Positions 1 through 64,000 of a DNA stretch of 64,000 nt are shown here, one piece after another. The notes below the pieces were generated by a model. The model did not search any database. It saw only the letters and a program-made list of their open reading frames with translations, and was not told the DNA's origin. Both the position numbers and the translations under genes were made by a program. Origin of the DNA: Bidens hawaiensis (Eukaryota > Streptophyta > Magnoliopsida > Asterales > Asteraceae); the NCBI GenBank assembly GCA_021521415.1, contig JAIQDT010003784.1, positions 1 through 64,000 of the forward strand. Direction: 5' to 3'. Each line of letters opens with the position of its first letter. Within the stretch, counting starts at the first letter, position 1.

Positions 1-248
1 GAGCCAATGGTTATAGGGAATTAGGAAACCGACCTAGACTATAACCTAGGATCCTTGACTCTAGATAGCTCATGCATCACAATCACATGTCTACACTTAT
101 ATACGTGCTACGTGCTTATGTGTTGCATATTAACTGTTAATCTCTTGAGTCATGTCATTATGTGTTCTTGGTATAATCTATGTCCTCTATTCATAATCTT
201 TGGCGTGTCATTGATTCTATTTAACGCTCGTTTTTCGTTTTGCGAAGA
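1..248 (+). other. Tekay-A primer-site remnant and 5' leader
   Basis: Bases 1-4 (GAGC) are the 3' end of an initiator-Met-tRNA primer site; the following CCAATGGTTATAGGGAATTA closely matches the bases after the complete primer site of Tekay-B at 12546. The rest is untranslated leader up to the gag ATG. A T-rich stretch ending in AAG lies just before that ATG; it could be a splice acceptor but is weak. Confidence 0.8.
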
Positions 249-3200
249 ATGCCTCCCAGACGTGCACCCGCTTCCATGGACTCCGCTGAATTAGCCAACC
301 TTATAGCCCAGCAGATCGCGGCTGTGTTACCAGGCATGGTAACAACCATCAGCCAAGGGCTGAGGCAAGAAGGAACCTCTGGGGCCAACCAAATTCCAGC
401 TCAGAACGCAAATGAACCAGCTAATAAGCCATACAAGGATTTCATGGTTACCAAACCCACCAGCTTCAGCGGCACAGAAGGCGCCGTTGGTCTCCTCCAG
501 TGGATCGAAAAGATGGAGGCAGCCTTTGTTATTAGCTCGTGCCCTGAGACACTGAAAGTCACGCACGCGGCAAGCATGTTGTCTAAACGCGCGCTGACCT
601 GGTGGAACAACGAGATAAGAACCCGTGGGCGTGAGGCTGCCTTGGCCATGACCTGGTCGGAATTTGTAGCATTGGCTACCCGCGAGTTCGTACCTCGCAG
701 TGAGGTGCAGAAACTTGAAGCTGAGTTTTGGGTACACAAAATGAAGGGCGCCGATCACCAAGGGTACACGGAGCGTTTTCACGAGCTCTCCCTTCTCGTA
801 CCACACTTGGTCACCCCTCCCTCCCGGGCTATTGAGCTTTACATCAATGGCCTACCTGACACTGTCCGTGGAATCGTTATCGGGGCTGACCCATCAACCC
901 TACAAGCGGCCATTGAACTAGCTGCCCGACTGACCCAGGACCAGGTTAAGACTGGGGTCCTAGCCAAAGGTACGGGCAAGGCCGCTGAAGGCTCATCCAA
1001 AAAGATCAACCGCATCAAAAAGCGTAAGGCTAGCAGTTACGCGATGGTTACTCCCGCAACCCCAATCAGCTCTGTCGCTCCTGCTCCCACCCCTTCAGGA
1101 AGGCCAAAGAGGGAGTACACTGGGGTTCACCCCAAGTGCGGCACTTGCCAATTTCATCATCCTGCCGGAACCCCGTGCTGGAAATGCACGAACTGTGGAC
1201 GTTTGGGGCACCTAGCGGAACGCTGCAGATTTCAAGGTAATCAACTGGCGATACAGAGCAGCAGTTCCCAACCCAGCAACTCTCGAAGCTGTTTCGAGTG
1301 TGGAGCCATGGACCATTTCGGGAGCAGGTGTCCTCGTCTTGCAAATCTTCCTCCGGCCCGAGGCCGAGCCTTTACTATTGGCGCTGCTGAAGCTCGCCAA
1401 AATCCTGACGTCATTACTGGTACGTTCATCCTTAACAATCTCTGGGTTTCTATTCTATTTGACACGGGTGCAGATAGGAGTTTTATTTCTAGCGAGTTGG
1501 TCCCATTGCTTAATCTAGGAACCTCTGTCTTAGACCCCGCTTTCTCTGTCGAAATGGCAAACGGAGAGTCTACCCAAGTGAACAAAATCGTTCGCAATTG
1601 CACGCTTACGTTTGATCGGACGTCTCTTAACTTTGACCTCATCCCTATGCATTTAGGAAGTTTCGATGTAATTGTTGGGATGGATTGGTTGTCCATCAAC
1701 CACGCGGAAGTGGTGTGTGCTGAGAAGCTCATTCGCGTTCCTTGTTCTTCTGGCGAGTCCATAATTATTCAAGGAGAAAGATCAGGCAGATGTCTGAAAT
1801 TAATCTCCTGCTTTAAAGCTCGGCGATGCCTTCGAAAGAAGTGTCTCGCCTTCCTAGCTCATGTCTCCATCAAGAAATCTTTGGGGAAGAAGCTCTCCGA
1901 TGTCCCCGTCGTGCGTGAATTTCCAGACGTTTTTCCTAAAGACTTACCCGGACTTCCTCCTAGCCGACAAGTCAAATTCCACATCGAGTTAGTTCCCGGT
2001 GCAACCCCCGTGGCAAAATCTCCGTATCGTTTGGCTCCGTCTGAAATGCAGGAATTATCGAGCCAGCTGCAGGAACTACTGGACAAGGGTTTTATTCGCC
2101 CTAGTTCGTCTCCATGGGGAGCTCCAGTCCTCTTCGTCAAGAAGAAGGACGGATCTTTCCGGATGTGCATAGACTATCGTGAGCTTAACAAACTCACAGT
2201 CAAGAATCGGTATCCATTACCGAGGATTGACGATCTTTTCGACCAGCTGCAAGGAGCCACCTACTTTTCCAAGATCGACCTACGCTCAGGTTATCACCAA
2301 GTGCGTGTCATGGAGGACGACATCGCGAAAACCGCTTTCAGAACTCGATATGGACACTACGAGTTCCTAGTCATGCCTTTTGGTTTGACGAATGCCCCTG
2401 CAGTGTTCATGGATCTCATGAATCGCATTTGTCGTCCATACCTGGACCAGTTTGTTATCGTCTTCATTGACGATATTCTCGTTTATTCCCGCTCTAAAGC
2501 CGACCATGAGCTTCATCTCAGGCTTACCTTGGATCTGCTGAGGAAAGAGCAACTCTACGCCAAATTCTCCAAATGCGAATTCTGGCTAAGGGAAGTTCAA
2601 TTCTTAGGTCACATCATTAACAAGGAAGGCATTCATGTCGACCCTGCCAAGATTGAAGCCATAAAAAAATGGGGAGCGCCTACAACGCCAACCGAAATTC
2701 GTTCATTTCTTGGTTTGGCTGGGTACTACCGTCGATTCATCTCGAACTTTTCAAAGATCGCGTTGCCCCTCACAATGTTAACTCAAAAAGGGGAACCATT
2801 CATTTGGAACCAAGAGCAAGAAGAGGCTTTCCAAACATTGAAACATAAACTCTGCCATGCACCAATCCTGTCGCTTCCTGAGGGTAACGATGATTTTGTT
2901 GTTTATTGCGACGCCTCGAGCCAAGGTCTAGGCTGCGTCTTAATGCAACGCGGTAAGGTCGTCGCTTACGCCTCGCGTCAACTCAAGAGTCATGAGAGGA
3001 ATTATGTCACTCACGACTTGGAATTGGGTGCTGTGGTCTTTGCCTTAAAAATATGGAGACACTACCTATACGGTACGAAATGTGTCATCTTCACCGACCA
3101 CAAGAGCCTACAACACATCCTCAACCAAAGGGAGCTAAATATGCGACAACGTCGATGGGTTGAACTCCTAAGTGACTATGACTGCGAAATCCGCTACCAC

Positions 3201-4709
3201 CCTGGAAAGGCTAACGTAGTGGCTGACGCGTTAAGTCGCAAGGAAAGGACCCAGTTGCATGCGATCCGTATTCAGTCCAATCTTCCCTCCTTGGTTCTTG
3301 AAGCTCAAAAGCAAGCGATTGCTGGTGGTGATCTCAAAAATATGCTATCTTGCGGTGCCGAACGGAAGTTTGAAACCAAGTCTGATGGTATACTTTACTA
3401 CTTAAATCGCATGTGGATTCCAAACTCTGAACCACTTCGAGAACTTATCCTGAACGAAGCGCACAAATCCAGATACTCTATTCACCCGGGCAGTGATAAA
3501 ATTTATCAGAATCTCAAGTCTCATTTCTGGTGGCCGGGTATGAAGAAAGACATAGCTTTATACGTCGGTAAGTGTCTAACATGCTCGCGGATCAAGACTG
3601 AACATCAGAGACCTTCTGGCCTGTTACAAAAACCGATCATACCGCAGTGGAAGTGGGACGAAGTCGCTATGGACTTCATTACCAAACTCCCGCGGACACC
3701 CAGCGGTTATGACACGATTTGGGTTATCGTGGATTACTTGACCAAGTCTGCCCACTTTCTCCCTGTCCGCGAGGACTACACTACGGAGAAGCTGGCGCGG
3801 ATTTACATTCGTGAGATCGTAACCCGTCACGGTGTGCCTAAGGGCATCACGTCTGACCGTGACCCCTCTTTTGCGTCAAGGTTCTGGAAGTCATTTCAGA
3901 AAGCCTTTGGGACAAGTGTGAAACTTAGCTCTGCCTATCATCCTGAAACGGACGGACAGAGCGAAAGGACCATACAAACCCTGGAGGATATGCTCAGAGC
4001 CTGTATCCTTGAATTCGGTAGTAGCTGGGAGACTCACCTTCCTCTTGCAGAGTTCTCATACAATAACAGCTATCATGCTACCATCAAATGCGCGCCATTC
4101 GAAGCACTCTATGGCAGGAAATGTCGTTCTCCACTGTGTTGGTCCGAGACCGGAGATTCTCAAATCCTCGGCCCGGAACTGATACAGGAAACCACTGACA
4201 GTATCGCCATCATTCAGCAAAGACTTAAGGACGCCCGCTGTCGACACAAGTATTACGCTGACAAACGCCGCAAACCTCTGGAGTTCCAAATAGGCGATCA
4301 CGTAATGCTCAAAGTTTCCCCCTGGAAGGGCATTGTTCGCTTCGGGAAAAAGGGAAAGTTTGCTCCAAGGTACGTAGGACCTTTCAAGATCATCGAAAAG
4401 GTCGGACCTGTAGCCTATCGCTTGGAATTGCCTCCAGAACTCAGCCGTGTTCACAACGTTTTTCATGTGTCGCAACTCAAAAAGTGCCTCGTTGACGAGA
4501 CCGCTCAAATCCCGATCGACACGGTTCACATCGACGACAAACTATACTTTGTTGAGGAACCTGTCGAGATCCTAGATCGAGAAGTCAAAAAGACTAAGCG
4601 AAGCCGGATACCTATAGTCAAGGTACGTTGGAACAACCATCGTGGACCCGAGTTCACATGGGAACGAGAGGATAAGATGAAGGAGAAATACCCTCATCTG
4701 TTCGCATAG
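249..4709 (+). CDS. Tekay-A gag-pol polyprotein, intact
   Basis: A 1,486-codon ORF with no interruption. I chose ATG 249 (MPPRRAPA); an in-frame TTG at 240 is not a likely plant start. In order: gag capsid region; two CCHC zinc knuckles (C313-C316-H321-C326 and C348-C361); aspartic protease with DTGA at D405; RT with FIDD at 739-742; RNase H with D888, E925 and D950; integrase with an H-H-C-C zinc finger followed by D1162, D1203 and E1239, the last two separated by 35 residues as in DDE integrases; and a C-terminal chromodomain (about 1430-1486) ending in EKYPHLFA. It makes the capsid and all enzymes for replication; the chromodomain is known in the family to guide insertion to particular chromatin. 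All catalytic residues I checked are present. Confidence 0.96.
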
Positions 4710-5155
4710 TCATCATCTTTGTAATTCTAGAAATCTTGGAGTCTATGTAATCGTAATCATGTAATCAGGGACCAATATCAATTAATGAAGTATCATGTTG
4801 TTCCTATTTGCTTATAAATATTCTCTTATTTGCATAACACCAAGTTTGGCTACCCATGACTCGTGCTGGAAAACACAAGTTGTGCATACTTAATCATGTA
4901 AACATTGGGGTAAACTATGTATCATTGAGCCAAAATTTGTCATCATTCTAACATTCATGAAGCAGGGTTGTGTGTGTGTGTGTGGTGTCGTGTCGATTTT
5001 TCTAGCCGCACACAATGGAGTTTATACATTGATACAAGGTGAACTCGTAATTATAGTCCGGAATATAATAACATCAAGTTCACAGGTGTATACGTGTATA
5101 AACAATATGCTATTGTGTAACTATGAGTCGTGAACTCAAGCTTCGTGTAGGGAAT

Positions 5156-5234
5156 TAATCAATGAATGTTGAAGGAGTGGTGGGTTAGCCGCTGGTACAC
5201 CCTATATATAAACCCCTTCGGCACAAGTTGATTA
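5156..5234 (+). repeat. Core-in-inverted-repeat hairpin, copy 1
   Basis: The conserved core (GGTGGGTTAGCCGC, then TGGTACACCC, then TATATATAAACC) sits between arms GTTGAAGG (5168-5175) and CCTTCGGC (5215-5222), which pair fully if two G-U pairs are allowed. An outer arm TAATCAA (5156-5162) pairs with TTGATTA (5228-5234). Arms differ from those of the other copies. Confidence 0.85.
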
Positions 5235-5317
5235 TGTCTGAAGCGAAACTTGGAATTAGGGACTCATAGTTAGCGTGGCAGCTGTGAGGCGTTAAATTCA
5301 AGAGTTATTGAGGGAAT

Positions 5318-5396
5318 TATTCATTGGAGATTGAAGGAGTGGTGGGTTAGCCGCTGGTACACCCTATATATAAACCCCTTCAATCCGAAATGAATA
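5318..5396 (+). repeat. Core-in-inverted-repeat hairpin, copy 2
   Basis: Same core as copy 1. Inner arms GATTGAAGG (5329-5337) and CCTTCAATC (5377-5385) are exact reverse complements. After a symmetric 3-nt interruption, outer arms TATTCATT (5318-5325) and AATGAATA (5389-5396) also pair exactly. Confidence 0.87.
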
Positions 5397-5485
5397 TGTC
5401 TGATGTAAAGCTTGAAGGTGATGCCTTGTAGTGGAAAATAGTGTGTCGTCCTGTGTGTCATTGAACTAATAGGAGTCGAAAGAAA

Positions 5486-5564
5486 CACCCAAGTGGAGTT
5501 GAGGGAGTGGTGGGTTAGCCGCTGGTACACCCTATATATAAACCCCTTCAACTTGATTTGGGTG
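5486..5564 (+). repeat. Core-in-inverted-repeat hairpin, copy 3
   Basis: Same core. Inner arms AGTTGAGGG (5497-5505) and CCTTCAACT (5545-5553) pair with one G-U. The stem extends outward to CACCCAA (5486-5492) with TTGGGTG (5558-5564), with one mismatch and further G-U pairs between. The arm sequence is again unlike the other copies. Confidence 0.87.
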
Positions 5565-5680
5565 GTATCCAAGACGAATATTAGGGGTAGTGGCGCATAG
5601 TGGTCATCATGGGATCATTTAATCTAAAACATCATTGCATCAACTATACTAAATTCTAAATTTCGGGACGAAATTCCTCT

Positions 5681-5693
5681 AAATTGGGGAGGA
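5681..5693 (+). other. Polypurine tract of Tekay-A
   Basis: AAATTGGGGAGGA directly precedes the TG that starts the 3' LTR. It primes plus-strand DNA synthesis. Confidence 0.88.
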
Positions 5694-5793
5694 TGTAACG
5701 CCCTGAAATTCGATTGGTAAACTAGGATCGTGAAATCATCGGAAACTATAGACTTTGGGATTCTGGACGATAAGTTCGGAACCCATATCATTG

Positions 5794-5822
<29 letters not shown>
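5794..5822 (+). repeat. Poly-A run in Tekay-A LTR
   Basis: 29 consecutive A residues about 100 bp into the LTR, upstream of the TATA-like box. Its exact length may be a sequencing artefact. Confidence 0.9.
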
Positions 5823-5826
<4 letters not shown>

Positions 5827-6055
5827 CTTTTATCATTTAAAATGTTTATTTTATAAAACGACATTTACGCCTGAAAAATATTAATTTTTATGCTTTCGAA
5901 AAATTTAATATTCTTATTTAAAAAGATTTCAAATAATTATTCGGAAAATGGTTTTATAAAAGTTTTGCTGAAAAGGTTTTAGTTTGTTTAAAAACTTATG
6001 AACTCGACTAGTCTTGACCCGTCGGTAGCCTAAACCCGAACCCGAGTCACCCGAG

Positions 6056-6062
6056 TATTTAA
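6056..6062 (+). promoter_or_regulatory. Candidate TATA box of Tekay-A LTR
   Basis: TATTTAA followed by a pyrimidine- and AC-rich leader with GAGAGAGAAA runs, then a donor-like TTCTTG/GTAAGA at 6208-6209. This order resembles a plant gene promoter and 5' UTR. A second TATATATAAA lies inside the hairpin core at 8112-8123, so the start site is not settled. Confidence 0.5.
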
Positions 6063-6480
6063 GCGGAAAATCAAGTATTCTTACACCATCTCTTTCATTT
6101 CCACCAACACTTCCCACCCAAACACTCTCATTCTAGAGAGAGAAACTAGAGAGAGAAAGTCTTCAAACTTCAAATCCGAGTCCACAAATCTGTTTGTTGT
6201 TGTTCTTGGTAAGATCTTCTTGAAAATCATCCATTTTCATAACCATTTTCGGCCTCAAATCGAGCAAAAACACCCATTTTCGTTTCTTGAGTTTTCGGGT
6301 CAAAAACCGTCTTGTTTTGGTGTCAAAATGCAGGCTTTTGTGTTTAAAATCACTGGGAATCGATAGTCCCTTCAATCCCGAGCATTTCCATGTCAAAAAC
6401 TTCGATTTTGGGTCAAAAATCCGGAAAATCTGAAAAACCCGTAGGTTTCTCCGTCGCCCAGCTTGAAGGAGTCGAATCAG

Positions 6481-6812
6481 ACTCATTCGATCGAATCAGT
6501 CGATCGAATCAGCCCATTCGATCGAACCAGTCGATCGAACCAGTCCGGTCGACCGAATAGGAAAGCAACCGAATGGTCTCCAACTCATTCGACCGAATGA
6601 GTTTCGTATTCGATCGAACGAGTGTCTATTCGATCGAACAAGTTCCATGTTCGACCGAACGAGTTTTCCCAACTGGTTCGACCAAATGTGTTTCTAGTTC
6701 GATCGAATGTGTGTCTATTCGATCGAATGTGTGTCTATTCGATCGAATGTGTGTCTATTCGATCGAACAAGTTCCTATTCGATCGAACGTGTTCCTATTC
6801 GATCGAATCAAG
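6481..6812 (+). repeat. Palindromic minisatellite, TCGATCGA word
   Basis: About 330 bp built on the palindrome TTCGATCGAA. Twelve exact TCGATCGA plus several variants (TCGACCGA) occur. Near the end a unit of about 20 bp (ATTCGATCGAATGTGTGTCT) is tandemly repeated. No function is known to me. Confidence 0.9.
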
Positions 6813-7015
6813 CCAGAACCAAGCTGTTTTCGTCTTTAAAACCCAGTTTTTGCTCGAGGTCACGTAAGCTCGTTTTCTTAGACTTATAGCACGTTGTTAA
6901 CCTTATATATATGTCCAACTCTAGGCTAAGGAGATCTATTGTAGCACCATCCTAACCCAAGATCAAGGTGAGTTCATAGCCCCTATTTAAGCTTTTCAAA
7001 ACTATGGGGTGGAAA

Positions 7016-7228
7016 CATGGTAACTTTACACGTTTGGATAAAATCATTTATGCAAACATTCTTTAAACTATAAACATTTGGATTAAACATGGTAACTTTA
7101 CACGTTGGGATAAAATCATTTATGCAAACATTCTTTAAACTATAAACATTTGGATTAAACATGGTAACTTTACACGTTTGGATAAAATCATTTATGCAAA
7201 CATTCTTTAAACTATAAACATTTGGATT
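7016..7228 (+). repeat. 72-bp tandem repeat, three units
   Basis: Units start at 7016, 7088 and 7160, each beginning CATGGTAACTTTACACG and ending with ACATTTGGATT. They are nearly identical, implying recent expansion. Open frames here come from the repeat, not from a gene. Confidence 0.95.
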
Positions 7229-7463
7229 TCTACACACGTGCGGAAATCCACGAGCTTCTTGGTAATCTATAAACTTTGGAAATCTATGAACATGGGGAAA
7301 ACCCATTAACTCATGGAGATCTAAGAACATTGGAAATCAATGAGTATGGGAAATTCTGTGAACATTGACATCATGGGAACGGGAATCAAATTCATATCAT
7401 CATAGTCATTGTGTCAGCATGGAAATCTAGAGATCAAAACATCATGAGTTGAATTGGACGCGA

Positions 7464-7651
7464 GAGTCTATTCTACTCTCGGTAGAACTCACGACCATGA
7501 GTGGCATTCTATTCTCGGTGGCACTCGTAACTCATGGGATTTCATACTAGTCTCGGTGAAATCCATAACTCTTGAGGACCTATACTATTCTCGGTAGGGA
7601 CCAAGGGAACCCAGGATTCTTTGGGGTGTCTATCCTACTCTCGGTAGAACC
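7464..7651 (+). repeat. CTCGG units flanked by complementary arms
   Basis: Five units with a core like TATTCTCGGT at 7464-7490, 7499-7526, 7537-7564, 7576-7602 and 7624-7651. The best is GGATTTCA (7537-7544) with TGAAATCC (7557-7564), a perfect 8-bp arm pair. The second unit has GAGTGGCA against TGGCACTC with one mismatch. Others are weaker. Confidence 0.7.
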
Positions 7652-7737
7652 TAGCTGAGTCCTGGATGGCAAGAACGAGGTAGTCTTGGTTTAAGTCTTG
7701 CGTGAGTTCAATCAAGTCTTGTGTGATCATTGGGTTT

Positions 7738-7776
7738 CATCATCATTCATCATCATCATCATTTGTTCACCATCAT
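7738..7776 (+). repeat. CAT microsatellite
   Basis: Imperfect CAT/ATC trinucleotide run inside the Tekay-A LTR. Confidence 0.85.
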
Positions 7777-8061
7777 CTTGGATACTAGTAAACAATGGGA
7801 TTTTGGTGTTGGTTTATCTAGTAAACTTAGCATGCTCAAATCTATATGTCCTTGTTTATGCTTAACTGTTATGTGCTACATGTACCGTTGGGAGACCGCA
7901 AATCTTTGAGTAATCTTATCACATACGACTCTAATGGGAGATTGATAAGCCCGTTGAGAGCCCAGGAGAACATTTCATGTTTGACTTACTACAAAAACCT
8001 CTGTGGGAAAACCAAGAGATCTTTTCTTACAAACCATTTTAAAAAAACTGGGAATTATACC

Positions 8062-8150
8062 CAAACATAGTAGTATAAGTTGTAGGAGTGGTGGGTTAGC
8101 CGCAGGTACACCCTATATATAAACCCCTACAACCTATACTAGTATGTTTG
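8062..8150 (+). repeat. Core-in-inverted-repeat hairpin, copy 4 (in LTR)
   Basis: Same core with one loop change (GCAGG for GCTGG). Stem: CAAACATA (8062-8069), TAGTATA, GTTGTAGG on the left against CCTACAAC, TATACTA, TATGTTTG (8143-8150) on the right, each block an exact reverse complement, with single mismatches between blocks. This is the longest stem of the four. The core includes TATATATAAA, which could also act as a TATA box. Confidence 0.88.
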
Positions 8151-8660
8151 TGTATAAAACTCTTTTCTTTAAACCTATGAATTCACTCATCTACTTTATG
8201 TAGTTGACAGTTTGTTACATGTTTTCAGGAAATAATGCAGCAAGAAATCCCTAGCAAGTTTAGAGGCCTTAGAAAGATGAAGGCTAGACTAGGAGTTGTT
8301 GAAAACTTGATATTTTGTATTAAAACAATTTGTTTCATGTTACCTGGTTGATGTAATATTTGACATTTTGGTTATGTTTATGCATTTAGACTTTTATACT
8401 ATTGTGCTCAACAATCACGACTTAGTCGCCGCACCTCGATTTTTCCGCCATCACGATCGGGGTGTGACACGAGTCGACTCAAACCGTTGGTGAACGAACA
8501 ATAAATATCATAAACAAGAATGTGATAACTATGTGTTAAGTTATGTGTTACTTGATATTTACGTGTATGAAATTAATTATGAATGGTATTAACTAAGTTG
8601 TGCTAGAAATCGAGTAACTAGAAGTGCAAGGGGTAAAGTGTAACATGTATTATATTTGAT

Positions 8661-8670
8661 ATATATATAA
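8661..8670 (+). promoter_or_regulatory. TATA box of LTR X
   Basis: ATATATATAA about 25-35 bp upstream of a CCCTAA and CT-rich stretch typical of plant transcription starts. Confidence 0.5.
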
Positions 8671-9479
8671 ACAAGTTAAATTGTCCTAACCCTAATCCCC
8701 CACCCTTTCTCACGGCTGCTCTCCCTCCTCTCTCTCCCTTTGGCGATCGTAAACCCACACACACACACATACAAGATAATTTTCAATCTTGTTGTGAAGA
8801 ATTGAAGGTTCAAGAAGCTAAGTAGGTAATACAAACACCATATTTAATTTATTCTATCAATTAAGTGTATGATTAAACCTGTAATCATAAAGCCTAAGTG
8901 TTAAATATGTTGTTTGTTGATGAATTAGGGTTACATGCATGATTGTTAGTTCATAGGTTAATTGTTTATTGAGTTTTGATGAAAACTGATGCTAGACAGA
9001 TTATTGAATTCGTATTTGGATGACTGTAACTCGATGTTAATGTTATGTTTTGGTGCGATTGTTGATTTTATAATATACTAGGTCGAGTCTAGTTTCTGAA
9101 AAGTCCAATTTTGTAATTTTTGGACGTATAAAAGTTTGTTTTTATTATTTTACAAAACTGTTGTGCAAGGCTGATTTGGGAGACCTGCTGTTAGGCTCTT
9201 TTGCGACTAAGATATCTCATAAACTACAAGACCAAATGGGTTGGTTTCACTTCTGGAAGAAAGTATATAGAGTTAGAAATCTAACCCAATTGGTCTTGCA
9301 TTAATTGGATTTGTCATTTAACGGGAATGACAAATAACATTCTGTTGCGCATGATAAAGATTGTTGTGTGTTTGCTGTGATGTTTTGATCATTGTGATAA
9401 AACTATACATGATAAAAATATAATACAAATATGTTTAAAAACCTAACCCACGTGTACTTCTGTGATGATTTTTGGCGAT

Positions 9480-9484
9480 TTATT
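9480..9484. other. Target-site duplicate TTATT, left of Tekay-B
   Basis: TTATT directly precedes the TG of the 5' LTR and is repeated exactly at 21843-21847. Confidence 0.93.
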
Positions 9485-12400
9485 TGTGACATTCGTGACA
9501 AAACGAGGTATACTATATTCACTACGTAGCAAGTAAACGATAAATCGGTTAATTCGTAGTGCTTAAACGAGTAACCGACCGATACTAATTATGACCCGTA
9601 TAAATACTGAGGGGTTATATACGAGTTATATATATGTTATAGAGGCTAACATTTCGATATTTAGGCCCCAGTACGTTTAAAACTCTTTAAACGAAAAAGG
9701 TTTCGTTTATCGATACGCTATAAGCTTAAACGCAATCGTTAATATCAAAACGAGCATTGTAGCATCCGTTAAACCGAAAAAGATTTATAAAACACTTATA
9801 TGACATGTTCTAAGCAATCCGTGAAAATATTTTGGAATTTTACAACGAGTCAGTACGTTTTTCTTATTTTACAAAACTAGGCTAAAAAACACTCGTTTTC
9901 GCGCTGGTTTTCGCACTCGAACTAGTTTTCTTGCGAAAAACTGAACCCGAACTAAATTTTGGACCAAATTTTACCCGTGGCACGAAAACCGAGGCACCAT
10001 GGGCCCAAAGGAGGCCCAATGGGCCCTTATATCCTTCCGGCCGTTAGAAAGGGAATGGACCACCCTTTTGTTTAGCTTTTTAAATAAGCTAAACCTTGAA
10101 AATATAAGTTATTCCAAACAAACCCTAGAACCCTCTCACCTGTGTTCTTCAAGTTCCAGCCAAGGTTTGAGGTAAACCATCCAATTTTAATTGATTTCAT
10201 ACTTTATTAACATAGTTTAACCATGAAAAATTAATCCTTGATTAGTTTTAAACATGTTTAACCATCCAAAAATCATAAAAATCAAGTAAAATCATGTTTT
10301 GATGTTAAACATGTTTACAAACCAGTAACACATACTTTTTTGGTCAAAAACGCGGATTAGAACATGAATACAACGTTTTTACGGTTAGAAAGTTATGTTT
10401 GAACCCAAAACCGAAACCCTAATTATCAAGGCTGTCACATGGATGATTTATGATTGTTTTGATGTTATATGATATGTAGATACACTGAGTTTGTAACCCG
10501 ATACCCGGAGAGTCGTTTAAGCTAGCAAAACTCATCGAAAACCGACAAGGTAAACCCGTAACACTCGTTTAGGGGCTGTTTAGTATTAGGTTGTGACGTG
10601 CTTGTTGTTAGCTTGTGAAAATTTTCTGGGATATTAGGCATCATATAAATGAGTCCCTGTTCAAATTTGGTAATTTTTCGATAAACGGAGAATATTTGGT
10701 GAATTTATTTCCGTTTTTATGAGCGTTTATTTAGGAAAAATAGCTAAACATATTGAAAAATTATGTAACTTGGTTTTGGAGTTTAATATGTGATGGTAAG
10801 ATCACTGGTAAAGTTTTGGGATCATTGGAAATGCCTAAGTATGGTTTGTGCAATTATGGTTTAACCGAATTTTAACAGCCGAAACACGCACAAAAAGGCA
10901 TTTTGTCAAAAGAGTTAGGTTCTGGAGATTTTGCAGGGGCTATGTAATAACATTGAGGCCATTTTTAAAAATTATCGGATTTTTCGGAGGTCGTTTGATA
11001 TAAATGGGCCATTTATTACACGATTATAACCTATTAAATGAATTTTTATAAATAAATAATTAATCAAAAAATTTCTGAAAATATTTTTATAAAATTCTTC
11101 ATGTCTTAATGTATTTTTACAAAAATTTACATAAATTATATATAAGTACATATTTAGTTATGATTAATCAAAGATTTAAATTATAATTGTTTTAACGAAA
11201 CCGGCAGTTTTGTGTTTAACGGACTGACTGGTATGTCAAAATGTTAAAAGTGGTCAAATATCATATTTTTGAATGATATTGATAAAAACGAACTTCTTAC
11301 GAGAATTCCGGACAATTCGGGTGGATTGTGCGCGTTTTGTATAATCAAACCCGTGTGAAAACGGAAACGAACCCTGCGATCAAACCAGATACCGAAACCT
11401 TAAAATTCTTTCATAAATCAAATCATTTTATCAATCAATATATTTACTTATGTTTATGTGATCTTACCTAATCCCGAGACGCATAAACGATCAACTTGGC
11501 TAGGCTCGGGAAACGGTGAAACTGAGCCAAATCCAGTTTTAATATTTTCATAGTATACAACGTTACAATCTAAGACTATGGTCATGTTCTGGGCCTAACA
11601 GCTATACCCAGATTATCTATACAGCCCGACTTAGCTTGAACACTGTACTAGTATTAACGATACGAAACAGTTTATAGGAATCAGGCTATAAGCGAGGCAC
11701 CTGACTTATTGATACGTAATTTCCGTGCGAACTACGATAAGGTGAGTTTCACGACCCCCACTTTCTAAACTGTTTTACGAACTTTTGGAGTGAAAAGCAT
11801 GTTTACATATACTTATATAATTGAAAACGTGTGATGATTTGGATTATCTAAGTACTAACACTTGACAAGTCCCCACAAACACAAGTGATTAACTTCGTGC
11901 CGGTGACGTGTGGATAGTACTATCGGTTTGACAAACCCAACTGACAAGGCCGGAGGGGTATGCCGGAACATATGTAAACCCAGTTGCACATTGTCATTAT
12001 ATTTTTACATACTACTATGTGGTGTTAGACAAAGTACATATTTGGGGCAAAGTGGCTGTTAAAGGCAAAGGGAGTGCATGGGCAGTGGAGGCCAGGCGTT
12101 ATAGCTCGTTTCAGTTCACTTGTGGCTTAGTATAATACATCATACACATACATATATACATACACACTTTAAACTTTAAGAACTGTGTACTGATTTCGTT
12201 GATACTCGTGAAACTTGAAACTCACCAACTAGACGTAGTTGACCCGTTTTAACATGCTTTTCAGGTAAAGCAAAAGTGGAATGATTTGCTTACATGCTTG
12301 GTGTTAGAAGGAGAGTTGAATAGCTGTGAATAGACGCAGACATATAATATTAAATAAAAGCTCGTAAACCGGTTATGTGTTCTCATCTAGTTTGTAAACA

Positions 12401-12528
12401 TAGTACCAACCCATGTAATATGATGTAAATTAGTTGTTGAATTTCTTTGTAAACAATGTTGTTGATACCAGTGTTATCTGTTGCATTCCCGTATTATGCT
12501 TCCGCAACTACCTAGTCGGGGTGTGACA
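9485..12528 (+). repeat. 5' LTR of Tekay-B
   Basis: Starts TGTGACATTCG and ends GGGGTGTGACA. Contains a leader-like segment (CAAACCCTAGAACCCTCTCACC, about 10119-10140), donor-like TTTGAG/GTAAACC at 10172, ATAAG/GTGAGTTT at 11742 and acceptor-like ATGCTTTTCAG/G at 12264. Its mate is at 18791-21842. Confidence 0.95.
11742..12264 (+). other. Candidate intron inside Tekay-B LTR
   Basis: GATAAG/GTGAGTTTC is a consensus plant donor; CGTTTTAACATGCTTTTCAG/G is a strong acceptor with a pyrimidine tract and a TTTTAAC branch-like site. The distance is 523 nt. The same pair lies in the 3' LTR (about 21048 to 21576). Not proven to be spliced. Confidence 0.45.
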
Positions 12529-12533
12529 GAAGT

Positions 12534-12545
12534 TGGTATCAGAGC
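12534..12545 (+). other. Primer-binding site of Tekay-B
   Basis: TGGTATCAGAGC, complementary to the 3' end of initiator Met-tRNA, 5 nt after the LTR end. Confidence 0.95.
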
Positions 12546-12873
12546 CATTGGTTATAAAGAATTAGGATGTCCCTTAGGATACCCTAAGATAACCTTAGGC
12601 TCGATTAACTCTGGGAATAAAATAATATTAAATAATATACACTGATGATTCTCGTGATGAACGCGAATGGACAAGTGGGTTATGATGGCCGGAACGTAAT
12701 AACGGACTTGTTTGTACGAGGAAATTCGAGAAGAAGTGTATAAAATATAATAATAAATAAATATCTGTGTATATAAACGATTATTTGTGCTTATGTGTAT
12801 AAATACCTGCATGTATTTTACTATGATTAATATAGAAGGATATTATTCTTATTACTAACCGTTGTGCAGGAAT
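12546..12873 (+). other. Tekay-B leader before the extra ORF
   Basis: AT-rich untranslated leader. It ends with ACTAACCGTTGTGCAG/G at 12869, an acceptor-like site with a CTAAC element, five nt before the ATG of the extra ORF. The branch-to-acceptor distance is short, so splicing is uncertain. Confidence 0.6.
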
Positions 12874-13611
12874 ATGTCAAGATCTATTGATCGTTTATCT
12901 AATACCCTACCAACATGGTCTGAGGAGGAGGAGGAGGAGGATCCAGAAGAGGAAACTGGGGAGGAATCAGAGTAAATGGAAGAAGGATCCGATGCGGTAA
13001 TTCCTCACGAGGTACCCTCAGGTCAACCCGACTTATCGGGTTACCGTTGTGACACCTATCCCCCTAGGGAATCCCCTAGGAATGTTGTAGGACAGGGAGC
13101 TACTAGTGCTTATCATTCACCTATTAGAGCACCCAGATCCCCTACTCCACCTGTACAGCATACACCAGTACCCCCACCCACTATTAGAAACCGTCGGACC
13201 GCTCGTATTTCAGTGCGGCCACCTGAGCACACCTCTCCCCCACCTCGATCTACGTATCATAGGGGAGAAACATCACGTGTCCAGGTCACTGAGATACCTA
13301 TTCCTACTTGGGGTTTACCCGCCCCGGTACCCGAGCCACCTCGTCATTCTGATTCAGCATGGTTGGGTTTAGCGACTGATCATCTTTTAGAACAATCACA
13401 TTCGATAAATAACCTAAACCAGCATAGACATGATATGCAAGATCACATGTGGTACATGCAGCAAGAAATCAGAATTGTGCAAAGATCCAGTGCTCACAGC
13501 CACGGGCGTCATGATCGGGCAATGATACTACTAGGAGTATGCTTAGCGGTTAATGCGGCCCTAGTGGCTGCTGTTGTTTGGTTATGGCTCCATGTTGCAA
13601 AGAATGGATAG
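12874..13611 (+). pseudogene. Extra ORF upstream of gag with C-terminal membrane anchor, one in-frame stop
   Basis: From ATG 12874 the frame runs 33 codons, hits TAA at 12973-12975, and continues in the same frame from ATG 12976 for 211 codons. It most likely was one protein of about 245 residues. Visible parts: a short N-terminal segment rich in Glu; a long Pro/Arg/Ser/Thr-rich middle; a His/Gln/Met-rich, possibly helical stretch; and a hydrophobic segment of about 22-25 residues near the end (AMILLGVCLAVNAALVAAVV, then WLWLHV) followed by AKNG. That layout fits a tail-anchored or type II membrane protein. I recognise no family. Position before gag recalls the ORF1 of Ogre-type elements, but I see no sequence link. 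It could be an acquired host fragment or a product made by splicing. Confidence 0.7.
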
Positions 13612-13968
13612 GATATAGTAGTCTAGCCTTATGTATATAGTCTTTTGATATCCCAAGCAACATTTTGTTACAGCGTGTTGGGCTGACTTGGGAGTTGTTT
13701 GTGGTTTAGTACTATTTCAAGCACTGGCCCTTATCGAGTTAAGTCTACATGTCACTTAGTGACAAATTTTGATACGCATATACAAGCGCTGGCCTATACC
13801 AGGTTAAGCCTATGCGCTAATTTTGGATACATATGTACAATGATGATTATAATTAATACAAATGTGTTTTCTTTGGCATAGTTGTGTGTTGTGAAATTGT
13901 AATATCGTAAAGTTGTGCTGGTAATAGTGAAACGATATTGATTATTATATAATTGATTATTTTATAGA
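13612..13968 (+). other. Spacer between extra ORF and gag, with a tandem duplication
   Basis: Contains two diverged copies of a roughly 65-bp unit beginning CAAGCACTGGCC (about 13719) and CAAGCGCTGGCC (about 13784). It ends ATTGATTATTTTATAG/A at 13967, an acceptor-like site one nt before the gag ATG. No ORF supported. Confidence 0.6.
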
Positions 13969-16900
13969 ATGGCCCCGAAGAAAGCAAACCCTTTGTCTGA
14001 GGCGGAAGTGGCCGCAATGATTGCTCGTCAACTACAAGCAGTGATACCAACAATTGTAGCACAAGTCACTGCAGGCATACGTGCTAACAATACTGTTAAT
14101 CAACCTACGAGCACCACCACGGCCACTGTTAATACACCTCCGCCGGACACTAATGTAGCCCCGGGTGTTACTACCCCGGTGAATACTGATAATGTCATAA
14201 ATAATAATAACACTCGCCCAACTATGAATGTCACTGGGAACCCAGAACGTGTTGTGCACCCTGATAATATCCCGAACCCAAACCCTGTACTGGTTGTTAA
14301 CACAACTAATAATGATAGTACTCGGACCAATACCGATAATAACAATAATAATAACCGATAACCCCCATGTCAGGAGTACTCATACAAACAATTTACATCA
14401 TGTAAACCGATTGAGTTTAAGCGTATTGAAGGACCTAGCGGGCTGGTCAAATGGATAGAAAAGACCGAATCAGTAATTAATATCAGTGAGTGTCCACCGA
14501 ACCGCGTGGTCAAATTTGCTACTAGTATGTTTCTAGACCAAGCTCTGATGTGGTGGAACACGGTGGTCCAAATAAGGGGACAAGATGCTATTAATCGTAT
14601 GTCATGGACTGAATTAAAAACCCTCATGCTAGAGCATTTTTGTCCTAAAAGTGAGATTCAGAGGTTGGAACACGAGTTATGGAATCTAGAAATGAAAGGA
14701 GCGGACCATGTGGGATACACGAATCATTTTAACGAACTGTCCCGCTTAGTTCCGTGGTTAATTACACCGGAAGCGAAGCGAATTGAACGTTATATCTGGG
14801 GACTGACCCCTGCTGTGAGAAGTATAGTGAATTCAGTAGCCCACCCGACATTAGAAAGTGCTGTATCTCAAACGGGTGTCGTTACTTTTGATCTGATGAG
14901 AAGTGGAGTGATAAGGATGCCAGGTGAAACAACAAGTTTAAAACGAACTGATTATGGGACAAGAATGCAAGGAAACCCTCAAAACAAACGGGCTCGTCCG
15001 AATACCCGAAGTTATGCCATGACCAGTTCTAATGTAAAAGAAGAGACCTATAAAGGGACGTTACCGAAGTGCAGAAGATGTAACTTTCATCATGTGGGTG
15101 ATTGCAAACCGATCATTTGTCAAAAGTGTGGAAGAACGGGACACTATGCCCCCAACTGTAGAACCCCCACCAACACTGTTAACCGTCCACCGCAATCAAC
15201 TCAACTACCTCGACCTAAACCAACCCGCCCACAACTCAACCAACAAACCCCACCTACCACGAACCTCCGTGCCTGCTATGAATGTGGCAGTACGGAACAC
15301 TTTCGGTGATACTGCCCCAATTTGAACCCGGGTACAGTGAGAAGGCAGAACCAAGCACAAGCGTCAACCTCCAACGCAGCTAGGGGACGCGCGTTTGTAC
15401 TAGGACCGGGTGAAGCGCGTCATGATCCGAATGTGGTGACATGTACATTCTTAGTTTCGGGTCAGTATGCTTCAGTTTTGTTTGATACGGGCGCCGATAG
15501 AAGTTTCGTATCTATTAACTTCTTACCTTTAGAAAATATGCCGGTTAGTGAACTAACAAAACCATATACTATAGAACTCGCTAACGGTATGTCTATACTC
15601 GTTAACCGAATAGTCCAAAACTGTTCCCTCATCCTAAACGACCACCCATTCCTTATTGATTTACTTCCAGTTTCGATGTTATAGTCGGTATGGACTGGCT
15701 ATTTAAGTATAAAGCTGAAATTGTCTGTAAGGATAAGACCGTTTGGATACCTCTTTCGAATGATGAGGCTATGATTGTTCAAGGTGAGAAATCTGGTACG
15801 GTACCGCCTCTCGTATCTCAACTTAAGGCATTGAGATATTTACGCAAAGGTTGTACTTTATACTTGGCAAGTATAACAATTAAGGAACCCGAGGAAAAAC
15901 GAATGGAAGACATCCCAGTGGTACACGAGTATTCAGATGTATTCCCCGATGAGTTACCTGGTTTACCACCGACCCGACAAGTTGAATTCCGTATTGACTT
16001 GATACCAGGAGCAGCACCCATTGCTAAGGCACCTTATCGACTTGCACCTTCTGAAATGCAAGAACTGTCCAACCAGTTACAAGAATTACTGGACAAGGGT
16101 TTTATCCGACCTAGTTACTCACCGTGGGGAGCACCAGTGTTATTTGTAAAGAAGAAAGATGGGAGTTTTCGAATGTGTATTGATTACCGGGAATTGAATA
16201 AAGTTACTATAAAGAATAGATACCCATTACCTCGAATTGATGACTTGTTTGATCAGCTCTAGGGTGCGAAGTATTTTTCAAAAATTGATTTTAGATTTGG
16301 TTATCATCAAGTAAGAATTCAGGAAGAAGACGTACCAAAAACAGCTTTCCGAACTCGGTATGGTCACTATGAATTTTTTGTTATGCCGTTTGGGTTGACA
16401 AATGCACCTGCAGTGTTTATGGACCTCAAGAATCGAGTTTGCAAACCTTACCTTGACAAGTTAGTGATAGTGTTTATCGATGACATTTAGATATATTCGA
16501 GAAGTAAGGAGGAACACGAACAACATTTGCGGGAAATCTTAGAATTAATGAGGCAAGAAAAGTTATAGGCAAAGTTGTCCAATTGTGAATTTTGGCTACA
16601 AGAAGTATAGTTTTTGGGACACATTGTGAACCAACAAGGAATCCAAGTCGACCCCGGTAAAATTGAGGCCATTAAGAATTGGCAAGTGCCTAAGTCACCA
16701 AGAAAAATTCGTCAATTCTTAGGACTAGCCGGGTATTATAGAAGATTCATTGAAAACTTTTCAAGTATTGCCCAACCTCTAACCCTCCTAACTCAAAAAG
16801 TTCGAGCGTATGAATGGGGAGAAGAACAAGAAATGGCCTTCCAAACGTTAAAACAGAAGTTATGTGAGGCTCCAATATTAAGCCTTCCAGATGGAACTGA

Positions 16901-18779
16901 TGAATTGGTGGTATACTGTGACGCATCTCGTAAAGGTTTAGGATGCGTACTGATGCAAAGAAAGAAAGTAATAGCATATGCTTCCCGACAATTAAAAGTA
17001 CATGAAAAGAATTATACGACCCATGATTTGGAATTGGGAGCAGTTATCTTTGCATTGAAGATTTGGAGACATTACTTGTATGGCACCAAATGTACCATCT
17101 ATACTGATCACAAAAGCCTACAACACATATTCGATCGGAAAGAGCTAAACATGAGACAAAGGAGATGGGTAGAACTGTTAAATGATTATGATTGTGAGAT
17201 TAAATACCATCCGGGTAAGGCCAACGTAGTAGCCGATGCTTTAAGCCGAAAAGACAGAGTCAAACCATTAAGGGTACGAGCACTCGGAATGATTGTTCAA
17301 AGTAGCCTAACCGAACAAGTTCGCGTTGCACAAGATGAGGCTTTGAAGGCAGATCAACTAGAAAAAGAAGAACTACATGGGAATGAAAGGAATTTTGAGA
17401 AGAAAATTGATGAAGTATATTATTACAAAAACCGGGTCTGGATTCCAACACTTCATAAACTCCGAAAGTTGATTCTTGATGAAGCACATAAGTCCAAATA
17501 TTCTATTCATCCAGGTACTGATAAGATGTATAAGGACGTTAAAGAATTTTACTGGTGGCCTGGCATGAAAAAGGATATAGCCGTGTATGTAAGTAAATGT
17601 GCAACATGTGCAAGGGTGAAGGCGGAATATCAAAAACCTTCGGGAATGTTACAACAACCCGAAATACCACAATGGAAATGGGAACAAATTACCATGGATT
17701 TTGTGACGCACCTTCCTAAAACCTCTCAATGACACAATGCTATCTGGGTAATTGTTGACCGATTAACCAAATCCGGACACTTTATCCCCATCCGTAACAA
17801 CTACACCACCGAAAAACTCGCTCAAATTTACATCGATGAAATTGTATCCCGACACGGAGTACCTCTTTCGATTATTTCAGATCGAGACAGTCACTTTACT
17901 TCACATTTCTGGCAAGCAGTACATGAAGCTTTGGGAACCCGAATCGATCTAAGTACGGCTTACCATCCCCAAACCGATGGTCAATCCGAACGAACCATCC
18001 AAACCTTAGAAGACTTACTTCGTGCTTGTGTACTGGACTTCAAAGGGAATTGGGATCAACACCTCCCGCTCATTGAATTCTCTTACAATAACAGCTATCA
18101 CAGTAGTATACAAGCAACACCTTATGAAGCTCTATACGGGCGAAAATGTAGATCACCACTATGTTGGACGGAAGTGGGTGATACCCAAATTTCAAGATCA
18201 GATTTAATTCAGGAAACCACCGATAAGATTCATCAGATTAAACAAAAACTGAAAGCTGCCCGTGACTGACAAAAGAGTTATGCTGATGTTCGCAGAAAAC
18301 CGTTATCTTTTGAAATAGGTGATAAGGTGTTCTTAAAAGTATCGCCATGGAAGGGTGTTATAAGATTTGGAAATACTGGTAAACTAGCCCCGAGATACAT
18401 CGGACCTTTTGAGATTATTGCAAAAATTGGTCCCGTAGCTTACCGATTAAAATTACCCTTAGAACTGAGTACTATTCACGACGTGTTTCATGCATCGAAT
18501 CTGAAAAAGTGTTTGACTGATGAAACGACAATAGTACCACTGGAAGATGTTCAGATCAACAAAAAACTCAACTTCGTAGAGGAACCGGTAGAAATTGTGG
18601 ACGGGAAAACCAAACAGTTACGACACAACAAAATTTCATTGGTAAAAGTTCGGTGGAATTCAAAACAAGGACCCGAATATACTTGGGAACGAAAGGATGA
18701 ATTCCGAAAGAAATACCCACATCTGTTCCCTAAAAAGAAAACCGATGAAACATTAAATTTCGAGGAAGAAATTTCTTAA
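13969..18779 (+). pseudogene. Tekay-B gag-pol, decayed
   Basis: Starts MAPKKANPLSEAE, followed by an Asn/Thr-rich region and gag capsid motifs such as MWWNTVVQ. Two CCHC knuckles follow (15118-15159 and 15274-15315, the second containing a stop), then protease DTGAD (15484), RT with FIDD (stop two codons later), RNase H, integrase with SDRD and TDGQSER, and a chromodomain ending KKYPHLFP. In-frame stops are at 14359, 15307, 16260, 16488, 16566, 16608, 17730 and 18267. A small deletion near 15675 shifts the frame before GMDWL. About half of the stops look like C-to-T changes, as expected after cytosine methylation. The frame is otherwise conserved to TAA 18777, so decay is recent. It is only moderately similar to the Tekay-A protein. 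Confidence 0.94.
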
Positions 18780-18790
18780 CGGGGGGAGAA
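18780..18790 (+). other. Polypurine tract of Tekay-B
   Basis: CGGGGGGAGAA immediately before the TG of the 3' LTR and right after the pol stop codon. Confidence 0.92.
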
Positions 18791-21700
18791 TGTGACATTC
18801 GCGACAAAACGACGTATACTATATTCAATACGTAGCAAGTAAACGATAAATCGGTTAATTCGTAGTGCTTAAACGAGTAACCGACCGATACTAATTATGA
18901 CCCGTATACATACTGAGGGGTCATATACGAGTTATATATATGTTATAGAGGCTAACATATCGATATTTAGGCCCCAGTACGTTTAAAACTCTTTAAACGA
19001 AAAAGGTTTCGTTTATCGATACGCTATAAGCTTAAACGCAATCGTTAATATCAAAACAAGGATTGTAGCATCCGTTAAGCCGAAAAAGATTTATAAAACA
19101 CTTATATGACATGTTCTAAGCAATCCGTGAAAATATTTTGGAATTTTACAACGAGTCAGTACGTTTTTCTTATTTTACAAAACTAGGCTGAAAAACACTC
19201 GTTTTCGCGCTGGTTTTCGCACTCGAACTAGTTTTCTTGTGAAAAACCGAACCCGAACTAAGTTTTGGACCGACTTTTACGCGTGGCACGAAAACCGAGG
19301 TACCATTGGGCCAAAAGGAGGCCCAATGGGCCCTTATATCCTTGCGGCCGCTAGAAAGGGAATGGACCCCCCTTTTGTTTAGCTTGTTAAATAAGCTAAA
19401 CCTTGAAAATATAAGTTATTCCAAACAAACCCTAGAACCCTCTCACCTGTGTTCTTCAAGTTCCAGCCAAGGTTTGAGGTAAACCATCCAATTTTAATTG
19501 ATTTCATACTTGATTAAGAGAGTTTAACCATGAAAAATTAATCCTTGATTAGTTTTAAACATGTTTAACCATCCAAAAATCATAAAAATCAAGTAAAATC
19601 ATGTTTTGATGTTAAACATATTTACAAACCAGGAACATATACTTTTTGGGTCAAAAACGCGGATTAGAACATGAATACAACGTTTTTACGGTTAGAAAGT
19701 TCGGTTTGAACCCAAAACCGAAACCCTAATTATCAAGGCTGTCACATGGATGATTTATGCTTGTTTTGATGTTATATGATATGTAGATACACTGAGTTTG
19801 TAACCCGATACCCGGAGAGTCGTTTAAGCTAGCAAAACTCATCGAAAACCGACAAGGTAAACCCGTAACACTCGTTTAGGGGCTGTTTAGTATTTGGTTG
19901 TGACGTGCTTGTTGTTAGCTTGTGAAAATTTTCTGGGACATTAGGGATCATATAAATGAGTCCCTGTTCAAATTTGGTAATTTTTCGATAAACGGAGAAT
20001 ATTTGGTGAATTTATTTCCGTTTATGAGCGTTTATTTGGGAAAAATAGCTAAACATATTGAAAAATTATGAAACTTGGTTTTGGAGTTTAATATGTGATG
20101 GTAAGATCACTGGTAAAGTTTTGGGATCATTGGAAATGGCTAAGTATGGTTTGTGCAATTATGGTGTAACCGAATTTTAACAGCCGAAACACGCACAAAA
20201 AGGCATTTTGTCAAAAGAGTTAGGTTCTGGAGATTTTGCAGGGGCTATGTAATAACATTGAGGCCATTTTTAAAAATTATCAGATTTTTCGGAGGTCGTT
20301 TGATATAAATGGGCCATTTATTACACGATTATAACCTAGTAAATGAATTTTTATTAATAAATAATTAATCATAAAATTTCTGAAAATATTTTTATAAAAT
20401 TCTCCATTTCTTAATGTATTTTTAAAAAAATTTACATAATTTATATATAAGTACATATTTAGTTATGATTAATCAAAGATTTAAATTATAATTGTTTTAA
20501 CGAAACCGGCAGTTTTGTGTTTAACGGACTGACTGGTATGTCAAAATGTCAAAAGTGGTCAAATATCATATTTTTGAATGATATTGATAAAAACGAACTT
20601 TTTACGAGAATTCCGGACAATTCGGGTGGATTGTGCGCGTTTTGTATAATCAAACCCGTGTGAAAACGGAAACGAACCCTGCGATCAAACCAGATACCGA
20701 AACCTTAAAATTCTTTCATAAATCAAATCATTTTATCAATCAATATATTTACTTAAGTTTATGTGATCTTACCTAATCCCGATACGCATAAACGATCAAC
20801 TTGGCTAGGCTCGGGAAACGGTGAAACTGAGCCAAATCCAGTTTTAAATATTTCATAGTATACAACGTCACAATCTAAGACTATGGTCATGTTCTGGGCC
20901 TAACAGCTATACCCAGATTATCTATACAGCCCGACTTAGCTTGAACACTGTACTAGTATTAACGATACGAAACCGTTTATAGGAATCAGGCTATAAGCGA
21001 GGCACCTGACTTGTTGATACGTAATTTCCGTGCGAACTACGATAAGGTGAGTTTCACGACCCCCACTTTCTAAACTGTTTTACGAACTTTTGGGGTGAAA
21101 AACATGTTTATATATACTTATATACTTGAAAACGTGTGATGATGTGGATTATCTAAGTACTAACACTTGACAAGTCCCCACAAACACAAGTGATTAACTT
21201 CGTGCCGGTGACGTGTGGATAGTACTATCGGTTTGACAAACCCAACTGACAGGGCTGGAGGGGTATGCCGGAACATATGTAAACCCAGTTGCACATTGTC
21301 ATTATATTTTTACATACTACCATGTGGTGTTAGACATAGTACATACTTGGGGCAAAGTGGTTGTTAAATGCCAACGAGAGTGCATGGGCAGTGGAGGCCA
21401 TGCGTTATAACTCGTTTCGGTTTCACTTGTGGCTTAGTATAATACATCATACACACATATATATATATACATACACATTGTAAACTTTACGAACTCGTGT
21501 ACTGATTTCGTTGATACTCGTGAAACTTGAAACTCACCAACTAGATGTAGTTGACCCGTTTTAACATGCTTTTCAGGTAAAGCAAAAGTGGAATGATTTG
21601 CTTACATGCTTGGTGTTAGAAGGAGAGTTGAATAGCTGTGAATAGACGCAGACATATAATATTAAATAAAAAGCTCGTAAACCGGTTATGTGATGATCAT

Positions 21701-21842
21701 CTAGTTTGTAAACATAGTACCAACCCATGTAATATGATGTAAATTAGTTGTTGAATTTATTTATAAACAATGTTGTTAATACCAGTGTTATCTGTTACAT
21801 TCCCGTATTACGCTTCCGCAACTACCTAGTCGAGGTGTGACA
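18791..21842 (+). repeat. 3' LTR of Tekay-B
   Basis: Starts TGTGACATTCGCG and ends GAGGTGTGACA. Collinear with 9485-12528 over its whole length, with scattered substitutions and small indels. Confidence 0.95.
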
Positions 21843-21847
21843 TTATT
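21843..21847. other. Target-site duplicate TTATT, right of Tekay-B
   Basis: Exact repeat of 9480-9484. Confidence 0.93.
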
Positions 21848-23014
21848 TGACATGTTAGGATTTATTAATAAGAGTAATCTTGTCGAATGAAAATCTGTCT
21901 GGATAGTTTACCTGCTGTATTACTTGAATTGTCATAAAAAGTGCATAACCGATCGATGTTTGCTATGTTTTGACCAAATTGCCCTTGTGGGGGATAATTG
22001 CGAGTAATGTACAATGTTAATATTTGACACTTAAGTAGTTGTTCACGCATGTAACGTATCACCAACGTGTTTGTCGAGTCGCACTTATTTCACAAACGAA
22101 ACACGAAACGCATCTCATGCATAAGTTGTATCTGTCGAGTCTAGGGACTCACTCGTAGTTTAAATACTTAGAAAATCTCGTTTTTGTTTTTAGAACACTA
22201 GTGATGATTTTCTGTGACGCACATCTTTTCTCGGATCTTTTTGGATATCTTCGCAAACAGTGAGTTTCACGGCCCCTTTTACTCTTTTTAACGCTTTTAT
22301 TTGGGGGGAGATAACATACTCCACGCTTTAGATTTTGTTATTCTTTATACATCACTTGTAAGGCTAAGTGGCAAACATACCAACTAAAGTCCTTCATAAC
22401 ATCGAACCGGTTAATATTTTGATAATAGCGAGTCACTGTTGAGTAGTACTACTGGGTTTGACAAACCCCACCCAACTCTAAACTCGACTGTAGGTCGAGT
22501 GGGTGTAATCTTGGCTAACACATTACCATGGTCGTGGTTGACATGGTGGCAAGGAAACTGATAAACAGTCAACTTCGGTGTCGAACATTTAGTAATACAT
22601 GCTTGATAGGTTAGTTACCTATTGATATATATTTGACTTAACACTATCTGGTAACGCAAAACGCAAAACGTAAACGCAAACGCAAACGCTTTATTTATAA
22701 AAACTTGTGAACTCACCAACCCTGTGTTGACACTTTTAGTATGTTATTCTCAGGTAGGACATGCATTCGCTAAACACCATTGTTTTAAAAACTGCTTTTA
22801 ATTTTTGTCTTGACAACTTGTGTTTTTAAGTCGTCCTGTGTGGCGCAACTGTTTTGGTTTACGATTTATGCTTCCGCATTTTTACTTATGACTTGATGTC
22901 TTGGTTATTTGAAAACTTTGTTTATGGTGTTTATATTATAACTAATGATTCCGATCCTGTTAGTTCACACCCTCTGACGGTAAAACTCCGTTAGTGGATT
23001 TTGAGGGTGTGACA
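21848..23014 (+). repeat. LTR X, right piece
   Basis: Continues LTR X after Tekay-B. It has AACA/GTGAGTTTCACGGCCCC at 22260 and TATTCTCAG/G at 22753, matching the donor and acceptor blocks of the Tekay LTRs. A short AAACGCAAACG repeat is near 22655-22690. The end TTGAGGGTGTGACA is followed by no primer site, so this is a solo LTR or a 3' LTR. Confidence 0.7.
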
Positions 23015-23420
23015 GAAACCAGCCCTCATTCCATCACACTAAGTTCACACAAATCTTTCTCTATCTAAAATACCCCTCTCTCTCTAACCTCGTAAAGCGT
23101 GCCGATCTCCTCATTTTCCGTACCAAAACCCGACGTACCTCGAAATCCGTGCCACACTCTGACAATGTTATCTTGAATAACGTACCATCCCGATAGATTT
23201 GACGCCCAGCCTCGAAGTACGTGCCAACAAGAGATGAAAATTGGTGTGCCTCGATAAACGTGTTGAAGAAGGTATTGATCAAGAAAGCTCGAGAAAAGTA
23301 AAATCGTCGAAGTGCTGTCCAAAAGTCTAGGGTTGTATAAGTGAAACAAGATAGGCATAATGCCCGAATAAAATAATAATAAAATATTAAACGCTTAAAA
23401 CCCTAAGTCGAGGATATACT
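23015..23420 (+). repeat. LTR Y (plus copy), left piece
   Basis: Holds the leader (CACACAAATCTTTC, CTCTCTCTCTAACCTCG) and phrases such as CCTCGAAGTACGTGCC and GGCATAATGCCCGAATAAA that recur in reverse complement at 54060-54480. The promoter part is missing here, as expected if LTR X inserted into it. It resumes at 36381 after copia-1. The small frames on the minus strand here have no support as genes. Confidence 0.75.
23416..23420. other. Target-site duplicate ATACT, left of copia-1
   Basis: ATACT directly precedes the TG of the copia-1 5' LTR and is repeated at 36376-36380. Confidence 0.92.
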
Positions 23421-23737
23421 TGTTAAGCCTAGTTTTATGGTTTGAACTTATTTTATACTTAGTTGGGCTTGGGTTTTGGGTGCATGTGTAAACCGAGAAC
23501 ACTTATTTGTTCTCGTTGGGCTTTTTGGTGTTTGGGCCGGCTTAGTGCTTGCTTTGCCTATATATAGTCTAGATCATGTATAGGAAAAGGTTGTTGACTT
23601 CCAGTTTATGTTCGTTTGTATTGTAAGTGCTTAAGGACCCGACGTATTCAATAATATACGTGTCTTTTGAAGCAATTTCGTGTGTTTTTGAAGCAATTCC
23701 GTGTTATATTACTTGTTAAGCAATTCCGGGACTTACA
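23421..23737 (+). repeat. 5' LTR of copia-1
   Basis: Starts TGTTAAGCCTAG, ends CGGGACTTACA. TATA box TATATATAG at 23559-23567. Contains the inverted pair CGAGAAC ... GTTCTCG (about 23494-23515), the same word that is arrayed in the leader and before the post-pol ORF. Its last 70 bp are rearranged relative to the 3' LTR. Confidence 0.93.
23559..23567 (+). promoter_or_regulatory. TATA box of copia-1 LTR
   Basis: CCTATATATAGTC, present also at 36143-36151 in the 3' LTR, in the usual position for U3. Confidence 0.7.
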
Positions 23738-23739
23738 AT

Positions 23740-23750
23740 TGGTATCAGAG
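23740..23750 (+). other. Primer-binding site of copia-1
   Basis: TGGTATCAGAG, two nt after the LTR end; matches initiator Met-tRNA. Confidence 0.9.
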
Positions 23751-24391
23751 TCTTAGAACTTTTCAGGCTCGTTATTGTGATATCAACGATTCGAGAACAG
23801 CCTTTACGGTGGTTATTTTGTGTTTTCCGACGAGAGTCTGATCGGAGAAGAAGATTGATATATCTTGGGTAAAGATTGGACTTAATTTGGAAATTAAATC
23901 AAATCCCATTTTATTTGGAAGTTTGTTACAGTCTGGCTGACCATTGGGTGTGAATACATTAGTTCTCGGCTGAGCAGTGTGTTTGGTGATTACCTGTTCT
24001 CGGCAACACGTAGTACTCGGCCAAGAGTAGTTCACGGCTGGGATTATTACCTGTTCTCGGCTCAGCAGTGTGTTCGGTGATTACCTGTTCTCGGCAACTC
24101 GTAGTTCTCGGCCAAGAGTAGTTCTCGGCTGGGATTATTATCTGTTCTCGGTCAATCCTTGGTCAACTCCTGAGTTTTGTTTTGGTCAACATTTGTGTTC
24201 TCGGCAAAAGATTTGGTCAACGATTCAGTTTTCGGTCAACCCTTGGTCAAAATCTGAGCTTTCGGTCAACATAAGTGTTCTCGGCCCAGTCTACTGTTTT
24301 GGGCCTGCTCCTCTTGAACTTACTGGGCTTAAATTTTAATTGGACTTACAATATCCAATCAGTAACCATTTTGAAAAGGCACAATTAACTA
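23751..24391 (+). repeat. copia-1 leader with GTTCTCGG array
   Basis: About a dozen GTTCTCGG(Y) words or close variants, often followed by CAA or CAAC, lie at 23960-24295. An 88-bp unit (GGTGATTACCTGTTCTCGGC...) is tandemly duplicated around 23975-24150. Open frames across it arise from the repeat. The same word recurs in the LTR and in 32460-33190. Confidence 0.85.
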
Positions 24392-27300
24392 ATGGCAGCA
24401 ATTCAACCAACTCGTCACTTCACCAAGAACTTGACTCCATCATAGGCACTGCTACTCGTATACCCCGTTTGTTATCCCACGAGGGTTTTAGTGAGTGGAA
24501 ATTCCGTTTCGAACATTATGCTAAAATGAAAGACTCAAATATTTGGAAAAGTATCGTGAGGGGACCTCAAAGGATCACCTATCAAAGGGATGGTTCAACT
24601 GAGGTTCTTGTGAAACCGGTTGCTCAATACGATGACGATGATTTTGCAAAAGTTGAAGAAGATGAGAAAGCCTTATCAACTCTAACCATGGCACTCTCAC
24701 CCGAGATTGCCCTTCAGTTTAGAGAGCTCCAATCAGCTAAGGAGTTGTGGGCCGCACTGATAGAAGTTTATGAGGGTAATGAGGATATGAAGAGAAGTCG
24801 TCAGGATTTGCTGCGACAAAAGTTTAATATGTTTAATCACGTTCTGGGAGAGACACTGGAATCCCAGCTTCAAAGGTTTATATCCCTCGTGACTGAAATG
24901 AGAACCACTGGAATCTTTCTACAAACCTCGGAGATTAACAATAAGTTGGTGAACTCTCTGCCAAAGAATTGGGACATGCATGTTGCAGTCATTAAAAAGA
25001 CCAAAGACCTTAACAGAAGAGCATGACTGAAATGATTGCAACCATTAAGGTCTGCGATATGGATGATAAACAGTGGGCAATAAATCATGCTAGCTCTTAT
25101 AGCGCTGCTGGATATAACGTTGCCTCTAACAGTTCCCTCATGTCTCAAGATAGCTTCTCACTATTCAAGCCCTCTCAACTACCACCATAGGGAAACTTTC
25201 AGATGTTCTCGTCCACCCTCGGTCAATCATCGTCATCAAATTCCCCTAATCCAGCTCCAGTATTTTTTACCAAATCTGGTCAGTCTGCCAGTGATTCTGG
25301 CAAAACCACTCCTAGTGTAAACTCCAGCCAGATTCCCACTATATCTAAAGAAACTCAAGAAAATATTGCTCTAATGGCGGGATTTATGAATGGCTATCAT
25401 GCATTTCTGGCCGGAGACTTGGTTCAACCAGTGGTTACTGCTGAACTTGATCAGATTCATCCCGATGATGTTGAAGAAATGGATATATCGTGGCAAATTG
25501 CCATGGCAGTTTTCCGTGCAAAGAAGTTTACTAAGAGGACTGGTAGAAATAACTGGAACATGCCTAATAACCAAAAGGTGGGTTTTAACAAAGAGACACT
25601 CAGATGTTACAACTATCACAAGCCGGGTCATTTTGCTCGTGAATGTACTAATCTAGCTAAGGAAGGAAATACTGAAAGGGCCTTGGTTCCAGTTGGAAGT
25701 GCTCGGGGTGAAGCTGGAGGTAGTTCTGGAAATGGTGAGAGAGGTATGGTTGCTCAAACGTTCTTATGGGAAGGTCAGATGGCTGCGCTGAACATTGGAA
25801 ATCAAACTGCTAATTTCACAACAGTTGAGGAATCTGAAGAGAAGAACACTGCTGAGGAGAAGGTCAAGGAGCTCCAGTTTGCATACATGGTGTTCACTTC
25901 TCCGGATTCATCTGAGGTACGTTTTCAACCATGTTCTTAAATTGTGGTGAGAAGATAGAAATGTATCAACATCATAATGATAGTCTAATCAGAGATATGG
26001 AAAGAAGAAAATCTGAAAACTTCAAACTTAAGAAAAATGAAAAAGGTTTTCTAGACAAAATAGAATCTCTTAACAAAGACATTAAAAAACTTAAGTCTGA
26101 TTTTAGCATAAAAAGCTGTCATTATCTTGATGCTAAACAAGAAATCGCTGAGTTGACTGCTAAACTGGAAACCGCCAAATCTGAAATTTTAAATTTGACT
26201 AGCATGTTTGAAAAGGCTGAACCTGATTTTAAGAAATTCGATGGGTCCACTAAAGTTGTCAACTCAATGATTGAGAATCAGTTGTGGTGGAAGGAAAATG
26301 AAGGTGAGGGGATAGGATTCAGTCAAGTTCCCCCACCATACAACCACAACTATGTTCCTACTCCTGTTACCAAAGAAAAGGAAGAAAAGGTAAAGGATTT
26401 GAAGTACGGTAAACAAGATAAAGGTGAGGGGACTGGTTTTACTAATGCCGGTTCATCTACTTCAAGTATGAATGATTCTAACGTGTCTACTTCATGTGCA
26501 GAAAAATTAATTGTGAAGGAGTGGACTGATGAGGATGACGACCCTTGTTTTGATTTTGATAATAATTTTATTTCTAATGTTTCTTTAGAACTTCCTGTTT
26601 TGAATTCTGTTATTCCGACTGTTTGTGTGGGCTCTGTTTTAAAGAGCAAGGATACTTGTGTGATTGATTCAGTTGAAACTTTAAATTCTAATAATGTGAT
26701 TTCTAATAAAAACAAAATTTCAAAAAATTCAAAAACATCAGAAAAATATGTTGCACCTAAGTTTGTCAAGGAAGGATGCTCTAATGACAAACAAGATGAT
26801 AAGTTCAAAAAGGAAAATGTGAATTCTCGCAAATCTAAGCAGACTGGTCCACACAACCAGTCCAGACAAGGAGCTGACCAGAGTAATTTTTTTATAAAAC
26901 GTCAGACATGTTTTAACTGTGGCACTCCTGGTCATATTGCCTGAAACTGTCCACATCGTCTGTACATTCCATACTATGGATTTTATTAAAGGAATATACA
27001 TAATGCATATAGGCAAAGGTTTAGACATTATTCGGCTAGTTCCTTTGACTATGATTAGAATCGAAACAAATCTGGCAGGTTTAGTCCTCATCAGACCAAA
27101 CCCAACATGATCAAAAGAAGGGTTAGTAAGGGTGTTTCAACTTCAAAATCTCATATAAACACTAACACTAGACCTAAACAGGAGAAGAAGACGGTTTCAT
27201 CTAATTATTCTACATCTAAAACACCGGAGATCATGACAACCATTCATACTTATAATTCCAAATCTTACAGACATAAATGGTTGCCTAGGTCTCCTGCAAA

Positions 27301-30300
27301 AGCATCAAATCACTATATTTTTGATGATCAAAAGGATATGTCATGGCAGTCAGTGTCGACCATAGATGAGTCAGGGTCACCCAGTGTAAGCATGGACTGG
27401 GTACCAAAATCTAATTAATCCCGCGCTTCGTGCAGGGACAGCTATGGTGGAATATCATCAGACCTTGGTATGTTGATAGTGGTTGTTCCAGGCACATGAC
27501 AGGGGACATCACCCAGCTACACGATATTCATACTTTTATTGGTGGGTATGTGTCCTTTTCGGGAGGAGAGAAAGGAAAAATCATTAAAAGGGTACTGTAA
27601 GTAATGGTGTGTTGAAGTTTGAAAATGTCAATTTTGTTCCAGAATTGAAGCACAGTCTTTTAAGCGTGTCACAAATCTTTGACAAAGATTTTTCAACTCA
27701 TTTTACTAAAAAGGAGTGCTTAATTCTGAAACCAGGTATAATTATACCAGAAGAATGGATTCTTGTTCGATCACAACGAAAAGACAATGCTTATGTGATC
27801 GACATGAACCAAAATGTTCCTGACGACATAACATGCTTGTTTTCAAAAGTGTCAGAACATAATGTGATGCTTTGGCATCGTCGGCTTGGTCATGCTAATA
27901 ATAAAAATCTAAATCGTCTTGCTAAAAACAATTTAGTGCGTGGTATACCAATCAAAGATTTTGTGACTGTTGAAAAATGTGTGGCTTGCGCTTTGGGAAA
28001 ACATCATCGAAAATCTCATAAGCCTAAGTTAATTAATACCATCTCGTCAGTCTTTCAGTTACTTCATATGGACCTCTTTGGGCTAGTTCATGTTTTAATC
28101 TTGTCTCGTAGTTTTTATTGTCTTGTTATTACTGATGATTACTCACGTTTCACATGGGTGTTTTTCCTGTCAAATAAGAGTGAAACTGCAGATCTAACCA
28201 AGAAGTTTGTGGTATTAATGGAGAATCAACTGAATCTAAAGCTGAAAGGAGTCAGGTGTGACAATGGAACGGAATTCAAGAATGCAGTTCTATATCATTT
28301 TTGCTCAGAAAAGGGGGTGCTTGGTTAGTACAACGCTCCAAGGAAACCGCAACAAAGTGGTGTCACTGAAAGAAGAAACAGAACCTTGATCGAGGCAGCG
28401 AGAACGATGTTATGTGAATCCAAATTGCCATTGTTTTTCTTGGCCGAAGCCATCAATACGGCCTGTTATGTTCAGAACGAGTGATAATCAATAAGACTAA
28501 TTTGAAGACTCCGTATGAGATCGTTTATGGTCATCAACCTACAGTCGCAAATTTCAGAGCCTTCGGGTGTCCGTTCACGTTGCTAAATCTTGAAACCACT
28601 CCAAAGTTTGGAGCTGCAGTAGATGAGTGTTACTTCGTTAGATATGCGGGAAATACAGCTTACAGGGACTACAACAAGTCCACTAAACAGATTATAGAAT
28701 CTTATGAAGTTCATTGGCTAGAAGAAAATGAGACTGATGCTCGTGTTGGTCCTGATTGGTTATTCGACTACAATGAATTCTTCAAGCCTGTTAATATGTT
28801 TCCAGTCATCATCACAGACTCTCAAGGTGGTTCCACGGTGTAGATTACTCAAGACAGTTCTCAATCACTGTCTCAGGTTTCTCCGTCACTGGATGATGGG
28901 ATTATTGAGATGACTAGTTCTCCGACCACAACCGATAATCAGCCTATCCAATCTTCAGAGACCGATCATTCACAACCAATCTCGTCAGAGAATATTGCCA
29001 ATGTTGAGGGGGAGAGTTCTGTTCGTCAGATATTCGGGAGCACATTATTTCCCTACACCATTCCAGATGAATATGTTGCCGGCACCTCGTACTCTCACAG
29101 CACAGCAACGTCTGGATGGACAAACCCACTCACTGATTCTAGGGAGAACGTAACAAATCTTCAACCTAACAGTGAGGTTTATGATCAGCTAATTCCGTCA
29201 AGAATCCGAAAGAATCATCTGATTGAAAACATCATAGGTCCCATTGAAGCAGGTGTGTCCACCAGAAGTCAGACCAGACATATAAACAGTTGTATGTTTT
29301 CCGGTGTCATATCTCAAATCGAGCCAAAGAATGTTGAAATGGCGCTTCAAGAACCTAGTTGGGTTAACGCCATGCATGAAGAACTGAATCAATTTGATAA
29401 GTTGAAAGTATGGAGATTGGTTAAACTGCCAGAAGGGAAGAAAGCTCTTGATACAAGATGGGCATTTAGAATCAAGCAAGATGACACCGGGGTTATTGTT
29501 CGTAATAAGGCTCGACTAGTAGTTCGCGGGTTTCGCCAGGTAGAAGGGTTAGATTACATAGAAGTCTATGCTCCAGTGGCTAGACTTGAGGCAATTAGAA
29601 TTTTTCTGGCATACGCGTCGTATATGGGCTTCACAGTATATCAGATGGATGTTAAAACCGCGTTTTTGTACGGGGAGGTCAAAGAAGAAATTTATGTTGA
29701 TCAGCCACCAGGTTTCGTTCACTCTAAGAAGCCAAATCATGTTTACAAGTTAGACAAGGCTCTGTACGGGTTACATCAGGCTCCACGGGCGTGGTATGCT
29801 ACACTGACCACACACCTACTTGACCACGGCTACAAGCGGGGAACAATTGATCGAACCTTGTTCCGGAAAACAGTCGGAAAGGATTTGATTCTGGTCCAGA
29901 TTTATGTTGATGACATCATCTTCGGTTCCACCAGTGCTGACTTGTGCAAAGAATTTGAAGGCGTTATGAAGAAAAGATTTGAGATGAGCTCGTTGGGTGA
30001 AATGACAACATTTCTGGGGTTACAGGTTCGGCAAAGTCCAACGGCAATTCTGTTACATCAACGAAAGTATGTTGAAGATATGCTGGCTAAGTATGAACTT
30101 CAAGATTCAAAGAGTGCTAATACTCCAATGGCAGAAAGACCACTATTGTCGTCTGATCCTGAAGGGAGTCCCGTAGATCAAACATACAATCGATCGATGA
30201 TCGGGTCTCTGATGTATCTTACAGCCAGCCGTCCCGACATAATGTTCGCTGTCTGACAATGTGCTCGCTTCCAGGCTAATCCTAAACTCTCTCATTTAAT

Positions 30301-30849
30301 TGCTGTTAAACGTATTTTTAGATATCTGAAGGGACATTCGAAGTTAGGTCTTTGGTATCCCAAACAATCAGAATTTGATCTTTATACTTTTGCTGATAGA
30401 AATTATGATGGAGATGACATTGACAGGAAATCCACGTCAGCTGGCTGCCAGTTTCTAGGAGATCGGCTCATTTCATGGCAGTATAAGAAACAACAAACAG
30501 TGTCTACTTCAACAGCCGAAGCAGAGTATGTTGCTGCATCCGCTTGCTGCTCTCAGGTTATCTGGATGCAAAATCAGTTGTTGGATTACGGTTTGGAATT
30601 TCTTAACATTCCTATTTTCTATGATAATGATGCAGCCATTGCTATTGTGAAAAACCCAGTCCAACATTCTAAAACCAAGCACATCGATATTAAAATTCAT
30701 TTTATACGTGACTGTTTCGATTGAAAATTGATTCATCTTGAACAGTTCCACACAGATAATAACGTGGCGGACCTATTTACAAAACCGGTCGGGACAGCAA
30801 AATTTAAAGTGCTTGTGAGTTTTCTTAAAATGCTACGGTTCGAGGATTG
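24392..30849 (+). pseudogene. copia-1 gag-pol, decayed
   Basis: Gag probably starts at ATG 24392 with a frameshift within ten codons, then reads LDSIIGTATRIPRLL. Knuckle 1 (25605-25648) has lost a Cys (CYNY); knuckle 2 (26909-26950) contains a stop at 26942. A Lys/Glu-rich coiled coil lies between them. Then protease WYVDSGCSRHMTGD (27465-27506), integrase zinc finger (LWHRRLGH ... CVACALGKHH), integrase core DDYSR and CDNGTEF, RT with intact YVDD (29903-29914), and RNase H with STAEAEY and QHSKTKH, ending LRFED at 30849. Frameshifts lie near 24405, 25020, 25930, 27600 and 28480; stops include 25188, 26942, 28326, 28841, 30254 and 30722. Order integrase-RT is the copia order. Confidence 0.92.
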
Positions 30850-32520
30850 AGTCTTTTTGGGAATAAATTTGTACATTTTTTGTTAGTTTTTGCACAAATT
30901 TAAGGGGAGAAAAATCAAAAAGACAAAAATAGTGTGTGTGCATTGAAAAATCGTTGAAAAATCAATATATCAAAAATAGTGTGTGTGCGTTGTCTTCATT
31001 TATAAAAAAAATTATTTGAGTTTTTCAAGGTTCATTTTCGCTTAAAATTATGGCGGTTGCTCAAGTTTGAAGGACATATACTTGTATATGGTTGGTCCGG
31101 TGTTCTACTTTTAGCTTCACAGGATAGCCATTTACCTAATGACTGAAAGCACCCGGGGCGATTATGATATGTTTTTGTGTTTCGTGTTCTTTCACTTAAA
31201 ATTATGTCGGTAACTCTGAGTTGGAAGGACATGTGTTTTCATGCATGTTTGATCCGGTTAACCACTTGTGGTTACAATGGATAGCCATTAACCTGAAAGC
31301 TTAAAGTGACCGGGGTGACTGAATGCTTAACACGTGTGTTTTACTTAACTCTCCGGGAAGTGATATTACAATTCAGTTAATAGCTTTTTATAAGCTTTAA
31401 AAATTTTCAAATGGAAATTGATCCAACCTTTTGGAAAGTGATAGATAAATTGTTTCTGTGTTCCTAACGGGTGAAGTTATTAAGCTTAAAAGGCTTTACA
31501 ACAGTCATTGATGTGTATGGTACTTTCCACGATGCGTAAAAGTTAAAGTGATATAAACTAAATTTGCTAAACTTAATGTGGAGAGTCATTTTGAAGACAG
31601 GTGCATGTCTCTAGATACATCTCTCCGAATGATAGGCAGAAAAGCAATTACCCAGTCATACACAAGCCCGCTAGTGTCTTGATCACCAAAAATATTGTAT
31701 AGTCAAGCTATTGTTAATATTATTATTATTAAAAAAATAAAAAATAAAAAAATTTGATTGAAGTTATCTATGTTTATTAAAGCTATCTCTTTATCAAGGC
31801 TTAAAGGGTCAAACTAGAACTACAGAGATGGGGGCACACAAGTAAGTCCTGTCATGTCTCGAATGAAAGGCTTGTCAGTTTACTGGCACTAAGTCCAACG
31901 TTCAAACTTAAAACTAAGCCTGCTTTGTATAAAATTATTTTGATCAAGCACTCGGGGGTTGGAGTCAAATTGGGGTGATCTGGGGAAAGCCAAATATGCT
32001 TTGAGAAGAGATAGGAGGCATCACAGGTCCATGAGTGATGTCCATCTAAGCTTTATGCCTAACTGAACCTTAATCATATCACTGATGCGATGAAAGATCA
32101 TGCTAAGTATGGGATACACGCTATCAATTTGTCTCTTAATGTCATAATAACACTGAACATAAATCCTTGTGACAGCCTCTTAAACGATATGATTCCATGT
32201 TCGGATCTTTTCATAAAAGGGCGGCAGCTTTACGAAGAACTGAAATTTGATCCAGACGTTAAATAAAGGGAGTTGTTTGTGCGTGAAAATTTATTTCTGT
32301 TTTTATTTTATTTTATTTTATTTTATACTGTCTTGGGTAATTTTATCTTTCTTCGAAATTACTCTCCTCGAAACGTTTGTGTAAATGGTGCTTCTCTTAA
32401 ACTTGGTTTTGAAAGATCTGGTAATGGGTCATGAGTCCAGTTGGACTGGTGTTTGGTGTTCGGCTTAGTTTGAGCCCACAAAGAGTTTTCGGCCCACAAA
32501 GAGTTTTCGGTCTACTGAGT
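30850..32520 (+). other. copia-1 post-pol non-coding region, conserved in copia-2
   Basis: No ORF. A purine tract TTAAGGGGAGAAAA (30899-30912) lies just after pol. A diverged tandem pair of about 160 bp (units near 31037 and 31194, each with ACTTAAAATTATG-like and GGATAGCCATT words) follows. The stretch 31400-32270 is clearly homologous to 55370-56850 of copia-2: AATTGATCCAACC, CTTAATGTGGAGA, ATGATAGGCAGAAAAG, CCAGTCATACAC, GGGGTGATCTGG and GATCTTTTCA are shared almost unchanged. Confidence 0.85.
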
Positions 32521-32524
32521 TTGA

Positions 32525-32532
32525 TATAAATA
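32525..32532 (+). promoter_or_regulatory. Internal promoter before the copia-1 post-pol ORF
   Basis: GATATAAATATCC contains TATAAATA. It is preceded by two TTTTCGGCCCA/TTTTCGGTC repeats and followed by a pyrimidine-rich leader (TTTCTCTTTCTCATTTTT, ACAAACTCCTCTC). This is a typical plant promoter layout, placed between pol and the 3' ORF. Confidence 0.6.
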
Positions 32533-32675
32533 TCCAAAGGGTTTCTCTTTCTCATTTTTATTATTTTACTCATCACAAACTCCTCTCAGCCGAGATCCTC
32601 CTCTATAATACTCCTTGCCGAGATCAAAACCTTCTTCACTAATCAAAGTTTCAAGATTGTTTTTGTGATTCGCAG

Positions 32676-33371
32676 GTACTGGATATGGTTATATGAGGTT
32701 TACATATCACTAAGACCTACTGTTGTGCTCTCACAAACTGCTCTTACGGATGATTTGTTGAACTGACCATTGGTGGTATGAGTAATTGGGCTGTTGATGG
32801 ATATATTAGCTTTGATTTGGGGTTTTCGGTTGATCTTAACCAGTTTGTTGCAGGTTTAATGGTGGTTTTAGGGATCTCGGTGGGATTGAAGGCGATTACT
32901 CGTTTCCCGAGGTGGAATCCAAAAGGGTTTTCTGTCCACAGCTGTGATGGAGTTCTCGGTTAACTTTCGTTGACCGAGAACTCCCTATCATGACAGAAAA
33001 TTTTGTTCTCGGACAAATCTTGACCGAGAACCTCTGTTCTCGGTTAAATACTGACCGAGAACCCCCTATCATGACAGAAAACTTTGTTTTCGGCCAAATC
33101 GTGACCGAGAACCTTAGTTCTTGGAAACTCTTATTAACTTTTGTTGACCGATAACTAAATTGTTGACCGAGAACCTAACTGTTTGACCGAGATCCCTCTT
33201 GCTGGGCCTAATTCTTACTGATTGGGCCCAAACCTTCATAGTGGCTACCTGAAGAGTTTTTATTCAAGCTTCTCTTAGTCTAATAACTAAAGATTTTTAC
33301 CATTTATGAACAAATTGTTGATCTATGTCAAGATAATTTAATTATTATCTAACTTGTTAAGTTTGGTGCAG
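32676..33371 (+). other. Candidate 5'-UTR intron before copia-1 post-pol ORF
   Basis: Donor TTCGCAG/GTACTGG at 32676; acceptor TTGGTGCAG/AT at 33371, with CTAAC at 33349-33353, 18 nt upstream, a good branch-point position. The ATG of the 3' ORF is two nt after the acceptor. A parallel intron lies before the same gene in copia-2. Confidence 0.6.
32940..33195 (+). repeat. GTTCTCGG / CCGAGAAC inverted-word array
   Basis: Words TTCTCGGTTAA and TTGACCGAGAAC alternate, forming short inverted pairs such as GTTCTCGGT ... ACCGAGAAC (32951-32981). A roughly 80-bp unit containing CCCTATCATGACAGAAAA is duplicated. It lies inside the candidate intron and matches the leader and LTR words. Confidence 0.85.
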
Positions 33372-33373
33372 AT

Positions 33374-35961
33374 ATGGCTGATCAAAATCTGTTAAAGTTT
33401 GTAGATACTCATAATATAGCTGGTCACCTGTATGACCCACCACCGGCTCACAAGGAGTTCAAGTCGATGATTGTTAGACTCAATACTTGCAGGATCTCTC
33501 ATGCTCTTCGTGAGAATCCTGTCATTTGCAAGAAAATGGTTACTGATTTCTGGAAGAATGCAAAGATCAATTCTCAAGGGGCAAATGGGGTGATTTCAAT
33601 AGACTCCAACATACAGATGAAGCCTGTTACCTTTACTGAAGCCATTATCAGAGAGGTACTTCTGTTTGGGGATCAACCCGACTACCCAACAGAGTATTCT
33701 ACAGCTGAGGTTACTGAAGTAATTACTAGAATGGGGTATGAAGGCACTTATCCACCGGCAATCAAGAAGCTGCTTCACCCCTAATGGAGATACCTATTGC
33801 ACACGTTCTTCACATGAATTTCGGGAAGAAAGTGGGGTTCAGATGAGATCAGTCACACTCAAATGTCTGTCGTTGCTGCTCTGATCATTGGGTGTAATTA
33901 CAACTACTCCAAGTTCGTTTTCAATGAAATGATGAGCAATCTAAGGGCAAAGAAGAAGGAAATGTTTTTGATGTACCAGAGGTTTTTACATATGATTTTT
34001 GACTCTCAATAAACCAATTTGGTTAAAACTGTTGAGACTTTGGATATGAAGACAATGGGACCCAATTCCTTTGGGTTAATGAAGCAGTCAAGAAAAGGAG
34101 CCAAAGTGGTTTACAGGGGATTGAGACCCCTGGTAAAATTCGGTTATTTTGCTGAGACCGAAGCTGAGCCTGTCGTAGCTCAGGTTGATGACGAACACGT
34201 GGTACCCGCTCAACCACGTGCTGCTACATTTGAGATCTCTGATGATGAAGATGACGAAGAAGAGATCCTTCAGCCAAGTACTCTTACAGATGATGAAAGA
34301 TTAAAAGCCTTCGAAGCTGCTAAAGTTCTATTTCAGTCAACTGCTCGGAAGCCTCCTCTGACAGTTACTGAAGATGCTGAGGAAGATTATGTTGAAGAAC
34401 CAACTGCTGATCTCATCCATCATAAACGAAAAAGGGATGATTCGAGATCAAGTGAGTTGGCCAGTTAGGTCGAAACAACCAAAGCTACACCAACACCAAC
34501 AATCACACCAGCACCAGAATCAAACTCCAGCCCTCAACAAACACCGATCAACCAGAATCACATGTCCCAAAATCACAAACTGAACCAGTTGCATCTACTA
34601 CTGAGCCAACATTTATGGAGCTGTTGTCCAGTGATTTCGATGATGATTTTGATTTTGAAGCAGAGATTCCACACACTGATACTGAAGATATTCCCTCTGG
34701 TTCAGCCGTATAATTTGATCAAGGTCAGTCAAGTTCTGGTGTTTCTGAAAAGGTTGCTCAAATTCTTGCTATGCAGAAAAACTATCTTCAGAACAAGGGA
34801 AAAGGAGTGGTTCTCGAGAATACTCCTGTGGATGTCCAGGCTCTACAACGATGAGTTTTTGAACTCGAGCAGGATTCGGTAATCAAGGATGTTCGTATTC
34901 AGGAGCTTGGGGCCAAAAATTCAGATAAAGACTCCAAGATTAAAGAATTGTAGTCCGGAATGGGAGGTCTAACAGCTATGTATCTCTATCTCTAACAAAA
35001 GCTATTTCAGAAGTTTGGAGATGAGTTCAAATGTAATGAAGATATGGTGTATCAAACTCCCACTACTGATCAAGACAAAGATTCTAATGCTCATCCAGAT
35101 GATAACATTGGTGTCAGTCGAAAAGAAGAATTAGATTCTCTGAAACGTTACTTGGATGCACCATCTGTTACAAAAGAAAAGTCTGACAGAATTAAGAAGA
35201 AACTGCTTGAGAAGGGAATGAAGAAGCTGCTGGTAATGAAGAACTCAGATCAAAATGTTGTGTCTTCAAATCACCCAGAGAGATATGTTGTTACACTTCA
35301 AAAGGGGTTCTCTGACAAATACGGTGATCGATTTGGAGTTCTATCCTGGGGTTTTGATGCAGATAAGAACATGTGGTGGGTCAAGAGAAAGTCAGGGACA
35401 ATGGAATACTATAAAAAGATGAAGGACTTTGGTTCTTGGACTAAAGTTGATTTGAGTGACTTAATAAATGCTCCGTTTTCAAATCCATCACACGACAAAT
35501 GGGGCACAGATTTCTGGAACTTTCTCAAGCGTCAAGTTGATAGAGGCTTTCCAAATATGCCACCTGCTGAATCTTTCCTGAAGAAAGCCAAAGGATTCTT
35601 GGATCCACGAACTGGGAAAACTATGGTGAATGTGATGTGGCCTCCCACAAAGAAAGCTACTTACATTCTCGTACCAGGTGCCATTCCCGATGGTACATTG
35701 GCTAACATGAGATTCTGGTTCTTTGATCCCGTTACTGCCACAGCTGTTGTCAAGCTACAAAAGGGGAAAGGTCAATATCGCTTTGTTGATCCTAAGGATC
35801 TGTTGAAATTTCATGAGAAGGACATCAAGACACTCGGCACGCATCAGATTGTTGCTGATGGTATTTTTGAAGTAGCCGCCAAAGAATACACGAGCATGGT
35901 GGCATCTATCATAAATAACAAGTTTTGGCAAGGAGGATTGAAGGATGCGGATATTGATTAG
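33374..35961 (+). pseudogene. copia-1 post-pol ORF, unknown protein, decayed
   Basis: ATG 33374 (MADQNLLKFV) follows an acceptor-like site. The frame is kept through stops at 33782, 33818 and 34010, and to 34468; a one-base shift near 34565 and further stops (about 34711, 34852, 34951, 34996) follow, then a clean 305-codon tail from 35044 to 35961. Intact it would have been about 860 residues: an N-terminal helical domain (NPVICKKMVTDFW, FTEAIIREVLLFGD, MGYEG), an acidic Asp/Glu segment, a KHKRKR-like basic patch, a Pro/Thr/Gln-rich linker, a coiled coil, and a Trp-rich C-terminal domain. I know no function. The place matches the env-like ORF of Sireviruses, but I see no signal peptide or clear membrane span. 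The N-terminal domain recurs in copia-2 at 58498. Confidence 0.85.
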
Positions 35962-35993
35962 ATGGAGGAAGAGTACAAACAAAGCTACAAACC

Positions 35994-36004
35994 AAGGGGG
36001 AGAT
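35994..36004 (+). other. Polypurine tract of copia-1
   Basis: AAGGGGGAGAT just before the 3' LTR; the standard copia form. Confidence 0.93.
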
Positions 36005-36375
36005 TGTTGGGCCTAGTTTTATGGTTTGAGCTTATTTTATACTTAGTTGGGCTTGGGTTTCGGGTGCATGTGTAAACCGGGAACACTTATGTGTTCTCAG
36101 TGTGCTTTTTGGTGTTTGGGCCGGCTTAGTGCTTGCTTTGCCTATATATAGTCTAGATCATGTATAGGAAAAGGTTGTTGACTTCTAGTTTATGTTCGTT
36201 TGTATTGTAAGTGCTTAAGCACCCAACGTATTCAATAATATACGTGTGTTTCGAAGCAATTGCATGTCATCTTACTTGTTACTATTCGAGTTCTTGAATC
36301 ACCGAGTGTTGGTATTCTGCACCAATACTCGTTTGGTTGATATCATATTGTAGTGATCCAGATTCGGGACTTACA
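36005..36375 (+). repeat. 3' LTR of copia-1
   Basis: Starts TGTTGGGCCTAG, ends CGGGACTTACA. It matches the 5' LTR for about 250 bp, then has a different 3' stretch (TTCGAGTTCTTGAATCACC and on) before the shared end, so one LTR has been rearranged. Confidence 0.93.
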
Positions 36376-36380
36376 ATACT
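36376..36380. other. Target-site duplicate ATACT, right of copia-1
   Basis: Exact match to 23416-23420. Confidence 0.92.
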
Positions 36381-37576
36381 CGATACCTTGAAAATATCAA
36401 AAGAAAACTTAACAAATAAATCTAAAAGAAAGGGATATAAATATAATGTGATTCTTTTTATAAATGTTATTTAAGTTTATAAATATTATTCTTAAATAAT
36501 AAGAAAAGAAAGGTATACGATTCTTCAAGAAGAAGAAACGCAGTGTTTAAAGAAAAGCAGAACAAGTAAAACTAAAGGTTTTAGACTTGTAAAAGAAAAG
36601 AAAGAAAATATATTTTAAACTAAATGTTTAAATGAAGAAAATATGATTTGAACTAAAGGTTCATAAAAATATAATCGTGGAAAAGATTATACAAACAAGA
36701 CTAAAGGTCTTAAGCCGGATTAATGATCTGGTATTAACAAAAGGCTATATTCGTAATATAGGAGCGAGATAGCAAAGAAAGGAAAAGACAGATCAGTATA
36801 TTGAAGGTGATCCTTTAAAAAGGTGAATACGCCCAACTTTATGAACTTGTATTAAGCGAGTCAAACAGATAAATGATTACATGAGATTAAGTATCTCTAA
36901 AACATTATAAACAAAAGTAATCGCTAGCCCTCAGGCTGTCATGTACGTTTGTTTGGATCCTTGCATATGTGGTAAAAAGTCGATAGGCACACCGCGCCAC
37001 ACCTGGTCATGAGCCTCCGCTACGATGGGTCGGACCTAAGTTACGTCCGAGTGAGGCTGATCATGCCTATACGTATGGTACCTAAGTAATGTCAAACGTT
37101 GCGGTGTTTGCTGGGGTGTCTTATGTGTAACTTAAGTTTAAAGTTGTGTTTTGTTTTTAAAGCTAGATTATTCCTAAGCCACGATGGGCCGGACCGTAGT
37201 TATGTCTCGAGGGGTAATCAAGTAAAGAAAATATTTTATGCGTCAGCTTATTCACCAGCATGTGTTGCTGACATATTTTCTAAACATTTTGCAGCTAATC
37301 AAGATTAGGAGCTTGGAATGCTTGAAGTGCTTTGTGATCCGATGGCTCGGTTAAAACTTGTTTTGTTAATACTTATAAAAGATGTAATAATAATCTAAAA
37401 CAAGTAAGTATTTCTTTTGTAAACTTTGGCGAGAATTTTATACCTCGTCTTTTGGAAACCACTTAAATATAAATGTAATTATTATTACTTCCGATGTGAC
37501 CCTCTGATTTTTATTAAATCACAATTGCGGTACAACATATGTGTTATACGCCTAGGTCGTGGTTTGGGGTGTGACA
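36381..37576 (+). repeat. LTR Y (plus copy), right piece
   Basis: Continues LTR Y: CGATACCTTGAAAATATC matches the reverse complement of 54004-54030, and phrases such as ACGTTTGTTTGGATCCTT and GTTGCGGTGTTTGCTG match the minus copy. It ends GGGGTGTGACA. The final 300 bp (TTTTGCAG/C acceptor-like at 37292 and beyond) are absent from the minus copy. The 69-codon frame at 37099 has no support as a gene. Confidence 0.78.
36562..36711 (+). repeat. TAAAG-core units with complementary arms (plus LTR Y)
   Basis: Four units: 36562-36590 (ACAAGT, AAAC, core TAAAG, GTTT, ACTTGT), 36614-36632 (TTTAAAC / GTTTAAA), 36649-36663 (TGAAC / GTTCA) and 36697-36711 (AAGAC / GTCTT). The core stays TAAAG or TAAAT while the arms change together. 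Confidence 0.75.
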
Positions 37577-39060
37577 ACACCTAACCATGACTAATGACAC
37601 TCCTATACAACTCTTTTAGAGAAACTGTGACATGATAGATATTATAATGGGACACTAACACCGATTAGGAACTAGCATGACCCACTAATAAACGTATGGT
37701 TTATTGGGCGTTAACACTGATTACTACACTCTTATACAACTCTTTTAGAGAAACTATAAATATCACTTGTATTTATTTTATATTTTTTTATATTTAAAAT
37801 ACAATTTCTTATATTATTTAAGGTTTAATTAGTAATTATACACACACACACACACACTAACAACTCTTTATTTTATTTATTAAAATTAAAAAAAATTAAT
37901 TATATTTAGTTCCTATTAATTTCACTTCACTCAAAATTTTAAATTAAATTAACCCCCTCTTTTCTTCAAAAAATTTTGAATTACCCCCTAATTCTTAAAT
38001 CTAACTTGATTATAACATTTCCTTTCATATCCATTTACTTTCATAAATCATTAGTTACCATTTAGGGCATAACCACAAGCAGGTTTGTATCTTCGTCTTC
38101 CTCTAATTCCCAGCCATAAACTGCCATTTATTCCCCTCTCCCTCTCTTACTATCGCAAACCCCAACCCAACTATAATTCATCTTCAATCTAAGCTTGATT
38201 ATTGAAATTGGTGGTGCCTATGAGCGATTCACGTCATTCCCAACACTAATTAGTAAGTTTTATTCATCAATTTAATATTTTCATGAGTTCTAAATAAACC
38301 CTAAATGTTCAAAGTTCTATAATATTGTTAATTATGATGTTAATTGATGAATTAGAACCCTTGAGATGACATAAATATGTTAGGGTTTGAGTTTTGATGA
38401 CAACAGTTTGCTAACAGATTCTCTTTAGTTTATTTATTGGTATGTAACTTGATGTTAAATGAAGATTATTTAACGATTGTTGATTCTAGGATATATTACT
38501 ATGCGTCTCATTTCCATAAAGGTAAAGTTTGTAATTTTTTGACGAGTTTTGAATAGTTTTTATGATTTATACAAAAACACTGGTCAAAGCTGATTCGGGA
38601 AGTTATATTATGGTCTGTCTTTCCGACACCATAACTCCCTAATGACAAAACCAAACGCGTTTGAAGACAACCCAATTAGTCTTGCACAATTTGGATTAAT
38701 TAGTTGATAGAACCATTAAATAAGTGTTTGTTGTGCAATCTGCTGAACCGTTGGTACATATCTGTAATGGTTGAATTATTGTAAGTTATTTATGCATGAG
38801 AAAAATATAATAAATTTTTTTTGAGAAACCTAATTCATATATTCTACTGTGGTAAATTTTGTAGAATTTATACTTAATCTTTTCTTAGTGAATAAAATCG
38901 GTTTGTACATGCTATAATCTGTCTCGTGAACTAAGTGATCATAAGTTAAGTTGTATGATGAATGTTTGGTTGATTTGCCATGATACGATGTGTGAATACA
39001 TGTTATGTCTTTTTAGTACAGTTAACATTGATTATTATCACCAACGAGTCGTCGATTCAA
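37577..39060 (+). repeat. Diverged relative of LTR X
   Basis: Not coding. From about 38080 it is collinear with 8700-9460 and then 21848-22075: shared marks are a CTCTCCCTCTC leader, TTGATGAATTAG, GAGTTTTGATG, a TGTAACT(T/C)GATGTTAA phrase, CCCAATT(A/G)GTCTTGCA and TATCACCAACG. At 37577-37760 a phrase TATACAACTCTTTTAGAGAAACT occurs twice, 128 bp apart. An AC run is at 37841-37857. The right end is lost at the CACTA fragment. Confidence 0.6.
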
Positions 39061-39115
39061 GTTTGTGTTTGTGTATACATTATATCTAATGTGATTGTGT
39101 CTGATAATCGTCGTG

Positions 39116-40880
39116 TTATGCGTGGACGTACCACGGTACCTAGGAAAGATGAAAACCATCGTGGTGGGGCATCACTTGCTGGATCACATGAGGATGGTGT
39201 TGGTAGTGGAGATGTCAATGGTCTACATATGTATACTTGTGGGAGGCACGTCATCTATCGTGCCTCGGGATACCTCTGGGAAGAAATTTATGGTAAAGAT
39301 TGGGGATAAGTATGTTTTTAGTTTAAACATTTTCATTATTTATGTAACAAATATACTTACTTGGTTATTTCATTATTATAGGTTTGTGAGTCATGAGATT
39401 CATAGGAATATCATAAAAATACTAATCGAGAACTATAATGAACCTTGGGCTACATTCAGAATGGTGCCAAAGAATGTGATCGCTCGTATGTTTGCTCGTT
39501 TTCAGTTAATATATTAGTTAACTATTTTATATGTGCTTGGTTGTTTTAGTTTTTCATATTTAACTTTTACTTTTATTTTATACGGATGATGTATCGTTAG
39601 GATCCAGACAATGAAAATTCATATATAACGGATCCTGTAACGTGATTAAGGGTCGGTTTAGGGACATCATGAGTGAGTGGAGATTAAATTCTAAAGAAAA
39701 AGCCAAGGCAGCCGGACATATTATTGGGGACAAAGAACATAGATTCAACTTAATTTGTAAATTTCCTCCGAATCTTGTGGCACGTGGCATATGGGAGCAA
39801 CTTTGTTTGGTAAGGGTATTCGTACATTATTTTTTATTTTTATATTTTTTACCCTATATATGTATCATATATTTTTATCTCTTTATAGGGTTGGAACACA
39901 GAAAAATGGCTAAAGAAGTCCGCGAGCGGGAGAGACAACCGCCCGAAAGAGGGTAGTGATGGCAGTATATCTCGGCATAAGGGCTGTTCAATAGGGTTTG
40001 ATGAGCATCGTATCCACTTGGTAAGCTAGTTTATTTGTAAATTCAATCTTAAAAAATTAGGTCAAAATTTTAATTGTTTGTGCTTTAACGTTTATTGCAT
40101 TACTTCTTATTAGAAAAAAGAACATGGTCGAAAAGTTAAGTGGATTGAAGTATTCTTAGATACCCACCTCAACAAAGAAAACAAGAAAAAGTATTGGGTG
40201 GGCGAGCTCGACATTAATACCCTTGTGGGATTTTATTTTTGTACGGAAAAGTCAGAACACGCATTTGTAAGTTATCTTTATCATTTTTCGTTTTTTATAT
40301 AATTAGGTATAAAATATCAACCAGGCGCGACCAAATGAAATAGACCGTTTCAAATTTCATATACATGTGGTAATATAAAAACTGGTAACACTATAATTTA
40401 ATATACATGTGGTATACTCATAAACGGGTTGGTTCGGTTTATAACTGAAAATTTAAATGAAAATTACATACTGATTTTATGGGTGTAATATATAAACGGG
40501 TCGGTTCGGGTTCAGGTCCATGAAACCAAACCGTTAGTAACGGTTTGGTTTGGTTCGGTTCGGTTTAAAAGTTATACGGTTTGGTTTATAGTTTGACGAA
40601 AAACCGTGAAAACGGGACCGTCAACACCTCTACTTGGCTTTGAGGTTTCGCCTCACATTAACCCTTTACTAGTTATTATGCTAATATTTAACAATTTTAG
40701 GTTAAAACATTTAGAGCCGAAATGGAAAAAGAACTAGAAAATGAAAGAAAGTCAAGAAATGAGTTGGAAGAACAGGTGCAACGAATGGAACAAATGGAAA
40801 AACAAATTAAGGAAAATGAAGAGAGGAGGCAAAAACAATTTGATGAGTTTATGAGAAATTTTGAGATCGGTAGTAATTAG
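39116..40880 (+). pseudogene. En/Spm-type transposon protein (Transposase_24-like), partial
   Basis: Exons can be followed by similarity: MRGRTTVPRKDENHRGG (39116 on); GTSSIVPRDTSGKKF then IGDK; an intron at 39308-39381 (GATAA/GTATGT to TATAG/GTTTG) joining into KFVSHEIHR; NYNEPWATFRMVPKNV; FRDIMSEW, KEKAKAAGHIIGDKEHRFNLICKFPP; WNTEKWLKKSASGRDNR (39891 on); SISRHKG, GFDEHRI; HGRKVKWIEVFLDTHLNKE (40121 on), KKYWVGELD; and a final Glu/Lys-rich coiled coil (40702-40880) ending EIGSN. This protein family accompanies plant CACTA elements and binds or helps at element ends. Frame breaks near 39180 and 39620 and a lost exon part make it a relic. Confidence 0.8.
40478..40632. mobile_element. Possible hAT-like MITE inside the CACTA gene
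   Basis: 155 bp with ends TATGGGTGT and ACACCTCTA (imperfect inverted repeats of hAT style) and GGTTCGGTT-rich interior. It holds the near-perfect palindrome at 40523-40551 with 14-bp arms around one base. I see no convincing 8-bp target duplication, so the call is tentative. It sits in an intron. Confidence 0.45.
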
Positions 40881-41049
40881 TAGTAGTTTCAAATATTTTG
40901 AATTTATAACTTATTAGTGAAGGTTTGGTAATGTAAAATCGTTTTGAATTTATGTTATTAGGTTTGTTAAAATTATGAAAAAACATGTTTTGAATTTATG
41001 TTATTGTGTTTAGTTACATTAATAAAGTTACGCTTTGAAATATTTATGT

Positions 41050-41888
41050 TATTGGGTTTGTTAACCGTTAGCCACACTTACAATAAATTCATGTGACTAT
41101 ATAATAGAAAATGTCACGCTTACAGTAAATTGATGTGATCATTGCCACCCTTTAGCCACACTTATATATGTGTGACAAAAAGTATGATAATAGCCACACT
41201 TTATATTACAAAAGCATTATGTATGACAAATGGTAAGACAATGGCCAAACCACAAACTACAAAAGAGTGTTTGAGTGACAAGTTCACATTTTTAGCTACA
41301 TTGACAATAACCTCTGGTATCTATATGATATGATTAGCCACACAATACATCACTATGTGTGACAAAAAGTTTGACAGTAGCCACATTTTAAATTACGAAA
41401 AGCATTATGTGTGACAAACGGTAAGACAATAGCCATACTATAATCTACAAAGGAGTGTTTGAGTGGCAAGTAAACATTTTTAGCCACATTTAATATAACA
41501 TCCACACAATTATTAAATTCGAGTGGCCATTGCTTTGCTATAGCCACACGGTATAGGTCACAATGCTCGCTTACCACAACCCTATTAGCCACATTATTAT
41601 AATTCATGTGGTTGAAACATGAATTCATGTGGCTCTATACTTGCAATGGTCACACCTAGTAAATATTCATGTGGCCATTTTCTACCGTTTAGCCACACTA
41701 ATTGGAGAGGCTTCTTGATGGCCAACAACTAATGTCGGTACCCTTTAGCCATACTTATAACCACATAAGGCCAATAAAAACTGTGTGGACATATCATACC
41801 TTCGATGTTGCGACCTTTGGTCACACATGACTTGAACCAGATGTGTGTGGCTAAAGGCCTACGGCCACACTTTTTTCGTGTGACCAAA
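41050..41888 (+). repeat. Subterminal AGCCACAC repeats of the CACTA element
   Basis: More than twenty copies of (T)AGCCACAC(T) or its reverse complement GTGTGGCT, often with AATTCATGTGGC, fill the last 850 bp. In En/Spm elements such subterminal repeats bind the TnpA protein. Small frames here are chance. Confidence 0.88.
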
Positions 41889-41907
41889 GGTCATTTTTCA
41901 CGTAGTG
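41889..41907. other. Right terminal inverted repeat of the CACTA element
   Basis: GGTCATTTTTCACGTAGTG; reading inward it starts CACTACGTG. The next three bases, GCA, would be the target duplicate. Confidence 0.85.
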
Positions 41908-42214
41908 GCACCCGCATCATCCCCACAACAACGCCACTCTAAACCTTAAGCCAATTTCACTCCAGCAGCAGTGTAAGATCAACACTAGTTCGTGTTCTTG
42001 GCCGAAAACCTAATTCGTCGATCACCTTCAATCTGTGACTGTAATTGGTAATTGTTACTTTCATTCAATTCGTTTTTAATCTAGTAACAATAACTCTAAT
42101 TCAATTTTGATAAAAAATTATCAACTTAACCGATTTAAGGTCTAGGGTTTGGATTTGGGGAAGAAGAAGAAAACCGGTTGTGCTTATTAATTTATAGCTT
42201 CAACATTTAATCAA

Positions 42215-42335
42215 CATCAGTGTTGGCTCAAATGGCCAACACCATATTCGCAGACATGTGAACCGGCCTGGGTGCGGGTTCGAGCCCTCTCAAGCCCAGT
42301 TTGTTAACTTTTATTGTGTTTTTTTTTAAATTTCT
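42215..42335 (+). mobile_element. tRNA-derived SINE, about 121 bp
   Basis: Box A TGGCTCAAATGG (about 42224) and box B GGTTCGAGCCC (about 42277) have the spacing of a polymerase III promoter. The 3' tail is T-rich (GTTTTTTTTTAAATTTC). The element is bracketed by a 9-bp direct repeat TTTAATCAA at 42206-42214 and 42336-42344, the duplicate expected for LINE-driven insertion. It cannot fold as a normal tRNA along its length, so I do not call a tRNA gene. Confidence 0.75.
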
Positions 42336-42440
42336 TTTAATCAATTTCTTGATAATACACTCCAAATAAATTGTATCTTGATAAACCGAACCCACAGCTT
42401 CGTGTTTTCTTGTCTTTTTGAACTTATGATTCACAACTAA

Positions 42441-42488
<48 letters not shown>
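42441..42488. repeat. Compound CT/TA microsatellite
   Basis: (TC)n changing to (TA)n, about 48 bp. Confidence 0.95.
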
Positions 42489-42493
<5 letters not shown>

Positions 42494-43485
42494 ATAATAA
42501 TATTAATAGAAATAGTTTAAATCCTAAAAGACTCCAAACATCTTTTAAAAAGATTTGTAACCATTAAGTCATGTTGAATTATTTTATTGTTTATACCCTC
42601 TAGTTCATATTATTTACAAATTTATGATAATTAAAGTAATAAAATTTAAAATAAACATTGTACTTACAACCCAATTGAACCCCAAATTCGTTATAAGTAT
42701 TGTTAATATTTCGTTATAATTAATTAATATTATCTTTAAACAACTGGTAGCTCTCGTTGACGTATTTCGAGGAGTTAGACCGTTTCTATCCTAGCTTAAT
42801 CATCATCTCATCTTCGTTAATCCACTCGTTAAGGTTAGTTTACATACCACTTTTTCCATCTTATATATTTTGGGGGTAGCATGTATACCTTATTCACTTT
42901 TACCCATGCATTATTACCACATCTATTCAAAACACAATTCAATATATGCTTATTTGTGATTATTACATGCTCTATGATTATGCTCATGTGCTTAAATGTT
43001 TAATTTATGTTTGGTGGTTGGTATCTCATCTTCATCTATTCTCATATAGCATGATCATACAATTACCTATGTACATTGATTTTGTATCAATAGGAACGGG
43101 CCCACATCTATTTAGTTGTTTATATTTTCATACGATTTCTAATGCTCACCATTTACATATGAAGTGTGATTTACGTGTATATATATATATATAACTACAA
43201 TTTATGTATTCTCACAAATATTCGTGTTGACAAACACTATCTTTTTACATGCTCCATGCACAAGTATTGATATTGTTCAAGATTGAAGATATTTGTTTTA
43301 TCTTAGGATATTTATTCAAACTACAAAAGTATGATGTATTTTTTTTATTTATTGGACTTGTGTACTTGTTAATGTTAATGGAATTAACTAATTATTGTCT
43401 CTTTATTTACTGTCTTTTAAGCTACTTTCCAATCAATACGTTACGCCCCGGCATGTTCCGCCGCCTTTGGTCGGGGGATGTGACA

Positions 43486-44033
43486 AGCCCAATTTTGAGC
43501 CAAGGGGAAATGACAATTATATTTTCTTGGTGTAGTTATTGATGTGGTTCACATGTCTCAAATAGGAGTTGTTTTTATTTATTATATTTGTTTTGGTTAA
43601 AAATTACCTAAGCAATTTACTGATCAATCTTTGTAAGTGAGGTATCGTGTTCTTCACAATATTACAAGTGTGTGTGTAAATTTTTAAATGGCTCAGAATA
43701 TAGTGAGAAAAACCCCTTGATCTTGAATAGGATATCCGATAAAAACCCTCGGGAGGGGAAAACTCTCTGTCTGCCTTAGACTTATTGTTAAGCAAAAGTG
43801 TTACAACTCGAGAACTACTGATGAACAAGATCTAGAGTACAAGAATGTGTATGTAGTGTGATGAAAGTGAGCAAGTGTCATATTTTGTTCATCATAGCCT
43901 CGTTATATAGTAATTGATTATCCTGACATTAAATGTCCTTGACTAAGTCTTAAAAGGAGCCGTTGGACTTAGTAAATGATTTAGCTGAGATATGAATCAC
44001 AAGTGTAACAAACGTCGAGGATCCCGCCTATTG
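43486..44033 (-). repeat. Probable minus-strand copia LTR fragment
   Basis: No ORF supported. On the minus strand a TGTTACACTTGTG start (44010), a CTATATAA box (about 43910-43917) and a leader with GGGTTTTTATCGGATATCC and GGGGTTTTTCTCAC look like a copia LTR promoter and leader. No second LTR or primer site seen. Confidence 0.4.
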
Positions 44034-44463
44034 TAACATCCCAAAATTTCTATAAATAATATTAAAATATTAATTACGTGGGAAGAATTAATTTGAGTTA
44101 GTAGAAAAATAATAGTAAAATAATAATAAAGATAAAGTGATGGCAGGCTAAAATAGATTGAATTAATTATGGACTTAGATGAAGATCGGCCTAAGGTCCA
44201 TGGGCTTAGGGAGTATAAATACCCGTTAAACCCTAATCCTTTCCATCTCCATCATTCTACACCTTAGCTTGCGCCATCAAAAACACACACTTAAGCCAAA
44301 CACTATCTACACTATTCTATTCAACGATCCAAGACCAACCGAAGGTAAGAAATCAATTATCTTAGCTGATCCAACAATTTAGAACCCACACTACAGCCCG
44401 GGATGCCGAATGAGCCGTTTGAATCTAGATCTAACTTTATTCGGGTGTTTAATCAAACAAAAA
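44034..44463 (+). repeat. LTR W, 5' fragment
   Basis: Starts TGTAACATCCCAAAATTTC. TATA box TATAAAT at 44214-44220, then AAACCCTAATCC, a CT/AC-rich leader, and donor-like CCGAAG/GTAAGAA at 44345. Cut at 44463 by copia-2. The layout matches LTR X and Tekay-A. Confidence 0.6.
44214..44220 (+). promoter_or_regulatory. TATA box of LTR W
   Basis: GAGTATAAATACCC followed 13 bp later by AAACCCTAATCC and a pyrimidine-rich leader. Confidence 0.65.
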
Positions 44464-45566
44464 TGTTGGTATGAGGAAAAGACATAATGAAGATTGGAAT
44501 CTTCTCAGCCTCTCTGAATATGACTAAGTATGGAAACCGAGCACACTTAGGCCTCCCAACAAGCTTTTACTTAATCTAACAAGGTATTTTTCCTTCTGGG
44601 CAAGGTTATCTTCCTGAAGTCTTCTTAAGTGTAAGTTCGAGCATACTTCACTTTGTCTAGCAAGTTTGTTCTTCAAGTTAAGAAAACCCTTGGCTAAACC
44701 AAGCTGATACCAAGTCTCTTGGAAGATCTAGCAAGGTTTACTCTTAATAAATAGTGGTCCTAGAAAGCTTGAAGGAAGTCAATAAAGAAATATGCTAAGA
44801 ATTTCCTACCAACAAGGTTCAACTCTTAGAAAGCTACAATGCTACCAGCACAAGTTATAATGTTACCAACACACTTTGGTTTGCTCAATAAGTTAAAGTT
44901 AACTAAGAGTTGAAGGGATTTCTGAAGAACAAGTTTGCCCGTAGGACTATATCAAGCAAAGTTTGATATGGTCAAGAGGATTGAAGTCTGCTAGATGGAT
45001 ATTTTCTAAAAAAAATATCCTAAGTAAAGTTTTCTCAGAGAACTGTTCCCCGACACAGTTTATGGTTACCAGGTCTGCTCGATGAAGACAAAAGCTACAA
45101 AACTTGCTCGATGGCCTGTTTACACTTAGAATCTTTTGTATTTTGTTTGAATATGTAATGTTACTATCATTAGGGTTTCTAGAAAGAATGTCAGGTGTCA
45201 GGGCAGGCCTATAAAATTAATATTTTAGTGCACGCCTATGACACACCTAGACCTTGCACCTGATCGTGATTTTGACGGCAGATATATTCCTGTACGGAAA
45301 TATGCCAAAAATCCAAACATTCCATTCTTAAACCCTAATTGATTTTCGATTATTTTTGACATAATACTAATGGAAATCTTTTGAGTTATAGTGTGTGTTT
45401 GTTACCTTTGTGTCTATTAAGAAACATTTAGTGTGTTAGTGTTTCCACCATTAATACTCTATTGTTCTTTCATAAAATAGCAAGTCGTTAACTTTCTTGT
45501 CAACACTTATGTATGGGTTACGACAATGAGATATTGAGTGATTGAGTGATATAATCGGGACCGACA
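44464..45566 (+). repeat. 5' LTR of copia-2
   Basis: Starts TGTTGGTATGAGG, ends TCGGGACCGACA, 1,103 bp. Its first two thirds carry scattered GAGCAAACTT-like words (for example TTCGAGCATACTT, TCTAGCAAGTTTG, AAGCAAAGTTTG), which are arrayed far more densely at 56980-58040. Confidence 0.85.
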
Positions 45567-45568
45567 AG

Positions 45569-45580
45569 TGGTATCAGAGC
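45569..45580 (+). other. Primer-binding site of copia-2
   Basis: TGGTATCAGAGC, two nt after the LTR end. Confidence 0.95.
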
Positions 45581-45923
45581 TTGTTTCGCTATTTTGGTAA
45601 AGAACTGTTGCTGATTACTGTTGATTATTGCTGATTTGAAGATGAAGAATGACGTCTGCTGACAACTGTTCCATTAATTTGTGACATCAGCTGTCCTGTT
45701 TTTCATTTTTCATATCTACAATTTGTTTGAGGTTTGAAAGTGTTTTCTCTCTCAAATCTTCATTACTTTGTTATTAATCTTGCTCTAATATGTCTTGATA
45801 TATCATATATGAGGATTTCATCCACAGATCTAATTATTTTCAAAAGAGTATTTGAGTTTTTATTTAAGTATTTGTAAAGTTTTTCTTTAGTAATTCAAAA
45901 ATATCTTATAAAATACCAAAAAT
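45581..45923 (+). other. copia-2 leader
   Basis: Untranslated AT-rich leader between the primer site and the gag ATG. Nothing else seen. Confidence 0.7.
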
Positions 45924-48900
45924 ATGTTTGGATATGATGAGCAAGAGGTGTCTACTAACAAAATTCCTAGATTGTACGGAAAGGAGAACTACATCAAATG
46001 GAAGGTGTTATTCAAAGCAGCCGTCTGTTACAACGATGTGGAGTTGTGGAACTCTATGAAGAACGGGCCCTATGTGCCAAATGGAACAAACAACAATCAG
46101 GTTGTTGAAGCTAGAATGAGAAAGGTTGATGACAGAGCCTTAGCCATGCTGAAGTTGGGTTTATCTTTGGAAATTCTGACAAAAGTTGCTCACCATGCAA
46201 CAGCTAAAGCCATGTATGATGCTTTGTTGGAGATTTTTTAAGGCAATACAGAACTGAAGTATATCAAGAAAGAAATGCTGAAGAAACAACTTGACCGATT
46301 CAAGTATAAAGATGGTGAAAGAATGAAGTCTATATTGGAAAGGTTCTTGACTATTGTCAATGAGATGTAAACAACTAATTATGCAGTCACAGATTTTGAT
46401 TTGAATACAAAATTTCTTTCATATTTATCAAAAGAATGGTATACTGCTAGTAAATTCATTAGGCAGAAACCAAACTTTTCAAAACTTAAACTTAATGATG
46501 TGATATGCTTCCTGCAAGCAGCAGAGATTGAAATGATTGAAAATGAAATGATCAAGGAAGACATACCCAGTTTTCAAGTGACCAATACACTCATTGCACC
46601 CATGGGAAACTTGTCCACAAAGAATCAACAACAGATTCCCATTATTGAAGAACCTAGTGAACATGGTGGTGACACACCAAGGGGTTTTGTTGCTGGTAAT
46701 GTGAACAATCAAGGTGGACAACCAGGTTCAATGCCCAATTGATTGACATACTCCGTATGGTGGTGGAAATGCCAACCAAGGAAGTGAATACCAAGCGTTG
46801 TTCTCAATGTTTACCGAATCTTACAATGCTTCTGTTGCTAAGAACTTGATCCACACCAGTGTTGTCCAAGAGGACCTTGAGCAAATAGATGCTGATGATC
46901 TAGAAGATATGGATCTAAAGTGGCAAGCTGCTATGCTAGCATTAAGAAGAAAATTACTCTACAACAGAACTGGGAGATCATTGGTGTCAGGACCCAATGA
47001 TAGAATTGGATTTGATAAATCCAAGGCTATCTGCTACAATTGTCTGTTACCTGGTCACTTTGCTAGGGAATGCAATCAACCTAGGAAATTTCATAACAAC
47101 CAGCCAAGAAACCAGTATCAATATCAGCAAGGCCAGCAAAGAAACTTCAACAATAATTTCAACAACATCAACAACTTCAACAACAATTACAATAACCAAC
47201 AACCACAGAATCACCAGTAAGTTGTTCCCCAAAACCAGAATTATCAAAGAAACAACAATCAGAACCCTCCACAAGCTCCTACAAACAACAAAAGAAATAA
47301 TGTCAACAATCACTTGAAATGTGGCAGTGACTACTCAACAACAAGAAGGAAACTTTGATTGGAGTGATCATGCCAATGATATTGAAAAGGCAAATGTGGC
47401 ATTCATGGACAAAATTAATAATGAAGCTGAATCCTCTACATCTCAGGTACATTCAGACTCAAAACTTGAATTACTTGAAATGATTGAATCACTGAAAATG
47501 ATAGTAGGGAAGCTTCAAAGTGAATGTTTTAAGAAGCATAGTATGATTAATGTGTATGAATCAAGTGATTTAACCAATGAGGAGAGGATCAAAAATCTTA
47601 AGAAAGACTGCATGGACAGTTATAGAACACAGTCTAGGTATGTGACTGAGATCGATGGGTTGAAGAAAATGGTTATTGATGAGAAAGTGAAGAATACCCC
47701 ACTTCAGGTTGAGAATAACTTCTTGAAAAATATTGTATCAATAGGAAATATATGTGGGATTCTAAACAAAATCAAGAAGGAAGATAGATACAAGGTAGTT
47801 CCTCCACCTTTTAATGGCAATTACTCATTGAAAGTTGATAAGGAGAAAAGAGAGGCATACCTTAATCAATTCAGAGATGTGTTCAAAGATAAGGAATAAT
47901 TCCTTGAAAATTATAAGTTGGTGGAAGTTGATGAAAATGGGGAATTTGTGGTGAAGGAAGATGTGAAAAAAAAAAGTCTATTGGTATTCAAGTTTCTGAA
48001 GATGACTTTGATGAAGATTATTTGAATGTGGATGACTTGAGTGACTCAAGTGATAAATGTTCTAGTGATGATGCTTCCAATGAAGAAAGAAAGAGCAATT
48101 CAAGTCCACCAAGCAAGATCCCTATTCTACCAAAAATCATACCCAAGATGAGAAAAAATCATGAACAGATAAGAAGGGAACATGTGTCATTTAACATATG
48201 TGGTGGATCAAAGGTTAACTACAATGCTGTGAAGCCATCAAGTAAAGAAGTTATGAAGAAGAAAAAGGGCATTGACAAGAAGAAGACTGAATAAATTGTT
48301 ACAAGTGAACAGTTTATTCCAGTTTACCCTGTGTTCTCAAGCCAAGAATTGTTTGATGTTGGTGAAATTGAAACAATGAAAGAGTATGAGAGAAGACAAG
48401 CAAGGTTCAGAGGAAGTACTGATGATGAGCCAATCAATTTGGAAAGAATAACTTTTGTGAAGAGCAAAGTTGAAAGACAAGATATCAAGATTGAAGAATT
48501 TGTGCCATTATCAATTGACTTTGATGGTCTCAAAACTCATAGAACAATTGGTATTGATCCCCCAAGACCAAGTGAAAGATTCAAGAAGTAAAGTTAAGTG
48601 AGAGCTTTAAGGGCAAAGTTTGGTGCAAACATTGTGATGAGTATGGTCATCACACTGATTCTTGCCATGAAAGGTTTACCTTCAAACCAATTCATGTCCC
48701 AAATGAAACAAAGTTTGGACAAGACTTTGGTTTCTACAAAATGAAGTATGATGAATACTTAGGAAAAGGCAAGAAACTGACTAGTGATGTTGAAAGCAGT
48801 GTTAAAGTCAAGAGTGAGAAGAAGATTGCAACTGTTGATAAGAAAGTAAAGAAGAGTGTGGTTCAACAAGAGACAAAGAAGATCCCAAAGAACACTCAAC

Positions 48901-51900
48901 CTATCCAAATCATTCCTCAGGAAGATTCAAAATCAATAAATTCTGATGAGAATGATAGGTCACCAAGAGGTGAAAAGAAAGTGAAAGAGATGTGTTCACA
49001 AAAAAGAAGCCATGAGAACTTAATGGTGATGAGAAATTCTTATTGAAACATGGGTTTGAACAACAATGTTTTCTTTGGAAACCTAGAAATGAAACACAAG
49101 TGGAAAGAGAACCAAAAAAGTCAAGTGATATTGTTGTTACTAGTGTGAAGAGAGGTTATGTGATTGAGGAATGCAAGAGTATCATTCCTTATATGGCAAG
49201 AACAAATGATCAAGGATATGAATCAGATGATTCTAACTCTTGAAGTTGTTTATGAGGACCCTAAACCTATTCTCAATACTAATGCAACAATTGTTCATGT
49301 TACTGATGATTTGCAAGTTGATCTAGCTTGCACTTCATTACTTAATTGATCATTTTCTTTTATTTGTGCAGGAACAGTCCACACCAATAAATGAAGTATG
49401 GTATATGGACAGTAGATGTTCTAGGCACATGACAAGTGACAAGAGGTCACTAGTGATTTATGAAGAGAAGTTTGAAGGACCTTTTGCATTTGGGAGTGAT
49501 GCGAATGGAGGGAAATTGTGGGGAAAGGAATACTCACAAATGGAAAAGTTTCTTTTGATAATGTGTTCTATGTTGAAGGATTACAATATAACCTATTAAG
49601 CATATCCCAGATGTGTGATAAAGGTTATAAGATTGGGTTTGATGATTCTCATTTTTTTATTCTCAAACCTGACTTTGTGATTCCACCAGACATGATTATG
49701 ATGATGGCTCCAAGAAATGGGAACTTATATGAATTGAATATGAAAGATGCCATTTCAAGGGGTGGTACTTGTTTTATCTCAAAGGCCACTGAAAATGAAA
49801 CCAAATTGTGGAACATAATGCTTTGTCATGTTAACTTAAAGAACATGAACAAACTTGTTAAGGGTGAGCATGTAATTGGTTTACCCACAAAGGAGTTCAA
49901 ACTTGATGACAAATACATTCCATGTCAAAATGGTAAGCATCATGAATCATCACACAAAACAAAGCTCATAAACATAATTGATCAAGTGCTTGAAATGCTC
50001 CATATGGATCTCTTTGGTCCTGTGAGTGTTCCAAGCATTGGCAAAAAGAGATATTGTTTAGTGATTATTGATGATTTCTCAAGATGCACTTGGGTTTATT
50101 TCCTAAGTTCCAAATATGAAGTTGCTAAGTTGATAAAGAACTGTATTACTAGGATTAAGAATCAATTGGATGTAAGGGTGAAGGTTATGAGAAGTGACAA
50201 TGGGACTGAGTTCAAAAATATTGCAAAAGGAATTTTAAAACAATTCAGTTCCCCTAGAATTCCTGAACAAAATGGTGTTGTAGAAAGAAGAAACAAAACA
50301 CTCATTAAGGCTGCAAGATCCATGCTAGCAGATGCTTTTCTACCTGTTACTTTTTGGGCAGAAGCAATCAATACTGCTTGCTATGTTCAGAATAGGGTTC
50401 TTCTCAACAAAAGTCATGACAAAACTCCCTCTGAGATTTTGTTCAAAAGGAAGCCCTACATCAAGTTTCTCAAGCCATTTGGTTGCAAATGTTCAATGTT
50501 GAACACCAAGGATTATCTTAACAAGTTTCAATCAAAATCCTTGGATTGCTTCTTTGTTGGGTATTCAACACTCTCAAAAGCTTATAGAGTCTATGTAAAA
50601 GACCATTTGAGTGTGATTAAGTCCTCTAATGTAATATTCAATGAAAATCAGTTTAATACAGTAAATGGAGCATGATGGCTGTTTGATCTTGAGAATCTAG
50701 TCAAGTCTTTCAAGATTTATCCTGAAGACTTTGATGAAACGTTTTACAAAAAAAGTGTGCATGAAGAGAATTCTGTTAAGAAGGTTAATTTGGACAAACT
50801 GTGGTCCAAGGTTGCTGGTAAAAGGACTGAATATAGATTCATTAAGGATCCCTCAACTGATGAAACTGAACAAGTTCAAAATCAAGTTCAAGATCCAGAC
50901 CAATGTCATGATCAAGGACAAGATCAAGAACAAGGTAATCAAGATAATCAAGAGGTTCAAGCTGATCATATCTTGAATGAGGAAGATCCTAGCAACCCAC
51001 AAGATCAAAGTCAAGAACATGTTGTAAGAGAAGGAAGATTTGAAACTTTGTTTCAAAACTTGAGCGTTGGAAATAATGTTGCATCTCCTTCACAACAGAT
51101 TAGTGAAGAAGCTCCTGAATTTCATGATGCAACAAATGATTTGGTTATTGAAGAACCTGAACTAAATGACACAAATCTGGATTCAAATGTGTCTGCTGAT
51201 TTAATTATGCAAACTTCCTATGTTGAAAGAAATCATCCACCTGAAAACATCATTGGAGACATTAATGAAAGAGTGACAAGAAGTGTATCTGAATCTGCAA
51301 ACATCTGTTTGTACTCCTTCTTTCTATCCCAAATTGAACCCAAGAACATTGTTCAAGCTTTAAAAGACAACATTGGGGTCGAAGCAATGCAAGTGTGGGA
51401 ACTTGTAGACAAGCCAAGAGGTAAGTATATCATTGGAACCAAATGGGTGTTCAGGAACAAAAGAGATGAAAGAGGGATAGTTATAAAGAACAAAGCAAGA
51501 CTAGTTGTACTAGGCTGCTTACAAGAGAAAGGTATTGACTTTGAGGAAGTATTTGCACTAGTGGCAAGGCAAGAAGCAATAAGAATCTTTCTAGCCTATG
51601 CTGCCTCAAAGAATATAAAAGTATTTCAACTGGATGTCAAATATGCTTCCTTCAATGGAAAGATTGAAGAGGAGGTGTATGTGGCTCAACCTCCAGGCTT
51701 TGACGACCCTGATTTTTCAAATAGAGTCTATAAATTGAACAAAGCTCTATATGGATTACATCAAGCTCCAAGGGCTTGGTGTGATGAGTTATCTAATCAC
51801 TTGCTTGTGAATGGTTTTCAAGGAGAGCCATTGATAAGACCCTCTTCTACAATAAAAGAGGAAGATATTTGCTCATTCTACAAGTCTATGTAGATAATAT

Positions 51901-52690
51901 CATCTTAGCGTCTACAAATAAACAAATGTGTATGAAGTTTGAAGAAATGATGAAGTCTAAGTACTGCATGAGCTCTATGGGTGAAATGAACTTCTTTATG
52001 GGTTTGCAAGTTCAACAAAAGAAGGATGACATATTCATTTGTCATTCAAAGTATGTGCAGGACATTCTGAACAAGTTCAAATGTCAAGATCTCAAAACTG
52101 CTTCTACTCCAATGGACACTCATGAGAAGATGATTGCTGATGAAAAGGGAGAGCATGTTGATGAACATGAACACAGAGAAAAAATTGGATCTCTAATGTA
52201 CATGACTACTTCAAAGCCAGGCATTATGTTTGCGGTGTGTGTGTGTGTGCAAGATTCCAACCAAGTCCAAAGGTGTCCACATGACTGCTGTCAAGAGGAT
52301 CTTCAGATATATGAAAGGGAAACCTGATATGGGGATATGGTATCCAAAGAACCATGCCTTTTGCTTGCTTACACTGATAGTGACTATGATGGCTGCAACA
52401 TGAGTAGAAAGTCTACCTCTAGGGGATGTCAATTTCTGGGAGACAGGCAAGTGTCATGGAAATGAAAAAAGCAAACTACCGTGTCAATCTCAACTGCTGA
52501 AGCTGAGTACATTGCTGCATCTGCCTATTGTGCACAAGTTCTTTGGATTCAGAAACAACTGCTGGATTATGGTCTGAATTACTTAAACACTCCTATTTTC
52601 ATGGATAATACTGCTACACTGTTTATTGTTAGAAATCCAGTCCAACACTCCAGGACCAAGCACATGGATAATACTGCTACACTGTTTATT
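45924..52690 (+). pseudogene. copia-2 gag-pol, decayed
   Basis: Gag starts MFGYDEQEVSTNKIPRLYG. Stops at 46239 and 46368, then shifts near 46745 and 47320. Knuckle 1 CYNCLLPGHFAREC is intact (47032-47073), followed by an Asn/Gln-rich stretch, a coiled-coil segment (47321-47899), and knuckle 2 CKHCDEYGHHTDSC (48624-48665). Protease reads DSR instead of DSG (49408). The integrase zinc finger has lost its first His (LWNIMLCH), but the core DDFSR, SDNGTEF and NGVVERRN remain. RT reads YVDN instead of YVDD (51887-51898) next to a frame break. RNase H keeps STAEAEY and stops after QHSRTKH, where pol is truncated. The element is dead, yet long stretches remain readable. Confidence 0.9.
52600..52690 (+). 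repeat. 28-bp direct repeat at the pol truncation point
   Basis: CATGGATAATACTGCTACAC plus TGTTTATT occurs at 52600-52627 and exactly again at 52663-52690. The second copy follows QHSRTKH, where the real RNase H end should be, and is followed within 20 bp by LTR Y sequence. Confidence 0.95.
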
Positions 52691-53131
52691 CATTTCAATG
52701 AGACCTTTCTCACTGCAAAAAAATATTTTCTTTTACTTTGTTACCCCACGAGGGTTACGCAAGCCTCGGCCCATCTTGGCTTTGGAATAACAATGTTAAA
52801 ACAACACAATTATAAACTCGAGTCTCTACACTAAATACCTCAGCAAACACCGCAGCGTTCGACTTAGTTAAGTACATGTATGTATACACATGGTCGTGCT
52901 TCCTGCAGGAAAGTGTCCTACGACCAGGTGTGGTGCGATGCGCACACCGCGTAGTACCACATGTGTAAGGATCCAAACAAACGTATACTACAGTCTGAGG
53001 GCTAGGCTTATACTCTTATTTATAACGGTTTTAGGAACGCATAGTTCCTTGTAAATCATTATCATATAACACATTTGACTCGTTTGAAAACAAGTTTGTA
53101 AAGTTTGGGGGTGTATTCATCTTTTCGATTT

Positions 53132-53289
53132 GGATCGGCATCAATACACCATCCGAGGGTCTTTCCCGTTACTACCTCGCACCTATAGTACGAGTATAGC
53201 CTTTTCTTTTGGATCAGCTTCAATGCACTATCCGAGGGTCTTTCCCTCTTCTGTGTTATCTCGCACCTATAGTACGAGTATAACTTTTT
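53132..53289 (-). repeat. 79-bp tandem pair in LTR Y
   Basis: Two units from GGATCRGC to CTTTTT; each contains ATCCGAGGGTCTTTCCC and CTCGCACCTATAGTACGAG, the latter with complementary ends CTCG and CGAG. Confidence 0.88.
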
Positions 53290-53315
53290 GTTAGTCGGAT
53301 ATACAATCCGGCTTA

Positions 53316-53714
53316 AGACCTCTAGTCTCTTTTGTAAAATCTTTACCTCGATTTTAATTTCATTATGAACCTTTAGTTCAAAACATATTTCCTTCATTTT
53401 AAACCTTTAGTTTAAAATATTATTTCTTTCTTTTCTTTTTCAATTTAAAACTTTTTCTTTTAACTTATTTACTTTTATTTTCCTTATAAGATAAACCTCT
53501 AGTTTATCTTGTCTTTCTTTTTCTTAAATTCTACGCTTCTTCTTTATTAAGAAAACGTATACTTTTCTTCTCTTATTACTTAAGAATAATATATTAAATA
53601 ATATTATCAACTATAACTATTTTCTCCTTTATCTTTTCCTTTTCTGTTATAATATGTTTGAACCTATAGTCCAAATCATATATCTCTTATTCTGATATTC
53701 GGACCTTTAGTTCG
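53316..53714 (-). repeat. CTTTA-core units with complementary arms (minus LTR Y)
   Basis: On the plus strand the core is CTTTA, CTCTA or CTATA. Arms: AGAC/GTCT (53316-53328), TGAAC/GTTCA (53366-53380), ATTTTAAAC/GTTTAAAAT (53396-53418), AAGATAAAC/GTTTATCTT (53488-53510), TTTGAAC/GTCCAAA with one mismatch (53657-53675), CGGAC/GTTCG with one G-T (53700-53714). Confidence 0.8.
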
Positions 53715-53738
53715 TCTACGTTTTTTAAAAACGTATAC

Positions 53739-53818
53739 TTATATATATATATATATATATATACCTCAACTAGTTTATATTAATAATACAAACAATGTAT
53801 ATATATATATATATATAT
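53739..53818. repeat. Two TA microsatellites
   Basis: (TA)n at about 53739-53763 and 53797-53818. Confidence 0.9.
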
Positions 53819-54480
53819 TTATTCATTACTTATTTTTATTATTTAAATAATACTTTTATCTTTATTCATTAATAACGATTCTTTTTCTTTTTATTATTAT
53901 TTAAAATCTATTTAAATAATACTCATTCTTTATTTAAAATAAAGATTTTTTTTTTACTTTTATCTTTCTTTTTATATAATTTCTTTCCTTTATTTTCTTT
54001 TGTATATTTTCGAGGTATAGACTATACCCTTAACTAGGGTCTAAGCCTTTATTATTTTATTAATATTTATTCGGGCATTATGCCTACCTTGTTCGGCTTA
54101 TTATTTTCTAAACTCACGGACAGCACTTCGACGCTTGCACGTATATCTTCGGCACGCACTTTGGGTCGGTCTTCAAATCGAGGCAAGCCGGTCTTCAAAT
54201 CTCTTCGGCACGCACTTTGGGTCGGGTCGTCTAGGGTCGGCACGTACTTCGAGGCGGAACGTCGGGTCGTCTCGGGTCAGCACGTACTTCGAGATATTGT
54301 CGTCGGTATTTCGGGGTATTGTCGGTTTAATGAAACGGATTACGAGGTAGGTTGTTGGGGTTTTATGGTTACGAAAAAACGAGTTGGTCGGTACACGTTT
54401 ATCGAGGTATTTTTAGAGAGATGTTAGAGAGAGAAAGAATGTGTGAAATGATGTGTGAGAAATGAATGGTGATACTTGCT

Positions 54481-54487
54481 ATTTATA
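54481..54487 (-). promoter_or_regulatory. TATA box of LTR Y
   Basis: Minus-strand GTTTATAAATAGC, followed by a CT/CA-rich leader (TTTCTCACACATC, TCTTTCTCTCTC). Confidence 0.65.
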
Positions 54488-54506
54488 AACTTTTTCTAGA
54501 GACCCG

Positions 54507-54745
54507 TCGCGATATGCGATGAGCCTAGACATAGCCGTCGCGTATCGCGACGTAGCTATGGTGAGTCGCAGGTAGGTTTGCCACGTGGTGCCACGTGGCA
54601 GGACACGTGTCACAATGTCATGGCTTTATGCCATGTGGTGACACGTGTTAGCTGGTGTGCCACGTGGCATGACAAGTGTCTGGTTTTCAGACATCTCCAT
54701 CGCGATACGCGATGGCGTTGCGCCCAAGTACGTCGCGTATCGCGA
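54507..54745 (-). repeat. Four TCGCGATAYGCGA near-palindromes
   Basis: At 54507-54519, 54538-54550, 54700-54712 and 54733-54745, alternating TCGCGATAYGCGA with its reverse complement TCGCGTATCGCGA. They flank the G-box cluster upstream of the TATA box. Confidence 0.9.
54581..54667 (-). promoter_or_regulatory. G-box (CACGTG) cluster upstream of LTR Y promoter
   Basis: Five CACGTG cores in 87 bp: CCACGTGG at 54581, 54591 and 54660; ACACGTGT at 54603 and 54641. These are binding sites of plant bZIP/bHLH factors (light, abscisic acid and stress responses). They lie about 95-180 bp upstream of the minus-strand TATA box. Confidence 0.7.
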
Positions 54746-54832
54746 TCGGCCGAAAATTCAGAATTTTTCATTTTTGATCCTTGGACCTTTTGAACTTTGA
54801 TATTTTTGACCCGATATTTTCGTTATGTTACA

Positions 54833-55191
54833 TCAATTCCGATGAGGTCTGATTAATGATGTGTGCTCACTGTGCTAACTGATTATCTTTATGGTCTTGA
54901 GTGGGTTATATATGTGTGAATGATGATTGTGTCGTTGAATATGTGTTTGATCATAACTGATATGTGCTTTAAATGAATATTTGTGTGTCTTAGGTGTCTT
55001 TGATTCTTAGGTTTGATATCAGTGAATGTGTGTGATAACAGGATAAGTGTTTGAAGTGATCTTTTTATGTGCTGATCTGTTGTCTTGAATATGTGGATAA
55101 TCTAATATGATTATGTGATTAGGATATGATAGACTATGCATAATATGTCTTAATTGTACATTGTGTGGAGTCTGCTTGTTTTAATGATGTC
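54833..55191 (+). other. copia-2 post-pol region, no features
   Basis: TG/TGTGTT-rich sequence without a supported ORF or repeat unit. It should be copia-2 sequence downstream of the lost pol end. Confidence 0.4.
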
Positions 55192-56070
55192 ATTCATGTT
55201 AGGATTGTTCTTGAGTATGTTACTATTGTGTCAAAAAATGTTTTTATATCAAATTTCATTCTCAAATGAAATGTTCTCAGAAAATTTTACTCAAAACATT
55301 TTTGACAAAACAAAGCAAGTTGATATGGTGTTTGAGATATGATAAGACTATTAAGTTAAAAGCTTTGTAGAAGCTTAAAAAAGGTTTTTCCATGAAAATT
55401 GATCCAACCTCTGGGAAATGATACTAGATTGGTTACTTATGCCAATCATATGGATTTAATAGGCTAAAAAGACTATTAGTTATTCATGTTATGATTGATC
55501 TTGAGTATGTTACTTACTGTTGTGTCAAAATATGTTTTTGTGTCAAATTGCATGCTCAAATGAAATGTTATCAAGAAAATTTTACTAAAACATTTTTGAC
55601 AAAACAAAGCAAGTTGATATGGTGTTTGAGATATGATAAGACTATTCAGTTAAAAGCTTTGTAGAAGCTTAAAAAAGGTTTTTCAATGAAAATTGATCCA
55701 ACCTCTGGGAAATGATACTAGATTGGTTACTTATGCCAATCATATGGATTTAATAGGCTAAAAAGACTACTAATCATTCATGTTATGACTGTTCTTGAGT
55801 ATGTTACTTACTGTTGTGTCAAAATATGTTTTTGTGTTAAATTGCATGCTCAAATGAAATGTTATCAAGAAAATTTTACTCAAAACATTTTTGACAAAAT
55901 AGAGCAAGTTGATATGGTGTTTGAGATATGATAAGACTATTCAGTTAAAAGCTTTGTAGAAGCTTAAAAAAGGTTTTTCAATGAAAATTGATCCAACCTC
56001 TGGGAAATGATACTAGATTGGTTACTTATGCCAATCATATGGATTTAATAGGCTAAAAAGACTAATAGTC
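55192..56070 (+). repeat. 290-295-bp tandem repeat, three units
   Basis: Units begin ATTCATGTTA at 55192, 55482 and 55776. Each contains AAACATTTTTGACAAAA, AAGCTTTGTAGAAGCTTAAA and AATTGATCCAACCTCTGGG. copia-1 has a single equivalent of the last part near 31390-31450, so copia-2 expanded it. Confidence 0.93.
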
Positions 56071-56084
56071 ATTCAAAGCAAGTT

Positions 56085-56850
56085 GATATGTATGGTTACT
56101 TTCCATGATGTGTAAAAATTGAGGTGATATAAACATAATGAAAATGCTAAACTTAATGTGGAGATACATTGTCGAATATGCATGTTCCAATATACATCTT
56201 TCCGCATGATAGGCAGAAAAGTGATTATCCAGTCATACACGAGCCTTTTGGTATTTGGTCACCAAAAATGAATCATCTTACGAAAATGGCAAAGCTCAAA
56301 TGTGAACAAAAATGTTATCTTTATTCAACCAAAAGTTGATCTATGTTCACAAATTTTGAAAGAAAATCCAAACATGAGGTTTAATATAGAACTACAGGGT
56401 TGGAGGCAATCATATAAGTCCTTCAACATTCCGAATGAAAGGCCTTTAAGTCCGAACTGCGTGACATGTAAGTTCAACATTCAACCTCATATATGTTTGA
56501 AGTCTTAAAAAGAAAATTCAATAAATTTAAATGTTTTGTCATAAAAATATTTGACCAAATAACAGGGAGTCGGAGTCAGTTCGGGGTGATCTGGAGAAGG
56601 TCAAATAATCCTTGAGAATAGAAATGGAGCATCATAGCACAATATGTGTTATCCATTTTTGTCTTAAGCAAACTAATTAAACTTTAATCATATCACCAAT
56701 ATATAATGAAATTCATGCTAAGTCTAGACCTGCTATTAACCTGCCTGATTAGTCACAATAATGCTAAGAATGAAGTATTGAAATGTGACTTAATCAATAT
56801 GATCCCATGTTGAGATCTTTTCACAAAAGGAAAGAAAATATTTTGGAAAG
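56085..56850 (+). other. Conserved post-pol non-coding block of copia-2
   Basis: Homologous to 31510-32270 of copia-1 (for example TAAACTTAATGTGGAGA, GATAGGCAGAAAAG, CAGTCATACAC, GGTCACCAAAAAT, AGAACTACAG, GGGGTGATCTGG). The 68-codon frame at 56302 is not supported as a gene because the frame is not kept in copia-1. Confidence 0.85.
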
Positions 56851-56979
56851 AAAAATGACTAAAATTTGATCTCCTAATGCATCGTTTGCTTTTAAACCTT
56901 GATCTTTAATGATAAAAACTGTTTGAAATTTTATTTAAGTCAAAAAGTGTTGCATTTTACCTTGGAAAGGTCTGAATAT

Positions 56980-58040
56980 GTTAATTCGAGTAAGCTTTGA
57001 TGATTTTTGACATTTCTAGCAAACATAGATGTTTTATGTAAATGTTTAACTCATTCGAGCAAGCTTGATGCTTTGAATATGTCTGAATATGTTATTTCTA
57101 GCAAGCTTTAATGATTCTGAACTTGCTAGAAAACTTAGGTGTTTTGGTTAACTATTTAACTCATTCGAGCAAGCTTGATGATTATCTAAACTTAAGTGAA
57201 TTATTCATGTGTTACCGAGTAGACTTTGATGATTTTATGCTTTTGAGTAAACTTGGTTGTTTAGAAAGTTGTTATTAGCTAACATACTTGATAATTATGT
57301 GATACATATGTGAATATGCTTTACATGTCTATTTCGAGTAAACTTTGGTGTTTTAATTGAAATATGTTTTTATCTGGCATACTTTATGGTTTGAATGTTA
57401 GTTTCTGAAATTACAAGTGTTTTCGGGCAAACTTTGTTTTCCCAGCAAATTTCATGTTTCGAGCAAACTTGTCAATAGGTAAACCATTCCAAGTGTTCTC
57501 CAAGAATACCTGTTAATTTCAGAAAATCTCAAGCAAAATTTACTTTTCGAGCACACTTTATGTTTAGAGCATACTTGTGTATCAAAGGATAAATAAGTCT
57601 TCTTTAGCACACTTTGTACTCTTAAAGGTCTTTTCAAGCATACTTTGTTTCAAAGTATACTTGAATGAATATTTGTTAACTGTTATTAAGTACTTTCGAG
57701 TATGGTTTGTGAATTTTCAAATATTCGAGCAAGGTTGACGATTAGAAATATTTCTAAGTTATTATTATTGGACTCATTATTGATTCCGAGCAAGGTTGCC
57801 TATTTGATGTTTTTACTTGATTATTTGAATTGTGATTTATTTCTCGAGATATCTTGTATATTCGAGTAAGCTTCCTTCACTTTATTCACTTAGTTATATT
57901 TTTTATTACTTTATAATATTTGAACAAAATCTGGGACGAGCAAACTTTGAACATCAACATAACCTAACAAGCTTTGTGAATAAACTTTTCCGAGCAAGGT
58001 TTGCAAGATATACTTTATCGAGCAAGGTTTTTTAAAAGGA
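56980..58040 (+). repeat. TTCGAGCAAACTTTG word array
   Basis: About 25 or more degenerate copies of TTCGAGCAARCTTTGATG over 1.06 kb, irregularly spaced by 20-60 bp (for example 57051, 57165, 57332, 57459, 57721, 57937, 58016). It directly precedes the internal TATA box at 58129. Confidence 0.88.
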
Positions 58041-58128
58041 CATATTTTTACTGAGATACTTTGAAAGTTGTCTCACACTAAAAGACAAACTTCTTTTAAA
58101 ACCCACCTTCAAAATACAAAGAATATAC

Positions 58129-58136
58129 TATAAAAA
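58129..58136 (+). promoter_or_regulatory. Internal promoter before the copia-2 post-pol ORF
   Basis: ACTATAAAAAGGAG, followed by ACACTTCACTTTCCCTCCTTCC, a start-site and pyrimidine-rich leader layout of plant genes. Confidence 0.65.
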
Positions 58137-58271
58137 GGAGAGTTCGAAAAATTTTACACTTCACTTTCCCTCCTTCCACTAAGTACATTATTGTCGTTTG
58201 CTCATACCCAGAATTTCAATCGTTTCTTTAATTTCCTAACCTAAATTGGTCAGCCCACTAATTCCTACTCG

Positions 58272-58361
58272 GTAAGCTTCAATTGATGGTTTTCCGACAT
58301 TGCTCGTATGAAATTAGATCTTTAGATTTCATCTCACTAACTTCTTTGTTTTTATGTGTAG
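58272..58361 (+). other. Candidate 5'-UTR intron before copia-2 post-pol ORF
   Basis: Donor CTACTCG/GTAAGC at 58272; CACTAAC branch-like site 58335-58341; T-rich tract; acceptor ATGTGTAG/G at 58361. Branch to acceptor is about 20 nt. A 90-nt intron is near the plant minimum. The next exon would carry the ATG at 58498. Confidence 0.62.
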
Positions 58362-58497
58362 GTTTAAAATTTGCCGAAGAACATGTTCTTAAAGAAATTC
58401 TTTCTTTCTTCTTCAAATTATAACCTCAAACATATCAAAGTTGTGAATTTTATGACTAATTGTTACTTTGAATGTGTTTTTGTTTTTGTTTGACAAT

Positions 58498-59095
58498 TAT
58501 GGCAGAACCGGCGTATCCATTCGAGAAGAAGCATAATATATGCGCTCTAATCCAAATCACTCCTGATAATCAACCGGTGGCACTGATCATTAGATGGATA
58601 CAAATATCAAATTTACGATTTTTGTTAACAGAGTGTCCGGGTATTTATAGAAATCATCAACTGGATTTCTGGCACTCTTCCCAACTATTTGATGATGCCG
58701 GAGGTAGGAGGATAGAGGCTATCGTTTCCCGAAAGGAGGTTGTGATTAATGAACAAATTATTCGATCAAGCTTACAACTGAATGATGCCATTGAAACCCC
58801 AATTCATTTATCCACAAATCGATTATTAACTATTTTTAGGTGACAATGGGATATCAGGGTGATGTACAGGAATGCCAGTTTAAAAAGGGCATGTTCCCTA
58901 GCCTTTATAGGTTTCTGATGCATCACATAGTTCAAGGTTATGCACCGAGGAAGGGCTCTTAGACTTAGATGAGCCATGATCTGCAAATGCCACTGTGGCT
59001 GCTGTATTTAGACAGCCATTCAACTTTTCGAAGATGATTTTTGAACGTTTGGCTGCTACTCTGAGGAAGCCAAACAAAGATAAATTGTAAGGCCC
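58498..59095 (+). pseudogene. copia-2 post-pol ORF, N-terminal part only, broken
   Basis: ATG 58498 (MAEPAYPFEKKHN) runs 114 codons to a stop at 58841; reading continues in another frame (MGYQGDVQECQFKKGMFPSLY, then RFLMHHIVQGYAPRKGS) with further stops, until the element is cut at 59096. It aligns in order with the start of the copia-1 post-pol ORF: CPGIYRNHQLDFW with NPVICKKMVTDFW, INEQIIRSSLQLND with FTEAIIREVLLFGD, MGYQG with MGYEG, YRFLMHHIV with WRYLLHTFF. The upstream ATGs in the track frame at 58472 are not in a likely leader. Function unknown. Confidence 0.75.
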
Positions 59096-59582
59096 CGCTC
59101 CCGGTGACCTACTTTAGAGTTGGATTTACTTATGAACACAGTTCTAAATATCAAAGTTAATTAAAACTTTCGTGGAATAAATAAAACTTCAACATTCATT
59201 ACAAAACATTTATAACTTGTCTTTAAAACACAACTTAAAACATGTCTTTTAGTTCAAACATTAACAATTGAGTCTTCGGATGCCAGCTTCTTTATTCATT
59301 TGCCATGTGTCCCCCTTCAAGCCAGCTGTCTCATCCTACTCACTTGCGTGCATACTAAAAGTGAGCTACGCTGAGTGAGTTCTAGTTAATCAGGAAACAT
59401 ACAATACATTCACATATTTATATATACGTATCCGTAGATACATATTACATACTTAGCCTGTTATCTTTCTTTCATTCGTACGTACATACTTTCTTTCTTT
59501 CCTTCATACTTTCGTACTTTCTTGTTTTAGCTTACTTATAGATACATAATCATATCTACATTTTAAAGAGCATTTCGCCCTA

Positions 59583-59762
59583 TAACCTTCGAAGATATTA
59601 TTAAGGTCTGCAACCCGGTAACCTTCGCATATATTATTAGGGTATGCAACCGTGTAACCTTCGCATATATTATTAGGGTATGCAACCCTGTAACCATCGC
59701 ATATATTATTAGGGTATGCAACTCCGTAACCTTCGCATATATTATTAGGGTATGCAACCCTT
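59583..59762 (-). repeat. 36-bp tandem repeat, five units
   Basis: Units start GTAACCTTCG near 59582, 59618, 59654, 59690 and 59726; each reads on to ATATTATTAGGGTATGCAAC. The apparent minus-strand ORFs here (repeated YPNNICEGY) are only the repeat translated. Confidence 0.93.
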
Positions 59763-60324
59763 TGACCATACCTCCATACAACCATACATTATCTTCTTTA
59801 TAAATATAAATTTATATACTTTCACACATACACTTAATCATTTCCATAACTTTCATATATCATTCGTAAAACAATAACATATCACACTATTACCTGGCGG
59901 TACGTGCAATATCCGAATATCGGCCACTAACCGTCAGGCATTCATTCATACATAAAATCATAGAAGGCGTACAGTTACCACTTAAGATAAGTGTATTAAC
60001 TAATCACATCGAGTTTGCACACAGCCCCGAAAACTAACAAGTAAATGGAGCTAGAAACTCATCCGCATTCTGTTATTCCTTTCTTTACCTGTGCGCAACT
60101 AACTATATAACAATTACATGTATCAATTAACTATCACTACCCATATGGCATTTCAAGTCTAATTATAACCCTCAACGAATGGGGGTCCGGGGCAGCGCAC
60201 TTGGCAGCGGCGTTCTAGGGGTGGCAGCCCCTAGCGGGGTTCAATAGGGAGAGCCTCTGGCTAGGGTTAAGCTGTTCTTAACATAATTTCATTAGATATC
60301 TTAAATTATTATTTTATTCTCAAA

Positions 60325-60745
60325 CTCATTCGTTATAGCGAATTTCCTCTTATTAAGCCTCATTCGTTATCCCGTACGTTATGAAGAATGGCTTCATTCG
60401 TTATAAACGAATGTTTGATTCGTTATGAAAGCTTCCTTCATTCGTTATAACGAATGGTCTAATTCGTTATCTTAACTTAGCGAATGGTGAGTAATGAATG
60501 ACCTGATTCGTTATCTTATCATAGCGAATGGGTGAGTAAAGAATGACCTGATTCGTTATCTGAATCTTTATCTTAACATAGCGAATTGGTGAGTAACGAA
60601 TGACCTGATTCCTTATCTGATTCGTTATCTTAACATAGCGAATGGGTGAGTAACGAATGGCCTGATTCGTTATCTGATTCGCTATCTTAACTTAGCGAAT
60701 GGGTGAGTAACGAATGAGCTGATTCGTTATCTTAACGAATGAGCA
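60325..60745 (-). repeat. ATTCGTTA / TAACGAAT palindromic array
   Basis: Many ATTCGTTA and TAACGAAT or AGCGAAT words, including the perfect 16-bp palindrome ATTCGTTATAACGAAT near 60440-60455, and a later unit of about 60-65 bp with GGGTGAGTAACGAATG. Confidence 0.9.
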
Positions 60746-61942
60746 TTTGTTCTTATACAAACTTTGACTAAAGGGGGTAAAAGTCAAATTTGACAAGAAC
60801 AGACGCAGTCAACCTCACCAGATATGCAATTACCCTTCAAATCACGATGAAGCAACATAATTTTGGTACCATTGAACTCGGATTCACCTATCCTACAAAC
60901 CCCAATCCATCAATCAACCAAATATTAGGTTTTACATGGTGCGGTTTCCACATATATACATACAGCTCATTAATCACTCGATTAACCTTTCAAATATTAA
61001 TGAATTTCAGTGAGGTTTGTTGTGTTGGATTTGTTTTTACCATTTATACATAGATCTAAGATTGCTAAATGAATCCGAAACTAAATGAACAAATTTCCAT
61101 TATAAACGTACCTTAAACGATTCGGTTTACGAATATGACATGAGGTCGAAGACTCACTCAAAAATAAACCAAATACAACTACTTAGATAGCGGTAAGTGG
61201 GTATCGAACACACGGAGTTTGCGGAAAATGTGTTACTAAGTAGCTTTGCAATTTATCTATATTAAACTAAGTGTAAAAAATAAATTCAATAATTAGGTTG
61301 TTTGGTTTGAATAACAAAAAGAACTAAAACAATTTAACTAGTTTTAAAAAAATATGAGAAAATATGCCTTCCCTCGGTTTCAGGTTTCTACGAATGCCTA
61401 AATAAATGTTTAACTGAGATGAATGATAAAGATATAGTTCGTGCTTATGCAACGATTGTGATAGTTGAAGACTAAGTACTTGGATTATAAATGCAAGGTA
61501 ATCACTAAAATATCAATTAGTTTATCCAACCTCGAATCCGTGCCAATTAATCTCGATTGCTTACAGCACCAAGAACTGATGGTTTAGAACACGAACTCAA
61601 TAAACTAACAATCTAACAATTAATTCATAAACACCACAATACTGAAATCAATAAGATCAAACTATTATCTCAGAAATTCCATAAACATTCATAAATAAAC
61701 CTTACAATCCGAGGGAAAACACAAAGAGAATTAGCCGAGCATGATTCGGTTCATCATCCTTTCGATTATTGTAATCATACGAATCAACATCGATTCTCTA
61801 ATGATTTCCACGCTCCCAATAATGTTATTGCACCCCAAAATCGCCTTTAGATCGCTCTAGGATCAAAAGATATGATAAGGATGTCAAAAGCCATCCCTGA
61901 AACGAGTTTATAAGGTTGTTACAAGTTTTAGCGTCAGGCCTA

Positions 61943-61974
61943 CCGTAAGCTACGGTGGCCACCGTAGCTTACGG
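61943..61974. repeat. 32-bp perfect palindrome in LTR V
   Basis: CCGTAAGCTACGGTGG followed directly by its exact reverse complement. Each half is itself nearly self-complementary (CCGTA / TACGG). A diverged copy is at 62036-62075. Confidence 0.95.
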
Positions 61975-62294
61975 TGGCTTCCAAATTACCCACGATGGCT
62001 TAAAACCGCCTAACGGTGAACATTTTCTTCAGGGGCCACCGTAGTTTATGGTGGCCACTGTAAGCTATGGTGGCTTCTATTCTTGCCTCCTTGTTTTCTT
62101 CATAACTTTCTCGTTTCAACTCTGTTTTCTTCACCGTTTTCGCCCACGTTCTCTTAATTACATCATCTATCTTCTCCTACCTGCAATTATATGAGAAGCC
62201 ATAGTCAACTAATTCCACAAAATAAACCGATTGTATGCATGGTTATTAACGATCTTACATCACTTAAGGGTTGTCCAATGGACCACCCGTCACA

Positions 62295-62303
62295 TTCCCA
62301 CAC
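62295..62303 (-). other. Polypurine tract of minus-strand gypsy element
   Basis: Minus-strand GTGTGGGAA directly before the LTR V start. Confidence 0.6.
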
Positions 62304-63714
62304 TTACCTGTTGCTTGCCCTCAAGCAACTCAATCTTTCAATTTTAAACATTAAATCATTCAGTAAAGCACGTCTCGATTAAGGCCCCAAGTCATACTCT
62401 ATTCCCACATGTTTCGTATTTGCACTATTAACACGTTTATTTATCAAACCTAGAAAATCAACCAAACCTTATACGTTTCCTGTTTTTCTTTCACGCAACA
62501 CACCCCTCTCAAACTTTCCACTCAATACTTTTCTCAAAGCTAGCATGATACGCTAGTCCACCCAAATGCACATGTGCCAATATACTATAATAAGCTTGTG
62601 TAACTATCGAACCTCCACCTAAAGAATGCATAGACACTCGCACAAATCAAGAGGGCCTATTATGGGTTGTAACGGGGCCAAGTGTTCGGGTACGGAATGG
62701 GAATATTGAAAGTAACTCAGGCGATCCGATCTGGCTTATTACATACATTATAAGAAAACCTAAGAAATAAAATAAACAACTACAAACACCACTAACTTTT
62801 TTTGTCTCTCTTTTTTTTTCTTTTCTTTTTCTTTCTAATCTCGATGCTTTGAATAATGAATCTTTTTTTTTGCATGTATTCAACAGTCTAATAAACATAA
62901 TACTAAATTCTCATATCAATTACCAAGCAATAACACAATTACAATAAATAACCTACTAAGCTGGATCGTCTCGCAAATGTAACAAAGGGGTTGATTGAAA
63001 AATAATAAGTCCAAGAAATGGCTTCTAAAGGAACAAACCCCTCGCCCCTCTCGTTAACCACGCTCATATGTATAATGTATGAGGCCCAACCCCCAAAACC
63101 CACATTCGCACTCATCCAGACGAGGCTATACCTAAATGCCTATATCATTTTTGCACCAATGCCAAGCTAAGCTCTCGGAACACATTCATTACACAAGTTC
63201 TAACAAGAAGGGTCACACTGTTATCTTCAAATAATGCCAACCATGAAAACCCGTGATATAAAGTTCCAACCCAAAATTTGTTACCGGCATGTTACGTGAC
63301 ATAAATAACCAAAAACATGTCATTCTTGGCTGAAAATCTATTACCATTTCTTTTAAAACTTTGTAACACTCACACAAGGGAATTTGACCATGAAAAGGAA
63401 CCTTTATCTCAACACATCTTTTGAACCACAAACAAAAGTTTTCTCAAAAATTTTTAAATTTTCTCAAAAATATATCCACATCCCCACACTTGGGATACAT
63501 TGTCCCCAGTGTATGGTTTTGGCACATATTTTTTTTTTATTTTTTTTAAACATGAAAATTACCATACACCCAACACAGTGTTGAAGAGAAATACACAATA
63601 AATTTCCCCACACTTGGTTTTTGCTAAGATGGCATGCTTAAAATACCATTAATAACAAACATACTAGAAATTATAATGCAAAATAAAAATAAAAATATAC
63701 AAAATGTACAATTA
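62295..63714 (-). other. 3' internal non-coding region of Athila/Tat-like element
   Basis: On the minus strand: CCAAGTGTGGGG (about 63603-63614), ACACTGGGGACAATGTATCCCA then AGTGTGGGGATG (about 63485-63513), and TTGAGGGCAAGCAACAGGTAAGTGTGGG near 62298-62330. Such GAGGACAAGCAA and AGTGTGGGG phrases are hallmarks of the stretch between pol/env-like ORF and the LTR in Athila/Tat gypsy elements. T-rich runs are at 62809-62823 and 63525-63549. No ORF supported. Confidence 0.6.
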
Positions 63715-64000
63715 CTACCTTTTTGAAACTTTATGACATTCAAGGAGGGTGACTGGCCCACTCCTGTGCAGCCTTCTCGTTATAAGCACGCTCTTTTTCA
63801 AGCACTGTTGCCAGTCTTCCGGCAAACCAGGGTCGGGCCCGAACATCCTCATTCTCCACCTTGGATCATTTAGGTTAGGTGGATGTCTCACTTTCGTCTT
63901 CCTTGGTCGGCCACCTTTTTCTGCCACCTTCTCACTCTGTTGATGCTCAACTTCTTCCTTCTCTACTGATCTGTAAATCACAAAACACTCTACTTTCATG
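63715..64000 (-). CDS. C-terminal end of an ORF of the minus-strand gypsy element (partial)
   Basis: An open frame enters from the right edge and stops at 63715, with at least 94 codons; the Met at 63999 may be internal. It shows an acidic/Gln stretch (KEEVEHQQSEK), then KGGRPRKTK, which resembles an AT-hook, then a segment with NLNDPRWRMRMFGPDPG and a basic end KVSKR. I do not recognise a family. Its place before the Athila/Tat-type 3' region suggests the end of gag-pol or of the additional ORF of that element. Confidence 0.4.
   Translation of the reverse strand, partial: MKVECFVIYRSVEKEEVEHQQSEKVAEKGGRPRKTKVRHPPNLNDPRWRMRMFGPDPGLPEDWQQCLKKSVLITRRLHRSGPVTLLECHKVSKR

Follow-up and report, generated by a model that had tools for sequence, protein, structure and literature searches.

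Retroviral packaging and dimerisation hairpins (psi/DIS), which are read by Gag, have fixed loops and freer stems. In the constitutive transport elements, such as the CTE of MPMV and the gamma-CTE of MLV, a structured RNA exports the intron-containing genomic RNA of a retroelement, and MLV uses several scattered elements of this kind (PMC7551171). In plants, a functional ENE hairpin in the spacer between ORF and LTR of Evade, an Arabidopsis Copia93 element, acts on the element RNA (PMC12501189), and a comparative-genomics screen has yielded 16 structured-RNA candidates with modest covariation, some of them tied to splicing (PMC12218528). The latter study resembles ours in dealing with covarying RNA elements in plant transcripts; words beginning with transpos, gypsy or repeat are absent from its main text. 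A search of the literature, including the accessible portions of these three papers and of PMC3735527, returned no recognised description of the hairpin element reported here, and the core sequence strings occurred in no paper of the literature searched.

The hairpins belong to a Ty3/gypsy LTR retrotransposon with a host that is probably a member of the Asteraceae; the features of the element in the window (the whole stretch of 64,000 nucleotides that was analysed) are collected in Table 1. The 5' LTR of this element falls outside the window. Three hairpin units occupy the spacer from gag-pol to the 3' LTR, in a position equivalent to that described for the Evade ENE in the available text, and the fourth lies within the LTR. 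The array that holds the first three has diverged, its later copies being 80% and 63% identical to the first over 120 nt. The retrotransposon itself went unrecognised in the first-pass annotation, which had been made from the same letters.

Table 1. Features of the host retrotransposon and its hairpins, in window coordinates.
Feature	Position	Strand	Details
gag-pol frame of the Ty3/gypsy element, unbroken	225..4709	+	1494 aa, stop to stop
Further long hairpin, predicted, in the spacer	5010..5119	+	unrelated loop
Diverged tandem array holding units 1-3	5133..5582	+	spacing 162 and 168 nt
Hairpin unit 1	5152..5238	+	left arm 5152-5175, core 5176-5214, right arm 5215-5238
Hairpin unit 2	5314..5400	+	left arm 5314-5337, core 5338-5376, right arm 5377-5400
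Hairpin unit 3	5482..5568	+	left arm 5482-5505, core 5506-5544, right arm 5545-5568
3' LTR, TGTAAC...GTGACA	5694..8469	+	from the window sequence; the two LTRs of a different copy align with 5692-8469
Splice-donor-like motif AAGGTGAGTT in the LTR	6965..6974	+	GT at 6968; motif only
Hairpin unit 4, in the LTR	8056..8156	+	core 8087-8125, arms as counted 8063-8086 and 8126-8149; predicted stem reaching 8056-8156
Branch-point-like and acceptor-like motifs 3' of unit 4	8204..8229	+	TTGAC 8204-8208, TTTTCAGG 8222-8229; motif only

The four units and their shared core are present as first described: an exact 14-mer of the core occurs at 5179, 5341, 5509 and 8090, with 0.06 occurrences expected by chance, and no fifth copy is found in the window at up to 2 mismatches. 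The core is 39 nt long and identical in units 1-3 (39/39), while the flanks and arms of these units are 24-79% identical; its sole change is the GCT to GCA loop variant in unit 4, again as claimed. The pairing of the arms within each unit is likewise borne out, being gapless and in register over 19, 19, 21 and 22 of the 24 positions of the counted arms (the predicted stem of unit 4 reaches beyond these), and the best partner of each left arm among the units is its own right arm. Pairing of at least 19/24 at a spacing of 39 nt occurs at 22 of 63914 window positions, the four units included. The statement that the arms differ completely between units is wrong, as between units 1 and 2 the arms agree at 19/24 and 16/24 positions; these two units also keep a three-by-three mismatch region at the same place, and the innermost arm pairs are common to the units.

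The same fold is predicted on the + strand for all four units (z from -3.3 to -5.6). In this fold the core forms an asymmetric internal loop, a short inner helix and a variable triloop, its unpaired strands being AGUGGU and UAUAUAUAAACC, without a U tract, and it contains the self-complementary UAUAUAUA. The inner helix stays at the level of prediction, because it is invariant among the four units and hardly varied elsewhere. The - strand is less stable than the + strand in three of the four units by energy and in two by z-score, units 2 and 4 having the stronger z-scores on the - strand.

Matches to the core with up to 3 mismatches are found at 6281 places in the host genome, and a reversed-pattern control gave none. 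From these copies we took a non-random sample of 45 distinct hairpins. The sampled copies sit at homologous positions within one retrotransposon lineage or in its tandem arrays; the LTR holds one to three units and the 3' spacer three or four, and full-length and gag-only elements carry them alike. The gag-only element L055, for example, has identical LTRs with 2 units in each and 4 more in the spacer, 8 units in total; that it retains them bears only indirectly on the idea of a Gag packaging signal. It had been foreseen that arms elsewhere in the genome might turn out to be non-complementary, or identical merely by descent; instead, complementary arms in register (at least 15/24 pairs) are kept in 42 of the 45 sampled hairpins. 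The constancy of the core among them is partly a matter of ascertainment, because the copies were found by their core, and within it UAUAUAUA is altered in 5/42 hairpins (to UAUACAUA in 4 and to UGUAUAUA in 1).

Among the four window units, 12 of the 24 arm pairs show change on both sides, a value matched by none of 500 shuffles, and pairing falls from 88% to 38-47% when the arms are slid by 1-3 columns. In the 42 hairpins 81.2% of arm cells are paired, as compared with 34-46% after sliding and 66% after shuffling (shuffle maximum 68.6%). Compensatory changes occur within orthologous hairpins too: in a group of 15 LTR orthologues, 8 pairs have both-sided change (reached in 2/500 shuffles) and the covariation score is 0.167 versus 0.083 (0/500 shuffles), while the number of further pair types, 11, is below the 13.4 of the shuffles, 497/500 of which are at least as high. 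The window units taken alone, with 7 G-U versus 3 A-C pairs, say little about the strand. Single-step departures from Watson-Crick pairing, read on the sense strand, comprise 17 G-U versus 6 A-C at helix positions (p 0.017), and 19 versus 10 over all positions, where the difference is only marginal (p 0.068). With arms complementary in register and compensatory changes among orthologues, the RNA structure of the hairpins is well supported, and selection on it is the best supported of the readings offered in the first-pass annotation.

As judged from motifs, the LTR may contain a leader intron with unit 4 inside it. The donor and acceptor motifs are present in all six LTR loci checked, and in each of these the nearest unit ends 103-111 nt upstream of the acceptor-like motif. 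In the best 30 alignments between L055 and the window, the predicted intron is covered only around the hairpin and the acceptor, plus about 20 nt at the intron start, the longest such alignment among these 30 being window 8022-8233 at 80% identity. The U content of the predicted intron does not clearly exceed that of its flanks. About 2 kb upstream of unit 4, at 6056, there is a TATA-like TATTTAAG with a pyrimidine-rich stretch after it, and we therefore take unit 4, by motif only, to be transcribed; exact TATTTAAG is absent from L055. A role of unit 4 as the LTR promoter, despite its TATATATAAA, was rejected, the unit lying deep in the LTR. The same splice-like signals recur in a second Ty3 family of the window (LTR 18791-21850); the core is absent from it, and its best intron fold has a z-score of only -1.9.

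Outside the host genome, exact searches with the core gave 0 matches in collections of viral and genome contigs, and pol searches of the viral contigs brought up no confirmed relative. Four Ty3 stretches in bacterial assemblies (L001-L004) yielded no core: it is absent from the end portions of L001 and L002 that were read, a pattern search gave only chance-like partial core matches among the matches listed, and a covariance model built from the window units matched none of the stretches, its 7 hits being those four units themselves plus the reverse strands of three. With Rfam 15 no family reaches its gathering score anywhere in the window, the best permissive matches scoring 18.8 bits against 62 needed (5100-5620) and 18.6 against 60 (7990-8260); a ribozyme was rejected, as none appears at gathering score or among the permissive matches.

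These hairpins share with the psi/DIS signals a fixed loop on a freer stem, but here the copies lie in a predicted leader intron and a 3' spacer. The likeness to the constitutive transport elements, as far as the cited account extends, is that of a conserved unpaired motif (here in a predicted fold) on a stem outside the coding frame of a retroelement, and the hairpins may act on unspliced RNA; the gamma-CTE differs in that its AAGACA is absent from the 39-nt core, whose sequence is unrelated and which belongs to a plant Ty3 element. To our knowledge, plants seem to be without an obvious NXF1. We tentatively propose, at somewhat less than an even chance, cis-acting protein-docking RNA hairpins of one plant Ty3/gypsy lineage, most likely marking unspliced genomic RNA for export or packaging. 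In this model the stem, 20-30 bp long, varies in sequence but stays paired, and would present the near-fixed core on the sense RNA; several copies would be used, those of the LTR inside the predicted leader intron and the others in the 3' spacer; the protein docking on the cores could be Gag or a host factor involved in export or splicing, and the array would so tag the full-length unspliced RNA. The reasoning is that leader splicing would remove the LTR copies, and that full-length and gag-only elements would both need such a tag. In a more specific form, possible though on balance doubtful, interchangeable hairpins with one fixed docking core would constitute a modular identity tag of unspliced RNA, for whose reader full elements and gag-only parasites compete. 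We know of no earlier tag of this kind in plant LTR retrotransposons.

Other functions at the RNA level have to be weighed against this proposal. The hairpin might directly control splicing of the leader intron by masking or presenting the 3' splice site, so that part of the RNA stays unspliced, the spacer copies being amplified bystanders or acting on other sites. The spacing of 103-111 nt before the acceptor-like motif agrees with such control, as does the fact that, of the whole predicted intron, the segment from hairpin to acceptor is the best kept in the two families compared; yet three or four copies sit in the spacer, where no clear splice sites are seen by eye, and the second Ty3 family has its splice-like signals without the core. 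We consider this account unlikely. We see a minor chance for an RNA element that protects poly(A), enhances translation or, through the self-complementary UAUAUAUA, promotes dimerisation, without any role in export or packaging. The functional ENE in the equivalent spacer of Evade (PMC12501189) lends this some plausibility. However, an ENE, in the available description, needs opposed U-rich internal-loop strands that clasp poly(A); the core has none, and was therefore rejected as an ENE, and the hairpins here, unlike that of Evade, are repeated three or four times in the spacer and are also found in the LTR. For dimerisation, the changes of UAUAUAUA in 5/42 hairpins are unfavourable. A precursor of small RNAs, with miRNA-like hairpins, is very improbable: the stem length resembles that of plant pre-miRNAs and there are weak, sub-threshold Rfam miRNA matches, but no family at gathering score, and the loop side is conserved while the arms vary, the reverse of what is expected of miRNAs, on which ground a microRNA precursor was rejected.

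At the DNA level, hairpin-templated correction during reverse transcription or replication could maintain arm complementarity with no RNA function involved. Four double changes, each from one paired state to another, separate units 1 and 2, and three of these changes would need mismatched intermediates if they arose stepwise, and folding of DNA would be symmetric, in keeping with the antisense z-scores of units 2 and 4, which exceed the sense ones. Templating leaves unexplained, however, a constant unpaired core amid diverged flanks; the mismatch region of units 1 and 2 persists in place; G-U outnumbers A-C on one strand (17:6 at helix positions, 19:10 overall); and of 13 double changes within groups 11 are of transition type, to which mutation bias could nevertheless add. 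Templated repair, already considered in the first-pass annotation, may contribute, but does not by itself account for the core, and as the whole explanation it is improbable. The tiny mobile core inserting into palindromes, also suggested there, can be dismissed almost entirely: one core is indeed found within different arms, but the arms evolve together with the unit, and the sampled copies are at homologous sites of one retrotransposon lineage or in tandem. A MITE or foldback transposon was rejected on the same placement of the copies, and with the arms being the variable part.

In many plants a large share of the genome consists of LTR retrotransposons, and how the full-length RNA of these elements is distinguished, exported and packaged is hardly known. 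The docking protein that we infer for the cores could be sought with the element itself, as a strongly covarying RNA present at thousands of genomic places is a bait for a reader protein, and its genomic copies are a natural mutational series with which such a reader can be tested. The motifs of the plant screen, in the part of that report available, show only modest covariation (PMC12218528), as against the strong covariation of the hairpins described here; the latter suggest that repeats of plant genomes can harbour well-supported structured RNAs.

The 39-nt core, AGTGGTGGGTTAGCCGC[T/A]GGTACACCCTATATATAAACC, stands at four places in the window with a single variable position, in agreement with the near-constant core described in the first-pass annotation; a 14-mer from it occurs at these four places, and no further occurrence was found in the window within 2 mismatches. 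The arm complementarity claimed for each unit is also borne out, as the 24-nt arms pair without gaps at 19, 19, 21 and 22 of 24 positions in units 1 to 4, respectively, and the best partner of every left arm is its own right arm. As a control for chance, pairing of at least 19/24 at equal spacing was found at 22 of 63914 window positions, units 1-4 included. Among the four sequences both sides change in 12/24 arm pairs; over all 31 pairs 88% of the cells are paired. Shuffles give 77% (0/500), and a shift of 1-3 columns lowers pairing to 38-47%. RNAfold gives one common fold of the sense strand in 4/4 units (z = −3.3, −3.8, −4.6, −5.6). For the antisense strand the z values of units 1-4 are −2.0, −4.1, −1.6 and −6.2, with energies weaker than those of the sense strand in units 1-3 and slightly stronger in unit 4.

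Features of the window, with the hairpin units, their host element and other repeats
Feature	Position	Description
gag-pol open frame	225-4709	1494 aa; Gag, protease, RT, RNase H, integrase domains; Ty3/gypsy
Further hairpin	5010-5119	Long, imperfect, in ORF-LTR spacer; loop unrelated; fold of 4990-5140 −38 kcal/mol, z −2.6
Cores of units 1-3	start 5176, 5338, 5506	Diverged tandem array between the 1494-aa frame and the 3' LTR
3' LTR	5694-8469	Holds unit 4
Palindromic repeats	6480-6820	~300 nt, TTCGATCGAA-type, in LTR; strong self-folding
Predicted leader intron	6968-8228	In LTR
Tandem repeat	7013-7228	72 nt x3, within predicted LTR intron
Core of unit 4	start 8087	
Second Ty3 LTR	18791-21850	
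Inverted repeats	54576-54700	CACGTG-rich, unrelated to the hairpin finding; among the window's strongest local RNA folds (z ~ −9 to −10, simple shuffle score)
Tandem repeat	55220-56102	294 nt x3

Nearly all named proteins among the 120 listed (7991 scored) that resemble the gag-pol frame are from Asteraceae (Centaurea, Tanacetum, Smallanthus, Mikania, Tagetes); the remainder include rice and Paspalum. A second genome copy of the element (loci L057/L058), which is recent given that its LTRs are 99.96% identical, has an ORF equal in length to that of the window; its units lie in the 5' LTR, the spacer (three units) and the 3' LTR (one unit).

Across the 3.47-Gb genome, 3029 + 3252 places match a 35-place core pattern with at most 3 mismatches, and 2102 + 2248 match a second pattern, with loop GAT, at no more than 1 mismatch (0 in the control for each, the pattern being reversed in the first case); the two sets overlap and their counts are not additive. 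Our sample, 30 loci per search out of longer lists plus 24 chosen regions, many of them near listed places, is not random; since copies were found through the core, its constancy among them is partly a selection effect, even if diverged cores beside good ones (up to 9 substitutions) were still captured. The sample holds 45 distinct hairpins (24+39+24), which arm similarity divides into an LTR group (n = 16) and nine others (n = 5, 9, 6, 2, 2, 2, 1, 1, 1); one of these nine is a shifted LTR unit, whereas the others are spacer units. The genome copies had been proposed as the check on whether arms are complementary, and 42/45 are paired in register at 15/24 or more. The other three (14, 10 and 6 of 24), each of which shows a one-base shift by eye, were left out of the counts, a rule that biases toward pairing; with all 45 included, 849/1080 arm cells (79%) are paired. 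In the 42 kept hairpins 81.2% of 1008 arm cells are paired, 68 of them as G-U, against 34-46% when slid and a mean of 66.1% (maximum 68.6%, 0/500) in shuffles, and both sides change in 21/24 pairs. When left arms are combined with right arms from different groups, 62.5% of cells are paired. Taken by itself, the LTR group (15 of the 16 distinct sequences in it) still shows covariation, with both-sided change in 8/24 arm pairs (2/500) and a covariation score of 0.167 vs 0.083 (0/500). Counting against covariation, further pair types number 11, below the 13.4 of shuffles, 497/500 of which reach at least this value.

Hairpin-templated repair, acting on DNA, could also keep arms complementary. Pairing in the RNA is favoured by the unpaired core, which units 1-3 share at 39/39 positions against 24-79% identity in their flanks and arms, and by single-step departures from Watson-Crick pairing in orthologous groups, which are G-U 17 times vs A-C 6 at helix positions (p = 0.017), that is, omitting five positions unpaired in the predicted folds of units 1 and 2; over all 24 positions the numbers are 19 vs 10 (p = 0.068), the two counts coming from a single analysis. 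These p-values count one event per pair type per group and are not phylogenetic, and the window alone (7 vs 3) gives numbers too small to discriminate. Within groups, 11/13 double Watson-Crick changes are of transition type, passable via G-U, although mutation bias could contribute; between units 1 and 2, on the contrary, 3/4 double changes are not of this type, which is a point against RNA. On the sequence comparisons, the core, the G-U excess and the transition-type changes speak for RNA-level pairing over DNA repair.

The donor pattern AGGT[AG]A[GC]T has one match in each of the two window LTRs, whose closest match to each other is a branch-point/acceptor-like segment ending TTTTCAGG; the second LTR has one additional acceptor-like site. 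From these motifs a leader intron is predicted in the 3' LTR; base composition does not distinguish it (T 0.32 vs 0.30 and 0.34 in the flanks). All 6/6 lineage loci examined (L057/L058, L055, L056, L059, L062, L082) contain donor AAGGTGAGTTCAT together with the acceptor segment, the latter matched in one of two LTRs in L056; in these loci the core of the nearest unit ends 103-111 nt upstream of the AG, L082 having three units upstream of the acceptor. In the window the distance to the AG is 103 nt for the core and 72 nt for the stem. Like signals, without the hairpin core, occur in the second Ty3 LTR and at L004:2895-3575 (donor and TTTTCAGG 673 nt apart); as two core-less Ty3 LTRs share them, leader introns inside the LTRs of such elements may be widespread. 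L004 is one of four Ty3/gypsy stretches of plant look in bacterial records (L001-L004; assemblies of Mycobacterium sp. and Labilibacter sediminis), probably contamination; in L002 donor and acceptor-like site are just 24 nt apart, and no donor or acceptor signals were found in L001 and L003. In the barley element BARE, splicing separates RNA pools (PMC3735527), a parallel to the predicted intron rather than evidence for the window element.

The nearest system in position is the Evade ENE (PMC12501189), whose defining U-rich strands the hairpin core lacks, and the nearest in logic are the retroviral CTEs (PMC7551171), from which the hairpin differs in motif and may differ in partner; for these reasons it is assigned to neither. 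The element has no match in Rfam and no description of it was found in the open-access papers searched, and by these two sources it is undescribed.

The hairpin is repeated, keeps its pairing, its fixed core and its sense orientation, and is present in both full-length and gag-only elements. The gag-only element L055 (1632-9095) has LTRs of 2315 bp, with 100% identity between the two, around an inside of 2.8 kb, too short for a full pol, with a single sense frame of at least 180 codons, a 454-aa Gag (Retrotrans_gag, zinc knuckle) with 54% identity to the window Gag over 396 aligned positions; it carries 2 units per LTR and 4 in the spacer. L056, of the same layout (460-aa frame), is 94% identical to it over 2.9 kb and has LTRs ~98.7% identical, so that both elements are recent. 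The stem may act as a stand and the core as a docking site, with multiple copies providing avidity. With hairpins in the intron and the 3' spacer, unspliced RNA would hold the full set, and its export or packaging would be their simplest use, a reading to which we give slightly less than an even chance; splicing control, RNA stability, translation and dimerisation are possible other uses. That a pol-less family retains and multiplies the hairpins argues that they act in cis in RNA handling, rather than being a by-product of coding.
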